Part shown: piece after piece, positions 1-64,000 of the stretch | Position numbering within the stretch: the stretch's first letter is position 1 | How the letters are laid out: the number at the start of each line of letters is the position of its first letter | The notes under the pieces: generated by a model | The model's database searches: none | What the model was told of the DNA's origin: nothing | What the model saw: the letters and a program-made list of their open reading frames with translations, nothing else | Made by a program: the position numbers and the translations under genes | From: Candidatus Poseidoniales archaeon | GTDB lineage: Archaea; Thermoplasmatota; Poseidoniia; Poseidoniales; Poseidoniaceae | Direction: 5' to 3' | Length of the DNA: 64,000 bases | NCBI GenBank assembly: GCA_009887095.1 | Contig: QXYC01000004.1 | Location: 25,561-89,560 of the forward strand

Positions 1-664
1 GAGCAGGTGCTGGTTCTGGGACTGGTGTTGGCTCTGGGGCAGGTGTTGGCACTGGTTCTTCTACTGCCATGGGTTCCTGCGGCATTTTTGGAGTCACATT
101 TTCAAAGCCAATCGATTCGAGGAAGGCCCACCACTCAGCAAGCGTAACGGCACCGTTTCCGTCAGTGTCGATGTGCTTGACCACCAATTCAACCACCCAT
201 TCAGGTGGCTCAGCATTGGACATTGTTCGTATGAGGTTCAAGATTTCTTCGTTGCTAATGATGCCGTCTTGGTCTGAATCGGCCATAGCAGTAAGTTGAG
301 CAGCATTGTAATTGGATTCACTCAACCATTCACCAAACTTGTTGGCAATTGCAGCGAGCCGTGGATCCTCATCTCTTTTCTTTTGGTAGTTCTCACGAGC
401 CGTGTTCACAGCGCTGCGCGTTGCGCTCGTCATTCGTTCAGCAGCTTGCGCCGCAACACGCGACTTAATGCCCATGGCCCATTCTTGGATTGGTTTCTGG
501 TCTTGAAGGGTCGAAATGACTGTGTCGCGAGGCAGGTGGCCAGGCGGGGCGTCGCCGAGGAAACGGACCGCAACTGCAGAGAGTTCCTCATCTGAGAGCA
601 AGTTTAGATCGATTCCCTGTTGTGCCATTCTTTGTTCGATTTGCTGCATCATGAATTCTGACAT
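1..664 (-). CDS. EF-hand calcium-binding protein, C-terminus cut by window edge
   Basis: The reading frame starts at an ATG at 664 (reverse strand), preceded by AAGGGGACC as a weak ribosome site, and runs off the left edge after 221 codons. Two EF-hand loops are complete: residues 129-140 (D129, D131, D133, G134, E140) and 166-177 (D166, D168, N170, G171, E177), so paired calcium binding is likely. Residues 60-100 are helical and charged. From about residue 195 the protein becomes a Pro/Glu/Thr/Ala repeat (PVPTPAPEPTPVPE), a linker or surface stalk. No signal peptide or membrane segment is visible in the part present. Function beyond calcium binding is unknown. It lies head-to-tail, 59 bp from the CCA-adding enzyme gene. 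Confidence 0.85.
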   Translation of the reverse strand, partial: MSEFMMQQIEQRMAQQGIDLNLLSDEELSAVAVRFLGDAPPGHLPRDTVISTLQDQKPIQEWAMGIKSRVAAQAAERMTSATRSAVNTARENYQKKRDEDPRLAAIANKFGEWLSESNYNAAQLTAMADSDQDGIISNEEILNLIRTMSNAEPPEWVVELVVKHIDTDGNGAVTLAEWWAFLESIGFENVTPKMPQEPMAVEEPVPTPAPEPTPVPEPAPA

Positions 665-723
665 GGTGGTCCCCTTAACACGAAACAAATCGTTCTCTCA
701 CATCAAGATAATGCCGTCGCGGC

Positions 724-2088
724 CTAGAATTCGATTTTCGGCCAATGGGCATGGTTGGCGTGTTCCCAGTTCAAACCGCACAGCGCCGTTTCAATATCAT
801 CGCTGTCTGCTAAGTCCCTTTCAATCTGGATGCGATGAAGCCACATCTTCAGTCGGCCAAGAGCAATGCCCTTGCCAAGACCGGTGCGTTCCATGATCCA
901 GTGGCCATCGACGATTGACTCGTCACCCGCCCTCAATGGTTCAAGTTCTCCCAATCGGTGGAGCAGAACGTCAATCTCGTTTGTCTCAATCGAATCCATT
1001 GCAGGAATCATGAGCCCCGATTCTCGAATCACTTTCTCCATTTCAAGGTGGTTTCTGGCGCGCTCCCGAAGAACGCTTCGATACACACGTAGGTCGGCAA
1101 GGGTGTTCTTTGGGACGCGCCCGAATCTTCGGTGTATTGTTTCCACCTCTTTTCGATCCTTGTTTGATAACTTGAGGTGCTTGAGTGTACGCTGAACCTC
1201 TATAGAATCGTTTTCTGCAAGAAGGAGTGCGAAACGCTCGAGCGGGTTAAGGTTCGAGCAGAGTGAATGCCGCTGTGCGAACATTCTGTGCGCTTGACCA
1301 TTCCACTTCCCTGGCAGGAACCGGTCTAATACACCGTCTCTGCCCATGCGTTCAATGACGTCAGGTGCGTTTTGTCCTGCGAGAATCTTCTGCCATTCCA
1401 TCCAAATACGTTCATTGGTTACACCAGATAGCATGCCTCGATGTTGAAGGAGTGCTTCAGAGAGTTCGGGGTCGAACCGCCAAACTCCAGCCTCGCCTCG
1501 GTCGAGGAACCTGTAGGCTCGAAGGATCCGCAAACCATCCTCAGAGAGGCGTTGATATGCTTGCCCAACGGCTCTCACTCGTTGATTCTCAAGGTCGCCT
1601 TGTCCATTGAAAGGGTCATGAAGAAGATGCCTCCTTGCATCAATGGCCATTGCATTGAATGTGAAATCTCGTCGTTCCAAATCACCAAGCAGTGATGTCC
1701 CAAAATTGACAACTTCGGGCCTTCGACCGTCGCTGTATTCCGATTCGGTTCGCAGCGTTGTTGTTTCGTAAAAACGGCCCTCTTCGCCTCGAAGTGTGAG
1801 CGTCCCGTAGCTAATTCCTGTGGGGAGGGCATCAGGGAATAACTCCAGCATTTTTTCTGGTGGGAGGCTCACTGCGAGGTCAATATCTTGATTGTGGACG
1901 CCAAGAAGTGCATCTCGGACAGCCCCGCCAACAATCCAAACGCCTCCACCGGCTTGAGCGATTTTTGTGAAAATGGAGTTGATGTCATTTGGCAATCTGT
2001 TGACCCATTCCACCAAGTGCTCAGGGAGGGGGGCATTGTGGGCGTCGCCCAAGGAAGGAAGGGGAAACGCCTCTTGGTTTGATGACAT
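724..2088 (-). CDS. cca: Class II (bacterial-type) CCA-adding enzyme / poly(A) polymerase family nucleotidyltransferase
   Basis: Predicted 454-residue nucleotidyltransferase that would add or repair the 3' CCA of tRNA. The head domain has the GGAVRDALLG motif at 54-63 and the catalytic carboxylates DID at 68-70, followed by RRDFTFNAMAID and the nucleotide-recognition helix DGLRILRAYRF. These are signatures of the class II (bacterial/eukaryotic) family. Archaea normally use the unrelated class I enzyme, so lateral acquisition is likely. The C-terminal half is helical, as in tRNA-binding neck/body/tail domains; no HD phosphohydrolase motif was seen. The frame stays open upstream to 2226, but that would overlap the divergent gene at 2162, so the ATG at 2088 (MSSNQEAFPL) is preferred. 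CCA addition versus pure poly(A) activity cannot be told by eye. Confidence 0.85.
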   Translation of the reverse strand: MSSNQEAFPLPSLGDAHNAPLPEHLVEWVNRLPNDINSIFTKIAQAGGGVWIVGGAVRDALLGVHNQDIDLAVSLPPEKMLELFPDALPTGISYGTLTLRGEEGRFYETTTLRTESEYSDGRRPEVVNFGTSLLGDLERRDFTFNAMAIDARRHLLHDPFNGQGDLENQRVRAVGQAYQRLSEDGLRILRAYRFLDRGEAGVWRFDPELSEALLQHRGMLSGVTNERIWMEWQKILAGQNAPDVIERMGRDGVLDRFLPGKWNGQAHRMFAQRHSLCSNLNPLERFALLLAENDSIEVQRTLKHLKLSNKDRKEVETIHRRFGRVPKNTLADLRVYRSVLRERARNHLEMEKVIRESGLMIPAMDSIETNEIDVLLHRLGELEPLRAGDESIVDGHWIMERTGLGKGIALGRLKMWLHRIQIERDLADSDDIETALCGLNWEHANHAHWPKIEF

Positions 2089-2161
2089 GGGGTTCCTTCC
2101 GAATGGAACGATGGACGCTTGATGAATAGCATTATCGCACACAAGCCGTTCGCATGTGGTA

Positions 2162-2605
2162 ATGTGGGAAGAGGAAGATGTGCAACTTGTACCGGTTGAG
2201 TGGCTAAAACCGCATGAAGAAATCAAACCTCGGAATCGAGATAAGTTGCTCGATATGACAAAACGCTGGGGAGGCTACACAAAACCCCTCATTGTCGACA
2301 AAGTTACGGGTGCGATCCTTGATGGCCACCATCGATATTCCATCGCAGGTGAACTGAAGTTGGCACAAATTCCAGTGATCGCTGTTGATTATTTGAATGA
2401 TGACAGCATTGAAGTTGATGTGTGGCCATCTGCCAAGATTGATTCACTTACCAAGGAGGAGGTCATTGCAATGAGTCTCTCTGGTGATGTATTCCCGCCA
2501 AAAACGAGCCGCCATCGTATTGCCGATCATTTGCCTCCGATCCATGTATCGCTGGATGTCTTGGCACAAGAGGCTGCAATTTCACCAGCAGGAGAAGAAG
2601 ATTGA
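2162..2605 (+). CDS. ParB/SerK-like domain protein
   Basis: A 147-residue protein with a ParB-N type core: an N-terminal LVPVEWLKPHEEI strand-helix, then the hallmark ILDGHHRYSIAGEL (about 52-65), followed by IPVIAV. The later segment SLTKEEVIAMSLSGDVFPPKTSRH resembles the PPKTTRH motif of the SerK/SbnI branch, ADP/ATP-dependent free-serine kinases built on the ParB fold. A small-molecule kinase or regulator is therefore as likely as a DNA partition role. It is shorter than typical archaeal SerK (about 240 residues) and stands alone, without ParA. A GTG two codons upstream (2156) is an alternative start. It converges on the HxlR gene, with stop codons 1 bp apart. Confidence 0.7.
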   Translation: MWEEEDVQLVPVEWLKPHEEIKPRNRDKLLDMTKRWGGYTKPLIVDKVTGAILDGHHRYSIAGELKLAQIPVIAVDYLNDDSIEVDVWPSAKIDSLTKEEVIAMSLSGDVFPPKTSRHRIADHLPPIHVSLDVLAQEAAISPAGEED

Positions 2606-2606
2606 C

Positions 2607-2939
2607 TCAAACCCCTTCGTTCTCTTGAATCCAGGTGAACAAATGGCGCAGCACAGGTCCAAGAGACATTCCTTTCTTTGAAAGTGAGTATTCTACGCGG
2701 GCTGGCACTTCTGCGAACACTTTTCGCTCGACCAGACCCATAACGGCGAATTCCTCGAGCCTTCTGCTTAACGTCGTAGCCGTGATTGAGAGTTCACGCC
2801 TCAATTCATTGAATCGAACAGGTCTCCCGCTTTGGAATAAAAAGTAGTGAAGTTCAAGGACGTGAGATTTCCCGAGAAGTTCGATCATTCCCTGGTTGGA
2901 ACTCTTGAGGCATGCTGGTTGTTCTTCGACTGGTTGCAT
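2607..2939 (-). CDS. HxlR-family winged-helix transcriptional regulator
   Basis: A 110-residue protein consisting of one winged-helix domain. The pattern GKSHVLELHYFLFQSG, then FNELRRELSITATTLSRRLEEF (recognition helix) and GLVERKVFAEVPARVEYSLSKKG (wing) matches the HxlR/MarR-like DNA-binding family, including its usual single Cys near the N-terminus. The ATG at 2939 is chosen; a TTG at 2954 would add five residues. It is transcribed divergently from the mini-protein gene at 3064, with 124 bp between the two starts, so it may control that gene or itself. The inducing signal is unknown. Confidence 0.85.
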   Translation of the reverse strand: MQPVEEQPACLKSSNQGMIELLGKSHVLELHYFLFQSGRPVRFNELRRELSITATTLSRRLEEFAVMGLVERKVFAEVPARVEYSLSKKGMSLGPVLRHLFTWIQENEGV

Positions 2940-3019
2940 AAAGATACCAAGCAACGGATAGTTATCAACTCTCCAGTATCGGCAGTGGTACTGAAGTTTT
3001 CGGACTGCTACTTTTTGTG

Positions 3020-3027
3020 TTTAATAT
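3020..3027 (+). promoter_or_regulatory. Candidate TATA box for the mini-protein gene
   Basis: TTTAATAT sits about 37 bases before the ATG at 3064, at a distance that would give a short leader. It lies within the intergenic region shared with the divergent HxlR gene. Seen by eye only; no transcript data. Confidence 0.35.
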
Positions 3028-3063
3028 GGTGGCGCAATGGAGCAGACACGGAGGAGACAAATC

Positions 3064-3183
3064 ATGAGTAAATGTGGCTGCGGACGATCGCCAACTGGAA
3101 TGTGTAAAGGATGGCACGGTCTAATCAAAGAAGAATACGAAGCTAAATTGGCAGCGTTCAAGAAAGAAAACCCGGACGCTTAA
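3064..3183 (+). CDS. 39-residue Cys-rich mini-protein, CDGSH-like
   Basis: The ORF reads MSKCGCGRSPTGMCKGWHGL and then a charged helical tail ending in NPDA. A good ribosome site (GGAGG) precedes the ATG. The C-x-C-x2-S-x4-C-x-G-x-H spacing resembles the CDGSH iron-sulfur/zinc motif but is one residue short, and it lacks the Pro and the Asp. It keeps the three Cys and one His that would bind metal. Very short proteins of this form are, as I recall, widespread in marine microbes without a known role. The divergent HxlR regulator suggests redox or metal control, which is inference. Confidence 0.7.
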   Translation: MSKCGCGRSPTGMCKGWHGLIKEEYEAKLAAFKKENPDA

Positions 3184-3340
3184 GCATAGCAAAGGCTGCT
3201 TGAATTGAGATCAAGATGTTCTTAACGCACATCGCACATCGATTCGATGAAACAACCGTAGCAATCGCAACGGTAAATCGTACCAATTCTCAGGAATTGG
3301 GGCCGCACCTTTTTCCGCTTCGGCGGAACATGGCGCTCAC
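3184..3340. other. Intergenic stretch between convergent genes with palindrome and UUCG hairpin
   Basis: Non-coding 157 bp between the mini-protein and the M61 peptidase gene. It holds a perfect inverted repeat CATCGA-T-TCGATG at 3237-3249 and a hairpin TTCCGC-TTCG-GCGGAA at 3313-3328. No ORF or tRNA is visible. Confidence 0.7.
3313..3328 (+). terminator. UUCG-tetraloop hairpin, possible terminator or RNA end
   Basis: A perfect 6-bp stem is closed by the very stable TTCG tetraloop on the plus strand, between convergent genes. The T-run lies before rather than after the stem, so it is not a classic intrinsic terminator; it may instead stabilise a 3' end. Confidence 0.4.
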
Positions 3341-5176
3341 TTACTTCTCTTGCCGTGTGGCGATGTAATCACGCCACCTCTGGTTTCCTTTACCTGATAG
3401 TTTCACGTTGTGGCGTGGTGCGGCAGGAAGTGTAATCGAGCAGGTACAAAGCATTCCTTCGTGGGCGTAGGTCAACTCGACCTCCCGACCAATCTTACCT
3501 TTGAGGGCCGATTCGATGGACTTCAAGCTCGGTGTTCGCCTGCCATCAAGAGCGATGATTTCGTCACCAGGCATGAGGGTCATTCTCAATGGGCTGGCCG
3601 CCATGTGCGTGCTCACAGTCAATTTTCCAGCCTTCATGGAGAGGTTAAGACCTAGCCATGCAGACTGTACTTCGCCTTCTTTGATTGGATGTTCAGGTTC
3701 CAACTTCAAGCCAAAGTATGCCATCGTTCGTTCCATGTCAGGCGCTTGCTTCCGGCTGACCATTCGATCGAGCATGGCGCCAAGACGACCTCCGCCCTTC
3801 ATCGAAGTGAGTGCTTTGCGGATGTCGGCATGTGTGATGCCTAAGCGCATTGTCGCCCCACATTCGAGTGCATGACGTTCACATAATAACGCCATGAGGT
3901 CGCACACGCCATTGGCTCCTTTGGAACGCTTTCGAAGTTCCATATCAAGTTCCATGATCGTCAATTCCCCTTCAAGATAATAGGAAATTTGCGTCTCTCG
4001 AGAAAAGGCATGACCTCGATAGAGGTGAATCCAAGCGTCATGGCTCGATTCTGTGAGCGATTCAAAGGCCATTCCATTTCGCCCAGTGTGTCGCTTCATC
4101 TTGCGGAGGAAATCTTTTTTCCAGTCCTCTTCAGTCCATGCGCCTGATCGAACGCAAAGCATGTCTCCAAGCCAAGAAGTACCACCTTCGAACCACCACA
4201 AGAGGTCAGAATGACCTTCACGCTGCAAATCGTAATCTAAGAAATTCCGAGGTCGGAGGCGTTTGACATTCCACTGGTGGAGGTATTCGTGACTAAAGAG
4301 GCTGACAAGGTCACGGTACGCATCATCGTGGCCGGGCATGAGGCATTCTCTTGGCAGCATCGATGTCTGCGAATTGAGATGTTCAAGGCCGCCGCGCGAC
4401 CGTTCAGTCAGTTGAATGACGGTCACGTAGTTGTCCCATGAAGGAACGCCAAACAATGCGTGGTGCTCCTTGACGATTCGATCCATGTCCAGCTTGAATC
4501 GAGTAAGCATGCCCTCGTCAATCGGGTGGTTGCCACTGTCCCACAGCTTGAGATGATGCGTCCGTCCATCAACCACCCATGTCTGAATTGGGTATGGGTT
4601 AATCTCTACAATCCCGTCGAGCAATTCATCCCTGTTTGGAACTGTGAACAGATGGGTTGTGCCTTCATTTGATGTGAGGACCCCCTTTCCTGTCGACGAT
4701 TTCAGAAGTTCATACTGCGTTGCTGGCGTCCATGAAGCAGGGGCGTGTAACTCAACTGTGTGGGTCAAATTCATCCGCTCGGGATCAATGCCTTGTGTTG
4801 GTAAAAACCAGGTGAAAGGAGGCATCATGTGGAGGTGACCCTCATCGAGGTGGTTGGAGCGAACCGAGAGGTCGTCCGCAAGAAGTTTGTATCGAATTCT
4901 GAGTTTCGATGTACCTTCAGGCACCTTCACTCGCATGGCATCGACATGATGGCGATTGAATGCGAGGGGGGTCCCATTTTCAGAGCTTGCTTCGAATTCA
5001 GTCATGTGCTGAATTGGCTCGCGCAAGAAGTAGGAACCTGGGACCCAGCGTGGGAAATGCAAGGTCAGCGTCTTAGAAGTAAAGGGGCCATTTACTTCTA
5101 AGCCAACATGGAGGCGTCGAGTCGAGCCTTCAGTCGCATCAATTTGGAACCGGATACCGGACAGTGGGGTGCTCAT
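3341..5176 (-). CDS. M61-family (glycyl aminopeptidase-like) metallopeptidase with PDZ domain
   Basis: A 611-residue zinc peptidase. The active site is H296-E297-Y-L-H300 with the third ligand probably E330 in WWFEGGTSW; the N-terminal half has the beta-rich M61 pattern (LHFPRWVPGSYFLREP, then YKLLADDLSVRSNHLDEGH). A PDZ domain occupies about 515-590 (LMPGDEIIALDGRRTPS). No signal peptide is seen, so it is probably cytoplasmic and trims N-terminal residues or degrades peptides. Its ATG overlaps the end of the HEAT-like gene by 4 bp, which points to co-translation. The order in this minus-strand cluster is regulator, PIMT-like protein, HEAT protein, then this peptidase, suggesting protein repair or turnover as a common theme (inference). 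Confidence 0.9.
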   Translation of the reverse strand: MSTPLSGIRFQIDATEGSTRRLHVGLEVNGPFTSKTLTLHFPRWVPGSYFLREPIQHMTEFEASSENGTPLAFNRHHVDAMRVKVPEGTSKLRIRYKLLADDLSVRSNHLDEGHLHMMPPFTWFLPTQGIDPERMNLTHTVELHAPASWTPATQYELLKSSTGKGVLTSNEGTTHLFTVPNRDELLDGIVEINPYPIQTWVVDGRTHHLKLWDSGNHPIDEGMLTRFKLDMDRIVKEHHALFGVPSWDNYVTVIQLTERSRGGLEHLNSQTSMLPRECLMPGHDDAYRDLVSLFSHEYLHQWNVKRLRPRNFLDYDLQREGHSDLLWWFEGGTSWLGDMLCVRSGAWTEEDWKKDFLRKMKRHTGRNGMAFESLTESSHDAWIHLYRGHAFSRETQISYYLEGELTIMELDMELRKRSKGANGVCDLMALLCERHALECGATMRLGITHADIRKALTSMKGGGRLGAMLDRMVSRKQAPDMERTMAYFGLKLEPEHPIKEGEVQSAWLGLNLSMKAGKLTVSTHMAASPLRMTLMPGDEIIALDGRRTPSLKSIESALKGKIGREVELTYAHEGMLCTCSITLPAAPRHNVKLSGKGNQRWRDYIATRQEK

Positions 5177-6246
5177 ATCTCGAGTTTATCATAGGCAGTA
5201 GAAAGGTTCTGTGCCGCTTCAATTAGCAATTCAGGGTGCTCTTCGGATAAGAAGAGCCTTGCTTCTTCCACCAAAGGTAACTCGTCACACCGCCCCAAGA
5301 GGCGTTCAATCCATCTGCTTCGCTCAATTTGGTCGATGGTTGGATCACGTATAAGTTCCCAACGCACTTGGTCAAGTTCCGTGCCTCGCATGCCTTGGAG
5401 CCATCGCCCAATCACAATGTATTCCTTCGCCTCAATGAGGGTTTTAATCGGTGCATCATCCATTGATGTGCATTGTTCTCTCAAGGCTCCTACGAATTTT
5501 TTCAGCGTCGCTCCCTTTACCGATTGTGCAAAGCTCACAAGCACCTCCCCGTTGTTGTCAATGGCGGATTGGATGAGTGCAGAACCGTTGATTCCACGTT
5601 CCATTAACAGCACTAAGGCCGCTTCATCCAATGGTTCACCTCGTTCGTCCATGGCTTGCAGGGCGGCATCACATACAGAGGCGTTTTTATCTTCGATTCC
5701 TTTGCGGCGAAGCGCTGCATCTGCTCCAGAACTCAATGCTGCAAGCCGACGAAGGTAGGCGTCATCTGAGGAGAAGAACCGCTCGACATACGCATCAGCC
5801 GATGGGCCGTTTAGGAGGGCAGCAGCACTTTTTCTGCGGCAAGTTAGGTCTTCGTCATCCACCAGTATGAGGGCGATTTCGGAAACATCTTCTTTGAATT
5901 CTGAAAGAAGGTTTGCTGCGCAGCGCCTCGCCTCTATAGAACGATGATTTGCTAATGTCTTCAGGGCAGATGGGCCCAAGGCGGGTGCCCATCGTCGATG
6001 CGCATCGAGTGCCTTTGAGCGGAACCATGGGTCTCGATCATCAAGAAGGGGGACGAAACCGTCCAATGCTCGTGGAAGGTCAGTGTCAAACAAAACTCGC
6101 ACAGCGCGTCTTCGTTGCCGGACATCCTTGTGGCGGAGTTTGGAAATCTCTCCATCTAACCCACCAGCCATGTATTTGCCAAGGAGCCCCTCTTGATAGG
6201 CCTGTGGTTTCGAGGTTTTCTCGTCAAAGTTCGAAATCCGAACCAT
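5173..6246 (-). CDS. HEAT-repeat-like helical protein
   Basis: A 357-residue all-helical protein of repeated two-helix units, for example DVRQRRRAVRVLFDTDLPRA, DPWFRSKALDAHRRWAPA, SIEARRCAANLLSEF and DLTCRRKSAAALL, the HEAT/PBS-lyase-like pattern. Such solenoids bind partner proteins and have no catalytic motif. It overlaps the PIMT-like gene upstream by 23 bp and the M61 peptidase downstream by 4 bp, so it is clearly in an operon. The start is uncertain: the ATG at 6246 has a GAAGAAAG upstream, and an ATG at 6171 is possible. A role as adaptor for either neighbour is inference. Confidence 0.75.
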   Translation of the reverse strand: MVRISNFDEKTSKPQAYQEGLLGKYMAGGLDGEISKLRHKDVRQRRRAVRVLFDTDLPRALDGFVPLLDDRDPWFRSKALDAHRRWAPALGPSALKTLANHRSIEARRCAANLLSEFKEDVSEIALILVDDEDLTCRRKSAAALLNGPSADAYVERFFSSDDAYLRRLAALSSGADAALRRKGIEDKNASVCDAALQAMDERGEPLDEAALVLLMERGINGSALIQSAIDNNGEVLVSFAQSVKGATLKKFVGALREQCTSMDDAPIKTLIEAKEYIVIGRWLQGMRGTELDQVRWELIRDPTIDQIERSRWIERLLGRCDELPLVEEARLFLSEEHPELLIEAAQNLSTAYDKLEI

Positions 6247-7201
6247 CGCTTTCTTCGAAATCATCCCAATCTTCCGCACCAGGTTGGGCGAGGTTCGGGT
6301 GAATCATGGTTTGCAGCATTGGCCAGAGTCTGAAAAATGAGGGGGCTGCCTCCCACATGAGTTGAATCATGGGATGCTCTTCCATTGGTATCGCACCTTC
6401 ACCCGGAGGTGGCAGATCGGTTGGTAGGCTTCTCAAATTGACGATTAAATCCTGCATTGCGTGGCGTTCATCGTCTTCGATTAGCCCCAAATCTTCGCAT
6501 GTTTGAATTGTCAATTCAATCATATCAGCCAATTCATCAGCGTTCATTGGTCCAGGTACTCCTTGCCGGACATCAACAGGACCAAAGGACACAGGACCAA
6601 GATCAGTGGGCATGAGTTCGCCTTCTTGACGTTCCATTTTCATCAGTTGTTGACTTGCCTTCGGGCCCAATGGTGCAAGAACAAACCCGCCCTCGACCAT
6701 TCGCTCGACCATCCAATCTGGAAGTGAATTCACTTGGCCTGTGACGAGCACGCGCTGGAGTTCGCCAGGGAAGGCCACGGGTGCAACATCGATTGATTCC
6801 AATTCCCTGACTTCGACGGTGGGCCAGTGGGTAAGTCGCTGGCGTACATGGACAACTGCGTCGACGCTTGGGTCGAGGACCCTTACACATCCGTGCTCTC
6901 CGACAATTTTTGCAACCAGTGCAGCGATGTAGCCGCCCTTAGCGCCGAGTATTATGACATCATCTCCCGGCTTTAGTTCCATGTGGTGGAGCAAGGTGGC
7001 CACCATGTGAGGTGCAGAGATTGTCTTCATTGCGCCTGCGTCCGTTTCCATGAAAGGGACGGGTCGATCGGCGTAGAATGGTTCAGCATCATAGTCAGTG
7101 AAGTCTTCGATTTCGACCTCAAGCATGGCGTCACGAATTGAGGGCGTTATCGGTATGCCTCCCTTTTCCAGTCGGCGGAGCAATCCGGCGATATCGGCCA
7201 T
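6224..7201 (-). CDS. pcm-like: Protein-L-isoaspartate O-methyltransferase-like protein with C-terminal extension
   Basis: A 325-residue relative of PIMT (typical length about 215). The substrate-side segment FYADRPVPFMETDAGAMKTISAPHMVATLL fits the family signature around the conserved TIS-x-PHM motif. The SAM-binding loop reads VIILGAKGGYIAALVAKI, where the usual GTGSGY has become GAKGGY. About 110 extra residues follow the methyltransferase core, rich in Pro, Met and acidic residues and ending in DWDDFEESDGSDFEL. Repair methylation of damaged aspartyl residues is the family role; the altered loop makes activity uncertain. The frame also offers a TTG at 7243, but the ATG at 7201 is preferred. 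It lies in an operon with the Bat-type regulator upstream. Confidence 0.8.
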   Translation of the reverse strand: MADIAGLLRRLEKGGIPITPSIRDAMLEVEIEDFTDYDAEPFYADRPVPFMETDAGAMKTISAPHMVATLLHHMELKPGDDVIILGAKGGYIAALVAKIVGEHGCVRVLDPSVDAVVHVRQRLTHWPTVEVRELESIDVAPVAFPGELQRVLVTGQVNSLPDWMVERMVEGGFVLAPLGPKASQQLMKMERQEGELMPTDLGPVSFGPVDVRQGVPGPMNADELADMIELTIQTCEDLGLIEDDERHAMQDLIVNLRSLPTDLPPPGEGAIPMEEHPMIQLMWEAAPSFFRLWPMLQTMIHPNLAQPGAEDWDDFEESDGSDFEL

Positions 7202-7239
7202 GGGACTACGACAATCGCCGGCCCATGTAAAGCATCGGC

Positions 7240-8154
7240 TCAAAGTTGGTTGATTCCGCTGTTCTTAGAACCAATTTGGTCGTCGATAAAGCTGATGTTT
7301 TCTTTGTGGGCTCGCATTGATTCTTCCATGTATTTTTCCATGTCAATGTTTTCTTCAGTCATTAGGTCCACCTCGTCTTGAAGCGAGGCACGAATCTGCT
7401 TCATCACGAAATGGAAGGCATCCAAGTTTTTGGTTTTCTCTTCATCGAGATCATCGATGGCTACTTCAAGTAGTTCTCGAAGTGTCTCAGGTGGAATGTA
7501 AACATCGGAAAACGATGAAAACATATCATCCATAATTGCAGATTCGATCCGAGCCATATGCTCGGAAATTGTTGCTCTTGCGAGGCCTAACTCTTGGGCA
7601 AGTTCAGCGATTCGAATCCGCTTGGGGGTGTCAAAGTAGCCGCGGTCATAGGCAAACTTTGCCAACTTCACCTGCTTTACCGACAGGGCTCCATTCTCTT
7701 CATTGATGGTGTACTTCACGCTGCGTGCACTTGTGCGATCTGGTTTGGCAATCATGCGTAAGAATCCACTCAAAAGGCGAAGGCTTAGAGGCGGACCTTG
7801 AATTGTATATGTGATCCCCTCTCCATCGAGGTAACAAGCGCCTGGAACAGCGGATGTGCCGTTTGTTCGAGCACTCAAATTGGACGCAGGGTGGTTGACT
7901 CGAACCAACATAATCGTGCCATCGCCATCGTGTTCAGGTTCCATGAGGATTTCAAGCAACTCCAAAAAACCAACCCGTTTGATGTCATCGGGGCCCATTC
8001 CTGTTTGAAAATGGCCCTTGATGATGCATCGGATGTCCTTAGGTACACGGCGTGCGTAGGAAATAAAGTGGATGCTCTGAAAAACCTCAGTCAATGGACC
8101 CGAAACAAAGTGGCCGACATTGGCCCGCTTCCAAAAAAAGGTCACTTCGCGCAT
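7240..8154 (-). CDS. Bat-type HTH transcriptional regulator
   Basis: A 304-residue archaeal regulator. Residues about 157-210 form the Bat/HTH_10 domain: LSVKQVKLAKFAYDRGYF, then the Pro of TPKR, IAELAQELGLARATISEHM as the helix-turn-helix. The N-terminal 150 residues (MREVTFFWKR...) resemble the regulatory half of this family, with several hydrophobic strands that could sense a ligand. The C-terminus is a long charged helix. The ATG at 8154 has AAGGG six bases upstream; a GTG at 8169 is an alternative. It is the first gene of the minus-strand cluster with the PIMT-like, HEAT and M61 genes, so these are likely targets. Confidence 0.85.
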   Translation of the reverse strand: MREVTFFWKRANVGHFVSGPLTEVFQSIHFISYARRVPKDIRCIIKGHFQTGMGPDDIKRVGFLELLEILMEPEHDGDGTIMLVRVNHPASNLSARTNGTSAVPGACYLDGEGITYTIQGPPLSLRLLSGFLRMIAKPDRTSARSVKYTINEENGALSVKQVKLAKFAYDRGYFDTPKRIRIAELAQELGLARATISEHMARIESAIMDDMFSSFSDVYIPPETLRELLEVAIDDLDEEKTKNLDAFHFVMKQIRASLQDEVDLMTEENIDMEKYMEESMRAHKENISFIDDQIGSKNSGINQL

Positions 8155-8202
8155 GAATCCCTTAGGCACTGGAGGACCTTAAGTGCTCCTACGGTGGCGA
8201 AG

Positions 8203-8835
8203 TCAACGCATTTCTAGCCATGCAAAGAAAGAGAAGATTGGAAGGAGCACCAACAATGCTCGATTTATTTTCCGCTGTTGGTCGACATATTTCACGGTTG
8301 GAACAGGCGATATTTCGATTGATTTTGCGGTGCGCCGCCGCCGTGTGAGGGTCACCCGATCTTCCACAAGGGATAGTACATTTTGACGCAATTGGGGCTG
8401 GCGAGAGGATGGAACGCCACGGCCAACCACGAATTTCACAGAACATAGGTCTGCAAGTGGGAGCGCTGCATTGACGACGCCTTCCAAATTTGTCAAATCG
8501 TGCATGTCGATTCGTATTGACATCCCATCGCTCTTCACATGGCTGAGAACACGCCAACGTCCTTGCCCTTCATTCAATGGTTCGAGCGTTTCGCGTGCAT
8601 GTGCGAGTGGTTGCTTCCCGAGGTCAACAGGTTTTTTTCTTCGAGCAAGAAACGGGCCTAGCGCAACAGCTCCGATCAATGGTGGTGTGCACATTAATCC
8701 AGCCAGCCTTTGGAGTTGTGATGGATCGGTCAATACAGAAATCACTGCGAGGCTGAAACCGAGGTAAAGGCCGAGAAATGCGCCTGCTTGGAGTCCCGTT
8801 GCCAGGCCGACCGGCTCACCCTCCTCGAGGTTCAT
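8203..8835 (-). CDS. Membrane protein of unknown function
   Basis: A 210-residue protein that I do not recognise. It has two probable N-terminal membrane segments (LATGLQAGAFLGLYLGFSLA and LAGLMCTPPLIGAVALGPFL) followed by Arg/Lys-rich RRKKP, which places the middle domain in the cytoplasm. It then has a soluble alpha/beta region with SIRIDMHDLTNLEGVV, and one C-terminal membrane helix (ALLVLLPIFSFFAWLEMR). The start at the ATG at 8835 is uncertain, since the frame is open to a TTG at 8886. It is divergent from the DUF2085-like gene at 8918. Confidence 0.6.
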   Translation of the reverse strand: MNLEEGEPVGLATGLQAGAFLGLYLGFSLAVISVLTDPSQLQRLAGLMCTPPLIGAVALGPFLARRKKPVDLGKQPLAHARETLEPLNEGQGRWRVLSHVKSDGMSIRIDMHDLTNLEGVVNAALPLADLCSVKFVVGRGVPSSRQPQLRQNVLSLVEDRVTLTRRRRTAKSIEISPVPTVKYVDQQRKINRALLVLLPIFSFFAWLEMR

Positions 8836-8917
8836 GGTGCCTGTCGAGTGGTGTTCCTCAAGAATGCTCCCATCGGTTGACACCAAAGTCTATCAATTCA
8901 ATTCGATTGGTTGAAGC

Positions 8918-9679
8918 GTGGAGAAAAACGGACTCGAGCATCGCTTGAGGGAACGCAAAATCGGTTTATGGATTGCAGGGGTTTCAGGTTTCTTCTTTTT
9001 CTCATTTTTTCTTGCCCCGCTGATTCTTCCTGCTGGAACGGTGGTCGACATCAACGGGCGAGCAAACACCTTTGATTTCGCATCCAACGACGGTTCGAGA
9101 GCATATGGGAATTCCGCTCAAGGTTCTCTCCATCAGCACGCCGATGGTACAATGCATCAACACGAAACGTTCACATGGAGTGAATTGGACCCCTATACCG
9201 GCTTCATCTATGCATTTGCGGATTTAAATTGCCATCAAAACCATGAACGATCCTGGGACATCGGTGGCAATCAAATGCCGGTCTGTACCCGTGATGTTGG
9301 TATTTTCTTCGGGCTGATGATGGGCGGCGTCCTTTTTTCGAGGCGTGCTCATAACAGATGGACGGTGAGGGATACCTGCCTTTCCATGCTTCCCGACGAA
9401 TGGCTGGTCGATGTGTATGTCAAGAACCAACGCACGCTCGCTTGGCTTGCCTGTGGAGTCTTGCTGTGCGTACCACTTCTGATTGACGGCTTCACTCAAC
9501 TTCTCACAGGGTATGAATCAAATAATTTCACTCGGCCATTGACCGGTGGTCCATTCGGTCTCGGTTTGGCGATCTTGATTGGTGCCTCACTCGGGGCACG
9601 TGCAGAGAAATTTGAATCAGCGGGCGACGTTATTTTGCCAGGAAAGGCAAGGTTCCAGTTGAAATCTGAAGAGGAGTGA
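8918..9679 (+). CDS. DUF2085-like predicted membrane protein
   Basis: A 253-residue membrane protein with a GTG start. The first membrane helix (IAGVSGFFFFSFFLAPLIL) is followed by an exported His-rich stretch (HQHADGTMHQHE), then the hallmark CHQNHERSW, GNQMPVCTRDVG and LLIDGFTQLLTG, characteristic of DUF2085, with at least three more helices. The conserved Cys, His, Glu, Arg and Asp residues suggest a metal or redox site near the membrane surface, but no biochemical function is established. It ends 1 bp before the convergent thymidylate kinase gene. Confidence 0.8.
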   Translation: MEKNGLEHRLRERKIGLWIAGVSGFFFFSFFLAPLILPAGTVVDINGRANTFDFASNDGSRAYGNSAQGSLHQHADGTMHQHETFTWSELDPYTGFIYAFADLNCHQNHERSWDIGGNQMPVCTRDVGIFFGLMMGGVLFSRRAHNRWTVRDTCLSMLPDEWLVDVYVKNQRTLAWLACGVLLCVPLLIDGFTQLLTGYESNNFTRPLTGGPFGLGLAILIGASLGARAEKFESAGDVILPGKARFQLKSEEE

Positions 9680-11032
9680 TCAGGGTGGTGGCAATTGCCA
9701 CCATGCCACGAGTTCTTCCACCGATGTTGGTACTGGGCAGTTTTCATGGCCGCTTGAAAGCATGTGCAGCCTTTTCGTGATGTCTTCAAGACCCTTTCGA
9801 ACAGCAGGTGGAGGTGTTCGTCCGTCTTCTGGAAGGGCGATTGCAGGGAGAGCATCAATCCATTCTGCATTCGGATTTGCGCGCCGCCATGAAGCAATTT
9901 GGGCCCTCAGTGGCCACATCGCAAGGGCAAGTCGACCGTAACCAAGTCGCTCATCGCGTAACTTGAACACTTGGGCCTCCGCAAATGGAACGTGAGATTG
10001 TTGTTTGTGGATCCATCGTTCTTCCTCGAGCCATTTGACTAAACGTTGCGTGTGGCGCTGTGTAACCATTCTGTGGGGTCCAAAAGCGCGGTGCAAGCGT
10101 GGGACCTCGCTCGAACCAACAATGAGTGAAAGGGTGCCAAGCACGGACCAACAGGATTGGGCGTGCGGTGTTGCTGGGACGTCGTACGCTCGAGCGCTTT
10201 CCACCGGCCACTTTTCCTCGGCTTCTTGCATCCATTGCGCAGGGGAGCGGCCAGAGAGCCAACCAATGTGGATGGCAGTTCGCTCTTGAGGGGCACCAGG
10301 AAGCCTTGTTTGTTTTTTGACATCCCGGACCAACGTGTCGAGAAGATGACGATCGACTTCATCAGGGTCGACATTGAGCGGCGCTGGTTTTCGATTGAAG
10401 AACGCTCGAAGTTCAGTTCTCAACTTCTTCTTCAAATCATCAAGGCCGCCCTCATTTAGAATGGGGCCTACGACGCAGCACCGGTCAAAGGGGGCAGGGA
10501 CGCTAATTTTCCCGGACAAGAGGTCGTTGAAGCCTTGGCGAATTGTGGTTTGAATCTCTGGTGTTTCGAAGTATTCTTGCTTCTGACTTGTCATCCGCAA
10601 GGTGCCAGTTCGAATTCTTTTGATGGCTTTGTCAGGATCACAGTCGATCCAAAGAACAAGGTCTGGAATCATGGCAGCGGCGTTCATCTTGGCAACCTGG
10701 TCGACGCCTAAGTTTCCAACGACGCCTTGGTAAATCAGGGATGAGTGAATGTTTCGATCGGAAATCACAATGTGGCCTTGTTGGAGCAATGGACGAATCC
10801 AAGTGTGTGAGTGATCGAGGCGATCTGCTGCAAAAAGACCGGCTTCTTCTAAGGGGGTTTTGTCGCCGAGTTTCACTGAAGTAAGAGCCAACTTACCAAG
10901 TTCACTGTGGCGCCTTGGCTCATGTGTGGCGTGGATTTCAGGAAACGGAAATTCTGCCGCTAATTCAAGAAGGAGACGGGCTGCTTCTCCCTTGCCCGAA
11001 CCGTCGCCACCTTCGACGCTGATGAGGTACAT
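9680..11032 (-). CDS. tmk: Thymidylate kinase fused to an unknown C-terminal domain
   Basis: A 450-residue protein. Residues 1-205 are dTMP kinase (dTMP + ATP to dTDP): P-loop EGGDGSGKG at 7-15, the DR-x-x-x-SSL motif (SDRNIHSSLIYQG), and LVLWIDCDPDKAIKRI. The family is usually about 200-215 residues. The extra 235 residues contain TAIHIGWLSGRSPAQWMQEAEEKWP, HRMVTQRHTQRLVKWLEEERWIHKQ and LRDERLGYGRLALAMWPLRA; the second resembles a winged-helix or DNA/RNA-binding turn but I do not recognise the domain. Its ATG directly follows the stop of the gene upstream (11033-11914), so the two are co-transcribed. Confidence 0.88.
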   Translation of the reverse strand: MYLISVEGGDGSGKGEAARLLLELAAEFPFPEIHATHEPRRHSELGKLALTSVKLGDKTPLEEAGLFAADRLDHSHTWIRPLLQQGHIVISDRNIHSSLIYQGVVGNLGVDQVAKMNAAAMIPDLVLWIDCDPDKAIKRIRTGTLRMTSQKQEYFETPEIQTTIRQGFNDLLSGKISVPAPFDRCCVVGPILNEGGLDDLKKKLRTELRAFFNRKPAPLNVDPDEVDRHLLDTLVRDVKKQTRLPGAPQERTAIHIGWLSGRSPAQWMQEAEEKWPVESARAYDVPATPHAQSCWSVLGTLSLIVGSSEVPRLHRAFGPHRMVTQRHTQRLVKWLEEERWIHKQQSHVPFAEAQVFKLRDERLGYGRLALAMWPLRAQIASWRRANPNAEWIDALPAIALPEDGRTPPPAVRKGLEDITKRLHMLSSGHENCPVPTSVEELVAWWQLPPP

Positions 11033-11914
11033 TCACTCACCGCCAATATCTGAAAATTGGTCACGTGATTTCATCAGCAAGATCATGCCAGCGAGAATAA
11101 GCGCTGGTCCGAACAGAATAAGCCCTCGACTGAACAACGCAAGTCCTGCAAGGTATTGTGTTCGCCTGTAGCGTTTTGCCCTTCGCGCTTCGACAGCCGC
11201 TTGGACACCAACCAGTCCTGTGAGCACTGTCAACACACCAATTGTGGTTGACAAGGCAACAGCACTTTCAGCATTCCAACCATCTCGTTCGGCAATTTCG
11301 TTTTCGACCACTGTCCCGGTGCCTTCTCGCATGGTTGCGGGGTTGACTTGGGCTCCGTCGGGAATGAAGATTCGTTCGATCGTGGTGTAGCCGTCGAGGG
11401 TGTAGGTGAGTTGTAACTCGCCAATGTCAATTGATTTGAACCAAAAATACCCGTTCACATCGGTTGTGGTAGCGCCGATGACTTCACCAGTTTCTTTGCT
11501 CATTAACTCAACTTCGACGCCAGCGACAGCGGTACCGTCAGGTTCGAGGGCGATGCCCGATACATCGACGGCCTCGTCGCTGTCAAGCACACTGAACGCG
11601 TTGATGAGGTCTGCAGGGTTTCCTTGAAGAATCAACCCGCCGGATGCCATTCCCAAAATGCTGCCAACGAGAATCAGTGAGGCTGCGAGGGTCCGTAGTT
11701 GCGAAGCATTTGCTCGGTCCATCGAAGCCATTTGTTCGTTGAATTCATCATTGGCTTCTTGGATGGCTGCATCAAGGTCGGATTCATCGACAACGAGTTC
11801 TTCTGCAGCGCTTTGTTGGCGTTCCAGTTTGGCCATTTTCGAAGCTTCGATTTGGGCCTGAACGCGGGCTTTCAAGGCTTCTCGGCGTTCGTTGAATTCA
11901 GAATCTTCCGCCAT
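11033..11914 (-). CDS. Membrane protein with carboxypeptidase-regulatory-like (CNA-B/Ig) domain
   Basis: A 293-residue protein with start ATG 11914 behind GGGGGGGTGA. The N-terminal 75 residues are a charged coiled coil (KARVQAQIEASKMAKLERQQ). A membrane helix follows (SLILVGSILGMASGGLIL). Then comes an exported beta domain, VSGIALEPDGTAVAGVEVEL to DVNGYFWFKSIDIGELQLTY, the carboxypeptidase regulatory-like fold used in surface proteins. Two further membrane helices (VALSTTIGVLTVLTGLVGV and LALFSRGLILFGPALILAGM) complete it. The function is unknown. It is the first gene of a two-gene operon with tmk. Confidence 0.75.
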   Translation of the reverse strand: MAEDSEFNERREALKARVQAQIEASKMAKLERQQSAAEELVVDESDLDAAIQEANDEFNEQMASMDRANASQLRTLAASLILVGSILGMASGGLILQGNPADLINAFSVLDSDEAVDVSGIALEPDGTAVAGVEVELMSKETGEVIGATTTDVNGYFWFKSIDIGELQLTYTLDGYTTIERIFIPDGAQVNPATMREGTGTVVENEIAERDGWNAESAVALSTTIGVLTVLTGLVGVQAAVEARRAKRYRRTQYLAGLALFSRGLILFGPALILAGMILLMKSRDQFSDIGGE

Positions 11915-11983
11915 CGTCACCCCCCCGCTGTATTGAACTCGGTGTGTGCGCGGATAATACGCCTTTCCCTTCATGTCCGCGCT

Positions 11984-13213
11984 TCACTGTTCGCGTTTCA
12001 ATTTCACCGAAAGCGAAAGCACGACCATCAAGACCATTGCTCCAAGGACGCCGATAAGCGCTGTAATGGCGAGCCCTGTGTGTCGCTCAACGTCCATTTC
12101 TGCTTCGTTCACGCCCTGAACATTGTCGTCAGGTTGAGTCGAATCCTCTTCTGAATTCTCAAGTGCCCGGAAGTCGTAAATCCAAGCCTCAGAACGTAGG
12201 CCGAGTTCCACCAACAAGCCTACATCACGAAGTGATTCTGCTCGAACCTTGTCGGGGGTGTCTTCGTGCGTGTGCCAATATCCCTCGAACGGTTGTGCTC
12301 CTTCGCCATACCGGATGTCGATGAGGTCAATGGCGTGAATGCCTCTGTTGATCGCAGGCACATGGTCATCGATGACGCCGGTGCTGATGGATAGGTTCAC
12401 GATGTCCCTTCCGAGGTCACCGTTGCAGTCTTCTTTTGTATCCATGAGTCCGATGGCGGCTGCCAAAGGGGCGATTGTTGTCCAGAGCGCTACGTCGCCG
12501 GGGTAAACATGAGTCAACTGCAGGAATTCATCCCCTACCATGTCAACCACCACATAGGCGGTGGTTCGATTGACCTCTTCGTCCGATTGTGCATTTACCC
12601 ATGCCTTTGCTCCGTACAGGGAACCGGATGAGTAATTTTGATCTTCAGCATCTGTGAATAGCAATTCGACCTCATATCCAAGGTTCATGAAAGGAATAAT
12701 TCTGCCGAGTTCGAGAAGAACAGCAACGCCACTCGCAGCATCGTTCGCTCCGGGAATCGGATCCATCGTCCGATTGACATCAGGGTCGCGCTCAGCAACA
12801 TCCCTCGAGTCATAGTGGGCAACCAGCACAACGCGTGGAGTGGACTCATCGGAACCCTCGGGGCTTAAGGTAGCAACGACATTGGTAAATGTGATGTTAT
12901 CTTCAGTATAGGTGTTGTTCGTCACATCCCACTGAGGCAGTTGGGCATGGATGACGGAGCGAAGGGCAGCGCTTCCGGTTGAACCCGTCGTCCGTGGACC
13001 AAGTTCAACTTGCTCTGTGACGGAGGCATTGGCGTTTGTGCCATTAAATTCCAGTGATTCGACAAAATCACAAGGCAGAACGGGGCTGTAGGGTGCGGAG
13101 ATGGTTTGGGCTTGAGCGAGGCTCGTACAGGAAAGAACAAGGAAAGCAGCAAGAATAATCGCTGCTGTAGCCCTTTTTTGGGGGGGTGAAATCACCCGGT
13201 CTCGCGTGAGCAT
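11984..13213 (-). CDS. M28-family secreted metallopeptidase / glutaminyl cyclase-like, membrane anchored
   Basis: A 409-residue protein with a signal peptide (about 15-36, AAIILAAFLVLSCTSLAQAQ). The zinc site is recognisable as VLVAHYDSRD (H133, D135), GANDAASG, LLFTDAEDQ and the C-terminal WHTHEDTPD. Both M28 aminopeptidases and animal/archaeal-type glutaminyl cyclases share this pattern, and DDHVPAINRGIHAIDLID fits the cyclase branch well. A C-terminal helix (about 382-402) followed by KLKREQ anchors it with the catalytic domain outside. It is divergent from the PKD metallopeptidase gene; together they may process extracellular protein. Confidence 0.87.
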   Translation of the reverse strand: MLTRDRVISPPQKRATAAIILAAFLVLSCTSLAQAQTISAPYSPVLPCDFVESLEFNGTNANASVTEQVELGPRTTGSTGSAALRSVIHAQLPQWDVTNNTYTEDNITFTNVVATLSPEGSDESTPRVVLVAHYDSRDVAERDPDVNRTMDPIPGANDAASGVAVLLELGRIIPFMNLGYEVELLFTDAEDQNYSSGSLYGAKAWVNAQSDEEVNRTTAYVVVDMVGDEFLQLTHVYPGDVALWTTIAPLAAAIGLMDTKEDCNGDLGRDIVNLSISTGVIDDHVPAINRGIHAIDLIDIRYGEGAQPFEGYWHTHEDTPDKVRAESLRDVGLLVELGLRSEAWIYDFRALENSEEDSTQPDDNVQGVNEAEMDVERHTGLAITALIGVLGAMVLMVVLSLSVKLKREQ

Positions 13214-13236
13214 ATGTGAAGCCTCATAGACCCAGT

Positions 13237-13244
13237 CTTAAATA
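13237..13244. promoter_or_regulatory. Shared TATA-like element between divergent secreted peptidase genes
   Basis: CTTAAATA on the plus strand reads TATTTAAG on the minus strand. On the minus strand it lies 24 bases before the ATG at 13213, the distance expected for a leaderless transcript. On the plus strand it precedes the ATG at 13301 by about 57 bases. Confidence 0.45.
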
Positions 13245-13300
13245 CCTCATTTCAAGTCGTGCAGTTGTTAAGCAGTATTGCGAAACCTGAGGTGTCATCA

Positions 13301-16300
13301 ATGTCGGAACCGCGCTCTACATCTGCCTTCTTTCTCGTGACCATTTTATTCGCAGCTGCATTTGTGCCAATTCTGGCACCAGCGGCCTCTGCCTCTGCCG
13401 ATTCCGAAGAAGTCGAGGCCTACAGTGCAGGCGGTACTGTCATCGGAGATCTTGCTGATTTTGACCCTTCTGAGGGTCGTGAATACATCATGATCGAAGA
13501 GGAAATGCCAGTTGTATCCGCCTTTTCGTTCTTGAAGAATGCTTGGATCGAAGAAGGCCGGCCAGGTGCCGAAGAGATGGTCATCGCTCCCCAAACATCG
13601 GCCAGAGCCGCCGGACGTGCATGTAACCCGCATGTTGTCAACGACCAACTCACGGTGCCAACTTCGGGGGGCTCAATCGACGTTTATGTCGCTAAAACCA
13701 CCAACACTGTTGCCTTCTTGGTGCAAAGCGGACGAACGCTTTCTTCAACTGTCTTGAACAATCTCGCCTCCTCTTGGGACAGCACCATCTACCCGACAAT
13801 GACCACCTACTACGGCAAGGATTACTCGGACGGACGAGGCCTTGCTCCGCCCGATGTCGACAACAATTGTCAGGTTCAAATCGTCATTTACGACATTGAT
13901 GGAGCCTACAACATCGGGGGTTACTTCGCTCCTTCATTGGCGACCGCCCGTGAGGCTGTGTACGTCGATTACGCAGACATCACACTCTCTTGGGGCAAGT
14001 CCATTCTTGCCCACGAAATGGAACATTTGCTTCACAATGCACAGGATCCTTACGAAAACCTATGGATTGATGAAGGAAATGCAGACGTTGCAATTTACCT
14101 GTGCTTTGGAGCAGATTCCACCCTTGTGTCTCACCTCAACCAGTGGACTGCCTCCTCAGAACTCTCTGTTCGGTGGTGGAATCAACGATTCGCTGACTAC
14201 GGCGCTGGATTCATTTTCACGATGTACCTTGCTGACCACCTCGGCGGTGGGCCAGCAGTGCGCCAACTCGTTCAAGATTCTGCCACAGGTGGGCAGAGTG
14301 TTGAAAACCTCGCCCTTTCACCAGTGAGCGGTCAAAGCGGTATGCTTGGGCGAACAATGGGCGAAATTTTTGCGAACTTCTCAATCGCAGCCGTGCTTGA
14401 CTCTCCACAAGGAATCTATGGATTCTCCAATCTGGATCTTACGCCTACTTGTTCAAGCGGTTCATTCTGTCGAGTGCAGCCTGCAGATACAAACAGCGAT
14501 TGGGCTGGACCATGGTCATCGACCGGTCATACAGTTGAAGGATGGGGTATTCGAGCGTTCAAGTTCACACCAGGCAGCGCCTCTCCTGCACCGCTCACCA
14601 TGCGCTTGACCGCTGATGTAAGTCAATTTGACGGGGTTGTCGTGAGTCAATCGACAGCCGACGGACTTTGGTCGGTGACCGATTTGAACTTCCAGAACAA
14701 CGTCGCAACGGCCCTCGTTCCTGGTTTTGGTAACCTCACGAACGAAGTTTGGGCCATCACATGGTATGCAAGCACCGTTGCAGATTGTGACTACACCTCG
14801 TGCGGCGCATCCTATCCACAAGGCACCGTGGACATCGAAGCGGCGCGAATCACCTCGCCAGCAAGCATGACCCTCACCGCAACCGATGCACAAATCGATC
14901 GTGACGGCGATGGTTCCCCTGACACCGCCCAAATCGATTACGAAGTGTTCTCGAATGCTTTCTTTGAAGATTTAGATGTGACCATGCAGGTACTTGATGC
15001 CTCAGGTGTTGAAGTCGATCGCCTCACCAAGCGGGTAGCTGCTGGTGGCGGTGTTGCTACAAACGAATCCTTCTGGTTCACCGCTCCGCTGAATGGGCAG
15101 TACACATTCAAGATGCAAATGGTGGACATGATTGGCACCACTGTTGACAGCATTACGACCGCACCTCAAGTTCTCAACAACATGAGACCAACCGCAAATG
15201 GCACACTCGATCCCAACGCCACTCAAACATGGGAGAATGTCCAATTTGCGGGTGATGGGTTCGATGCTTGGGGCTTGTCGCTCGATAACAACTCTCTCCC
15301 CTACCTCGACGCCCCAATCGCCTATGCTTGGGATTTCGGCGACAACACCACTTCTGGCCTCAAGTCCCCGCTCAGGGCCTACGAGGACACCGGTCTCTAC
15401 AACGTGACACTCCGAGTGATGGACCAAGGAAACACCTGGTCGGAGACATCAGTGTTGCAGATTAACGTGAGTGACGCTACGCCTCCGTTGCCGATCATAA
15501 CGGTCAACAACATCGTGATTGAGAATGAAATCAACATCCTTACCAATCAACTCATCCTTTTCTCAGCGGCTCGAACCGTTGACAATGTGCCAACAGCTCA
15601 ATTGGATTATTCGTGGGATTGGGGCGATGGAACGGTTGACTCAGGCGTCGGTGCCTACGAATATGCCCATGAATGGGGCGATATTTCTGGCACGCAAGTC
15701 AGTTACAACCTCACGTTGACCGTATCAGATGGGATCAACACCGGCATCAAAGAAATCACTGTCAATGTCAACAACAGAATTCCGTTTCAAATTTTCTCTG
15801 ATAACCTCTCAACATACACATACACGGCGATTGTCATGCCAGACATCTTCGCTGATGACGATGGTACAATCGTCGCTTACGAATGGTCCTTCCCTGAAGG
15901 CGTTAACCTCGAGGGTGGCGTCAGTGACCGAACGGATGATTTCACATCAACCACCTCGAACAGCGCCAATCCAATGCCTGCATGGGATACGCCGGGGCTC
16001 AAATCTGTCGGTCTCTTGGTGACGGACGATGATGGCAGTCAAGTTTCGACCACGTTGAGCGTCATGGTTCACAACCAATTGCCAGTGAGTGATTTCATTG
16101 TTCGAACGACTGCAACAACAGGGTCTTCAACCGTGGATTTCCGAGTTGAAGATGGCCAGGTGGACACTCCATACACGTTTGATGGTCGAAATTCCTTTGA
16201 CCCAGATGGAACGATTGGTGACTCATCTGATCTTACGTTCAACTGGTCGTTTTCAGACGGCACATTCGGAGACCGTCCACAGGTGACGCACACCTTTACC

Positions 16301-17509
16301 GAACCGGGAATGCACAGTGCAACCCTTGTCGTGTTTGATGAAGCAGGTGAAGCCAGCAGTCCTCGTATTATGACCATTGAAATGGCCAACCCGCTGCCAA
16401 TCATTTCCGTTCGTATTCTCGACGCATGGATTGACGGGGCTCTTGTGACAGACACAACGGCCTTCGAAGAGGGCACAATGCCAGACATGTGGTCAAGAAC
16501 ATTCAACGAAGACGGCGACTCATACGCCGCCCCTCACACACTGCTCTACTTCGATTCTGATGGCACACGTGATGGCGACCGAATGTTCGAAGGGAAATAC
16601 ATCCCGCTTGAAGCAGCGTCGCCTGAATGGAACGGATTGGTTCAGTACACATGGGACTTTGGTGATGGGACACCGATCAACTCCGATCCTTCTCCATGGC
16701 ATGCGTACACCATACCTGGTGAGTACACAGTGACGCTCACTGTCCGGGACGCATTCGGAACGGGTGATGTCAGCCGAGAAACATTCACAGTTCTTGTCGA
16801 CCATCCACCTGTCATCCACAACCTTCTGATTCCAGACGAGTTGTTCGCTGGTGATTCAAACGCCTTCGGGGCCAATGTGTCTGATTTGGAGGTGGATCTT
16901 GGAATTGCACTGTACCGTGACACAAACGTGGACGATGGCTCCATTTCAGACCGTGATGAATCACTGAATCCTGATCTTGTAATCCGATGGGACCTTGACA
17001 TCGAGGTGGATGAAAATGGAAACGGAGACCCAACCGATGATTGGGTTGATCCGCTTTCTGGTTCCACAACCCGTGTTTCAGCAACCTACGAGGATCCAGG
17101 TGCTTACACCCTCATGCTACAGGTCTGCGATGGATTGGGCATGTGCGCCGAAATGGTTCAAGACATTGAAGTCAGCACACCGCCAACGGCCGCACCTTCA
17201 CTTTCTGATTTCAGCGTTGATGATTGGAAAAGTTGGCTTACGGAGGCAGGTTCGGACCTTGCGACCTTCGTCGCTTTGATTGGCGTTGCTCTCATCCTCG
17301 GCTACCTCGTGATGCGGGAACCGTCCGATCTCGAGGATGAGGCGAAGCAAGCAGCAGAATCCTACACCGATGTTGAAGTCGTTGAAAGCCAAGGCGGCTT
17401 GCTCGGTATGGACCATCACACGCCGCCGCCCGCTCCGGGCATCCTCTCCAAGGATGAACGCAGAAGCGACGACAGTGGGTATGTTCGACCGCTCCGAAGG
17501 CGAGGTTGA
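13301..17509 (+). CDS. Giant secreted PKD-repeat metallopeptidase with C-terminal membrane anchor
   Basis: A 1402-residue protein; the ATG at 13301 follows GAGGTG, while the frame is open to a GTG at 13259. A signal peptide (FFLVTILFAAAFVPILAPAASA) is followed by a zinc peptidase domain with H238-E-M-E-H242 and probable third ligand E258 in LWIDEGNADVA, a metzincin-independent gluzincin-like layout. From about residue 660 come repeated PKD-type domains, marked by YAWDFGDNTT (~674), YSWDWGDGT (~769), YEWSF (~859), FNWSFSDGT (~979) and YTWDFGDGT (~1115). A membrane helix at about 1320-1342 is followed by a short cytoplasmic tail. It would digest particulate protein at the cell surface. Asp-rich D-x-D-x-D-G stretches (DRDGDGSPDT) suggest calcium sites. 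Confidence 0.87.
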   Translation: MSEPRSTSAFFLVTILFAAAFVPILAPAASASADSEEVEAYSAGGTVIGDLADFDPSEGREYIMIEEEMPVVSAFSFLKNAWIEEGRPGAEEMVIAPQTSARAAGRACNPHVVNDQLTVPTSGGSIDVYVAKTTNTVAFLVQSGRTLSSTVLNNLASSWDSTIYPTMTTYYGKDYSDGRGLAPPDVDNNCQVQIVIYDIDGAYNIGGYFAPSLATAREAVYVDYADITLSWGKSILAHEMEHLLHNAQDPYENLWIDEGNADVAIYLCFGADSTLVSHLNQWTASSELSVRWWNQRFADYGAGFIFTMYLADHLGGGPAVRQLVQDSATGGQSVENLALSPVSGQSGMLGRTMGEIFANFSIAAVLDSPQGIYGFSNLDLTPTCSSGSFCRVQPADTNSDWAGPWSSTGHTVEGWGIRAFKFTPGSASPAPLTMRLTADVSQFDGVVVSQSTADGLWSVTDLNFQNNVATALVPGFGNLTNEVWAITWYASTVADCDYTSCGASYPQGTVDIEAARITSPASMTLTATDAQIDRDGDGSPDTAQIDYEVFSNAFFEDLDVTMQVLDASGVEVDRLTKRVAAGGGVATNESFWFTAPLNGQYTFKMQMVDMIGTTVDSITTAPQVLNNMRPTANGTLDPNATQTWENVQFAGDGFDAWGLSLDNNSLPYLDAPIAYAWDFGDNTTSGLKSPLRAYEDTGLYNVTLRVMDQGNTWSETSVLQINVSDATPPLPIITVNNIVIENEINILTNQLILFSAARTVDNVPTAQLDYSWDWGDGTVDSGVGAYEYAHEWGDISGTQVSYNLTLTVSDGINTGIKEITVNVNNRIPFQIFSDNLSTYTYTAIVMPDIFADDDGTIVAYEWSFPEGVNLEGGVSDRTDDFTSTTSNSANPMPAWDTPGLKSVGLLVTDDDGSQVSTTLSVMVHNQLPVSDFIVRTTATTGSSTVDFRVEDGQVDTPYTFDGRNSFDPDGTIGDSSDLTFNWSFSDGTFGDRPQVTHTFTEPGMHSATLVVFDEAGEASSPRIMTIEMANPLPIISVRILDAWIDGALVTDTTAFEEGTMPDMWSRTFNEDGDSYAAPHTLLYFDSDGTRDGDRMFEGKYIPLEAASPEWNGLVQYTWDFGDGTPINSDPSPWHAYTIPGEYTVTLTVRDAFGTGDVSRETFTVLVDHPPVIHNLLIPDELFAGDSNAFGANVSDLEVDLGIALYRDTNVDDGSISDRDESLNPDLVIRWDLDIEVDENGNGDPTDDWVDPLSGSTTRVSATYEDPGAYTLMLQVCDGLGMCAEMVQDIEVSTPPTAAPSLSDFSVDDWKSWLTEAGSDLATFVALIGVALILGYLVMREPSDLEDEAKQAAESYTDVEVVESQGGLLGMDHHTPPPAPGILSKDERRSDDSGYVRPLRRRG

Positions 17510-17556
17510 CCGCTACTTCCTTGAACCTTCAAGTCCAGCCTAAGACCAAGGGGGCG

Positions 17557-18834
17557 ATGTGCATGCGAAATTCAGTTGTCTTCTCCTTAGTTTTCATCAT
17601 GATGATGCCACTGCTTTCAGCGGCATTCTCTTCGCCCCTCGTTGCGCCTGCCCAAGCTGCAGATGCTTGCCAGGGTGACACTGAAGCCATCGAATGGAAC
17701 CAAACAATGCAGCGCATGGCCATGGTGCCTCATTGGTCAAGGGGCTACGATTCATATTTCGGGTATTATGAGGATGAGTATTACGACGATGAGTATTACG
17801 ACGATGACGAAGAACCGCCCAATCGACAAAACAACGTCCAGCCAACTTCTGAGGCTCCTGAAGAACCTTGGATGTATCAACAAAATTCATGGAATCTTCC
17901 GACCCTTGATCCGCTTGAGACCAGCCATTACACAACGATGCTGATCGGCAATAACAGCGTCGGAGCGCTTCGGTTGAACCTCTCTGCAACCCAACGGACG
18001 ACCATTTGCGTAACGTTACAAGACGCAGACTCCAATCCCGTCAAAGGGGACGTTTACTTGCTTACCACGTCTGAATATGAGTCCTACAAGGATTCCTACG
18101 AGTGCGGGCAAGATATGGCATGGTGGTGCTATGATGGCGATTTGGAAGAATCGTTGAGTGACATCCCTCCTGAATGGCGCAGTTGGAACCCGCTCGGTTG
18201 GAAGTCATACCGTGATGCCCATGAATACGAGCAAGTCAGTTCGGTTAATTTTGCTCTCAACCTCGACAAAGCCGAAGTTTACACTCCACTATGGGGGGGG
18301 GCGGATTGGCAGGACTTTTACCTTGTAATTGATGCCTGGGATAACATTCACGACGCTGACGCTGATGCACCTGGTGTCACTGTTGCTGCAGATGTCACTC
18401 TCATTACAACCACCCGATCCCTGATCCTGCCGCCTTTCACAGTCGCCCTCACGTTCATGGTGATCATTCTGGCAGGCTTAGTGGCTCCTTTCATTCTGAA
18501 TGCAAAGTACATGCGGGCTGGGCTTGCTCCAAAAGACGCTACTGAGGGCTTGGTTCCATCTCTTGAGCGACCCGCCGACCTCCCACAATTTGGGGGGCAG
18601 ATGCCAATGCCGCCCACGCCGATCGATCCATCACTTGCTCCACCTCCTCAGCCGCAACAACTCTCGATGCCAGGGCAAATTCCACCGCCTCAACAACTCT
18701 CAATGCCGGGACAAGTTGTGCCACCTGCAGTTCCTCTCGCAGTTCTTCCCTCGGAACATGGTGTCCAAACACCAGCAGATGTTACGATGCCTGAGCCTGC
18801 GGAAAAGTCATACGACGATCCGTTTGAAGTGTGA
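17557..18834 (+). CDS. Exported acidic surface protein with C-terminal membrane helix
   Basis: A 425-residue protein with ATG 17557 behind AAGGGGGCG; the frame extends to a TTG at 17506 inside the previous gene. A signal peptide (SLVFIMMMPLLSAAFSSPL) precedes a Tyr/Asp/Glu-rich stretch encoded by a 15-bp tandem repeat (17773-17802). The middle is a beta-rich exported domain with several Cys. A membrane helix at about 290-315 (TVALTFMVIILAGLVAPFIL) is followed by a cytoplasmic Pro/Gln/Met-rich tail with two copies of QQLSMPGQ. I do not recognise a family. It lies 47 bp behind the PKD peptidase and probably shares its transcript. Confidence 0.75.
   Translation: MCMRNSVVFSLVFIMMMPLLSAAFSSPLVAPAQAADACQGDTEAIEWNQTMQRMAMVPHWSRGYDSYFGYYEDEYYDDEYYDDDEEPPNRQNNVQPTSEAPEEPWMYQQNSWNLPTLDPLETSHYTTMLIGNNSVGALRLNLSATQRTTICVTLQDADSNPVKGDVYLLTTSEYESYKDSYECGQDMAWWCYDGDLEESLSDIPPEWRSWNPLGWKSYRDAHEYEQVSSVNFALNLDKAEVYTPLWGGADWQDFYLVIDAWDNIHDADADAPGVTVAADVTLITTTRSLILPPFTVALTFMVIILAGLVAPFILNAKYMRAGLAPKDATEGLVPSLERPADLPQFGGQMPMPPTPIDPSLAPPPQPQQLSMPGQIPPPQQLSMPGQVVPPAVPLAVLPSEHGVQTPADVTMPEPAEKSYDDPFEV
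17773..17802 (+). repeat. Two tandem copies of a 15-bp coding repeat
   Basis: GATGAGTATTACGAC occurs twice in a row inside the acidic surface protein gene and encodes DEYYD units. It is a likely site of copy-number change. Confidence 0.9.
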
Positions 18835-18839
18835 GCGAA

Positions 18840-19637
18840 TCAGTACTCGAGAAGGTTCCATGCCTCTTTGAGGTCACGGACGTTCACAAGTCCCTTGTCT
18901 GAGAGTCGGAACTCGTTTCGCATGGTGGCGTAGACAAGTGCTTGGTTCAAGACCGGTGCGTGCAAGCGCGCCCAGTCGCCACCGTTGCCCAGTGCCATTG
19001 CAGCGAATTCGACCTTCTCATTGGTCATGGCATGTGTTGCTTCGACGATTTGGAGGGCGTCTTGGTGATCATTGACGGTTCCGCAGAACTTGACGATGTC
19101 ACCCATCTCAGCGTTTGAGGTGATGAGGTTTTGAATTTCTTCTGCACTCGGGGTGCTGTCAGTGTCGTGGATGGATGCAATGATTTTGCAAGATGAGTTC
19201 TTTGCGGCTTCCATGAGGCTTGCTCGCTTGTCCTCTTCAATGGAGACTTCAAGGTCAATCCATGTGGATGCGGAGTCGATGCCTTGTTGGAGGATGTCGA
19301 GCCGTTGGGCTTCATCGCCTGAGAAATGGCCGCCTTCACGGACGGGGCGAACAGCGAAGATTACTGGCAGGGCGATGCCTTCCTTGAGTGCAGTGATGGA
19401 TGCTCCTACGTCGATGTCGGCAAAGTCACGGACGGGCCATTCGTTTGCAGGTGGCATGGTCTTTGTGATCTCGCCTTCCTCGTTTTCAGTGACGGTTGGT
19501 TCAGGTCGGCTTAGGTACAATCGGTCAAATCGAACTTCAATCAAGTCCGCACCGGCAATGCCGGCGCGAGCTGCTTCATCGAGCATTTCTTTCACAGTCG
19601 TACCTTCGAGGGACACACAAACCAACGGGTCAGCCAT
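18840..19637 (-). CDS. aroD: Type I 3-dehydroquinate dehydratase
   Basis: A 265-residue shikimate-pathway enzyme that dehydrates 3-dehydroquinate through a Schiff base. Visible family features are IEVRFDRL (E34, R36), FAVRPVREGGHF, the catalytic H157 in IIASIHDTD and the Schiff-base lysine K183 in MGDIVKFCGT. EFAAMALGNGGDWARLHAPV replaces the usual C-terminal substrate loop. Compared with the short archaeal form it has an insertion of about 35 residues (45-80). It is transcribed away from gyrB and converges on the surface protein gene with a 5-bp gap. The next pathway enzyme here, AroA, is 31 kb away. Confidence 0.9.
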   Translation of the reverse strand: MADPLVCVSLEGTTVKEMLDEAARAGIAGADLIEVRFDRLYLSRPEPTVTENEEGEITKTMPPANEWPVRDFADIDVGASITALKEGIALPVIFAVRPVREGGHFSGDEAQRLDILQQGIDSASTWIDLEVSIEEDKRASLMEAAKNSSCKIIASIHDTDSTPSAEEIQNLITSNAEMGDIVKFCGTVNDHQDALQIVEATHAMTNEKVEFAAMALGNGGDWARLHAPVLNQALVYATMRNEFRLSDKGLVNVRDLKEAWNLLEY

Positions 19638-19741
19638 GGCTTTGCGACTTAGGCCCGCTTCTTAACGCTCTCGCATGGGGTGTTGGACAAATAGCCAGTG
19701 ATATCGTTGATTTTTTCTGAAGATTTTATGCCAATATTCTG

Positions 19742-19765
19742 CCTCTTTTTGAGCGTGAAAAGAGG
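19742..19765. terminator. Perfect 8-bp hairpin
   Basis: CCTCTTTT and AAAAGAGG flank an 8-base loop. Placed between divergent genes, it is more likely an operator or structural element than a terminator. Confidence 0.4.
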
Positions 19766-19775
19766 TCATTTTGAA

Positions 19776-19800
19776 GGGGGTATTTTGGGGTTGGGATGGG
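19776..19800 (+). promoter_or_regulatory. G-quadruplex motif upstream of gyrB
   Basis: Four G-runs of 5, 4, 3 and 3 are separated by loops of 6, 2 and 2 bases, fulfilling the G3N1-7 rule on the plus (non-template) strand. It lies just before the TATA-like element at 19828. Confidence 0.6.
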
Positions 19801-19827
19801 TCCTCTGGAGGGGATTAATGCACTATC

Positions 19828-19833
19828 TTTATA
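19828..19833 (+). promoter_or_regulatory. Candidate TATA box of gyrBA
   Basis: TTTATA within CACTATCTTTATACC; transcription would start near 19857, inside the TACAATTGTA palindrome, giving a leader of about 125 bases. Confidence 0.4.
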
Positions 19834-19849
19834 CCCCCTCGTCACAGGG

Positions 19850-19859
19850 TACAATTGTA
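19850..19859. promoter_or_regulatory. Palindrome TACAATTGTA, candidate operator
   Basis: A perfect 10-bp palindrome about 22 bp after the putative TATA box, a suitable site for a dimeric regulator to block gyrBA initiation. Confidence 0.3.
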
Positions 19860-19980
19860 GGGGAGTGCGAGGTATAGAAAATCGGGTACTGCGTCACAAA
19901 TTAAGATGAAAAATCCATCATTATTTGCTGTCAAAAACACCGTCAAAAACCACACGCATTCAGCCCTTCTTGAGGAATAA

Positions 19981-24718
<4,738 letters not shown>

Positions 24719-24802
24719 TGATGGGACAGCGACGCCTTCAAACATGACTTCGGTTTGTAGCGAAATGCGCCGACCCTGATTTGGCCAGCGTGGTGATTTT
24801 CT

Positions 24803-26056
24803 ATGGATGAGCGTTCACTGATTTATGATTGGAACACAGTCGACTATGATTTTGCTCGAAACCCTGCAAATCACCCTCACGGTGTTTGGTTCGACGATGA
24901 GACACTTCGAGATGGTCTTCAGAGCCCAAGCGCCCGGAACCCGACCATCGAGCAAAAGATCGAACTGTTGACTTTCATGGAAGATCTCGGCATGCAGAAA
25001 GTCGATCTTGGACTCCCTGGTGCAGGACCATTCCACATGGAACACATCGAAGCCATGGTCGCTCACATCATCGATCAAGATTTCAAAATCCGTCCTGGTG
25101 CTGCCGTTCGCACCTTGATGAGTGACATTGAACCGTTGGTTGAACTTCAACAAAAGTACGGCGTGCCAATCCAAGCAAGTGCCTTCTTGGGAACAAGCCC
25201 AATTAGGCAATACACCGAAGGATGGACCATGGAAAAACTGCTCACGACGATGGAAAAGGCGGTCTCTTACGCTGTTGACAACGACGTTCCGGTGATGTTT
25301 GTCACCGAAGATACAACTCGTTCAAAGCCAGAAGACGTGAAGCAAATTTACCTTCGAGCAATGGAACTCGGCGCTCGTCGACTTTGCGTCTGTGACACAT
25401 GCGGTCACGTGACACCAAACGGGGTCAAGCAATTGTTGAGCTTCATCGATGAAGAAGTCATCAAAGACGGCGGATACAAGCGGAGCGAGATTGAAGTCAA
25501 CTGGCACGGTCATCAAGACCGTGGACTTGGCGTTGCTAACAACATCGCTGCGGTCGAAGCCGGCGCAGATGTCATTCACGGCACTGCTTTGGGCGTTGGT
25601 GAGCGTGCAGGAAACGCACCTCTCGATCAAACACTTGTCAATCTCAAGTTGATGGGTGCCATCGATAATGACCTCACGAAACTCGACGCCTATGTCAAGA
25701 AGGCCCACGAATACATCGAAGTTCCACTCCCTCGTAACTACCCAGTGTTTGGTGTCGATGCGTTCGAAACTGGGACGGGCGTTCACGCTTCGGCCGTCAT
25801 CAAGGCCATGCGCAAGGGCGATGATTGGCTCGCAGACCGTGTGTATTCAGGTGTTCCCGCCGGCGACTTTGGACTGAAGCAAGTGATTCGTATTGGACAC
25901 ATGGCAGGTCGTTCAAACATCATTTGGTGGTTGGAGCAAAACGGTCATGAAGCAAGCGATGACCTTGTGGCGCACTTGTTTGAAGTGGCCAAGAGTCAAC
26001 GTCGAAACATGACTGATGAAGAAGTTCATGCCGCAGTAGTGGACTTCCAATCCTGA
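24803..26056 (+). CDS. DRE-TIM acyltransferase of the isopropylmalate/homocitrate synthase family
   Basis: A 417-residue TIM-barrel Claisen-condensation enzyme. The metal/base motif DDETLRDGLQSP is at 31-42, VCDTCGHVTPNG contributes the central barrel, and NWHGHQDRGLGVANN with GTALGVGERAGNAPLD gives the conserved HxH region. The later FETGTGVHASAVIKAMRKGD and IGHMAGRSNI resemble the linker subdomain of 2-isopropylmalate, citramalate and homocitrate synthases. The RDGLQ reading (rather than RDGEQ) is shared with HMG-CoA lyase. The leucine-binding regulatory domain is absent. The acceptor keto acid cannot be told. It stands 84 bp behind gyrA and converges on the next gene with no gap. Confidence 0.8.
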   Translation: MDERSLIYDWNTVDYDFARNPANHPHGVWFDDETLRDGLQSPSARNPTIEQKIELLTFMEDLGMQKVDLGLPGAGPFHMEHIEAMVAHIIDQDFKIRPGAAVRTLMSDIEPLVELQQKYGVPIQASAFLGTSPIRQYTEGWTMEKLLTTMEKAVSYAVDNDVPVMFVTEDTTRSKPEDVKQIYLRAMELGARRLCVCDTCGHVTPNGVKQLLSFIDEEVIKDGGYKRSEIEVNWHGHQDRGLGVANNIAAVEAGADVIHGTALGVGERAGNAPLDQTLVNLKLMGAIDNDLTKLDAYVKKAHEYIEVPLPRNYPVFGVDAFETGTGVHASAVIKAMRKGDDWLADRVYSGVPAGDFGLKQVIRIGHMAGRSNIIWWLEQNGHEASDDLVAHLFEVAKSQRRNMTDEEVHAAVVDFQS

Positions 26057-27391
26057 TTAGGATTCGTTCTCTTCTTCTTGCTCGGCAAAGACATCTTCGG
26101 ATGCTTGATGAAGGGTTGGCTTTGACCCAACCCATTCTGAATCAATGCCGCCTCCGCTCCATTCCCCATCGAGCGCAACTTCATCGATCTCAGTCTCCTC
26201 TCGCCATACGGCATCATTTTCCGAGCCACAGACCAAGAAACGTCCATGTTGGTCGATTTGGTCTTCGAGTAATTTGATGTGTTTGGAGATCGGGAGGAAG
26301 TGGCCAACCGGCATACCTGCAGCAGTGAATGGATTGGTTGCAGCACCAATGAGCAATCCATCTTCAGGAGCGACGATATCAACTGTTAGGCCGGGGTTGG
26401 CTGGGTCCGAGACCGTTGCAATGACTTCACCCTCTCGCATGACTGAACCGGAACTGACGAACATGTCGAGCAGACCTCCTTCTCCTGAACGAAGCCAATG
26501 GGAACCACTTGCCAACATTCGGAACCTTGGTCGGGTTGGGTTCCCTGGGATCATTCGTAGCGACTTGAGAACATTGATCACGCCTTGAATGGCCACGTTA
26601 ACCGATTCATGATCGAGCAAATTTGCGCCGCCTCCTTCGTAGGTGATGGAGGGAATGTCTTTGGAAACTGCAACCTTTCTCAACGAGCCTGATGGGGGCT
26701 TGGAATCAAGAATGATTTCGATTCCAAAGGTTTTCGCAAGAATGTTTGACCCCGGGTGAGCAAGGTCTGCTCTGACCTGAGGCATGTTTGATCGTCCTTT
26801 TCCTGCGCTGTGTAGGTCAACGATTGCGTCAACATCGTTCAAGAGGTACTTCCACAACTGAGCCGCAACCCTTCGGGTTGTGGAGCCTTTGAAGTCCCCT
26901 GGAAATTGCCTGTTGAGGTCTCGCCCATCTGGGAAATAGCGGGATTTTGATCGATAGCCAGGGAGGTTGATAATCGGAACAATACGCACTGTCCCTGCCA
27001 TTTGGGCTGGGTCGAGCGGTTTGCCAAGGTCCGTGAAGGCATTTGAGAGAAGGTGCGTGCACGCCGATGGGCCCGTGAGTTCGTCACCATGGACGCCTCC
27101 GAGAAGGGTAATTGTTGGACCGGGTCGGACCCCATGGAGAATTGTGACCGGGATCGGCCAAGGATCGCCAAGCTCGGTTTCCAGCAAGGGCATCGAAATT
27201 GTGCGCATTGTGCCGGGTTTGATCGTCTTTCTATAGAATTTCACATTGCCCCATTCAGCACTGCGATCCCAATCGGGTCGATCCTCTAATTTGTGTGCGT
27301 TCATCGCTTCTTGAATGGCGATTCGCCTTCGCTTTGGAAGTTCATGGGCAACACGAACCTTCGTCTTGCGACGCGATTTCTTTGCTCCCAT
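26057..27391 (-). CDS. Succinylglutamate desuccinylase / aspartoacylase-family zinc enzyme
   Basis: A 444-residue M14-like carboxypeptidase fold. Zinc ligands are visible as GGVHGDE (H101, E104) and VDLHSAGKG (H194); DGRDLNRQFPG supplies substrate-binding Asn-Arg; SITYEGGG probably holds the catalytic Glu. The C-terminal third (GEGGLLDMFVSSGSVMREGEVIATVSD) looks like a lipoyl/biotinyl-type beta barrel, as is common in AstE/AspA relatives. It would hydrolyse an N-acyl amino acid or similar amide. The start ATG 27391 is chosen; the frame is open to 27511 but that part lies over the divergent gene. The N-terminus is strongly basic (KKSRRKTK) and the tail acidic. Confidence 0.83.
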   Translation of the reverse strand: MGAKKSRRKTKVRVAHELPKRRRIAIQEAMNAHKLEDRPDWDRSAEWGNVKFYRKTIKPGTMRTISMPLLETELGDPWPIPVTILHGVRPGPTITLLGGVHGDELTGPSACTHLLSNAFTDLGKPLDPAQMAGTVRIVPIINLPGYRSKSRYFPDGRDLNRQFPGDFKGSTTRRVAAQLWKYLLNDVDAIVDLHSAGKGRSNMPQVRADLAHPGSNILAKTFGIEIILDSKPPSGSLRKVAVSKDIPSITYEGGGANLLDHESVNVAIQGVINVLKSLRMIPGNPTRPRFRMLASGSHWLRSGEGGLLDMFVSSGSVMREGEVIATVSDPANPGLTVDIVAPEDGLLIGAATNPFTAAGMPVGHFLPISKHIKLLEDQIDQHGRFLVCGSENDAVWREETEIDEVALDGEWSGGGIDSEWVGSKPTLHQASEDVFAEQEEENES

Positions 27392-27484
27392 GCCACGCTC
27401 AACGCCGCACCCCACATGAACACTGCGTTTGTTTGAGGACAAAACAGCAAAGAAAAGAAGTGCTTTGTTGCTGACCGTAGGGGT

Positions 27485-27952
27485 ATGAGCGAACTCGGAG
27501 TGCAACGCCAATACGCCCCTTCGTCAATCTGCTTTGGTTGTGGTCCGGCAAATGAAAAAGGGCTACAAATTGACAGCCATCGAATTGAAAACGGGCTACG
27601 AATGGAGTACACACCAGAACCACACCACCAAGCTTTCCCAGGTATGATCAACGGTGGCATTATTGGAACATTGCTTGACTGTCACGGAAACTGGACGGCT
27701 GCAGTGGCCTTGATGGACCGCGATGCCACAAGTGAGCCACCGTGCACGGTCACGGCTTCTTACTCCGTACAACTCCGAAGGCCAACGCCTCAAAACACCC
27801 CTCTTCACATCACAAGCCAAGTGACTTCAATGGAAGGTAACAAAGTCAACATCGAACTGCTGCTTGAAGCAAACGGCAAAGTTTGTGCCACCGGAAAAGG
27901 CCTTTTTGTCGCTGTGAAGGAAGGGCATCCCGCATACCATCGATGGAGCTGA
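27485..27952 (+). CDS. PaaI/YbgC-like hotdog thioesterase
   Basis: A 155-residue acyl-CoA thioesterase-like protein. The pattern CFGCGPANEKGLQI near the start, HHQAFPGMINGGIIGTLLDCHGNW with the catalytic-type residues on the central helix, and YSVQLRRPTPQNTPL are typical of the PaaI/4HBT hotdog group with a Cys-x2-Cys entrance. Its natural thioester is unknown. The ATG at 27485 follows GGGGT. The stop overlaps the SprT-like gene by 10 bp. Confidence 0.85.
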   Translation: MSELGVQRQYAPSSICFGCGPANEKGLQIDSHRIENGLRMEYTPEPHHQAFPGMINGGIIGTLLDCHGNWTAAVALMDRDATSEPPCTVTASYSVQLRRPTPQNTPLHITSQVTSMEGNKVNIELLLEANGKVCATGKGLFVAVKEGHPAYHRWS

Positions 27953-28500
27953 GTTTGTTGGTTCGACCAAGCGCTGAGGCAAAGCAAGCGCTTGAGCAAC
28001 TCAGGGATGATGTCATTGAAATCATGCGTGACATGCCCGTATGGTCGGAAGCACCGGTTGGTAATTTGAGCACCATTCCTCTTGGGGTTCTTCGGAAAAA
28101 TGCGACGCAACGTCACGGTGTCACTCGGTGGAAGCGAGGTGTTAACCTCGATGCAATGAACATTGACGACGTGGAAGTCATTGACTTACATCCGAGACTT
28201 CTCGAAGCAAAATGGAGGCCATATGGGGCTTTTGTTCTTCATCACGAATACATCCATGCCCTTGGATTCAGGGGTCATGATTCAACATTCCGAGCACTCG
28301 AAGCCGCATGGCCGGGGCGTACGGCTTCCAAGCATGCGAAAGAATTCACAGAAATGCTGCGTCGAAGCAGAGCAGATTGGCTTTGGGTTTGTGCCACTTG
28401 TCAGAACACCTACCCGCGGCAAAAAAAGTCTGGTGGAAGGTACCGATGTCGAGCGTGTTCAACAGTGCTGACCGACCAAGTCAATCCCGACAAGATCTGA
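27943..28500 (+). CDS. SprT-like zinc metalloprotein with zinc ribbon
   Basis: A 185-residue protein with the SprT/Spartan-like active-site helix HHEYIHALGFRGHDSTF, giving H-E-x-x-H plus a downstream His, followed by a C-terminal zinc ribbon CATC...CRAC. SprT relatives cut DNA-protein crosslinks or act as uncharacterised metallopeptidases. It overlaps the thioesterase by 10 bp; the start ATG 27943 (MELSLLVRPS) is favoured over an upstream ATG at 27883 that lies deep inside the thioesterase gene. Confidence 0.8.
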   Translation: MELSLLVRPSAEAKQALEQLRDDVIEIMRDMPVWSEAPVGNLSTIPLGVLRKNATQRHGVTRWKRGVNLDAMNIDDVEVIDLHPRLLEAKWRPYGAFVLHHEYIHALGFRGHDSTFRALEAAWPGRTASKHAKEFTEMLRRSRADWLWVCATCQNTYPRQKKSGGRYRCRACSTVLTDQVNPDKI

Positions 28501-28546
28501 ACCAACGCACCATTGTCTTCATGCAGGGGGAGTTGCTCCGAACTTC

Positions 28547-30595
28547 ATGGGGATTGTGCCATGCAGAGGGTCACGTGTTCCCGCTGCGGTTCTCGTCGCC
28601 ATCTTGGCCATCTTGGTCTTGCACCCAGTTGGTTTCGCCTCTGCGTCACTGACAACAGAGCAAGGCGACATGTTTCTTTCGTGCACCGAAGATGATGAAT
28701 GCCTCCTTTCACCAACGCCAATCGGGGAAGAAATCGTTACCGACAGTGTCTTTGCTTCCCCGGCTCAACCGGAAAGCCTGACGTTTGAATTTGACTTAGC
28801 TCCGGGCCAAGATCAACTGGCTCTTTTGCCGACGACGCTTGCTAAGTTCGAGGTTGATTTCCGATTCACTGGTGATGCGACAGGGGCAGCACGCCCCCAA
28901 TTGGACGCCTCTCTCATTCTCGGCCAATCGGTAACGGACTGGGGGTTTGAGGCTCAGCCAATTCCCGGCCAAGCGTTGAACGAACCGTATGTACTGGTCG
29001 ATGAGCCATTAAATTTGAATGGAAACCGGGTGCTTTGGCCTGAAGATGTTGTCCGACTTCGCCTGACCTTCTCAATCGACCGCCCTGGTACATGGGAACT
29101 CCACATGCGTGGAAATTCCTTCCTTGAACTTGACATCGAGTGGTCTGAAGACATGAACACAAGAAACACCGATGAGCCCTCGAGTACACTTAACCCCCGC
29201 AGCACTGAGTTTGAAACTTCACATGAAGGGGCCCTTGTCGAAAATGACAAGGACTGTTGGGAGTTTGAAATCGAGCAGCATGAAGTCTTGAGTGTATTTG
29301 TCATATGGGAGGCCGTCCCAATTGAAATTGAACAACCGCATCAACTTCCGAACCTCTACATGCCAAACGGCAGGGAGGCTCCTGCGCCAGAGGTGATTGT
29401 TTCAGACGATGGTTCGGAAACGAGGAATACCTACCGTTGGCGTGCCCTTCCGCTTGGTGATTACACGATGTGCATAGGAGGCATTGCAGAAAAATTCCAA
29501 CCTTATAGGTGGACTGGCCAGTTAGCATTTGAAGGTCTTGGTCCGCTTGATCCAAGTGGCTTTTCCGGGACATCATACTATCCTGTGGGTGCTGCTTCTT
29601 TGGGCGATGCAGATGAAGCAATTCAACTCGAACCAGTGACCTACGGCTTCTTGATCGCTTGTCTGTTCATCCTTGTTCTGTTCGGCGTTGATGGCCTGCG
29701 TCACTCGACCTCTTCTGCCATTCGATTTGGACTGTTTACACCGGGTGTTGTGTTGATGCTCGTTGGAGGAATCTTCCATCCGCTGTGGGCTGGGGCGGAT
29801 GAAGTGCAGTTAGAGGGGGAATACACGCTCGAAGAATTGGTTGAATATCGCTTGCAGCAACTTTGGGATGTCTCCTATCCGGGTGTTCCCGAACAAGTTC
29901 TGGTGAAGCAAACTGGGGCGACATGGGGCATGCTCGATGGCGAACGTTTGCAACTCCGATTGGAGGTTGAAGAAGCGAGACCAATGGATGATGGCCGTTG
30001 GCAACTTGTTGTCCCTGAACTTGAATCAATCAGGCTTGATGATGCAATTTTCGGGCAGGTGGCGAAAGGTGGTGCGCAAACCACTGACGAAGGGCTTCTC
30101 GAAGATCAAACGGTTCGCTTTATCCTCTTGGCAGGACGCTCGCTGCTGCTCGACTTGTTGATGCTTGAAGGACTGCTTGTCGTCGATGAAAAACCAACTT
30201 CCAGTGTGTTCCACCTTGATGTGGACATGGTTTCCGCTCCAGCAACTGGTTCAGTGAGCGTTCCGGCTTGGGGGACTCGGCCTTCAACAATCTCGACCAA
30301 TGATTGGGTGTTGCTGCAGTCTTCGCTGTTCCCAGAACAAATCTCTGTGACGCTTTGTGATTGTGATTTGGATTTGCTTGATGTCCGCTTCATCGCATCG
30401 ACTGGTTTTGATTCGAGCGATGTGCCTAAGGCGATTGGTTTGCGGAATGCATCGGGCTTCATCTCGGCGAATGCACCAATCGCAATGCTTGGTCTCGTGC
30501 TGCTCTCTCTGTCATCAAGGATTGAATACGTGAGGCGTAAGAAAGCGAGAACGCTTGCTGAATCGATGTTCGGGTCTTCTGCAAAGTGGGCTTAA
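28547..30595 (+). CDS. Large exported multi-domain membrane protein, unknown
   Basis: A 682-residue protein with a signal peptide (VPAAVLVAILAILVLHPVGF). Residues about 40-360 form an exported beta-rich region with Cys pairs (FLSCTEDDECLLS, and later CWEFEI...YTMCIGG) resembling pre-peptidase C-terminal type beta sandwiches. Two membrane helices follow (YGFLIACLFILVLFGVDGL and FGLFTPGVVLMLVGGIF), then a soluble alpha/beta region of about 220 residues and a final helix near 640-660 with KKAR after it. No catalytic motif is recognised. It sits 46 bp behind the SprT-like gene. Confidence 0.7.
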   Translation: MGIVPCRGSRVPAAVLVAILAILVLHPVGFASASLTTEQGDMFLSCTEDDECLLSPTPIGEEIVTDSVFASPAQPESLTFEFDLAPGQDQLALLPTTLAKFEVDFRFTGDATGAARPQLDASLILGQSVTDWGFEAQPIPGQALNEPYVLVDEPLNLNGNRVLWPEDVVRLRLTFSIDRPGTWELHMRGNSFLELDIEWSEDMNTRNTDEPSSTLNPRSTEFETSHEGALVENDKDCWEFEIEQHEVLSVFVIWEAVPIEIEQPHQLPNLYMPNGREAPAPEVIVSDDGSETRNTYRWRALPLGDYTMCIGGIAEKFQPYRWTGQLAFEGLGPLDPSGFSGTSYYPVGAASLGDADEAIQLEPVTYGFLIACLFILVLFGVDGLRHSTSSAIRFGLFTPGVVLMLVGGIFHPLWAGADEVQLEGEYTLEELVEYRLQQLWDVSYPGVPEQVLVKQTGATWGMLDGERLQLRLEVEEARPMDDGRWQLVVPELESIRLDDAIFGQVAKGGAQTTDEGLLEDQTVRFILLAGRSLLLDLLMLEGLLVVDEKPTSSVFHLDVDMVSAPATGSVSVPAWGTRPSTISTNDWVLLQSSLFPEQISVTLCDCDLDLLDVRFIASTGFDSSDVPKAIGLRNASGFISANAPIAMLGLVLLSLSSRIEYVRRKKARTLAESMFGSSAKWA

Positions 30596-30602
30596 GTTGG
30601 TC

Positions 30603-31214
30603 TCAGTTGCCCTTGTTTGTCTTCTTCTTGACATCTTCAACGACTGCATCAGCATCTTCCTTGGCTTCCTTTGCAGCCTTCTTAATCTGCTCTTCTTCTT
30701 CCGCAGTGATCTTACCGTCTTTTGCAGCCGAAGAGATGGCTGCTTCGAGGTTCATCTTTGCAGCATCCTCGTCAGTGATTCCGAGGATTTCTTGGAAGGA
30801 GCGAAGTTCTTTCAGTTCTTCTTCGGTAATGATTCCGTCTTCCCATGCAGCCGCGTATGATTCCAACAGGAATTCACTGTAGGCAGTTGGATTGAGAAGC
30901 ACATCTCTGATGAGTCCGTGGTCAGGCCCTTCTTCAGACTCTGACATTTCGAGGATGGCGATCGATCGTCGGATTTCCTTGACGGCCATGTCCTTCAGAC
31001 CGTGGCCAGCCCAAACTCCACCGGCGGCAACAACTGCTGCAGCAAACCATCGCATGACATCTGGATTCACGAGTTCACCTGGCTGAATAAGGTGGAACAT
31101 GCCGAGGACAACCATGGCTGCACCGCACATGACTTCGACCCAGTCGTTGAGATCGGGTTCATCATCAAACACCGAAAGGCGTTCGTCAACCATCGTCTCC
31201 ACATCATCGCTCAT
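30603..31214 (-). CDS. Membrane protein with TerB/EF-hand-like acidic helical tail
   Basis: A 203-residue protein with two N-terminal membrane helices (VEVMCGAAMVVLGMFHLI and WFAAAVVAAGGVWAGHGL). The rest is cytoplasmic helices with two D-G-x-I-T-x-E-E units (EDGIITEEELKEL and KDGKITAEEEEQ). These keep the end of an EF-hand loop but lack the first Asp residues, so calcium binding is doubtful and a TerB-like helical fold is the better guess. The ATG at 31214 is chosen over one at 31307, which would overlap the divergent helicase gene. It ends 7 bp from the preceding convergent gene. Confidence 0.7.
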   Translation of the reverse strand: MSDDVETMVDERLSVFDDEPDLNDWVEVMCGAAMVVLGMFHLIQPGELVNPDVMRWFAAAVVAAGGVWAGHGLKDMAVKEIRRSIAILEMSESEEGPDHGLIRDVLLNPTAYSEFLLESYAAAWEDGIITEEELKELRSFQEILGITDEDAAKMNLEAAISSAAKDGKITAEEEEQIKKAAKEAKEDADAVVEDVKKKTNKGN

Positions 31215-31305
31215 GCACTGTGACACATAGAGGCAGGTCTTAGGGCTGTCGCATTGAACGAGATTGAGCGTTGTCCTTTTGGACTGTTGACGCAGAAGGG
31301 CATTC

Positions 31306-33924
31306 ATGGAGGGGGCGGAGCGAGCGGTTTCGAAGCTTGATTTGCCTCACAAGGTTACAGATTTCTTGACCTCTTCATGGGGCATTGTCAATCTCCATCC
31401 ACCTCAATTTGAAGCCATGCCAAGTGTTCTCGGTGGATCGAACACATTGCTGGCTATTCCAACTGCCAGTGGTAAGTCGTTGGTTGCTTACATAGGGATT
31501 ATGAAACGAATCCTTGTGGATGACCCTGGGTCCAAAGCGGTCTACATTGTCCCGTTGAAAGCGCTTGCCAGTGAGAAGTTCGATGACCTCTCCGAACTTT
31601 GTGCTGCGGTCGGCTTAAGCGTAGGTCTCGGAATCGGAGATGCTTCTGCTGAAGCGAAGAAAATAGAGGAATGTGATGTGCTTGTTTGCACCTCTGAAAA
31701 GTTAGACTCGCTGATGAGAAACCGTTCGGAATTGATGGCCAATGTCTCGATCGTTGTGGCGGATGAATTCCACCTCATGAACGACGCAACACGTGGTCCA
31801 ACCCTCGAAATCAACCTGACACGTCTTCGTCACCTGCGTCCGAAGGCCCAAATTATTGCTCTATCGGCAACGGTTGGCAATTGTCAAGATCTTGCAACGT
31901 GGCTCGATGCGACGCTTGTTCTGTCGGATTGGCGGCCTGTTGCCTTGGAGTACAGCACCTTCCATGACATGCACCTTGAACCACGCCTCGTTCAATCGTC
32001 TGCCATGAGTTCAGATGGCGATGCGCTTCAACCTCCGCGTGACCTTGATGGGCCGAAATCACACCCTACATGGGTCGTTGTCAACGATACCATCGATCAA
32101 GATGGCCAAGTGTTGGTGTTTGTAGGCACCAGGCGAAGCGCCCAATCCGAAGCACTCAAACTCTCCAAACGGGTTTTGAAGCGTTTGACAAAAGAAGACC
32201 CTGATCGTGTAAAGCGGCTTGCAGCGTTCGCAGACCGTCTGGAAGGCGGTCAACAGACTGCGATGGCAGAACGGCTTGCTACCGCCATTCGTGGCGGTTT
32301 TGCGTTTCATCATGCAGGACTGACGCATGGGCAAAGAAAGGCAATTGAGGGTGCGTTCAAAGATGGATTATTGGTTGGGCTTGCAGCCACGCCAACCCTC
32401 GCAGCAGGCGTCAACTTGCCGGCAAGGCGGGTGTTGGTAAGGGATCTAAAGCGGTGGGACGACGGAATGAGCCGTCCTCTCCCGGTCATGGAAGTTCGTC
32501 AAATGCTCGGCCGGGCGGGGCGTCCGAAATACGACGCTTTTGGCGAAGCATGGGTGCTGTGCAAAGGAACCGATGGATGGGCGATTGCTGATGATGTCAG
32601 TCGAAGGTATTTCTTTGGTCCCGTTGAATCAATTTCCTCGAAGTTATCCAGCGAGCCAGCGCTTCGAACCCACCTCCTCGCAGCGATTGCTGCAGGTGGT
32701 TTCAGGCATCGAGGTGAACTCGGTGAGTTTTTCCAAGCGACGTTTTTGGGCGCCTCAGTTTCGCCAACCTATCTCAAAGAGCAACTCGATCGTATGCTCG
32801 ATTGGCTTGTCGCAGAGCGGTTCATTCGGAGGGTCGGCGTCGACGATGACTATGTGGCTCGAAAAGCAGACTCGTCTGCCGCATCAAGTTCCGAAGAAGA
32901 TTGGGATGATGAGTTGCCAATTTGGGCAAGCATTGCGAAAAGCACAGGGGGTGTCGATTTCCAAGCGCCACAAAGCCTGACCACTCAACGTCCGCCTCGA
33001 AACGAATCAGCGTTTACGAAGGCCTCTCTCGGCTTTACACAAGCCACTGACCTCGCCCATGTTGGTGGTTGGAACCAACCAACAGGCGTCGATCATCACG
33101 GCATGGTGTACGAGGCGACAATGATGGGAGAGCGGATTACGCAAATGTACCTTGATCCACTTTCAGCCTCTCAATTACGCACCGGACTTCGCCGAGCCGT
33201 CCGCCGGCTTGTTCGACAAAACAGACCCGTAACCGAATTCAGTTTGTTACAACTGGCGACAACAACGCCTGATTTTAACTCTCTATGGGCCAAAAACAGT
33301 GACATGGAAGTCAATTCCTTGCTCTGGCTAAAGACGAACACAATCGAAGAAGAACTCCTAACCGACATCACACTTGAAGAGCGCCTTCTCGGCTATGTGA
33401 AATCTGCATGGATGCTAGAAAAATGGATTGAAGAAGAGACCCTCCGTGAGATTGAGACTGACTTAGATGTCAGCCCAGGGGACGTAAATCACCGAGTCGA
33501 CCTCATGGGTTGGTTGCTTGCAGCAGCTCGTCAAGTTTTGCTCACAGATGATGTCTTTTCCGAAGATCACCTTGCTGAAATCGATCAGTTATCCTCGATG
33601 ATTGACGTTCTGCGTCAACGGATTCGTCATGGTTGCAAACCCGACCTCCTCAATTTAGTCAACATCAAGCATGTTGGGCGTGCACGTGCTCGTGAAATGT
33701 CTAAAATCGAATTAAGAACGCCTCGAGATGTTCTCGCTATGTCACGAAAGCAGCGAAGTGATTTGCTGGCACTGCGTGGCTGGGGTCCGGTGTTGCTACA
33801 GAACATTCTGACAGAAGTGGAGAAGGTTGTCGAAAAGGAAAACAAGGCAACACATCGCACTTCAATTCCACGGATTCACGAAGATGATGTCCCACTCTCG
33901 GGTGAACGTGAATCGGATGATTGA
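31306..33924 (+). CDS. hel308: Hel308-like superfamily 2 (Ski2) DNA helicase
   Basis: An 872-residue ATP-dependent 3'-5' helicase acting at stalled replication forks. Q-motif-like HPPQFEAM is followed by Walker A AIPTASGKS (about 50-58), TSEKLDSL, Walker B as D153-E-F-H156, ALSATVGN (motif III), the second RecA domain with FHHAGL and ATPTLAAGVNLPAR (motif V) and QMLGRAGRPKYD (motif VI). A winged helix and ratchet domain follow; the C-terminus has a helix-hairpin-helix (NIKHVGRARAREMSKI and LLALRGWGPVLLQNIL). The length is about 150 longer than typical Hel308 because of an insertion near 520-590. It overlaps cgi121 by 8 bp. Confidence 0.93.
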   Translation: MEGAERAVSKLDLPHKVTDFLTSSWGIVNLHPPQFEAMPSVLGGSNTLLAIPTASGKSLVAYIGIMKRILVDDPGSKAVYIVPLKALASEKFDDLSELCAAVGLSVGLGIGDASAEAKKIEECDVLVCTSEKLDSLMRNRSELMANVSIVVADEFHLMNDATRGPTLEINLTRLRHLRPKAQIIALSATVGNCQDLATWLDATLVLSDWRPVALEYSTFHDMHLEPRLVQSSAMSSDGDALQPPRDLDGPKSHPTWVVVNDTIDQDGQVLVFVGTRRSAQSEALKLSKRVLKRLTKEDPDRVKRLAAFADRLEGGQQTAMAERLATAIRGGFAFHHAGLTHGQRKAIEGAFKDGLLVGLAATPTLAAGVNLPARRVLVRDLKRWDDGMSRPLPVMEVRQMLGRAGRPKYDAFGEAWVLCKGTDGWAIADDVSRRYFFGPVESISSKLSSEPALRTHLLAAIAAGGFRHRGELGEFFQATFLGASVSPTYLKEQLDRMLDWLVAERFIRRVGVDDDYVARKADSSAASSSEEDWDDELPIWASIAKSTGGVDFQAPQSLTTQRPPRNESAFTKASLGFTQATDLAHVGGWNQPTGVDHHGMVYEATMMGERITQMYLDPLSASQLRTGLRRAVRRLVRQNRPVTEFSLLQLATTTPDFNSLWAKNSDMEVNSLLWLKTNTIEEELLTDITLEERLLGYVKSAWMLEKWIEEETLREIETDLDVSPGDVNHRVDLMGWLLAAARQVLLTDDVFSEDHLAEIDQLSSMIDVLRQRIRHGCKPDLLNLVNIKHVGRARAREMSKIELRTPRDVLAMSRKQRSDLLALRGWGPVLLQNILTEVEKVVEKENKATHRTSIPRIHEDDVPLSGERESDD

Positions 33925-34498
33925 AAATTGCCCCCTCCTTCGCATGGTCATGGATGGAGGGGATTTTCCTTGCTTCAGTTGGCGAGCCTCTTCGCCAGTC
34001 AAAGGCGGTGCCCTCACGAAAACCTTCCTTGAGCATCGTCCAAATGACCATTGGGTGTTGGTGGGCGACGGCATCGCACAATGTCACATGCAACTCTGGA
34101 CTGCTTGGAACAGTGCCGCACGCCGTCAACGAAGGGGGACTTCTCTCGCTCGTTCATTTGACGCGGAGTTTCTCCGCTACCTTGCCGGTACGCACCATGT
34201 TTCGGAAGCGTTCAAGCGTGCAGGTGTCAGAGATGGCGATCAAGCAGGTTTCTTTCTCGTGCTCCCCTCTGCCGATGTCGAAATAGAATCCCAATCTTCA
34301 TCCCAATCTCATTTGGACCAAGAGTGGGCTCAACAGTCTGAGGTTTTAGCAAAGTCCATGGGGGTTAACATTGAGGCTGTTCGCCTTGAATGCAACACAG
34401 AAGGCGCCCACCGATTGGGTGTTCAATTCGATGAAAAGGTTGGCTTATCGTGCGATCTCTTGATTGGACATGTGCTCTCTTCAGAGTTCCATTCTTGA
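33917..34498 (+). CDS. cgi121: KEOPS complex subunit Cgi121
   Basis: A 193-residue tRNA-binding subunit of KEOPS, which makes t6A on ANN-decoding tRNAs with Kae1, Bud32 and Pcc1. The diagnostic stretch is RSFDAEFLRYLAGTHHVSEA followed by RAGVRDGD and the hydrophobic strand GFFLVLP, characteristic of Cgi121. The tail (LDQEWAQQSEVLAKSMGVN) is a longer helix than in most archaeal homologues. The start is set at the ATG 33917 overlapping the helicase stop; ATGs at 33884 and 33887 are alternatives. The other KEOPS genes are not in the window. Confidence 0.8.
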   Translation: MIENCPLLRMVMDGGDFPCFSWRASSPVKGGALTKTFLEHRPNDHWVLVGDGIAQCHMQLWTAWNSAARRQRRGTSLARSFDAEFLRYLAGTHHVSEAFKRAGVRDGDQAGFFLVLPSADVEIESQSSSQSHLDQEWAQQSEVLAKSMGVNIEAVRLECNTEGAHRLGVQFDEKVGLSCDLLIGHVLSSEFHS

Positions 34499-34546
34499 AC
34501 ACGCAACGGAGCAGGGTTCAAGCACTACTGGCTTCTCCGCAATCCC

Positions 34547-35989
34547 ATGGTGATGAGTGCTAGCCCAAACGATGACCGTACTTCAGGGACCGGTCGATAC
34601 CTTCAACAATCAAAAATTCAGGCCGCACTTGACCATGCCCAAGATCTCGGCGCTTCCTATGCAGAAGTCCGTTTGATGGCGATTACTGACTCCTCAGTGG
34701 CCATTCGGGATGGGAAACTCGAGCGAGCGATTCCAGGTCAGGACATCGGCGTCACCATGCGAATTTTGGCTGATGGCGCGTGGGGTGTGCATTCGACAAC
34801 GGATGTTCTCTCGCTCCCTGGCCAAGTAGAGTCAACTGTGAAACTCGCCAAGGCTGTGGCTGCTCGCAGGGCTTCCAAAGACCGACCTGTCGCCCTTGCA
34901 GAGGTTCCAATCTTGGAAAATGAAGTCCATTGGAAGCCCAAAAAGGATGTGCGAAACACCGATTTGGATACCAAACTCCACCACCTTATGACCCTCCATA
35001 ACAGCGCTGCAGAGGACGAACGAATTGTCTCTGTTACATGTGGCTGGCATGATGAACACCTCCACACTGAGTTGATGACTTCAGAGGGTATGAATCGTAC
35101 GTGGTCGTTCCAGCGTTCTCTCATCAACGCAACCGTTACCGGTCGTGATGGAGGGGATGTCGTATCCTATAGAACACGTCATGGCGGAGAAGGCGGCCTT
35201 GAAGTCATCGAGGCATGCGATCTTGGTGAACTTGGCCGAACTGCTCAAATCGCTACACTTCGACTTTTGAAAGCCGAACGTGCCCCATCGGGAAAACTCC
35301 CGCTTGTGGCCGACCGTGATCTCACGGGCGTGTACATTCACGAGGCACTTGGCCACCCGTGTGAAGCAGACTTAGTCGCAGCTGGCGACTCTTGCCTCGA
35401 TGGAAAATTAGGTGAAACGATTGGCAACAGCATCGTCACCGTGGTCGACGACCCAACCATTCGTGGTGGGTATGGAGCCCATCCAATCGATGATGAAGGT
35501 CTTGACACCCGTGAGAAATGCCTCATCAAGAACGGTGTGCTTACCGAATACCTCAACCATCGAGAGACCGCCCACCATTTCGGCATTGCACCGAACGCAG
35601 GTGCTCGTGCCCAAGACGGCCTTCACCATCCGCTTGTGCGCATGTCGAACACCCTGATTCAAGGTGGAACTCACAACGATTTGGATGAACTGATCGAAGA
35701 CATCAGTTACGGCGTTTATGCTTGCGGTTCAAGAGGTGGGCAAGTGGACACGGGTCGAGGCTCATTCCAATTTGCTGCACAGGAAGCGTGGCTCATCGAA
35801 AACGGTGAACTCACCCAGCCACTGAAAGATGTCAGCGTGAGCGGATTGACCCTCCAAATTCTCAAGGATGTGGATGGACTTACTCAAGATGCTCGCCTTG
35901 CAGCACCTGGTTTCTGTGGGAAGGGACAAACAGTCCCGGTCGGGGACGGCGGTCCGATTATGAGGATCTCAAACGCATTGGTGGGATGA
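34547..35989 (+). CDS. tldD: TldD-family zinc metalloprotease
   Basis: A 480-residue partner of TldE in the TldD/E heterodimer, which unfolds and cuts peptides and, in bacteria, trims RiPPs such as microcin B17. The zinc motif HEALGH is at H265, E266 and H270, and a Cys ligand is probably C457 in GFCGKGQTVPVGDGGP. The N-terminal part reads YAEVRLMAITDSSVAIRDGKLERA, as in the family. The ATG at 34547 or the one two codons on (34553) may be used. It overlaps tldE by 4 bp, so the two are made together. Confidence 0.93.
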   Translation: MVMSASPNDDRTSGTGRYLQQSKIQAALDHAQDLGASYAEVRLMAITDSSVAIRDGKLERAIPGQDIGVTMRILADGAWGVHSTTDVLSLPGQVESTVKLAKAVAARRASKDRPVALAEVPILENEVHWKPKKDVRNTDLDTKLHHLMTLHNSAAEDERIVSVTCGWHDEHLHTELMTSEGMNRTWSFQRSLINATVTGRDGGDVVSYRTRHGGEGGLEVIEACDLGELGRTAQIATLRLLKAERAPSGKLPLVADRDLTGVYIHEALGHPCEADLVAAGDSCLDGKLGETIGNSIVTVVDDPTIRGGYGAHPIDDEGLDTREKCLIKNGVLTEYLNHRETAHHFGIAPNAGARAQDGLHHPLVRMSNTLIQGGTHNDLDELIEDISYGVYACGSRGGQVDTGRGSFQFAAQEAWLIENGELTQPLKDVSVSGLTLQILKDVDGLTQDARLAAPGFCGKGQTVPVGDGGPIMRISNALVG

Positions 35990-37395
35990 AGATGTTACCA
36001 AGCGACGCTGTTGAGAGAATCGGGGAGGGGTGCAAGCGCATCGGGGACCTTTGCAAGCAAGAAGGAATCTCGCAATGGGAAGTTGTGGCGTTCCAATCTT
36101 ATGGTCACCAACTTGACATCGAAGCAGGAAAGATTTCACTCGCTGCTGGTGGTGGTGAGGGCGGATATGGAATTCGTGTGGTGGAAGAAGGCCGATTTGG
36201 CTACGCTTACCTGGTTGACGCCAGTTCTGCAACTCCTGCAATCAAACAAGCACTCGACGTGGCACGTGCTTCCCCTGCCATCGAAGGATTTGTTCTCCCG
36301 AGTGCTCAAGAGGCAGCACCAGTCGATGGTTTGTGCGATCGTCGCATTCTTGACATTGGTCCAGAAGACCTGCTGGAACAAGCAGACGCAGTGTTGAGTG
36401 AAGTGGCCTCGCTTGACAAGCGGGCCGTTGTGACAGGCGGTGGCCTCGGCGTTGGTGCCACGGCATCGGCCATTCTTTCCAGCGAAGGCATTGAATCCTC
36501 TGGCATCACCACCTCTCATGGCCTTGGCGTCCAAGTTTCCATCGATGCTGATGATGAACTCACCAGTTCCTACGAAGGGAATTCCGGTCGGCAGTTGTTG
36601 GCAGAAGTGCCTCCTTGCATCGCCAACGCAGTTCATTGGGCTCAAGTCACTCGGGGGCCGATCGAGGTCGATAGTCAGCCACAAGACACGCCTGTGCTCA
36701 TGACGAGTGAAGGTTTCTCACCCTTGTTTTCAATGGTCGTTCCAACCGCATTACGAGGTGACCGATTGGTTCGTAATGAATCGTTCTGGTCTGGCAAAGA
36801 AGGCACTCAAGTGCTTGCCTCAGACCTTTCGTTGGTCGATGATGGTCGAATGGATGGCGGTAAATCTGCAAGTTCCCGCGACGGAGAGGGCGTACCCAGC
36901 CGTCGTCAAACACTCGTCGAAAACGGTCGGCTTGTCGGCTCAATGTGGGGCACAAGAGATGCAGCACAACAGGTTGCTGAAGGGCGAATCGAGCATGCTG
37001 AAACAACTGGAAACGCCGTCCGTGGCGGTCACCAATCGCCGCCCGGTATTGGTTGCAGTGACTTTACCATGACTTCCAAAAATGGAGGTCATTCCCAAGA
37101 TGCGCTTCTGCAAGAAATGGACGACGGATACATCGTTCACAGCGTGATGGGTGCGCACACAGCAAATCCGACAAGCGGTGATTTCTCAGTAACGACGAGC
37201 ACCATTCTACGGGTTGAAGGTGGTCAAATTCTTGGCCCAGTGAAGCAAGCTGGACTTTCTGGTAACCTTGCAAAAGCCCTTTCCGAGGGCGTTCGGCTCG
37301 GTGATGATGTACGCGTCCAAGGCTCGTATTCTTCAGGAAGCATGCACCTTCCAGACGTCTTGATGTTGCAAGGGTTACGCGTGAACCCGGCTTGA
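35986..37395 (+). CDS. tldE: TldE/PmbA-family metalloprotease subunit
   Basis: A 469-residue second half of the TldD/E protease. The family pattern is visible as VVAFQSYGHQLDIEAGKISLAAGGGEGGYGIRVV in the N-terminal domain (described by position 80-190 of the gene), DGRMDGGKSASSRDGEGVPS and a C-terminal glycine-rich HSVMGAHTANPTSGDFSV. As expected for TldE, no HExxxH zinc motif is present; the catalytic site is in TldD. The start ATG 35986 overlaps the tldD stop. A perfect 9-bp inverted repeat follows 16 bp after the stop codon. Confidence 0.92.
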   Translation: MKMLPSDAVERIGEGCKRIGDLCKQEGISQWEVVAFQSYGHQLDIEAGKISLAAGGGEGGYGIRVVEEGRFGYAYLVDASSATPAIKQALDVARASPAIEGFVLPSAQEAAPVDGLCDRRILDIGPEDLLEQADAVLSEVASLDKRAVVTGGGLGVGATASAILSSEGIESSGITTSHGLGVQVSIDADDELTSSYEGNSGRQLLAEVPPCIANAVHWAQVTRGPIEVDSQPQDTPVLMTSEGFSPLFSMVVPTALRGDRLVRNESFWSGKEGTQVLASDLSLVDDGRMDGGKSASSRDGEGVPSRRQTLVENGRLVGSMWGTRDAAQQVAEGRIEHAETTGNAVRGGHQSPPGIGCSDFTMTSKNGGHSQDALLQEMDDGYIVHSVMGAHTANPTSGDFSVTTSTILRVEGGQILGPVKQAGLSGNLAKALSEGVRLGDDVRVQGSYSSGSMHLPDVLMLQGLRVNPA

Positions 37396-37586
37396 ATTCC
37401 ATAGCGGCTTTGTCAAGTGAAGGCCACTTGACAGAAATTCACACGGTATTGTTTAAGTCCCGTCGTCATCTTTGTTCATTACCATGGAGGTCAAGGGAGT
37501 GTATAGACTCAACCAATCCGCACGAAAGCCCGCAGCCTGTTCTCCGTACAGGCATCAAACGAACACGTCTGACGGAGGACTTGCTC
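37396..37586 (+). promoter_or_regulatory. Leader and promoter region of rpa
   Basis: 191 bp hold a 9-bp perfect inverted repeat (37411-37433), a TATA-like TTTAAG (37452-37457) and a leader hairpin GCCTGT...ACAGGC (37535-37553). The hairpin is 34 bp before the rpa start. No convincing small gene, although a 36-codon frame from 37484 overlaps the rpa start. Confidence 0.5.
37411..37433 (+). terminator. Perfect 9-bp hairpin behind tldE
   Basis: TGTCAAGTG and CACTTGACA flank a 5-base loop. It may end the tldDE transcript or act as an operator for rpa; there is no T-run after it. Confidence 0.45.
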
Positions 37587-39281
37587 ATGTCTGAAAAGTA
37601 TGAGACTCACGTCAACGCAATTTTAGCAGAATGCCCGGATGCAGATCCGAAAGATGTTGCAGAAGCGTTTGCTAAATACGAAACTGAATTTTACATCCCG
37701 CCACAAGATGCGATGCGGTCAATCCTGCGTCGCTTCAAGGGTGAGCAGTCAGTTCCAACAAACCGCAGCCCTTCTCAAGGCGGCTCATCCGCTCCGAGAA
37801 ACACAAAGAAAGTCAGTCGCCTAAGTGAATTGAACGGAAACGACAAAGAAGTCGAAATTGAAGTCGAAATCATTTCCCATAACATGCGAGAGCAAACCAT
37901 TCGTGGTGAACAGAAGCAAATTGCCTTTGGTCTTCTTGAAGACAACCCTTGGGAGGAAAAAGGTGACAAAACCCGTTGGGAATACAAAGACTGGGGTCCA
38001 AGTGCGAACTTGGCACCAGGTTCAATTGTCCGAATTGAAGGCGCATCGGTGAACGAATACCAAGGTCGTATGTCCCTCAACATTAACCAATCCACTCGGA
38101 TTGCAGTTGTGCGTGAGGGTACCCGCCCCGTTGTCGCACCCGGAGAGCCTCAAGACATCAACAGCCTTCCCGGTGATGGTTATGTCTGCGTGGTGGGCCG
38201 TGTGCTCGCTTCTCGACCGGACCAAATCCACAAGAAGGATGGTTCAGGGTCACTCGACATTGTTCGAGGTCGCATTGCGGATGAAAGTGGAACGATTGGC
38301 TTCCTATCGTGGGAACCATTCGAACATGCTGTGGGCAGCCTTCTCAAGATCGATGGTGCTCAGGTTCGAACCTTCAGGGATACACCGGAACTCAATTTCG
38401 GCCGCACCACCAAGGTTGAAATCTTCCACGACAAGAACTTCGCCGATGCAGAATCTCTGTCTCAACAAACCGTTCTCACCATCTCTGAATTAAGGGATGG
38501 AGCAAGAGATGTCGACGCTGTTGTACAAATCACCGAATGGGCCAAGCGTTCGTTCACGCGTGATGGTGAAGAGCGCTTCCTGTGGTCGGGGCAAATTGCC
38601 GACCCAACAGGCCGATGCCGAATGAGCGCATGGAGCGAATTGCCGATCACAGAAGGTCAACTACCAATGACCGTTCGCCTCAAGGGCGTGCGTGTTCGTG
38701 CTTGGCAGGGGATCCCAGACATCACTGTTGACAACGTGGACCAAGTCGAACTTCTTGATGCAACACCATGGGATGAATCGCTTGACTTGACCAACCACAC
38801 GGCCGAAGTCGATCTCCATGACTTGGCAACAGGCGCAAGTAGAGTTGGCGTTTCCACGTCTGCAATCATTGTCAGCGTGCGAGAGGACTCAGGATTCATT
38901 CAACGCTGTACAGAATGCCGCAGGGTCCTTCGCGATGGTGCGTGTGCCGAACACGGGCCGAACGACGGCAACAGCGATGTTCGCTTGCGATTGGTCATGG
39001 ATGATGGACGCTCGAGTGTCTCTCTCTTGACCAATAAAGCCGCTACATTGGCATTGCTTGGAATGGATGAAGCTCAGATGAAAGCGGCTGTCGATGAAGA
39101 TGGTCAAATGGCATTTGTCCAAACCCTTCGTGGCACCCTTCTTGGACGCACCGTCAAAGCAACAGGACGGACCATTGTCGATGAGCAAGGTGCTATGATG
39201 CTGGCAGATGGTGCTGCTGTGGTCGAAGAGGATGCGGGAATGCTTGCGACTGAATTGCGTGCTCACTGGGGGGTGTCATGA
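37587..39281 (+). CDS. rpa: Replication protein A (single-stranded DNA-binding), OB-fold and zinc finger
   Basis: A 564-residue archaeal RPA1-type protein that coats single-stranded DNA in replication and repair. After an N-terminal helical bundle (KDVAEAFAKYETEFYIPP) come several OB folds at about 85-190, 195-285 and 290-405, with the typical GDYVCVVGRVL and FLWSGQIADPTGRCRMSAW strands. The zinc finger is C441-x2-C444-x8-C453-x2-H456. Start ATG 37587 follows GGAGGA; the frame upstream to 37392 lacks a ribosome site. It overlaps the COG3390-type gene by 4 bp. Confidence 0.92.
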   Translation: MSEKYETHVNAILAECPDADPKDVAEAFAKYETEFYIPPQDAMRSILRRFKGEQSVPTNRSPSQGGSSAPRNTKKVSRLSELNGNDKEVEIEVEIISHNMREQTIRGEQKQIAFGLLEDNPWEEKGDKTRWEYKDWGPSANLAPGSIVRIEGASVNEYQGRMSLNINQSTRIAVVREGTRPVVAPGEPQDINSLPGDGYVCVVGRVLASRPDQIHKKDGSGSLDIVRGRIADESGTIGFLSWEPFEHAVGSLLKIDGAQVRTFRDTPELNFGRTTKVEIFHDKNFADAESLSQQTVLTISELRDGARDVDAVVQITEWAKRSFTRDGEERFLWSGQIADPTGRCRMSAWSELPITEGQLPMTVRLKGVRVRAWQGIPDITVDNVDQVELLDATPWDESLDLTNHTAEVDLHDLATGASRVGVSTSAIIVSVREDSGFIQRCTECRRVLRDGACAEHGPNDGNSDVRLRLVMDDGRSSVSLLTNKAATLALLGMDEAQMKAAVDEDGQMAFVQTLRGTLLGRTVKATGRTIVDEQGAMMLADGAAVVEEDAGMLATELRAHWGVS

Positions 39282-40210
39282 TGCAGTCAAGTGGACGAGT
39301 TCGCCGACAACCTGCATGGCACATGCTTGCTTCAGAGTTCAGTGAAGCGACGTTGAATGAGAAAGGATCTGGTGAATATGATCCATCCTTTGTCATCACA
39401 AAACTCGGAGCGAAAGTCAACCGTGTGATTGTTGCAGGTCTCCTTGAACGACTTGAAGTGCGAGAGACCTCCAATGGTTCAACGCTCTATCAAGGTCAAA
39501 TGAGGGACCCATCGGGCTTGCATTATTTCTCCGTTGGCGATTACGCCTCTGAATCAATGCGTGAACTGACGCTCTCTCTTGTTGAAAAAACAGAGATTGG
39601 CGAGCCAGTGCTTCTTCTGATGACAGCGAAATCACGCTGGTATCAAACTGACGAGGGCGCAGTGTACACTTCACTTCGTCCAGAAGAAGCGTGTGAAATC
39701 GATGCCAAAACATACGCTCTTTGGTTAACGAGGGCCTGCGAAGGGACGCTTCAGCGCATGAAAACGCGCAATGATTCTCTTTCTGCAGAGCCGACCGCTG
39801 AAGGCTTGAAGGCTGCAGGCGTCCCAGAACACATGGTCGACGGGCTCCTACTTTCAAGGAACCACTATGGTGAGTTCGACACTGAGACTTACACCCTCAA
39901 TGTCATGCAAGCGCTCGACATAGCAGAGGGGCGAATGGAAGCAGCCAGCCAACCGGCTCCACCACCACAGTCGACATTGGATGATGCTCCTGCAGGTGCG
40001 GGCGCTTCGGATGACGATGCTGTGAAAGAGACACTTGTTGCAATTATAGGTCAACTTGACCAGGGTGACGGCGTAGACTTTGAGACAGTTTTGACCAACG
40101 CAGACGCAAGAGGTATCGATCGTCAACTGGCAGAGGCCAAGTTGGATGAACTGTCAAATGAAGGCACGCTTCACGAACCTCGCTTTGGATGGTTTAGAAT
40201 CGTATCGTGA
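39278..40210 (+). CDS. rpap: RPA-associated protein (COG3390 type) with C-terminal winged helix
   Basis: A 310-residue protein of the kind coded next to RPA in euryarchaea. The N-terminal REP-like stretch RRQPAWHMLASEFSEATL and the OB-fold core FVITKLGAKVNRVIVAGLLERL, followed by YQGQMRDPSGLHYFSVGDY, match that family. A linker rich in Ala, Pro and Asp (about 225-250) leads to a C-terminal domain of 60 residues that reads like a winged helix (VDFETVLTNADARGIDRQLAEAKLDELSNEGTL, as helix-turn-helix and wing), which is common in MGII versions as far as I can infer. It overlaps rpa and should form a complex with it. Confidence 0.85.
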   Translation: MMQSSGRVRRQPAWHMLASEFSEATLNEKGSGEYDPSFVITKLGAKVNRVIVAGLLERLEVRETSNGSTLYQGQMRDPSGLHYFSVGDYASESMRELTLSLVEKTEIGEPVLLLMTAKSRWYQTDEGAVYTSLRPEEACEIDAKTYALWLTRACEGTLQRMKTRNDSLSAEPTAEGLKAAGVPEHMVDGLLLSRNHYGEFDTETYTLNVMQALDIAEGRMEAASQPAPPPQSTLDDAPAGAGASDDDAVKETLVAIIGQLDQGDGVDFETVLTNADARGIDRQLAEAKLDELSNEGTLHEPRFGWFRIVS

Positions 40211-40271
40211 TTTGTTTCTCCCCCAACATTGAAGACCTTCTCAGTGCGTGCAAAGCATAGGGGTCAACTGC

Positions 40272-40625
40272 ATGGCTGGATTAGATTTCTTTATTCGTCC
40301 CGCAACTGGGACATCAAGCTCAGATTGGGTACGAATTCCAAATTGTGACATACATGTGCGATTGACGCGCCGATTAACCCGTACAATCATCCGTGGTGAA
40401 GAAGGTGACAACCTCCACGATGAGGGCTCAGAGTCAACAGTATACACCGTAAAGGGCGAAGTGAATCTGGAGAATTACAAGCGTATTCTCGGTATGTTCC
40501 GCAGCGGCCAGCCTTACATTCACGACCCATTCGAAGAACGAGACGTCAAAGTCTTGTTTGCCGTGATGGAATACGAAGGCACAAGCGAGGCCTTCATGTT
40601 CGAGTTGATCGAAGACATAGTTTGA
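40272..40625 (+). CDS. Small unknown protein opening a pilus/secretion-type operon
   Basis: A 117-residue protein with start ATG 40272. It is beta-rich with no signal peptide or membrane helix (LDFFIRPATGTSSSDWVRIP, then TVYTVKGEVNLENYKRILGM, and VLFAVMEYEGTSEAFMFELI). I do not recognise the family. It lies 9 bp before the first T2SSF-type gene and reads in the same direction, so it is likely a dedicated partner of this machine, for example a cytoplasmic adaptor. Confidence 0.7.
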   Translation: MAGLDFFIRPATGTSSSDWVRIPNCDIHVRLTRRLTRTIIRGEEGDNLHDEGSESTVYTVKGEVNLENYKRILGMFRSGQPYIHDPFEERDVKVLFAVMEYEGTSEAFMFELIEDIV

Positions 40626-40634
40626 GGTGTTGCT

Positions 40635-41216
40635 ATGCGAAAATTGGATGAGCAGAGAGAAATTCTCTACGTCATCCGCACGCTTGATGTCCTCATGTCG
40701 TCTGGCGTGGGTCTCGAAGCAGCCATTCACACAATTGGAAGTGGCGGCTATGGCGTTATTTCTGAAGACTTCTCCTCGATGATGAAGCGGTTGCGAAAGG
40801 GAACGGGAGGTGGCCTCGACCGTGAACTCAAAGGTTTGCTCAAAAAAGCAGAATCCGAAGGATATCGCAGGCTGTTGAATACGATGTACTCCAACGTCAC
40901 TCAAAACACCGACATCGTCGAGACGCTGCGAAAGCAAGGTGTTCGAATGGAGAATGAACGCACAGAATCGGTGAAGAAATACATCGAAGAGCTTGGTGCA
41001 GTCCCCGAAACGCTTCTCTCAATCGGTATGATTGGCCCAATCATTCTGGCCATTGTCGGCCTCGTTCCACAGTTGCTCGGCGACGGAGCAGAAGCCATCG
41101 TTGGTACAATCGACCAAGGAATGATCAATTCTGTTGTGAGCGGTGGATTGGTGTTTACACTCATCGGTATGATGCTCATTGGCTTGAAGGCTCACACGAA
41201 AGACCCGGGGTTGTGA
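40635..41216 (+). CDS. T2SSF/TadC-like membrane protein (first half of a split FlaJ-type core)
   Basis: A 193-residue protein of the inner-membrane core of type II secretion and archaeal pili. Helical cytoplasmic segment: LYVIRTLDVLMSSGVGLEAA, the standard S-G-x-x-L start of a T2SSF domain, then GGGLDRELKGLLKKAESEGYRRLL. Two membrane helices follow (about 133-155 and 165-185). Usual FlaJ is about 550 residues with two such domains; here the two sit in separate genes 4 bp apart. The start has GAGGTG in front. Confidence 0.8.
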   Translation: MRKLDEQREILYVIRTLDVLMSSGVGLEAAIHTIGSGGYGVISEDFSSMMKRLRKGTGGGLDRELKGLLKKAESEGYRRLLNTMYSNVTQNTDIVETLRKQGVRMENERTESVKKYIEELGAVPETLLSIGMIGPIILAIVGLVPQLLGDGAEAIVGTIDQGMINSVVSGGLVFTLIGMMLIGLKAHTKDPGL

Positions 41217-41220
41217 TTCA

Positions 41221-41952
41221 ATGATCTTTGGACTGCTTGAAACCTTCAATGGAAATCCACTCCTCCTCTACCTCTCTGTGATTGGAATGGCCTGCGCTGC
41301 AGGTGGCATCCCACCTATGATGGAGCGCAAGAGGCGCCGTTCTATAGAGAATGCACTGCCGGGTTTGCTCGAAGGTTTGTCAGACACCGTCGGAGCTGGG
41401 CGAGGTATACAAGAGGCCATGATGGAACAATCACGCAATGTCCAGGGCCCACTTGGAAAATTACTTCTTGAAACGCTGGAAGAGAGCCACTCCTCTTCGT
41501 TTGAAGCTGCTCTTTCAGCCTTTGCCGCAAAGACCCGATCCTCTCAGGTTCAACGAGTGATGGTCTTGATCGAAACTGCGATTGAACAAGACGCACCTCT
41601 CCAACAGATTCTATCAGACTTGGCAATGGATTACGAGCGATTGAACGACTTGATGAACACACGCGAAGAAGAACTGCTTGGACGCGGCCTTCTGATTGTG
41701 ATGTTCGTGTCAATCGGTCTTCCAGTTCTGATTGCGTTCATTGTCGGCTTGTTTGCACCTGCCTCGAGCGGCTTCCAAATTGACAGTTTCAACCGCACCT
41801 TTTCACTCTTCTTTGGAGCCGCTTCGGCGGTTGCCCTCGGTGTCTCAGGACGCATGCTCGGGCGATTCAAAGATGCGCTATGGTGGATGCCATTGTGGAT
41901 TGCGTTGTCGATGGGCTTGTACCTCGGCGCAGTTGTCATGATTGGAGGTTAA
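41221..41952 (+). CDS. T2SSF/TadC-like membrane protein (second half of a split FlaJ-type core)
   Basis: A 243-residue protein. One N-terminal membrane helix (LLLYLSVIGMACAAGGIPPM), a cytoplasmic T2SSF domain (ALPGLLEGLSDTVGAGRGIQEAM and later LGKLLLETLEESHSSSFEAAL) and three C-terminal membrane helices (LLIVMFVSIGLPVLIAFIV, SAVALGVSGRML, WIALSMGLYLGAVVM). With the preceding gene it would make a complete membrane core for the ATPase coded next. Confidence 0.82.
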   Translation: MIFGLLETFNGNPLLLYLSVIGMACAAGGIPPMMERKRRRSIENALPGLLEGLSDTVGAGRGIQEAMMEQSRNVQGPLGKLLLETLEESHSSSFEAALSAFAAKTRSSQVQRVMVLIETAIEQDAPLQQILSDLAMDYERLNDLMNTREEELLGRGLLIVMFVSIGLPVLIAFIVGLFAPASSGFQIDSFNRTFSLFFGAASAVALGVSGRMLGRFKDALWWMPLWIALSMGLYLGAVVMIGG

Positions 41953-41955
41953 GCA

Positions 41956-43194
41956 ATGTCTCAAACGATTTTAGAACAGTATGGCCGAGTGACGATTTAC
42001 ACAGAAGGGAATCATCCCTCTCCAATCTACCATGTTGATGGTGTTGCAGATCCAAACCCGCATGGCGATCTTCAACTCTTGCTCGATGACGATAATCTGG
42101 AAGAAGTGATGTATAACGGTGGGCAACAGGAAGTTAAGGTCGCTCATCGTAAATTTGGAATGTGCCGAACAAACCTCATCATCGATAACGACTCAGGCCT
42201 TCAGATTGCCAAAAACATCGCCTCATACACAAACGTTCCACTCGGTGATGGACCTGGTATGGTACCAATTTTTGATGGACGATTGCATGATGGTTCCCGT
42301 GTCAACGGCACAATACCTCCTGTCTCTCCAGATGGGCCAACCTTGACCATTCGAAAGTTCAAGGAAGATCCGCTCACCATGATTGATCTCATCAAGTTCG
42401 GAACCGTAAACACTCGGCTTGCTGCTATGATGTGGGTTTGGATTGAAGGGCTTGACAGCCGCCCTGCTAACTTTGTCATCGCAGGTGGTACAGGTTCTGG
42501 TAAGACCACGACCCTCAATTGTCTCGGCATGTACATCCCATGGGACCGTCGCCTTCTCACCGTTGAAGACACGGCTGAATTGCAAGTCTATCACGACCAC
42601 TGGTTGCGAATGGAAACTCGAAGGGAGCGACCTGATGGTACATCTGAGATTGACATGAACGACTGTTTGAAATCGAGCCTGCGAATGCGTCCAGATCGAA
42701 TCATCGTTGGTGAAGTGCGGGGTCCAGAGGCCGCAACCTTGCTCACTGCAATGAACACAGGCCACGATGGTTCCTTTGGTTCGCTGCACGCAAACACCGC
42801 TCAAGAGACCGTCACTCGAATGATCAACCCTCCAATGAGCGTCCCACCAATCATGCTGAGCGGATTGGACCTCATTATCATCCAAGCCCGACTTCATGTC
42901 AATGGAAAAACCGCTCGTAAGATCACAGAAGTAGCAGAAGTTGCCGGAATGGAAGGCGATAAGCCCCGTCTCAACATCATATGGAAGTACAATGCAGCAA
43001 CGGACCAAATCGAAGAAACAGGTATTCCATCCAAACTTAGGGAAACAATCTGCAAGGCTGCGGGAATTTCACCTGATGTTTTTGAACAGCATGTCTCTCA
43101 GCGAGAAGAAATTCTCCGTGACATGATTGCACGTGACATCAATGATATTCAACGAGTGACAAAACTCATCCAGAGTTTCTACGCAAGTCGCTGA
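41956..43194 (+). CDS. Type II/IV secretion or pilus assembly ATPase (VirB11/TadA/FlaI-like)
   Basis: A 412-residue motor protein with start ATG behind GGAGGTT. N-terminal domain about 30-150 with LQLLLDDDNLEEVMYNG; Walker A GGTGSGKTT at 177-185; Asp box LLTVEDTAELQVYHDHW; Walker B-type LRMRPDRIIVGEVRGPEA; His box GHDGSFGSLHAN. These place it in the GspE/VirB11 superfamily, nearest to archaeal-type ATPases. It hexamerises at the membrane to drive pilin assembly or secretion. The substrate pilin is not in the operon; the pilin at 49110 is a candidate. Confidence 0.92.
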   Translation: MSQTILEQYGRVTIYTEGNHPSPIYHVDGVADPNPHGDLQLLLDDDNLEEVMYNGGQQEVKVAHRKFGMCRTNLIIDNDSGLQIAKNIASYTNVPLGDGPGMVPIFDGRLHDGSRVNGTIPPVSPDGPTLTIRKFKEDPLTMIDLIKFGTVNTRLAAMMWVWIEGLDSRPANFVIAGGTGSGKTTTLNCLGMYIPWDRRLLTVEDTAELQVYHDHWLRMETRRERPDGTSEIDMNDCLKSSLRMRPDRIIVGEVRGPEAATLLTAMNTGHDGSFGSLHANTAQETVTRMINPPMSVPPIMLSGLDLIIIQARLHVNGKTARKITEVAEVAGMEGDKPRLNIIWKYNAATDQIEETGIPSKLRETICKAAGISPDVFEQHVSQREEILRDMIARDINDIQRVTKLIQSFYASR

Positions 43195-44976
43195 TTAGCC
43201 TCGCAAACGTGCGAGCAAGTCATCGATGTGGTCAATTTTCCCTCGAGCAGATTTCACACGATCTGCTGCATCTGCGACCGACGCTGCCACTTCCATCTCA
43301 GGTTCGGTTTCTCCCGTATGGTCAACAGGCTTGAACGCTTCAGCAAGCGCCTTCAGTTCCGTCACAATAGCGTCCACTTGTGTGTCAGAAATCATGATTC
43401 CAGGTGCTATGCGAGGGATTTCAGCAGGTGAGATGAAACCAAGTTCAGCCCCAATGATTCCTGCGCATGCCAGGATTCGTGGTCGAAGGTCGGCGGTGTT
43501 GACTTCGTAGCCTCGTGATTCAAGGAAACGAATAACGAGCGCTTGTTGAGGTTCGCTGAAGGTACCCTCACTGCTTTCGAGAATGGTCTCGACGAGTTCT
43601 TCGAATGCAGCTATGTTCCGCTCCAATCGGTCAAGTGTGCTGCGTTCCGTTGTCGAAAGGTGGACTGCTCCATGCTGAAGGATGCGCAAGATACGATTTC
43701 TTCGTGCAATGGCCGGATCTTGGAGGGCTTGGGCTTGGTTAATGTCCACATGTAAGTCAAACAATGCGTGCAATCGACCTGAAACGCTTGGGATTGAAAG
43801 GTCAAGGCCCATTGAACGACCAACATCTTCGAAGGCCATTCGTGCTTTGACAAGGTCGCCGCTATGGGAGGCAAGCGTGTCATCGAGTTGACCTCTAAGA
43901 CCCTCTCTTGAATTTTCAAACACACGGAGCGCTTCTCGTTCCCGCCACGAATTTGGCATCGCATGCATGGCTTGTTTCTCGGTTTGTGAGCGGTACTCTA
44001 AGTCCATGATGGTGGTCCGAATTGTGTCTTGGACCGCAGGAATTTCTGTGGCAAAGCCATGTGATTTGAGGCTTTGAATGAAGGCGTTGAGGTCATCGGG
44101 CTCGCTTGTGCTGCTCACTGCCAAAAAATCTCGACCGGCTGCCTCGATTTCTGGAAGGCGTGCCTTGAGGTCAAGCAAGGATGATTCCACTTCGAGCGTG
44201 TGTTCCTCTGCACCGGGTTCGGCGACTTGGACCATCGAAGGTGCGGGTTCACTTTCAGCACCGTCGTTCCCGCCCCTTCGGAGGGCTTCATCGAGGGTTG
44301 AGGCAATCGGTGCCTTGGAAACTTGAATGCCTTCTTGAGCCAATTCGGTGCGAAGTTCGGTTTCCTCTTCAAACGTCCAACCTTCAGGATGTTCCGAAAC
44401 AAATGTTTCAGCAGCTTCGATCACTGCTTCATGGGCGTCAGATGATGGTTGTGCGGGTGCCACTGGCGATGGGACAGGTGTTGCAGGCGATGGCAATGCC
44501 TTGGCGTTCGTTCTCGGCCGGCGCAGGCTTTTCTTGACCTTGCCCCACCCGCCATCTTGTGAGGCAAGAACACCGGCCACTCGGACCAAGAGTGCTTGCT
44601 TTGCACCAGAAAGTGGCAATTCCAAAATTTTACACATCGCATGCAATTCATCCCGAGTCATTGAATCGAGTGATTCCGGCACGAGGCGCTTTGCATCGTG
44701 GTTGAGGTGAAGATAGAGTCGTTGCCTTCGTGCTCGAAGAGATCCTGATTTCTTAATTCCAAAGACGCCAAGGAGTTCCCCAAGTTCGTTGTTCATGAGG
44801 TTTCGAATGCCCTCTGGCGAAAGGTCCCATTCGTCAAGAATGAGGTGTTGGATGAGTCTTGCTCGGAGGGTTTCCACTGAACCAGTTTTTGGAAGGTTGT
44901 AGGCAACTGCGACTTCCTTCAAACCGTCAAACCGGGCTTGATAGAGTTCGGATAGGAGTTCCCCCTTGTCGACCAT
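43195..44976 (-). CDS. Triple SAP-like protein with coiled-coil C-terminus
   Basis: A 593-residue protein. Three copies of a SAP-like helix-loop-helix stand at the N-terminus: KEVAVAYNLPKTGSVETLRA, LLGVFGIKKSGSLRARRQRL and MCKILELPLSGAKQALLVRV. This module binds DNA or RNA in other proteins. A Pro/Ala linker (SPATPVPSPVAPAQPSS) leads to about 350 residues of charged helix and predicted coiled coil. No catalytic motif was seen. The start ATG 44976 has GGAAGGTG upstream; the frame is open to 45120. It abuts the ATPase gene convergently without gap. A nucleoid or chromatin role is inference. Confidence 0.7.
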   Translation of the reverse strand: MVDKGELLSELYQARFDGLKEVAVAYNLPKTGSVETLRARLIQHLILDEWDLSPEGIRNLMNNELGELLGVFGIKKSGSLRARRQRLYLHLNHDAKRLVPESLDSMTRDELHAMCKILELPLSGAKQALLVRVAGVLASQDGGWGKVKKSLRRPRTNAKALPSPATPVPSPVAPAQPSSDAHEAVIEAAETFVSEHPEGWTFEEETELRTELAQEGIQVSKAPIASTLDEALRRGGNDGAESEPAPSMVQVAEPGAEEHTLEVESSLLDLKARLPEIEAAGRDFLAVSSTSEPDDLNAFIQSLKSHGFATEIPAVQDTIRTTIMDLEYRSQTEKQAMHAMPNSWREREALRVFENSREGLRGQLDDTLASHSGDLVKARMAFEDVGRSMGLDLSIPSVSGRLHALFDLHVDINQAQALQDPAIARRNRILRILQHGAVHLSTTERSTLDRLERNIAAFEELVETILESSEGTFSEPQQALVIRFLESRGYEVNTADLRPRILACAGIIGAELGFISPAEIPRIAPGIMISDTQVDAIVTELKALAEAFKPVDHTGETEPEMEVAASVADAADRVKSARGKIDHIDDLLARLRG

Positions 44977-45094
44977 CACAGCACCTTCCTTTGTGTTTCG
45001 GCTCAAAGGGGTATATGTGCCTTCGCCGTGATGCGATGGCCAAATTGCTGTTTCCACGATGGATGAATCATCTTCAACGGTAAAACCGAGCACG

Positions 45095-45103
45095 AATTTA
45101 ATG
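45095..45103 (+). promoter_or_regulatory. Candidate TATA box for the small helical protein gene
   Basis: AATTTAATG lies about 42 bases before the ATG at 45145, suited to a short leader. Confidence 0.3.
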
Positions 45104-45144
45104 ATAGGCAATGGTTTCAATACCCGTCGACCAAATTGCCGTTT

Positions 45145-45723
45145 ATGGGCAAGACGGTCAAGGCAACGAAATCAGGCTTACGGGACGCTCATGAGATGGT
45201 TGCTTCCTTGAAGGAAATGATTCAAGCCGATCTCCGGAAGCAACGGTCAGGTTTTGAGGAAGCGCTTTCTTCCAGACTTGACATGGCAGAAGATGTCATC
45301 CTTGAATCAGCCAAGGCCAAAGTGGCCATAATCGCTGGTGTGGGTGTTATGCGGAAGGATCTAGATCGTGCCCAACGCAAGTTTTCAAAATCCAATGATG
45401 TCGAAGAATTGCGGTCCACCCTCATTTCCCTCTCAAATAAACTTGGTAAGTTACGCTCAACAAATAACAAGGTTGTTGCTTCGCTCGGCACCGTCCTGAA
45501 TCCAACCCTCTCAGCCGTTGAAGTGGTGGAACGCTTCGCTTCGGATTTGCAACGCTCCGCTGGCACATGGGAGCGCCATGGTCGAGAAATCGATGATGCC
45601 ATTATGGAACTCTGCCAAGACAATCAGCCAGCAGAAATGGTTGAACTTGAAGCATATATCGCTAGTCAAGGATACAGCGTTTTACTCGGTGAAGCTCACT
45701 CTTCTTCTGATGAATCTGAGTGA
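45145..45723 (+). CDS. Helical protein with basic N-terminus and acidic tail, unknown
   Basis: A 192-residue protein without signal peptide or membrane segment. It is almost all helix: a basic start (GKTVKATKSGLRDAHEM), long amphipathic helices (LKEMIQADLRKQRSGFEEAL, DLDRAQRKFSKSNDVEELRS, NKLGKLRSTNNKVVASLGTV) and an acidic Ser/Asp/Glu end (SSSDESE). This size and charge layout recalls ESCRT-III/CdvB (Snf7) proteins, but I see no diagnostic motif such as a MIM. It is divergent from the SAP-like gene and overlaps the HemC-like gene tail-to-tail by 28 bp. Confidence 0.65.
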   Translation: MGKTVKATKSGLRDAHEMVASLKEMIQADLRKQRSGFEEALSSRLDMAEDVILESAKAKVAIIAGVGVMRKDLDRAQRKFSKSNDVEELRSTLISLSNKLGKLRSTNNKVVASLGTVLNPTLSAVEVVERFASDLQRSAGTWERHGREIDDAIMELCQDNQPAEMVELEAYIASQGYSVLLGEAHSSSDESE

Positions 45724-46814
45724 TCTTCGCTGAGGTTGAGCAGTGCAGGTCTTGCATCGCTGAAATCCTCAGGGAGCCCGATGTGCAATCTTGGAATCTC
45801 TTCGTGTTCAGTTTGCATGAGGTCGAGGAGGATTTGGAATTCTCTGAGCACAGATACCATTCCCATGTGACTCTCTTCGACGGGGCAGACTCGTTCGGCA
45901 CCTGCCGTTACCGTTCCGTGATGATTGAGGGTTTCAATTCTCATCTCCAACCTTGGTCCTGCAACCTTGATTCGATTGTCCACCCCAAGCACGCTCTCGA
46001 GGGTGTGTTCGTCCTTCGACCTGTTCGCTTCTCGAAGGATGGCTGCAACCTTGCGTTGTTCGACGAAGATGCCTATGATTGAATGGAGTTCTTCTGGAAT
46101 CGAAGCGAGGAAGGCAACTTCCATGCGGTGTGCTATGTAAGCGCCGTTATCGCACATCGGTTGGACCGTTGCGCTCGGGAAACCGTTTCGCGCAACAAGA
46201 AGTGTAAACCCGTGCAATGGGGGTGGGATGAAATGGGTTCGTTCGGGGTTGTCCCGTTGGAGACCAAGTGTGTGTCTTCGTGCCTTGTATCTCAGGGCTC
46301 CATGTTCGCCGCGGTCAACAATATAACCATCCAGTGCACCGTCTTGGCGAAGTTCCTCCAACCAAGGCACACGGTCTTCTTCATCCATGGTTGCAAACGC
46401 TTCTCCCTTTCCGATCGAATCTGCAAACGACTGGGAATTCATGAGGTTCAAATCTGCGCGCAACCGCCTCATCTGACGGCGCAAGAGCATGTGATCACAA
46501 ACGACGACGGCTTTGGATTGAAGGTATTCTGGTTTGTCTTCAGAAACAATGACCCAAGTGGGCTCCCTTCGTGGAAGAACGCCAATAATTTTCAAGCCAT
46601 CGTGGTCCAAATCCTTCCATTGATGGGCGCTCATTGCGAGGAAATCACCATGGCCGTCTTTGAGGGCCTCAATGGCACTTTCCATGTGAGGAACTTGCTT
46701 CATAATGAAGTCGAATTTGTTGCGGTTTGTTTCGATTGTTTTCTCAATCTGCCGACGCACTCCGTCCCTGTTTGACGGCGTGGTGAGGACCTCAAGGCGT
46801 ACCTTTTCTGTCAT
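45696..46814 (-). CDS. hemC-like: Porphobilinogen deaminase-like protein lacking the cofactor cysteine
   Basis: A 372-residue protein (HemC is about 310). Family signatures: GDFLAMSAHQWKDLDHDGL, matching HSxKD with the catalytic Asp as D68; IIGVLPRREPTWVIVSED, matching the GAVLPREDP-type segment; and CDHMLLRRQMRRLRADL, matching GTSSLRRQAQLL with both arginines (R112, R113). In domain 3 AERAFL appears as HRMEVAFL, but the GGCxxPIG loop that carries the dipyrromethane cofactor reads EELHSIIG, with Leu about where Cys belongs. An acidic tail (SEDHSDSSEEE) ends it. It may have a changed substrate or be non-catalytic. The start at 46814 is five bases behind GAGGTGA. Confidence 0.75.
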   Translation of the reverse strand: MTEKVRLEVLTTPSNRDGVRRQIEKTIETNRNKFDFIMKQVPHMESAIEALKDGHGDFLAMSAHQWKDLDHDGLKIIGVLPRREPTWVIVSEDKPEYLQSKAVVVCDHMLLRRQMRRLRADLNLMNSQSFADSIGKGEAFATMDEEDRVPWLEELRQDGALDGYIVDRGEHGALRYKARRHTLGLQRDNPERTHFIPPPLHGFTLLVARNGFPSATVQPMCDNGAYIAHRMEVAFLASIPEELHSIIGIFVEQRKVAAILREANRSKDEHTLESVLGVDNRIKVAGPRLEMRIETLNHHGTVTAGAERVCPVEESHMGMVSVLREFQILLDLMQTEHEEIPRLHIGLPEDFSDARPALLNLSEDHSDSSEEE

Positions 46815-46896
46815 CATTTCACCTCGGCGAGGATTGCTCCTCACATTACAAGGGCGGAGACTACCGGTTAAGAAGGGCACCGTTGTAGGATGTTAC

Positions 46897-47880
46897 GTGG
46901 CGAACATTGGTTTGGAAGCGAGTGACCAACTCGAAGTGATGCGTCTCCATGTTGACGCAGCCCTCGAAGCACTTGTTGAAGACGAGATTGAGCAGGGTGC
47001 CGGCCAGGTGGCTGAACTGTGTGCGTCGATGCTTTTGGCAGGTGGAAAACGCCTCCGACCTCTGCTCATTTTGCTTGCTCATGAAATTGCAGGTGGCCAA
47101 GATGCCGAGGAAGTCATGCCGTTGGCCCTGGCATTCGAAATGATTCACACCGCCACGCTCGTCCACGACGATATCAATGACGAGGCGGGGTTGCGCCGAG
47201 GGGTTCAGACCATCCACACAAGAGCCGGTCTTGCAAAAGCCGTCATTGCAGGAGATTGGTTGTTTGTCCAAGGGTTCGGTCTTGGTGGCCGCTACGATGA
47301 ACACATTGTTCGCCTTATGGCGAAATGTTGTGCCGACATTGCCATCGCTGAATTCCACCAACTCGATCACGTCCTCAACTTGGCAACCTCTCCAGAGGAT
47401 TACCTCGCCATCGTTCGAGGCAAGACAGCCGGTCCTTTTGCAGCCGGTTGCCAAGCAGCCGGACTTGTTGCTGGATTGACCGAGGAACAAGCGGCAGGTC
47501 TTGGTCGGTTTGGAATGGAACTTGGTATCGCCTTCCAACTCGTTGACGATCTGTTGGACTTGAGAGGCGACGAACGAATGGGCAAGCCACGTGGTGCAGA
47601 TGTTCTCGAGGGGAAGATGACCCTGCCGCTGATTCATGCGTTGACCCTCTCCCACGGAAAGGAAAGGCAGCGATTGGCAACCCTCATCGAATCCTTTAGC
47701 GATGAACACTTCGATGAACTGATGCAACTTTTGGAACGCTCAGCAAGTTTGAGCTACGCTGAAATCCTGGTCAAAACACATCTTGAGCGAGCCGTTTTGG
47801 AATTGGACGCTTTCCCCGAAAGTCAAGCCAAGAGCCTGATGCTCCACATCACGGGGTATGTAATGGCGCGACATACGTGA
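46897..47880 (+). CDS. ggps: Geranylgeranyl diphosphate synthase (trans-polyprenyl synthase)
   Basis: A 327-residue enzyme that builds C20 (or longer) isoprenoid diphosphate for archaeal ether lipids. Motifs: GGKRLRP, first Asp-rich motif DDINDEAGLRRG (about 91-102) and second DDLLDLRGDE, with GKTAGPFAAGCQ between. Product length cannot be read by eye. Start: GTG 46897 with AGGATGT upstream; ATG at 46939 is possible. The geranylgeranyl reductase follows after 9 bp, so chain synthesis and saturation are coupled. Confidence 0.9.
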   Translation: MANIGLEASDQLEVMRLHVDAALEALVEDEIEQGAGQVAELCASMLLAGGKRLRPLLILLAHEIAGGQDAEEVMPLALAFEMIHTATLVHDDINDEAGLRRGVQTIHTRAGLAKAVIAGDWLFVQGFGLGGRYDEHIVRLMAKCCADIAIAEFHQLDHVLNLATSPEDYLAIVRGKTAGPFAAGCQAAGLVAGLTEEQAAGLGRFGMELGIAFQLVDDLLDLRGDERMGKPRGADVLEGKMTLPLIHALTLSHGKERQRLATLIESFSDEHFDELMQLLERSASLSYAEILVKTHLERAVLELDAFPESQAKSLMLHITGYVMARHT

Positions 47881-47889
47881 GGTCATCTT

Positions 47890-49035
47890 ATGGCTCGAAA
47901 GGAAATCAAACATCGGCAGGTCATCATCGTTGGAGCAGGGCCTGCGGGCGCTGCGTGTGCACAACGTCTGGCCGAAGATGGCATTGATGTGCTGATGATT
48001 GAACGGCGTTCCATTGTTGGAAATCCGGCACAGTGCGGTGAATGCATTCCTAACTGGGGTGAGGTTGTTGGGACCTTTTCGAACCTCGATGATCACACTT
48101 GGCTGTATGATTACTTCCAATTCCCCGACCGCCTCAAGCTCCACAACTTGGATAACATGAGGGTTTTTCTTCCATCGGGAAAAGCCTTCCATTTCGACCT
48201 CGACGCCTTCGCAGGCCACCGTTTGCATTTTGATGGATACCTGTGTGACAAAGCCATTCATGCGGGGGCAGAAGTTCAAATGGACGAAGCAATGACACGG
48301 ATTCAACACCAAAGCAAATCCAACAGGGATGTTCTTGTAACCACAAAAGGACGCTACACGTTCGATTTTCTGATTGACGCCAGTGGCTCTTTGGCCCATG
48401 TGGGACGACTTCGGCACGGTGATGATGAGCGCTATAGACCTAAAGACCAAGTTCCAACAATGTACGCCCAAGTACAAGGTGATGTCCCGGAAACATTCGA
48501 TGTGTTCCTCGGTTCAGTCGCTCCATCAGGCTATGCGTGGATTATTCCGAAGGGCCCAAAGACAGCCAACGTTGGCTTGGGTGTTCGAGCAGGTTACCTG
48601 AAGGGCAATCTCAAGGAACATTTGCAAGCTTTCTGCGACGAGTTGGGCTTCGAAGTTCTCTCGTGGGGTGGCGGTTGGATCCCAATGGGTGGTCCAGTCA
48701 AGACGATGGTCGATGGTACAACCCTCGCTATTGGGGACGCTGCAGGTTTGGTTATGCCGAGCAATGGCGGCGGTATTTCTCAAGCCATCATATCGGGGTG
48801 TTTCGCAGCGGAAGCCATTCTCGACCACTTGAACACGGGTGCCCCGTTGACTGCCTATGAAGACAGGCTTCGTGCCTCGCTTGGAAGAGCCCTAAAGAAT
48901 TCCTTGAGGACCAAGAATTTCGGTTATGCTTTCTTCAAGGGCGATCTCATCACCGAAGGAATCCTTCGTATTCTAGGGCCAATTGGTGGCATCAAACGGG
49001 CGATGGAATGCGACAAACCCGTCTGGCTGTTCTGA
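47890..49035 (+). CDS. ggr: Geranylgeranyl reductase family flavoprotein
   Basis: A 381-residue FAD enzyme that saturates the isoprenoid chains of archaeal membrane lipids. The Rossmann motif IIVGAGPAGAACAQ is at 12-25, the FAD-ribose Glu in DVLMIERR, and PAQCGECIPNWGE shows the conserved cysteines. The second FAD signature is LAIGDAAGLVMPSNGGGI. No signal peptide is present. Start ATG 47890 is 9 bp behind the polyprenyl synthase stop. Confidence 0.93.
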   Translation: MARKEIKHRQVIIVGAGPAGAACAQRLAEDGIDVLMIERRSIVGNPAQCGECIPNWGEVVGTFSNLDDHTWLYDYFQFPDRLKLHNLDNMRVFLPSGKAFHFDLDAFAGHRLHFDGYLCDKAIHAGAEVQMDEAMTRIQHQSKSNRDVLVTTKGRYTFDFLIDASGSLAHVGRLRHGDDERYRPKDQVPTMYAQVQGDVPETFDVFLGSVAPSGYAWIIPKGPKTANVGLGVRAGYLKGNLKEHLQAFCDELGFEVLSWGGGWIPMGGPVKTMVDGTTLAIGDAAGLVMPSNGGGISQAIISGCFAAEAILDHLNTGAPLTAYEDRLRASLGRALKNSLRTKNFGYAFFKGDLITEGILRILGPIGGIKRAMECDKPVWLF

Positions 49036-49109
49036 GTGTTGGATAAATCTGCATAATTCCCAACGATGCCATCGGTTGGTTCAAGTCCCATCGTTGACAC
49101 AGGTGTACC

Positions 49110-49607
49110 ATGCGCAGCATGCGACGGGCGGAAAAGAACGAGGCCGTGAGCCCCGTCATTGCCACCGTTTTGTTGCTAGCAATCACCGTCATGCTTTCGA
49201 GCATGGTTTTCGTTTTGATGCAAGGTGCTCTTACAACCACTGAAAAAAGCGCACCTCAGGCGACGGTGAGTGTTCGCGGTCTGTCGAACGGCTTCCATGT
49301 GGTTCGTCTCACAAGTCTTGACCAAACAATCGACCCCGCAAAATTGCAGTGGAACCTCGCCCCGGATTCTTCCGCAGATGGCAACCCCCTTGGAGGCAAG
49401 GTCGCTGATGCTGACGTCTATGGCCTGATTGGCGCAAATGTCTCGTTCCATGATCGTGATGCTGGATACTCTGTCAGCCAGGGTGATTATTTTGTCATAG
49501 ATTCAACGACGATTGGTTCAGATTCCGGTACGTGGCGCTTCAAGTTAGTAGATACTAACTCTCAAAGCGTGTTGGTCAATGTGATGTTGCCGCCGATGGA
49601 TGTTTAA
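49110..49607 (+). CDS. Archaeal type IV pilin
   Basis: A 165-residue pilin-like protein. N-terminus: RRAEKNEAVSPVIATVLLLA, a class III-type signal in which a prepilin peptidase would cut before AVSPVI; the following hydrophobic helix (ITVMLSSMVFVLMQG) packs the fibre core. The rest is a beta-rich exported head with a DAD/DRDAG pattern. It is an orphan pilin 75 bp behind the reductase with no prepilin peptidase nearby. It may be assembled by the ATPase/T2SSF operon 6 kb upstream (inference). Confidence 0.87.
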   Translation: MRSMRRAEKNEAVSPVIATVLLLAITVMLSSMVFVLMQGALTTTEKSAPQATVSVRGLSNGFHVVRLTSLDQTIDPAKLQWNLAPDSSADGNPLGGKVADADVYGLIGANVSFHDRDAGYSVSQGDYFVIDSTTIGSDSGTWRFKLVDTNSQSVLVNVMLPPMDV

Positions 49608-50612
49608 TCATCCACCAATGAACGACATCTCAATCTTTGAGACAGGTTGGTCATGTTCGTTTCGTTGCTCGGAATACCGGTCTTTGCGCTTCGTCCAGAT
49701 TGCTTTGATAGCCGAGGTAAGATCGACTTTCTCGGCTCCGAGGCGAATCATTGAGCGCAGATCGTTGCCGTTTGTTGCGAACAAGCATGTGTAGAGTGAG
49801 CCGTTCGCAGAAATCCTTGCCCTTGAGCAATCGCCGCAAAATGGTGCGGTGACAGATTGAATCATCCCGACCTGTTGCCCGCTTTCTGTTTGCCAGCGTT
49901 TCGCTACATCAGAAGGGTGACGAGGGTCAACCGGTTCTAATTGGCCGATTGTGTTGGACAATGTTTGGCGTATCTCTTCACCTGACACAACAGATTCCAT
50001 GTTCCATTGGTTGGTGGTGCCTACATCCATGAACTCGATGAAGCGTGGGACCAGGTTTCGCTCGTGAGCCATTTTTGCGATTGCACCGACTTGATTTTCG
50101 TTGACGTTTCGTTGGACCACCATGTTCACTTTGACTCCGAGGCCAACACTCAGTGCCGCATCGATTCCTTGGATGACTTCTTCAGGGGAGTGGTCTGTGT
50201 CGCCCATGGATTTGAACACGTCCTCATCCAATGCATCAAGGCTTACAGTGACCCGGTTTAGCCCTGCCTCTTTGAGTGTTTTAGCGTGTTTAGCGAGGAG
50301 AATGCCGTTTGTGGTGAGGGCTAAATCCAGTTGAGAATCGAGTGCTCTCAACATTTCAATCAAAATGGCAATGTCCTTGCGGATGAGTGGTTCACCTCCA
50401 GTGATTCGTATTTTTCGGAGGCCAAGCGGGCGCATTGAGGAGGCGATGTTAGCAATCTCCTCATAGGTCAAAATCTCCGTTTTGTCTAGGAACGCATGAT
50501 CTGTTCCAAAGTGCTCCCTTGGCATGCAATATCGACACCGGAAATTACAGCGGTCGGTCACAGAGATACGCAGGTCCAGCAAAGGACGGTGCAGCGCATC
50601 AAGGTGGGCCAT
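49608..50612 (-). CDS. moaA: GTP 3',8-cyclase MoaA (molybdenum cofactor biosynthesis)
   Basis: A 334-residue radical SAM enzyme that turns GTP into 3',8-cyclo-7,8-dihydroGTP, the first step of molybdopterin synthesis. The radical SAM cluster is C22-x3-C26-x2-C29 (TDRCNFRCRYCMP), the second 4Fe-4S cluster uses APFCGDCSRARISANGSLYTC, and the C-terminus ends in GG, all typical. Start ATG 50612 (MAHLDALHRP). The remaining cofactor genes are not here. It abuts the pilin gene convergently and diverges from aroA. Confidence 0.96.
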   Translation of the reverse strand: MAHLDALHRPLLDLRISVTDRCNFRCRYCMPREHFGTDHAFLDKTEILTYEEIANIASSMRPLGLRKIRITGGEPLIRKDIAILIEMLRALDSQLDLALTTNGILLAKHAKTLKEAGLNRVTVSLDALDEDVFKSMGDTDHSPEEVIQGIDAALSVGLGVKVNMVVQRNVNENQVGAIAKMAHERNLVPRFIEFMDVGTTNQWNMESVVSGEEIRQTLSNTIGQLEPVDPRHPSDVAKRWQTESGQQVGMIQSVTAPFCGDCSRARISANGSLYTCLFATNGNDLRSMIRLGAEKVDLTSAIKAIWTKRKDRYSEQRNEHDQPVSKIEMSFIGG

Positions 50613-50760
50613 GGCCTGTGCTGTTGCTTCTCGGTCTTTATGCTGTGTTGCAAGGGTTGATGGGCAAAGGGAGGCTGGAGGATGTATGGGCAAGCGTTGG
50701 TCGAAGCGCTGGACCTCGAGTGGGAAAGGCCATCGCCGCAACGATGTGCATGCTCTGCGC

Positions 50761-52119
50761 GTGACGCCGTGCGCCTCACTTGACCCGGTTCGTTGGGCGC
50801 TTCCTCCATCGAAAAGCCACCTCATCCGGGCCCTTCTCTTGTCTGCACAATCCTCTCAACCGGTGGAACTTCTCAATGTTCGTCATGCAGGAGAGGACGC
50901 ACGGGCCATGCGTCGATGCCTCCAACAACTTGGGATTTCCATTGAAGATTACAACATCGATGGTCAACGCCTCACGCAAGTGAACCCGGTTCATTTTGAA
51001 CACCACCCGGATGCAGTGAAATGGGTGGTTCACGGGGCAGGTTCGTCCGGTTTCAAGCGTCCAGCAACTGTTCTCAATGCCGGCAACTCTGGTACAACGC
51101 TTCGTTTGCTTGGAACTCACGCTGCCATGATTGGAGGTCCAGTCATGCTCGATGGCGATGGATCGCTCCGAAAGCGTTCATCTGCGGAACTTTGGGGCAC
51201 CCTCGAACAAGGCGGTGCCACGGTGTCGGTTGGAATGGGTGAAGAGCGCCTCCCTGCCCTCATCGAAGGGCCCATGGATGCGGCACGACTTGGCAATGGC
51301 ATCTCCCTTGATATTAGCCGCTCAAGTCAACCGATGTCCTCGTGGATTCTGGCAGCGCCTGGGCTTCCCTGCGAAGTCAATCTCCGACTTGAAGGAGAGG
51401 CCGTCTCTTCCCGCCATGCACAACTCAGTCTCCGGCTGCTCCGCATGTTCGGTGGCCAAGCTTCGAAGGGTTCAGGAGAGCTGACTCTCAAACCATCCTC
51501 TCTGGACAAAGTCGAGCAGTACTCGATTCCCGGCGATGCTTCAATGGCGGCCTTTTCTCTCTTGGCCTGTACGGCCCTCGGTCGCAACGTGGAGTTGACT
51601 GGCTGGCCAAAGGCGGAAGATGCTATTGGTCACGAAGTGCTGCATGAGAAGGCCAAAGCGCTTGGCATTGAATGGGTTAGTTCCACCCTAACAAACATCG
51701 ACGCCGAGGGACCAGTTGACTTGGACCTCAGAGATGCCAATGATTTGCTTCCTCCACTGGCAGCAGTGCTCGCTCTCAATCAAGGTGGCGTGCTCAAAGG
51801 TGCAGCCCACGCAGCATATAAGGAGAGCAACCGTTTGAATCGAACCGCAGAAATTCTGCATCAATTCGGCATGAAGGCAGAGGTCACAGAAGATGGTTTG
51901 CTGATTGAAGGTGGTCAAAACCCTTCGACACCGAATCGCCCAGTTGAGACACACGACGATCATCGATTGTTCATGACGGCAGTTCTCTTAGCATCAAAAT
52001 GCGGTGGAGACATTGTCGGCCAAACCCTCCATTTGGTCGCCGATGAACCCTTCCTTGACAGGTTAAAGGCAGCGGGGATTGGCGTCGAGCGTGTTACGCT
52101 TCCGCCTCTTGACGACTAG
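50761..52119 (+). CDS. aroA: 3-phosphoshikimate 1-carboxyvinyltransferase (EPSP synthase)
   Basis: A 452-residue enzyme of the aromatic amino acid pathway. The PEP/shikimate loops are LPPSKSHLIRAL (K18), LNAGNSGTTLRLL, DGDGSLRKRSSAEL, DANDLLPPL and YKESNRLNRTAE; the tail has THDDHRLFMTA. The usual KESDR is KESNR. The frame is open leftward to 50524 but that would cross moaA, so a GTG at 50761 (or 50743) is the likely start; no strong ribosome site helps decide. Its TAG stop shares the bases CTAG with the mutL stop (52116-52119). Confidence 0.92.
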   Translation: MTPCASLDPVRWALPPSKSHLIRALLLSAQSSQPVELLNVRHAGEDARAMRRCLQQLGISIEDYNIDGQRLTQVNPVHFEHHPDAVKWVVHGAGSSGFKRPATVLNAGNSGTTLRLLGTHAAMIGGPVMLDGDGSLRKRSSAELWGTLEQGGATVSVGMGEERLPALIEGPMDAARLGNGISLDISRSSQPMSSWILAAPGLPCEVNLRLEGEAVSSRHAQLSLRLLRMFGGQASKGSGELTLKPSSLDKVEQYSIPGDASMAAFSLLACTALGRNVELTGWPKAEDAIGHEVLHEKAKALGIEWVSSTLTNIDAEGPVDLDLRDANDLLPPLAAVLALNQGGVLKGAAHAAYKESNRLNRTAEILHQFGMKAEVTEDGLLIEGGQNPSTPNRPVETHDDHRLFMTAVLLASKCGGDIVGQTLHLVADEPFLDRLKAAGIGVERVTLPPLDD

Positions 52120-54146
52120 CCGTGTCGCCCAAAGTGATGATCCAAAGCATCGAGTGGAAGCCGCAGCGCTGTTGGACGACCATGGACGCAAGCCCAGGGA
52201 TTTGGAATGCGGCGCATGTCATCGAGCAACCGCCTCATTTCCGGGAGGGTCAGTTTTTCATTCGCCTTGACAGCTCCGCGGCAAGCGTTTAGGAACGCAA
52301 GGTGGTCCTTTCGATCATCAACCGTTGTAAGGGGTGCACCATCTTCTGATGTGTCTTGCAGCAAGTCAAGCATGAACGGTATGACTTCTTTGCCTTCCAA
52401 TAACTGAGGCGCAGCGATGACCGACCACCCTTGTTCCGAGCTCTGCACTTCAAATCCAACTGTTCTGAAGGTATCTTGAGCAGCTTCCATGCGAACACTT
52501 TGTCGAGCGTCAAGGTTCAATGGTAATGGTTCGAGACGGGTTTGACTTGCCCAAATAGATTCGTTGTGTCGCAATCGTTCGTACCGCACCCTCTCGTGCA
52601 GCGCGTGTTGGTCGATCAACAACAACTCATCTTCCGCTTGCACCAGAATATAGGAGTCTGCAAATTGAGCCAAAGGTTCCATTTCAGGTAAATCATTGAT
52701 GATTGGACCGAGTGGTGATTCGTCGCTTGGGGATGAGCGTACGCCTTGACCTGCGTGACGATGGAGTTCACGCTCTGCAGGTGAGAGTGCTGGTGCTGTT
52801 GGTTTCTTATCCATTCCAGGCAACGTGTTCTGGGCGGACGGCGCCGTGGATTGTGGTCGTTGTTTCACAGGTTTTGGAGCGGATTCTGCCTCGCCTCCAT
52901 GGAGGTTGAGTTGAGCACCAGCTGCGATCGCCCATGCTGGTGGAATTGGAGATGCGGATTCCTTCCGCGGTAGTAGAATCGGCGTCGTTCCTGCCGCAGC
53001 TGCCATTGGGTCATCCGCCTCATTTTCTTGTGGTGCTGGTTTCGGTTTGAAGTGCTCTTGAATGCTTGGAACCTGGCTTTGACTTAATCCTTGTAATCCA
53101 GGAATACCTCCTGCAGCATCAGGCTCAGTCGGCACAGATTCGAGGGTATGCGCAATGGCGCGTTCCAATCGCTCCAGCACCCTCCATGAATGCCGCAATC
53201 GCACTTCCCTCTTTGTAGGGTGAACGTTGACATCCACCTCACTTGGCGGAAGATGAAGAGAAAGCACTGCAAGGGGATGTCTGCCTTGCATCAAACGGGT
53301 TCGGTAACCCCTTCGAATGGCTTGTAAAAATGGACCTGAAGCAACCGGTCTGTCGTTGATGAGAATGTGGATATCATCTCCTTTTCCCCGGGTGATGTCA
53401 GGCGTGCTGATCCAACCCGTCCAAGTTTCTTCACCTGGTGCACTTGCATCGACTTCTGGGGCATTGAGTTCCAGCATTGATTCCGCTTGCCCTCCAAGGA
53501 GGTCATACAAGCGATCCGTCATTGCTTCAGATGCGGGTACGTCAAGGACCACTCGCTCATCGATTACAAGTCGGAAGGCCACACCTTGATGGGCCATTGC
53601 GTGGGCGACCACAACATCAACAATGCGAGCATTTTCAGTCGCAGGGCGCCGTTGGAACGCGAGCCTTGCGGGTGTGTTTTGGAACAAGTGTTCGACATCA
53701 ATTCTGGTTCCATTTGCCATCCCGAATGGTTCGATGGAACCTTTGATACCGTCATCCATCACAATCCGTTTGCCTTCAGTGTTCGAGGGGCGACTTGCAA
53801 TGCTCAGTGCTGAGACCATGCCGATGCTGGCCAGTGCCTCGCCTCGGAATCCAAGCGTGTGGATGGAATTGAGATCTTCGCGCTTCTTCAATTTGGAGGT
53901 TGCGTGGCGATCAAGTGCCAGAGGAAGGTCGTCTGCATCAATGCCGCTTCCATCATCTTCGATTCGAATGAGGTCAAAACCTCCTCGCTCAATCGTGATG
54001 ACAACACGCTTTGCATCAGCATCAAGGCTGTTTTCAAGCAGTTCCTTGACAACCTGGGCCGGTCGTTCAACAACCTCGCCAGCAGCGATATGGCCAATGG
54101 TCGCATCATCGAGCTGGAGGATTCTGTTTGGTTCACTCAATTGCAT
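52116..54146 (-). CDS. mutL: DNA mismatch repair protein MutL
   Basis: A 676-residue MutL. GHKL ATPase: IAAGEVVERPAQVVKELLENS, DADAKRV and FRGEALASIGMVSAL. The C-terminal part has the metal-dependent nicking motif DQHALHERVRYE (fits DQHA-x2-E-x4-E), ACRGAVKANEKL and CVHGRPT, so strand nicking without MutH is expected. The middle is a long Pro/Ser/Ala linker. Start ATG 54146 behind GGAGGCG overlaps the mutS end by 14 bp. Confidence 0.95.
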   Translation of the reverse strand: MQLSEPNRILQLDDATIGHIAAGEVVERPAQVVKELLENSLDADAKRVVITIERGGFDLIRIEDDGSGIDADDLPLALDRHATSKLKKREDLNSIHTLGFRGEALASIGMVSALSIASRPSNTEGKRIVMDDGIKGSIEPFGMANGTRIDVEHLFQNTPARLAFQRRPATENARIVDVVVAHAMAHQGVAFRLVIDERVVLDVPASEAMTDRLYDLLGGQAESMLELNAPEVDASAPGEETWTGWISTPDITRGKGDDIHILINDRPVASGPFLQAIRRGYRTRLMQGRHPLAVLSLHLPPSEVDVNVHPTKREVRLRHSWRVLERLERAIAHTLESVPTEPDAAGGIPGLQGLSQSQVPSIQEHFKPKPAPQENEADDPMAAAAGTTPILLPRKESASPIPPAWAIAAGAQLNLHGGEAESAPKPVKQRPQSTAPSAQNTLPGMDKKPTAPALSPAERELHRHAGQGVRSSPSDESPLGPIINDLPEMEPLAQFADSYILVQAEDELLLIDQHALHERVRYERLRHNESIWASQTRLEPLPLNLDARQSVRMEAAQDTFRTVGFEVQSSEQGWSVIAAPQLLEGKEVIPFMLDLLQDTSEDGAPLTTVDDRKDHLAFLNACRGAVKANEKLTLPEMRRLLDDMRRIPNPWACVHGRPTALRLPLDALDHHFGRHG

Positions 54147-56784
54147 CGCCTCCAAGGAGTTTCTTGAGTTGGTAAAGCGCATCATGCGCCTGCCTTGGCG
54201 TCATTTCATCGATGTCCAGTCCCTCGATGCGTTCGATGATATCGTGATGGGCTTGTGGCATTAGTGGTGCCGCCTCTTGTGTCTTGGTTTGGTTCATTGC
54301 TGCGGCGGCAAAATAGCCCATGAGGCTTGATTGACCATGCGCTCTTGCGGTCGGAGTGCCTGATTCGCCAGCCTTTGCCCCCTCGGCTTGGCGTTCCAAA
54401 AACGCCAGCAAGTCAGTGGCACGTTCCACAACCGGGCGTGGAAGGCCAGCGAGGGCTGCGACTTGTACACCGTACGAATCATCGCATGGTCCATCAGCGA
54501 CGGTGTGCATAAATCGCAGTTCTCCATTCGCTTGCGCAACTTGAACATGGACGTTGACCAAACCGTCAACTTCCCCTTCGAGTCCAATCAATTGGTGATA
54601 ATGCGTCGCAAACAAGGTTCTGGCTTGAATCCGTTTGCAGATGTCTTCAGTGACTGACCATGCAATGGAAAGGCCATCAAAGGTCGATGTACCCCTACCG
54701 ATTTCATCCAAAAGAACCAGCGAGTTGGATGTGGCGCGACGAAGGATGTGTGCGACCTCAATCATTTCCATCATGAATGTTGAACGCCCTCTGCGGAGGT
54801 CATCACTTGCTCCAACTCGTGTGAAGATTCTGTCAACGAGGCCAATTTTTGCTTTCTCAGCTGGAACAAAAGATCCACTCTGAGCCAAGATGCTCATCAA
54901 TGCGGTGGTGCGCAAATAGGTCGACTTTCCTCCCATGTTGGGCCCAGTGATCAACAGGAACTTGCGCTTCTTTGTCAAATCCAAATCATTTGGAACAAAA
55001 CCAGATTGCTGTTCGAGCACAGGGTGTCGGGCGCCTTGAACCTTCATTTGGTCGCTCTGAGCCATTTCCGGTCGAGTCCATGCTCGACTTCGGGCGATGG
55101 TGCCAAAGCATTGCAACACATCGATTGCAGCAACTTTTCCAGCAATCATGGCTAATGTCTGAGCATGCCCCTTGCAAGCCTCCCTCAAATTGATGAATTC
55201 ACGATACTCCAGTTCTTTCAGCTTGGTATCTGCCGTAAGGAGTGCATCATCTCGTTCAAGCAACTCATCGGTGACATACCTCGAGCCGTTGGTCATCTGC
55301 TGTTTTCGCTTCCAATGCTCTGGTGCTTTGGTTTCATTGATTTTTGTAACCTCGATGAACCAGCCAATCTGCCGATTCATTTTGACCTTCAAAGATGGGA
55401 TTTGGAGTTCGGCTTTGAGCTTCGTTTCTAATTCAGCAAACCACGTGTGGCCGTTCGTTGCGGTTTCTCGCAACTCGTCTACTTTGTCGTCAAAACCCGG
55501 GCGCAAAAGCCCTCCATCTCGGACGCTCAGCGGCGGTTCTTCGACCAATGTGCGCCGGATGTTCTCGGCGACATCCTGCAGAGCATCAAGGTCCGATGAA
55601 AGGTGGAGCAACAATGGATTCTCGGTCTCATTGCACAGGTTGATGATGGCAGGCATTCGTTCCAACGCATCGGCTACTGCCAACAAATCCCTTCCGTTTG
55701 ACCGATTGTATGCTAATTGTGTCGCAAGGCGTTCCATGTCTCGCAATCCCCGCAAGGCTTCTCGAAGCCCGTCTAGTCGGCGCGCAGATCTGGAAAGAGT
55801 TGCGACAGCATCGTGCCTTGCAGCGATTGCGGTGAGGTCTGCAAGAGGTCTCAAAATCCAAGTTTTGAGCAGGCGTCGCCCCATTGCACTTCGGCATGCA
55901 TTCATGGTTGAAAGGAGGCTTCCTTCGTACTCTCCTGCAAGCGTTGACGTCAATTCCAAGTTTCGAAGCGTGGTTTGGTCCAGCACAAGATGAGCGTTCT
56001 CTTCCACGACCTCAAGGTCTCGAAGTGGTACTTCCTCAGTCAGGTGCATGGACGCGAGGTAGTCGGCGGCTAATCCAGCGGCTGCGATGGCGAGTGGTGC
56101 GTCATCGAGGTCAATGTGCCCTAGGTCTGCGACTTTGAGGACCTTCGTAAGACGATCCCTTCGTTTGGCTTCGGATGCCTTGTGTTGGCTGATGGTGACG
56201 CCATCGAGGTGCGTGAACAACGCTCGGAGCGTCGCATCGTCCGCATCTTTTGGAGCGACGACAATCTCTGTCGGTCGCCATCGGAGAACTTCGTCAAGGG
56301 CCCTTGAAAACCGGTCATCACCGTCTAAATTCGAGGCCCATGCTTGGCCTGTCGATGCGTCAATGATTCCGATGCCGATGGACGATTTTCCGAGGCAAAT
56401 GCTGAGCAAGAGCGAGCGCTCTTCAGTACCGAGGAGTGATTCCTCGTACAAACTTCCAGGAGTGTAGACTCGAGTTACAACCCGCTCTAGGAGTTTTGCT
56501 CCCTCTCTCAGTTCCTGTTCTTGCTCAGCAACGGTGACCTTGTGGCCCGCTTTGAGCATGGTTCTGATGTTGTCTTCCAACGCATGCCACGGGAAACCAG
56601 CCATTTTGATTGGTTTTTCGGCTTTTTTGTCCCGTGAAGTCAAGGCCAAGCCGAGCACTTCTGAACCAGTCACTGCGTCCTCATGGAAGAGTTCATAGAA
56701 ATCACCCATTCGGAAAAATAAAACCGAATCTGGATGTTCAGTCTTGATGTCCATGAATTGGTCCATCATCCCTCGTTTTGACAT
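54133..56784 (-). CDS. mutS: DNA mismatch repair protein MutS
   Basis: An 883-residue MutS1. The mismatch-reading motif is MGDFYELF near the N-terminus with F-x-E; the ATPase has Walker A ITGPNMGGKSTYLR, Walker B LVLLDEIGRGTSTFDG and ATHYHQL. The helical tail ends in LKKLLGGDAIE. The start ATG 56784 follows GAAGGAGGTGA. Archaea mostly lack MutSL; with MutL in the same operon this is a bacterial-type acquired system. Confidence 0.97.
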   Translation of the reverse strand: MSKRGMMDQFMDIKTEHPDSVLFFRMGDFYELFHEDAVTGSEVLGLALTSRDKKAEKPIKMAGFPWHALEDNIRTMLKAGHKVTVAEQEQELREGAKLLERVVTRVYTPGSLYEESLLGTEERSLLLSICLGKSSIGIGIIDASTGQAWASNLDGDDRFSRALDEVLRWRPTEIVVAPKDADDATLRALFTHLDGVTISQHKASEAKRRDRLTKVLKVADLGHIDLDDAPLAIAAAGLAADYLASMHLTEEVPLRDLEVVEENAHLVLDQTTLRNLELTSTLAGEYEGSLLSTMNACRSAMGRRLLKTWILRPLADLTAIAARHDAVATLSRSARRLDGLREALRGLRDMERLATQLAYNRSNGRDLLAVADALERMPAIINLCNETENPLLLHLSSDLDALQDVAENIRRTLVEEPPLSVRDGGLLRPGFDDKVDELRETATNGHTWFAELETKLKAELQIPSLKVKMNRQIGWFIEVTKINETKAPEHWKRKQQMTNGSRYVTDELLERDDALLTADTKLKELEYREFINLREACKGHAQTLAMIAGKVAAIDVLQCFGTIARSRAWTRPEMAQSDQMKVQGARHPVLEQQSGFVPNDLDLTKKRKFLLITGPNMGGKSTYLRTTALMSILAQSGSFVPAEKAKIGLVDRIFTRVGASDDLRRGRSTFMMEMIEVAHILRRATSNSLVLLDEIGRGTSTFDGLSIAWSVTEDICKRIQARTLFATHYHQLIGLEGEVDGLVNVHVQVAQANGELRFMHTVADGPCDDSYGVQVAALAGLPRPVVERATDLLAFLERQAEGAKAGESGTPTARAHGQSSLMGYFAAAAMNQTKTQEAAPLMPQAHHDIIERIEGLDIDEMTPRQAHDALYQLKKLLGGDAIE

Positions 56785-56898
56785 GCCGATTCACCTCCTT
56801 CCTTCCGCTGGATTTTTCTGTCGTTGCCGAGAGCAAATGAAGGTTCTCGAGCGAATCGATGCTGGATGAGCATAAGTCCACACGATGGCTTGCCTTCT

Positions 56899-58182
56899 TC
56901 AAAAGCGACGGGCGTTGATGAGTCGCGACCCGGCCGTCCAGATCATCACGCCCATGATGACGCTGAATACAGTGAGGAAAAGGAAGTTTAGGAATCCTCT
57001 TCCACTCTCTATAGAGCCGGGGGCACTGGTGTCAATGATCAGCGTTTGTGGCTCGCCTTGTCCATCGGTTCCGTGAAGGAAGATTTGTTCGGAGGCAAAG
57101 CCCTTGCTCTCAATTTGGAATGTCAGTGGTTCAGCGAGTGAAAGCTGTTCGACTTGATCTCCAGAATGCCGAAGGATGGTCTTGCTTCCTACGTCACCGA
57201 ACAACCAGACTCTGTCAGTGTCATCGACGGTTGCTGCAACGCTTGGTGTGTTGTGATGGGTCATCGAGCCAGAGGTGCTGAGGTACGTGCTTCCATGGTC
57301 GCCTGCGGCAAACACAGTCCCATCACTCAATGAAAGCAATGTGTGATAGAGGCCTCGTTCACCAGTGTGCATCGATGCGACAATTGGTGCAGTGAGGCCC
57401 CCGTCCCAATCGATCACGGCAACAGTCGGGACGATTTTGGGAGCGGCCGGGCTTGCTCCAGCCTCGCTGCTCGTGTATGAGAGGTAGCCACTTGCGACCC
57501 ATTGTTCGCTTCCAAGGGGCACCACTTGTTGCCAAACAGCACCTGCGGAGTTGAGCATTGGCATCGAGAGGGTGCTTGATGCCATGGAGGTGGCAATTGT
57601 GTCGCTCGATGCCGAGGCATCAGATATGCTTCCGAGTCCTCTGAGGCTTGTCGATGTGCCTTGCATTGTGACCATCATCCATGAAGCTTGGGTGCCTGAA
57701 ACAGATTCAGCTAAATCCATGATTGTGAAATTTCCATTGCTGGAATCAAGGTCCAGGGTCGTAATCGTGGTCTCACCGTTTGCTTCGTTGTCCGGTGAAT
57801 GAATAACTTGGACCGTGTTTTTGGAAGGTGAAATGGCAGTGTTCCCGTTTTCGAGGGGCGTGATGAAGTTGATGTTGTCCGCAGGGAGGCCGTCTTTGGC
57901 ACTCATGATTTTGGTCACTGTCATTGGTCCGTTCTGTTGGTAAAGATCGACGCCGTCATCTGTGAGCACCTTGGCGGTGAAGGTGGTTCCGCTTGAATAC
58001 TCAATATCGAGCACTCGATTTCCAGCGTGGCTTGAATCGCTTGGACCGACCTCGACACCAGGCAAGTTGCTTGTGCCTTGAATCGCGAGGGCGCCGAGCA
58101 AAATGAAAGCAAGGAAACCTGCCATGGCAATCCACTGGAATTCGGATTCCTCTTCGAGGTACCCACGCCATCCGTTCGCCAT
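56899..58182 (-). CDS. Membrane-anchored beta-propeller-like protein, unknown
   Basis: A 427-residue protein. A single N-terminal membrane helix (WIAMAGFLAFILLGALAIQG) and a C-terminal one (LFLTVFSVIMGVMIWTAG) enclose an exported beta-rich domain. The domain has repeated strands ending in aspartate or glycine (LLSLSDGTVFAAGDHGSTYL, TDRVWLFGDVGSKTIL) as in propellers that report on ligands. Start ATG 58182 is chosen; the frame is open to 58641 but would cover the ribosomal gene on the opposite strand. Function unknown. Confidence 0.65.
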   Translation of the reverse strand: MANGWRGYLEEESEFQWIAMAGFLAFILLGALAIQGTSNLPGVEVGPSDSSHAGNRVLDIEYSSGTTFTAKVLTDDGVDLYQQNGPMTVTKIMSAKDGLPADNINFITPLENGNTAISPSKNTVQVIHSPDNEANGETTITTLDLDSSNGNFTIMDLAESVSGTQASWMMVTMQGTSTSLRGLGSISDASASSDTIATSMASSTLSMPMLNSAGAVWQQVVPLGSEQWVASGYLSYTSSEAGASPAAPKIVPTVAVIDWDGGLTAPIVASMHTGERGLYHTLLSLSDGTVFAAGDHGSTYLSTSGSMTHHNTPSVAATVDDTDRVWLFGDVGSKTILRHSGDQVEQLSLAEPLTFQIESKGFASEQIFLHGTDGQGEPQTLIIDTSAPGSIESGRGFLNFLFLTVFSVIMGVMIWTAGSRLINARRF

Positions 58183-58332
58183 AGAGGGAAACAAACGAAC
58201 GGAGCACATGAATGCTTTTGTTCGCATGCAAGCCGCCGTTTCACTTTGATTTCGCCCCTCCTCTCCCGCAGGAGCCAAGGCGGAGGGATGATAAGGGAAC
58301 CATTGGTCGCAGGGTTGCTTGGAGAGTTCATT

Positions 58333-58872
58333 ATGGCACGTAAACCAGCATCTATGTATCGCCGACTGAAGGGACCTGCATACACTCGACGTAAGTTCAT
58401 CGGCGGTGTCCCAAACAACAGAATCCACCAGTTCCACGTCGGAAACCGTGTTGCTGCTGAGACAGGCAAGTTCCCTGTCATCCTCGAATTGCGCTCCGAT
58501 AACAACGTGCAAATCCGACACACAGCCCTCGAAGCTGCCCGTGTTATCTCCAACTCCACGATCCGTAAGGCCGCTGGAACCCAAGGATACGCTCTTCGAG
58601 TTCACACATTCCCACACCACGTTCTTCGCGAAAACAAGCAAGCAACCGGTGCTGGTGCAGACCGTGTTTCACAAGGAATGCGCTGTGCTTTCGGAAAGAA
58701 CGTCGGAACCGCTGCTCGTGTAAAGCGGGGACAGCGAGTTATCTCGATTCAAGTTCACCCAGAGTTTTACCTCACTGCCCGAGATGCTCTTCGCAAGGCC
58801 AGCATGAAGTTCCCAACCCCATGCACCGTTCGACTCATCAAGGGACACGAGCACCTCAAGGGACTCATTTGA
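58333..58872 (+). CDS. rpl10e: Ribosomal protein L10e (uL16)
   Basis: A 179-residue large-subunit protein near the A-site finger and tRNA elbow. It reads MARKPASMYRRLKGPAYTRR, with FHHVLRENK-type FPHHVLRENKQATGAGADRV and GMRCAFGKNVGTAARV typical of archaeal/eukaryotic L10e. The length matches the family. The ATG is 8 bases behind GGAG. Two hairpins and a T-run follow the stop. Confidence 0.97.
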   Translation: MARKPASMYRRLKGPAYTRRKFIGGVPNNRIHQFHVGNRVAAETGKFPVILELRSDNNVQIRHTALEAARVISNSTIRKAAGTQGYALRVHTFPHHVLRENKQATGAGADRVSQGMRCAFGKNVGTAARVKRGQRVISIQVHPEFYLTARDALRKASMKFPTPCTVRLIKGHEHLKGLI

Positions 58873-58878
58873 GAACGA

Positions 58879-58926
58879 ATTGGGCCGAGCCCAATCCTTG
58901 TGGGAACCATCGTTCCCCATGTTTTT
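58879..58926 (+). terminator. Double hairpin with T-run after L10e
   Basis: Stem 1 ATTGGGC-CGA-GCCCAAT (58879-58895), stem 2 GGGAAC-CATC-GTTCCC (58902-58917), then TTTTT at 58922-58926. This is a good intrinsic-terminator layout for the L10e transcript. Confidence 0.6.
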
Positions 58927-58985
58927 GGGCGCGAGTTCCATAAGTCCTAACCAATGACATCAACACAAGGAGAAGGGGTGAGACA

Positions 58986-60764
58986 ATGCGAGTAGCCGTT
59001 CTGAAGGAAGACAGTTGTCAACCAAAGAAGTGCAACGATGAATGTCATGCCTTCTGCCCACCGGTTCGAAATGGTCAAGAATGCATCATCCTCGATGACA
59101 AAACGGGCAAGCCTCACATTTCGGAGAGCCTTTGCATCGGCTGTGGAATTTGCATCAATAAATGTCCGCACGACGCCTTGATCATCGAACAATTGCCAAG
59201 CGAACTCGAGAGCGACATGATTCATCGGTATTCAATGAACGGATTCCGACTGTTCCGGCTGCCAACTCCATCAAAGGAAAGCGTTGTTGGAATCCTTGGA
59301 CCAAACGGTATGGGCAAATCAACGGCCATCAATGCCTTGTCGGGCCGTATGATTCCTAACCTCGGTGACTGGTTGGACAAGGAAGCGGATTGGGACGGTG
59401 TCATCGAGACATTGCCTCGAGGTGAACTTCGAGATTTCTTTGTGGCTGTACGGGATGGAAAAATCAAAGTTGCTCTCAAGCCACAAAATGTCGACCGGCT
59501 CCCGAAGCGGGTGAAAGGCACCGTCCGTGACCTTCTTTCCAAAGTCGATGAACGAAAGATGTTCGATGAGATGACAAAGAAACTTGGCATCGACCATTTG
59601 CTTGATCGAACGATTCAGCAACTCTCTGGCGGAGAATTGCAACGGATGGCCATTTGTGCAACGCTGCTTCGAGATGTCGATGTGTACTTCTTCGATGAGC
59701 CATCTTCTTACCTCGATATTCACGAGCGAATGAGAATTGTTCGGATCATCCAAGACCTCGCAGAAACAAAGCGCGTCATTGTTATCGAGCACGATTTGGC
59801 GGTGCTTGACGTGCTATGTGACCTGGTCCACATCGTTTACGGCAAGAAGGGGGCGTTCGGTATCTTCACGCCTGCACGGTCAACCCGTCAAGCCATCAAC
59901 ACCTACCTCGATGGATTCCTTCCAGAACAAAATGTCCGTATTCGTGACAAGCCGATCAAATTTCTTAATCACAGCGATCGTGTTTCAGAACTCGGTTCAC
60001 AAGTGGTCTCCTGGGGCGGACTTGGCAAAACCCTTGGTGAATTCAAACTCGAAACTGGAGAGGGCGCTGTGCACCGCTCTGAAGTCGTGGGTGTGGTTGG
60101 TCCCAACGGTACTGGCAAATCAACCATGATCAAGGTCCTTGCTGGTGAACATGAATACGATGAGGGCTGGGTCACTTCAGATGCTTCGATCTCCTACAAA
60201 CCTCAGCACATCCATGTCGATATCGATGGAAGCGTTCAGTTGTGGCTCGACAGTGAAATTGGTCCACGCTGGCGAAGCGGTGAATTCAATGTCAACGTCA
60301 TTCGAGCACTCGGTGTCGACCAGCTGCTTCCCAAGCGCGTCAAGAAACTCTCCGGTGGAGAGCGACAAGCGGTTTCTATAGCGATCTGTCTTGGTCGAGA
60401 GGCAGACTTGTACCTGCTTGACGAACCTTCGGCCCATCTTGATGCCAACGCTCGCATGGAAGCCGCCAAAGCGATTCGAAGAACCATGGAAGCCAACGAA
60501 AAGTCTGCATTCGTCATTGACCACGACGTTTACTTCATCGACATCGTCAGTGATTCCTTGCTTGTTTTCGAAGGCGAGGGTGGACGCTATGGAAAAGCGC
60601 AGGGCCCATTCAGACTTCAAGCAGGGATGAATCGATTCCTTGAAGGCGTGAATGTCACATTCCGGCGGGATCATGACTCAAAACGTCCACGGATTAACAA
60701 AACCGAAAGTCGAAAGGATCGAGAGCAGAGAACTTCTGGAGATTTCTACTCCTTCAATCATTGA
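58986..60764 (+). CDS. abce1: ABCE1/RLI ribosome-recycling ATPase
   Basis: A 592-residue twin-ATPase that splits ribosomes. The N-terminal iron-sulfur domain has NDECHAFCPPVRNG and CIGCGICINKCPHDAL (two 4Fe-4S clusters). ABC1 Walker A GPNGMGKST is near 105 and signature LSGGELQRM; ABC2 has GPNGTGKST near 372 and LSGGERQAV. Archaeal family, cytoplasmic. The start ATG 58986 follows AGGAGAAGGGGTGA. It is 13 bp ahead of the first nuclease-family gene and is likely in one transcript with it. Confidence 0.97.
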   Translation: MRVAVLKEDSCQPKKCNDECHAFCPPVRNGQECIILDDKTGKPHISESLCIGCGICINKCPHDALIIEQLPSELESDMIHRYSMNGFRLFRLPTPSKESVVGILGPNGMGKSTAINALSGRMIPNLGDWLDKEADWDGVIETLPRGELRDFFVAVRDGKIKVALKPQNVDRLPKRVKGTVRDLLSKVDERKMFDEMTKKLGIDHLLDRTIQQLSGGELQRMAICATLLRDVDVYFFDEPSSYLDIHERMRIVRIIQDLAETKRVIVIEHDLAVLDVLCDLVHIVYGKKGAFGIFTPARSTRQAINTYLDGFLPEQNVRIRDKPIKFLNHSDRVSELGSQVVSWGGLGKTLGEFKLETGEGAVHRSEVVGVVGPNGTGKSTMIKVLAGEHEYDEGWVTSDASISYKPQHIHVDIDGSVQLWLDSEIGPRWRSGEFNVNVIRALGVDQLLPKRVKKLSGGERQAVSIAICLGREADLYLLDEPSAHLDANARMEAAKAIRRTMEANEKSAFVIDHDVYFIDIVSDSLLVFEGEGGRYGKAQGPFRLQAGMNRFLEGVNVTFRRDHDSKRPRINKTESRKDREQRTSGDFYSFNH

Positions 60765-60777
60765 TGAGGTGACATGA

Positions 60778-62541
60778 ATGCCAGTTGGACTCCCGCCACT
60801 TGGAGGCCCACTTGGACGTTCCCGTTCACGAATTTCAGCAAGCGGTTTGACCACATTTCTCCGTTGCGAACGCCAATGGTTTCTCGGCTCGAAACTCGGG
60901 CTTTCTGGTCCAACAACACCCTCTCAAGTTCTTGGAATCGTCATTGAGGATGAACTGTGCGGTTTGCTGATGCACAGGCCTGATGCTAGCATTAACTCAC
61001 TTACTGAACTGAGCCACTGGATTGCCCAAAAAGTACCCGATGCTGCACGACGTGCACAAGAGGCTGGGCAAGCTGATTGGGATGCTTCCTTGTGGCGAAC
61101 GGCCGATTGGGTTTGGGAAGAAATAGAACTCGAAACAATGGAGGAAAAGCTTCGTGCAGGCTTGACCCTGTTCATGGAAGAGGTGAATGAGTGCATGAAT
61201 GCAGGCGGTGGCCCGTACCTCGAACAGTACAGAAGGGGTGAATGTCCATTCGAAGTTCCTTCACCTGCTTGGGGCGAGGAGCCACGCTTCCCAGTGCCCG
61301 ACAAGGTCCGCAGTTTCGGCATGCGCTCTTGGGCTCGTGACGAACCGATGGTATGGAACGAGGCAGGTACGGATGTGTCATGGCATGAAGCTTGGGAAAT
61401 AGCAAGGCCTTGGGTGAAGGACCCCCGCGTCCACCAACCCCAGCGATTGTACCACCCGGAAGGGTGGGCTGCAGGCGAACTTGACCTCGTGATGCGATGG
61501 GATGGTCGAATCCGTCTAATCGATATCAAATCTGGAGATCCAACTTCTCGGTTCGCAGCCTCCTTGCAACATCAACTTCGATTCTATGCTTGGTTGTGGC
61601 ATGAAACTCATGACGGTCAAACCATTGATGGATTGGAAGGTTGGTACCTCGCTGGCCCTCACCGACTCACCTACGATGCTCCAACAAAAGAAGAAATTCA
61701 TGCCATGACTACCGAGTTTTTTTCAATCAACAAAGCCATGCAGGGGATGGGCTCCGGGCCAGTAGCCCTTCCAGCACTGCCGGGTGACGCTTGTACGGGC
61801 GAAGCCGCTGGATGTCATTGGTGCAGCCTGGGCAAAAATTCTGATGGCTCATTGGTCAATGATGAATTGTTGGCATCGATTACCTCGGTCCGATCCTTGG
61901 AGGTGGCCTCACCAAGCCAGCCGCTTTCTTCAATTCCAAACCGAGTTCATGTGCATGGGAAATTCACTGGTGCTTGGGGCCCACTGCCCAACCACTTTGG
62001 CGAACCTGTGCTCGGCGCTATGTTGATGGCAGGTGGCGCTCAAATCACTGTTGAAGAAAGTGAGCCGGGTTCATATCCAGCACTCCATGACGGCCCGAAA
62101 GGGGAACTCGTGATCATCAATGCTCTGCCAGGTGTTTGGCGAGGCAGCCCTCGCCTTTACCTCGATTCGAAGAGCAAACTGATGACGGTTGCTGAAGCTG
62201 AAGAGCATTTTGCCGACTCTGGAAAAGACCTCAAAGACCTCACCACTCGAGTTGGACTTTTGCGAACGAGAGCGAACGTCGAGGGCATCGTGCTCAGTTT
62301 GAGAAAACGTTCTGGTGTTCGATTGGATGAAAAACCTTGGACCATGTTTGCAATGCACCTCTGGGATGGTGCTCACGTCGTGGAAATAGCAGCTTTTGGC
62401 TCGAGTATCTCTGGACAAATGGAAGCCATCCGGCCTGGAGATCGAATCACTCTGATGGCAGCAGAACTTGGCTGGCGTGCCGGCTTACCTCAACTTCGAA
62501 TCGACAACCGGAAAACTCGATTGACCATCAAAGACAATTAA
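60778..62541 (+). CDS. Fe-S PD-(D/E)XK nuclease-family protein (Cas4/RecB-like) with OB-fold, copy 1
   Basis: A 587-residue protein. The nuclease core reads GELDLVMRWDGRIRLIDIKS (active-site D and D-x-K) followed by LQHQLRFYAWL, the Q-x3-Y helix of Cas4/AddB. An Fe-S cluster is suggested by C in RCERQWF and the trio in DACTGEAAGCHWCSLG. The final 130 residues look like an OB fold (NVEGIVLSLRKRSGVRL). The family cuts or chews DNA ends in repair. The gene stands behind abce1 and is followed by a paralogue. Confidence 0.8.
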   Translation: MPVGLPPLGGPLGRSRSRISASGLTTFLRCERQWFLGSKLGLSGPTTPSQVLGIVIEDELCGLLMHRPDASINSLTELSHWIAQKVPDAARRAQEAGQADWDASLWRTADWVWEEIELETMEEKLRAGLTLFMEEVNECMNAGGGPYLEQYRRGECPFEVPSPAWGEEPRFPVPDKVRSFGMRSWARDEPMVWNEAGTDVSWHEAWEIARPWVKDPRVHQPQRLYHPEGWAAGELDLVMRWDGRIRLIDIKSGDPTSRFAASLQHQLRFYAWLWHETHDGQTIDGLEGWYLAGPHRLTYDAPTKEEIHAMTTEFFSINKAMQGMGSGPVALPALPGDACTGEAAGCHWCSLGKNSDGSLVNDELLASITSVRSLEVASPSQPLSSIPNRVHVHGKFTGAWGPLPNHFGEPVLGAMLMAGGAQITVEESEPGSYPALHDGPKGELVIINALPGVWRGSPRLYLDSKSKLMTVAEAEEHFADSGKDLKDLTTRVGLLRTRANVEGIVLSLRKRSGVRLDEKPWTMFAMHLWDGAHVVEIAAFGSSISGQMEAIRPGDRITLMAAELGWRAGLPQLRIDNRKTRLTIKDN

Positions 62542-62584
62542 AGGTGGCTTAGAGTTTAAGAAGCGTCGGTCAACATTGCGATGT

Positions 62585-64000
62585 ATGCCTGTCCGACTCG
62601 CCATTAACGACGATGATTCAGTGGGTCCCTACAACCGCTTGAGTGCGAGTCAGGTGAATGCCTACACAAATTGCTCAAGGATGTGGTTCTATGAGAAAGT
62701 GCGTCGATTCAAGATGCCTCAAATCCCTGTTCTGTTTGTCGGTCGTGCTGTTGAAGAAGCATTTTGCCGAATGCTCCAAGAATCGCCTGCGTTGTTAGCG
62801 CCAAGTGCCTCTTCGGATACGCTGTCCAATATTCCATTAGACGACAATGGCGTCCCGAGTCGGGATTCCGACATGCCTTGGCCAGCGGACCGCTTGCTCG
62901 CCTTGCCCACTGAAATGTGGCCAGTCGATCTCGAAGGCCTGCGCTCATGGGCTCAGCAACGTCTTCAGGCTCACCTTCCTTTGGCCCTTAAGGCCATGAA
63001 GGAGGAGTGGGAAAAAGACGAACGCAAAGCAGGTGACTGGTCAAGTGTTGACCCCGCACGGTGCATGGAAATGTGCCTGAAGGGGCTTGAGATGCACCTT
63101 GCAGAAGTGCAGCGATGTTTTGATGCAAACGGCGGCCCGGGACTTGAACAATGGCGAAAAGGGGTGCGACCTCATTGGCCCGCTCCGGACGGTCGCCGTT
63201 ACGAAATGTCCCTTCGCCATCCACTCGCACAAGATGGACCCCTGGTTTGGGTTGAGGCTTGGGAGATTTCGCGGCCTTGGTTTGTCGATCCACATGCCGG
63301 GAAATTTGCAATGAACGCCATCCATCCTGACCATTGGTTCCAAGGCGAGTACGACATGGTGTACCGATGGGATGGGCGAATCAACATCGTTGACCTGAAA
63401 GCCAGCGTCGGTGCAGGTGACCGCTCGGGCAATTATGTCGAACAACTGCGGATGTACGCCATGCTATGGTGGGTGACACATGAGCGTAAAGAGCAGGTTG
63501 ATGCCTTGCAAATATGGTACCTCGGTGCTGACGTGATAAAAGAAATCCAGGTTCCGACAGTTCCCGAAATGGAGGCCATGGAGACGAAGTTAGAATCGCT
63601 TTGGAAAGAAATCAAATCTGAACAACCGACCATCGACGACTGCCCACCAGAGCCTCTGCCAATGCGGGGTTTCTCACCGGGTGGCGTGCCTACAAAGGCG
63701 CCAGAAGAAAGCCGCTGCTCTCGGTGTGATTGGAAGGCTGTCTGTCCTGGTGGAGATGGGCCTGAGTCATTGCCCGATGGAGGTTCAATCCGTTTGCCTG
63801 GCTCGACAGCTTCCTATGACTTGACTCCAATCAACGCACTACAACCTCGGATGACGCTTATTGCCGACGTGTTCAGTGTGATGGGTGGTGGCGATGGTCG
63901 CCGTCCAAAGATCAAGATTGAACAGGATGGCCACTTTGCCAGTCTCCAGTTGTTGGTCGATCGTCATCAAGATGGTGAGCCTGCATGGCCCGCTGACTTG
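62585..64000 (+). CDS. Fe-S PD-(D/E)XK nuclease-family protein (Cas4/RecB-like), copy 2, cut by window end
   Basis: 472 codons are visible without a stop. The start ATG 62585 reads MPVRLAINDD. It repeats the layout of the gene before: RLSASQVNAYTNCSRMWFYE at the front, GEYDMVYRWDGRINIVDLKA as catalytic D and D-x-K, YVEQLRMYAMLWW, and the cluster cysteines SRCSRCDWKAVCPGG. The nuclease parts of the two genes are similar but clearly diverged. An OB-like start follows (LQPRMTLIADVFSVMGGG). No strong ribosome site is seen. Confidence 0.8.
   Translation, partial: MPVRLAINDDDSVGPYNRLSASQVNAYTNCSRMWFYEKVRRFKMPQIPVLFVGRAVEEAFCRMLQESPALLAPSASSDTLSNIPLDDNGVPSRDSDMPWPADRLLALPTEMWPVDLEGLRSWAQQRLQAHLPLALKAMKEEWEKDERKAGDWSSVDPARCMEMCLKGLEMHLAEVQRCFDANGGPGLEQWRKGVRPHWPAPDGRRYEMSLRHPLAQDGPLVWVEAWEISRPWFVDPHAGKFAMNAIHPDHWFQGEYDMVYRWDGRINIVDLKASVGAGDRSGNYVEQLRMYAMLWWVTHERKEQVDALQIWYLGADVIKEIQVPTVPEMEAMETKLESLWKEIKSEQPTIDDCPPEPLPMRGFSPGGVPTKAPEESRCSRCDWKAVCPGGDGPESLPDGGSIRLPGSTASYDLTPINALQPRMTLIADVFSVMGGGDGRRPKIKIEQDGHFASLQLLVDRHQDGEPAWPADL

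Follow-up and report, generated by a model that had tools for sequence, protein, structure and literature searches.

A HemC-like protein of the order Ca. Poseidoniales without the cofactor cysteine of HMBS

Introduction

What is served by a protein that resembles HMBS (porphobilinogen deaminase, HemC) and has leucine at the position of the cofactor cysteine? The question is raised by one gene in the window, that is, the whole stretch of 64,000 nucleotides analysed here, which comes from a member of Ca. Poseidoniaceae, order Ca. Poseidoniales (Marine Group II). Few enzymes of tetrapyrrole synthesis are as conserved as HMBS, and to our knowledge no family has been described that retains the architecture of HMBS without its chemistry. 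A literature search found neither such a family nor a HemC paralogue in these archaea.

The gene and its surroundings are as follows:

45696..46814, minus strand: HemC-like (pseudo-HMBS) gene encoding 372 aa (P0001), with its ATG at 46814; the ORF is intact and the start is supported by the alignments of relatives.
45696..45723, unstranded: 28 nt in which the HemC-like gene and the convergent 195-aa gene overlap, with acidic tails encoded on both strands.
45136..45723, plus strand: convergent gene of 195 aa, function unassigned, absent from some genera.
43195..44976, minus strand: SAP-domain protein of about 593 aa, start inferred (Pfam PF02037 and synteny).
46815..46896, unstranded: short divergent intergenic region between the HemC-like gene and the GGPP synthase gene (locus comparison).
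46897..47880, plus strand: geranylgeranyl diphosphate (GGPP) synthase-like polyprenyl synthetase, GTG start inferred (PF00348, 206 bits; synteny).
47890..49035, plus strand: geranylgeranyl reductase-like flavoprotein (PF22578; synteny).

Homology to HMBS

Single-sequence searches were of little help. P0001 scored 12.1 bits against Pfam PF01379 (porphobilinogen deaminase), below the cut-off of 22.1; it did not match the NCBIfam HemC model, and a single-sequence search of the PDB returned nothing useful. Two relatives exceed the PF01379 cut-off (24.4 and 22.7 bits), and PF01379 is the sole Pfam family matched by many members of the family (12/40).

Profile comparison was performed between an alignment of 40 HemC-like sequences, drawn from 11 genera of Ca. 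Poseidoniaceae and some 10 of its sister family, and a reference set of 32 canonical HMBS, of which 31 are Thermoplasmatota sequences and one is HemC of E. coli. With hhalign, the two families aligned over 231 columns with a probability of 98.5 and an E-value of 1.7e-15. The maximum probability over 100 column shuffles was 1.9, and the reversed alignment gave 0.4, by which a chance resemblance to HMBS is ruled out. Residues 1-100 alone (94.6) and residues 85-210 alone (95.2) were both well above this null. The alignment is co-linear through domains 1 and 2 and into domain 3 as far as its loop. The HemC-like family has an insert of about 28 residues in domain 3; with this insert removed, the alignment with HMBS runs further into that domain.

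When searched over 196 Thermoplasmatota genomes, the family profile found the HemC-like family within the order Poseidoniales. Outside the order, its matches were canonical hemC in every genome also listed by the hemC search (best E-value 5.5e-13). Against the PDB, the profile gave weak matches to periplasmic-binding-protein (PBP)-like chains, such as BvgS (E-value 0.0016). A merely distant periplasmic-binding-like fold, unrelated to HMBS, is rejected because the profile score is far above the null and the matches outside the order are hemC, although HMBS too belongs to this class of fold. On the strength of these profile comparisons the protein is a true homologue of HMBS/HemC, as its HemC-like identity in the initial annotation had implied.

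An AlphaFold2 model of P0001 was poor (pLDDT 44, pTM 0.29) because only 10 close sequences were used as input; the clustering of conserved Arg residues in the cleft, discussed below, is therefore something that we infer and do not see.

Residues lost and residues kept

The positions referred to in this section are encoded as follows:

46086..46088, minus strand: codon of Leu243, which falls where HMBS has its cofactor cysteine, Cys242 in E. coli (hhalign alignment, with counts per column).
46620..46625, minus strand: His64-Gln65, aligned with Lys83 and the catalytic Asp84 of HMBS (column counts).
46452..46481, minus strand: family motif RRQxxRxRxD (R112-D121), with Q114, R117 and R119 invariant in 40/40 (alignment).
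46254..46280, minus strand: family motif RRHTLGLQR (R179-R187), with R179 and R180 invariant in 40/40 (alignment).

In the hhalign alignment, the cofactor-cysteine column is occupied by Cys in every one of the 32 canonical HMBS but in none of the 40 relatives, where it is mostly Leu (16) or Met (9). The replacement of Cys by Leu read from the single sequence is thus confirmed as Leu243. No conserved Cys column was found anywhere in the 40 HemC-like sequences, which rules out a shifted cofactor cysteine; residue 211, named earlier as a candidate (C211), is Gly.

The losses extend beyond the cysteine. R11, K83, D84, R131, R132, R149, R176, Q198 and C242 (E. coli numbering) are invariant in all 32 canonical HMBS and are not retained in the HemC-like family. 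In P0001, Arg11 is replaced by Thr12, Lys83 by His64, Arg131 by Leu110, Arg132 by Leu111, Arg149 by Gln128, Arg176 by Ala173 and Gln198 by His201. The catalytic Asp84 position is Gln65 (Asp in 11/40 relatives), the R155 column holds Arg in 13/40 relatives, and the family lacks the loop that carries Lys55 and Lys59 in E. coli. The roles of Asp84, Arg149, Arg155 and Cys242 in HMBS have been reviewed (PMC8561815).

The initial annotation had described the active-site KD and RR motifs as kept, and neither reading withstood alignment. K67-D68 lies three residues after the position of HMBS K83-D84 (H64-Q65) and is unconserved in the family, and R112-R113 aligns two residues after R131-R132 (L110-L111 in P0001). 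R113-Q114 is conserved in the family, with R112 variable; a two-residue local misalignment cannot be excluded here and would then retain R132 at most, because R112 varies. The LPRREP segment, also described as kept, does align with HMBS ...EREDPR..., its R82 corresponding to the invariant HMBS R101.

What is largely kept of HMBS is mostly scaffold: D76, R101, R140, D142, G199, E231 and G247 of the E. coli enzyme correspond to D57, R82, R119, D121, G202, E232 and G248 in the HemC-like family. In the 40-sequence alignment, the family has an invariant set of its own, consisting of Q114, R117, R119, R168, R179, R180, R209, E294 and G300.

With the cofactor Cys and nearly all substrate- and cofactor-binding residues gone, the initial view that the protein should be incapable of canonical porphobilinogen polymerisation is supported. 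The same losses argue against a cofactor-free HMBS, one of the options first proposed, as does the absence of hemB from most carriers.

Distribution and selection

The HemC-like gene was found in 253/293 genomes of the class, in both families of the order; none was found among the f3 genomes listed. It is present in 138/146 genomes of Ca. Poseidoniaceae, including all 21 of those at least 90% complete, and is usually single copy. Its dN/dS against near relatives is 0.02-0.06. The gene is under strong purifying selection, and a decaying pseudogene is ruled out by values so far below 1.

The haem pathway in carriers

A search for another hemC and for the rest of the haem pathway had been suggested in the initial annotation. 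Of 30 near-complete genomes of Ca. Poseidoniaceae, the same 8 have a canonical hemC, fused to hemD, and an adjoining hemB; the fusion is there a gene separate from the HemC-like one. Across the order, hemB was found in 9/48 near-complete genomes. It was not found in the genome under study, which is 68% complete; in a single-contig MG-II chromosome, hemB and canonical hemC were both not found and the HemC-like gene was present. Absence of hemB or hemC is weaker evidence where the genomes are drafts. Most carriers apparently cannot make porphobilinogen, judging by gene content, and the HemC-like protein should therefore not be their porphobilinogen deaminase.

Haem-copper oxidase (subunit I) is encoded in 46/48 near-complete genomes of the order, against 9/48 for hemB, so that most Poseidoniales look like haem auxotrophs; the main MGII genome papers checked do not mention haem synthesis. 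Where the early pathway is present, it forms a cluster of a glutamyl-tRNA reductase-like gene and the HemC-HemD fusion (about 570 aa), with hemB close by (L043 95-3192; L041-L047; L049-L052). This cluster is patchy across genera, as if repeatedly lost or exchanged.

Origin of the family

With the HemC-like profile, short HemC proteins from other Thermoplasmatota score up to 52 bits and the Poseidoniales hemC-hemD fusion 5.7 bits or less. The tree likewise separates the family from the fusion, the branch being very long, with about 4 changes per site. A recent duplication of the Poseidoniales hemC-hemD gene is not supported by these profile scores or by the tree. With so long a branch, an old, vertically inherited hemC turned to another use is no more than our guess.

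Gene neighbourhood and acidic tail

Loci of either family keep the gene order SAP-domain gene, HemC-like gene and (divergent) polyprenyl synthase gene. The gap between the divergent HemC-like and GGPP synthase genes is 30-100 nt wherever measurable, mostly about 80, and geranylgeranyl reductase (GGR) usually follows GGPP synthase. The GGR gene is absent beside GGPP synthase in loci L071, L073, L074, L076 and L087. In the sister family the block of SAP-domain, HemC-like and GGPP synthase genes remains, and the pilus ATPase, MoaA and 195-aa genes are mostly gone. No haem-related neighbours of the HemC-like gene were found in the loci examined. The conserved neighbours may partly reflect the general synteny of compact genomes.

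Across the order, nearly all loci have the SAP-domain gene downstream of the HemC-like gene and on its strand; the SAP-domain protein is a possible partner.

Where present, the 195-aa gene converges on the HemC-like gene, with an overlap of 28 nt in the closest relatives, a stretch in which both strands encode acidic Ser/Asp/Glu C-termini. The overlap is also 28 nt in loci L088, L090, L091 and L092. The acidic tail noticed at the outset is real, and the convergent overlap accounts for it; as a family trait it is ruled out, since it is confined to the closer relatives that have this overlap.

Possible functions

We consider it an even call that the protein is an HMBS-derived, non-catalytic anion-binding protein, a sensor or carrier, whose most likely field would be that of isoprenoid lipids. 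It is a full-length HMBS homologue, found order-wide, which would have lost the dipyrromethane-cofactor chemistry and been kept for another purpose. Its class of fold, together with the invariant Arg residues, suggests a soluble, non-catalytic ligand-binding protein, in which two periplasmic-binding-like domains and R113, Q114, R117, R119, R168, R179, R180 and R209 would form a basic interdomain cleft. This cleft may close on an anionic ligand, by which the protein would act as sensor or carrier. The gene neighbourhood, with GGPP synthase and geranylgeranyl reductase as constant neighbours, is the one ground on which isoprenoid lipid synthesis is named as the most likely field, and the downstream SAP-domain protein is possibly involved.

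The invariant residues are also the pattern expected of a new enzyme, in which the HMBS scaffold was rebuilt for another reaction, perhaps in isoprenoid lipid metabolism. Such an enzyme is a serious possibility, though one that we would not bet on. HisG and MqnA/MqnD are soluble enzymes with periplasmic-binding-like folds, and R113, Q114, R117, R119, R168, R179-R180-H181, R209 and E294 would be candidate active-site residues. Ten columns, several of them polar, are invariant across both families, among members whose identity with P0001 is as low as 22-30%; the low dN/dS, the near-universal and usually single-copy occurrence of the gene and its divergent pairing with GGPP synthase point the same way. 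However, no enzyme family other than PF01379 is consistently matched in Pfam, and none in NCBIfam; no pathway gap has been shown for the protein to fill, and its invariant residues are mostly Arg, with few general acids or bases.

Scavenging or sensing of haem or another tetrapyrrole is improbable. The cleft would here bind imported haem, a bilin or some other tetrapyrrole that its carriers mostly cannot make, which would suit the HMBS ancestry and the lack of hemB and hemC in most carriers that nevertheless have the oxidase. Yet the gene is also found in the minority having the early pathway, its neighbours are not haem-related, and the HMBS residues that hold the pyrrole side chains are not retained.

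A divergent porphobilinogen deaminase, with its primer held non-covalently or cofactor-free, is very unlikely: HMBS homology and a cleft architecture that is probably retained would allow it, but besides the Cys the protein has lost the catalytic Asp84 and the Arg residues for the substrate, most carriers are without hemB, and genomes bearing the pathway have the separate canonical hemC-hemD beside hemB. That the protein is unrelated to HMBS, and is either a pseudogene in decay or no more than a type II periplasmic-binding-like fold of the general kind, can scarcely be maintained on the weak single-sequence and PDB profile matches, against a profile-profile score far outside the shuffle null, co-linearity up to domain 3, hemC as the match outside the order and the dN/dS.

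To return to the ligand-binding protein or the new enzyme, a bolder possibility, which we hold to be less likely than not, is an order-wide core family in which an archaeal HemC was repurposed for a new ligand or reaction tied to archaeal membrane-lipid synthesis, and outlasted the loss of haem synthesis in most of the lineage. Near-universal retention in a group that is among the most abundant archaea of the ocean, and whose members mostly seem incapable of haem synthesis, points to a core function, which is directly testable with one purified protein. Annotators should not take a weak PF01379 match in a Poseidoniales genome as evidence for a haem pathway.

Comparison with known systems

Type II periplasmic-binding-protein-like domains, such as the BvgS sensor domains (4q0c), probably belong to the same two-domain cleft class as HMBS; the similarity of the HemC-like family to them is much weaker than to HMBS, and its gene is without sensor-kinase context. 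The Poseidoniales HemC-HemD fusion, found next to hemB in a minority of the order, shares with the family the order in which it occurs and the superfamily, but retains the residues of canonical HMBS, the Cys among them, and forms a separate clade that is not the family's closest HemC. The nearest known system is HMBS itself (EC 2.5.1.61), especially the short Thermoplasmatota HemC. Unlike HMBS, the HemC-like family is mostly found without hemB, has the domain 3 insert, and is without the cofactor Cys, Asp84, R11, R131, R132, R149, R176, Q198 and the K55/K59 loop; in common with HMBS, it has co-linear domains 1 and 2 and the start of domain 3, with the scaffold positions from D76 to G247 largely kept.

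Follow-up and report, generated by a model that had tools for sequence, protein, structure and literature searches.

RecB/Cas4-like proteins with RPA-type tails, encoded in tandem behind ABCE1 in Poseidoniales archaea

What role might be played by two diverged genes for RecB/Cas4-like nucleases which follow each other directly after the gene of a ribosome-recycling ATPase? The question is raised by the far end of the window (the whole stretch of 64,000 nucleotides that was analysed), which lies on contig C27 of a 1.48 Mb assembly with a completeness of 68%. Near-identical loci are assigned to Candidatus Poseidoniaceae, within the Marine Group II archaea. These organisms abound in the surface ocean and, as far as we know, none of them has been cultured, which is why their genome maintenance is known from sequence alone. 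Two answers were offered by the original prediction, namely a paired AddAB-like system or a new end-processing system. The features of the locus, with the two genes designated nucA and nucB, are as follows (names of neighbouring genes are read from translations, except where a search is given):

58986..60764, + strand: ABCE1, ribosome-recycling Fe-S ATPase (Pfam ABC_tran, Fer4_RLI, Fer4)
60778..62541, + strand: nucA, complete, 587 aa, RecB/Cas4-like nuclease with two RPA-type OB folds (Pfam, alignment, AlphaFold, Foldseek)
60823..61842, + strand: NucA nuclease domain, residues about 16-355 (PF12705; AlphaFold secondary structure)
60865..60867, + strand: NucA C30, candidate first Cys ligand (Cys in 20/22 aligned NucA; Gly in genus g9)
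61483..61587, + strand: NucA catalytic motifs D236, D249-x-K251 and Q266-x3-Y270 (invariant in 22/22 aligned NucA)
61792..61824, + strand: NucA permuted Cys triplet C339-x6-C346-x2-C349 (NucA alignment)
61930..62538, + strand: NucA tail, two OB folds, residues about 385-587 (AlphaFold, Foldseek; hhalign to the NucB tail 99.6%)
62582..64000 in the window, on to 64432 in window numbering, + strand: nucB, RecB/Cas4-like nuclease with two RPA-type OB folds (Pfam, alignment, AlphaFold)
62672..62674, + strand: NucB C31, candidate first Cys ligand (30/30 invariant)
63353..63457, + strand: NucB catalytic motifs D258, D271-x-K273 and Q288-x3-Y292 (invariant in 30/30 aligned NucB)
63716..63745, + strand: NucB canonical Cas4/AddB-type Cys triplet C379-x2-C382-x5-C388 (30/30 invariant)
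63842..64000, + strand: start of the NucB RPA-like tail, the rest lying past the window (profile matches, AlphaFold, Foldseek, hhalign)

The nucB gene is cut by the end of the window; in the assembly it encodes 616 aa from the ATG at 62582 and ends at L001:3993, with a TTG at 62576 as an alternative start.

Both products match the Pfam family PF12705 (PDDEXK_1), NucA with an E value of 9e-14 and NucB with one of 3e-15, the scores being 52 and 56-57 bits versus a curated cut-off of 22, and the same family is matched by all 52 aligned members. The nuclease motifs D, D-x-K and Q-x3-Y, recognised beforehand in each of the two proteins, are all present and do not change in any of the 52 sequences (22 NucA and 30 NucB; loci L007, L027, L036 and L053 were left out of the alignments). 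As the identity of the aligned rows to the window copies goes down to 32-38%, the retention of these motifs in every row is far beyond chance. The position of the motif-I His (G-x3-H), however, is occupied by an invariant Glu, which is E57 in NucA (60946-60948) and E58 in NucB (62753-62755). In the RecB family this His is usual, though not universal in the superfamily. Hence, the predicted nuclease activity of the two proteins is not to be assumed; the substitution lowers confidence in activity, not in superfamily membership. According to Foldseek, the nuclease part resembles the viral RecB-family exonucleases of Thermus virus P23-45 and Haloarcula tailed virus HCTV-1 (target-normalised TM 0.5-0.6). 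Neither an Exo5 match nor a helicase domain was detected by Pfam scan in NucA, NucB or their aligned members. A third, solo RecB/Cas4-like nuclease of 387 aa, with a motif-I His recognised by eye (L269:2833-4975, G002:C1), is encoded convergently to the usual DnaQ-like exonuclease of the order.

In the case of the C-terminal parts, originally described as OB-like, the AlphaFold models place two OB folds behind the nuclease domain in both proteins (mean pLDDT of the two models 91.4 and 87.6), and Foldseek relates the tails to RPA/HIN/POT1 and other tandem-OB proteins. The likeness to RPA is one of sequence as well as fold: an archaeal RPA of solved structure (PDB 8aa9, E 3e-7; named here Pyrococcus abyssi RPA after its sibling entry 8aaj) is matched by the NucB tail, which hhalign also aligns with the Poseidoniales RPA at 97.4%, with two OB folds spanned, while the NucA tail is homologous to that of NucB. 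The OB tail alone was covered among the matches listed in the PDB fold search. Likewise, the matches listed outside the order in a phylum-wide profile search cover the tail only, in proteins that are mostly RPA-sized, and this search gave no match in five genomes from another order of the same class. The tandem RPA-type OB folds are thus a property of the tails, and the whole proteins are fusions rather than RPA, a separate RPA-like protein being also present in the cell.

Four cysteines had been noted in each protein. This count is correct for both, the arrangement being canonical in NucB, where C31 is combined with C379-x2-C382-x5-C388 in 30 of the 30 sequences, and permuted in the NucA of the window, where C30 is accompanied by C339-x6-C346-x2-C349. 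Alignment of NucA shows that family f2 of the order has retained the canonical C-x2-C-x5-C, whereas in most members of family f1, to which the window belongs, the third C-terminal Cys precedes the C-x2-C pair instead of trailing it. In genera g6 and g10 C-x-C-x2-C remains, and in genus g9 none of the four cysteines is present. The suggestion that NucA of family f1 simply lost its last Cys was rejected, because most genera show the permuted triplet instead. A fifth Cys lies in the helical insert and is conserved without exception in NucA (C139, 61192-61194) and in NucB (C179, 63116-63118). Judging by the four-Cys sets, an Fe-S cluster is plausible in NucB, and NucA, given the rearrangement, may be regarded as a candidate metal binder only. 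Between them, the two proteins offer three natural states, canonical, permuted and lost, with which the role of the four-Cys cluster in RecB-family nucleases could be probed.

A NucB match was found in 33 of the 33 genomes that are at least 90% complete. In the tree, the root of which was set between the two paralogue clades, NucA and NucB are well separated, both families of the order are found in each clade, and inheritance is essentially vertical. The presence of both families inside each clade fits a single duplication before Poseidoniales radiated. The description of the pair as tandem, diverged Cas4/RecB-like paralogues behind ABCE1 is therefore upheld by the shared PF12705 domain, the consecutive genes and the two clades. 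NucA is absent from seven f2 genera, which together make up one clade of the NucB tree, so that one loss is needed. The opposite holds for genus g9, represented by two genomes that are 80-85% complete: NucA is present and NucB absent. Since each of them may be missing alone, neither protein requires the other. Plasmids and phages yielded no homologue of either. Two sources of the pair were considered and rejected: scans of viral contigs were unconvincing (one with no match, one with a 71-residue fragment of 30%), and the nuclease domains of the genome's own AddA and AddB have profiles too distant in hhalign.

The two genes are consecutive on the same strand. Each of the 20 NucA loci examined has ABCE1 directly upstream of nucA, the stop of the one often overlapping the start of the other, and nucB is the next gene after nucA in 18 of the 20, the tandem order being seen in both families. 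Downstream of nucB the contig carries tRNA-Ser, PAC2 and aIF2alpha, and in many NucA-less genomes nucB is still close to PAC2-aIF2alpha; ABCE1, PAC2, aIF2alpha and the likewise neighbouring L10e are genes of translation and protein quality. The original prediction called for the next 10 kb to be read for a helicase and held that a CRISPR-cas or AddAB locus directly downstream would make the nucleases standard parts. As judged by gene content, there is neither a helicase nor such a locus in the 20 kb that remain to the contig end, and no cas genes stand beside nucA and nucB. In addition, cas1 was found in 0 of 60 genomes of the order (the control was found in 9 of 14 named genomes), and the window's own genome, 68% complete, gave no Cas4-model match.

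Several further observations concern the surroundings of the locus. In the NucA-less clade a radical-SAM gene lies directly 5' of nucB (L074:4889-6046, and in the same place in other f2 loci). A gene recognised by eye from its translation as MutS is found at 54133-56784 of the window and near the locus in several f1 genera. The place of NucB behind NucA is taken in genus g9 by a DnaQ-like exonuclease (RNase_T; L071:6559-7395, L072:7619-8455). This exonuclease is an extra copy, the usual DnaQ-like gene of the order being kept elsewhere, and its occurrence in this position suggests that this slot serves nucleic-acid end trimming.

Meanwhile, an AddAB-like pair is encoded on contig C24. The AddA-like protein (1664 aa) combines a UvrD helicase with a PF12705 RecB nuclease and matches the NCBIfam AddA models with scores below their cut-offs; its gene is overlapped by that of a 1241-aa protein (G000:C24:2578-11294, L211) called AddB-like from its size, C-terminal nuclease and position only. 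The AddA-like helicase is present in 39 of 40 genomes of the order. A terminal Cys cluster was seen in the AddA-like protein also; in bacterial AddAB such a cluster is known from AddB only. NurA (PF09376) was detected in no Poseidoniales genome covered by the search, while of 136 genomes of the phylum so searched 37 have it, including one from a different order within the class. A search for the Rad50 zinc hook gave none in the order, with the control positive in just 3 of 14 genomes, and is given no weight here. A repair set with an AddAB-like complex, RPA-tailed RecB nucleases, a bacterial-type MutS and no NurA detected is indicated for Poseidoniales, which would differ in this from the NurA-bearing relatives in the phylum.

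The proposed AddAB-like pairing would make NucA and NucB a heteromer, i.e. two nuclease subunits which would resect double-strand breaks together with a helicase encoded elsewhere, on which they dock. The tandem order conserved in both families is in line with it, as is the failure to find NurA, the usual archaeal resection nuclease, in this order when it is present elsewhere in the phylum. Nevertheless, the genome already has, on another contig, a dedicated pair of AddA- and AddB-like proteins that includes a helicase, the operon and its downstream region are devoid of helicases, NucA has been lost alone in one large clade and NucB is absent alone in one genus, all of which renders such a heteromer unlikely. 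Of the original prediction, the new end-processing system may be kept if it is taken less strictly, as a new architecture of a nuclease. A role in defence, with the two proteins acting on viral DNA in the manner of solo-Cas4, as has been put forward for certain Cas4-like proteins of PF12705, appears very unlikely in view of near-universal occurrence in the order, vertical inheritance, a fixed housekeeping neighbourhood and the lack of both cas1 in the 60 genomes and plasmid or phage homologues, even though the PADLOC Cas4 and DruK models are weakly matched and a part in defence or repair has been proposed for the solo-Cas4 that occurs in small genomes without CRISPR (PMC5704561).

The constant company of ABCE1, with its often overlapping stop and start, the proximity of NucB to PAC2-aIF2alpha in many NucA-less genomes, the translation and protein-quality neighbours and the ability of OB folds to bind RNA could all point to RNA-directed or ribosome-linked nucleases that are functionally tied to ABCE1. 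The tail, however, is nearest to ssDNA-binding RPA, it is a radical-SAM gene that lies upstream of NucB in the NucA-less clade, and RecB-family nucleases are, to our knowledge, DNA enzymes; a function of this kind is accordingly judged quite improbable. Finally, MutS about 4 kb upstream, and its recurrence in several f1 genera, brings to mind mismatch repair of the bacterial type, in which NucA and NucB might supply the exonuclease step. ExoVII and RecJ possess an OB-plus-exonuclease architecture, which the layout of NucA and NucB recalls, and ExoX, like the exonuclease that replaces NucB in g9, is of the DnaQ-like type. Yet MutS is encoded on the opposite strand, and none was seen beside the NucA loci retrieved from family f2, which leaves this role highly improbable.

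With reasonable though far from full confidence, NucA and NucB are regarded here as anciently duplicated, stand-alone, RPA-tailed ssDNA nucleases of the RecB/Cas4 family, which would trim ends or flaps in repair or replication in Poseidoniales. They probably stand outside both CRISPR and the AddAB-like complex and serve as a house-keeping tool of DNA repair or replication; ssDNA as the substrate, the metal cluster and the pathway are what we infer. The OB tail would grip ssDNA, either replacing the cell's own RPA or alongside it, and would pass it on to the RecB-type nuclease domain, the fold of which may be pinned by a four-Cys metal staple, probably Fe-S. The ssDNA tails or flaps to be trimmed would come from other enzymes, e.g. 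the unlinked AddAB-like complex. A bolder and rather doubtful version would have the pair as a helicase-free, RPA-fused counterpart of DNA2/EXO5, trimming ssDNA flaps and ends beside the AddAB-like complex and without NurA, and would have one NucA ligand moved across the C-x2-C under continued selection, as a visible permutation in a four-Cys nuclease. In either version the two proteins constitute a near-universal family of RPA-fused nucleases, order-specific as far as the phylum was searched; no published description of the pair was found in the literature searched.

It remains to compare the pair with known systems. In contrast to CRISPR Cas4, it has no adjacent cas1 or cas2, and Cas4 models score it marginally (TIGR00372, 18 bits versus a cut-off of 65; PDB 4r5q, E 0.0009). 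The C ... C-x2-C-x5-C pattern of the four-Cys Fe-S subgroup (Cas4, AddB, DNA2) is found in 30/30 NucB and, in the case of NucA, in family f2 only. Cas4-like proteins of pfam12705 outside CRISPR were surveyed by Hudaiberdiev (2017; PMC5704561) and include solo-Cas4, phage Cas4-like proteins and UvrD-Cas4 fusions. NucA and NucB share with them the Pfam family, the RecB motifs, the four-Cys pattern and the absence of a CRISPR link, but differ in having no helicase, no defence context, an RPA-type tail and Glu for the motif-I His; the pfam12705 section of that survey does not describe an RPA-tailed form, and neither OB-fold nor Thermoplasmata was found on searching the paper.

With AddAB/RecBCD the pair has in common the RecB nuclease motifs and, in NucB, the AddB-type Cys set, but it is free of any helicase or pseudo-helicase part, and the AddAB-like pair of the genome is separate; in hhalign the profile aligns with the genome's AddB nuclease over part of the domain only (86%). 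Eukaryotic DNA2 cooperates with RPA and itself contains an OB domain. A four-Cys RecB-type nuclease is shared with DNA2 and bacterial Bad (PMC7430649), from which NucA and NucB are set apart by the lack of a helicase and by OB folds that are C-terminal and RPA-like. EXO5 (exonuclease V), too, is a stand-alone nuclease of the RecB family, an Fe-S enzyme that degrades ssDNA as an exonuclease and is modulated by RPA; no NucA or NucB member gives an Exo5 match, however, and in the pair the RPA-type domains are fused on. The tails, lastly, have the tandem OB folds of archaeal RPA (PDB 8aa9 and the Poseidoniales RPA), but in NucA and NucB these folds are joined to a nuclease, in a cell that also has its separate RPA-like protein.
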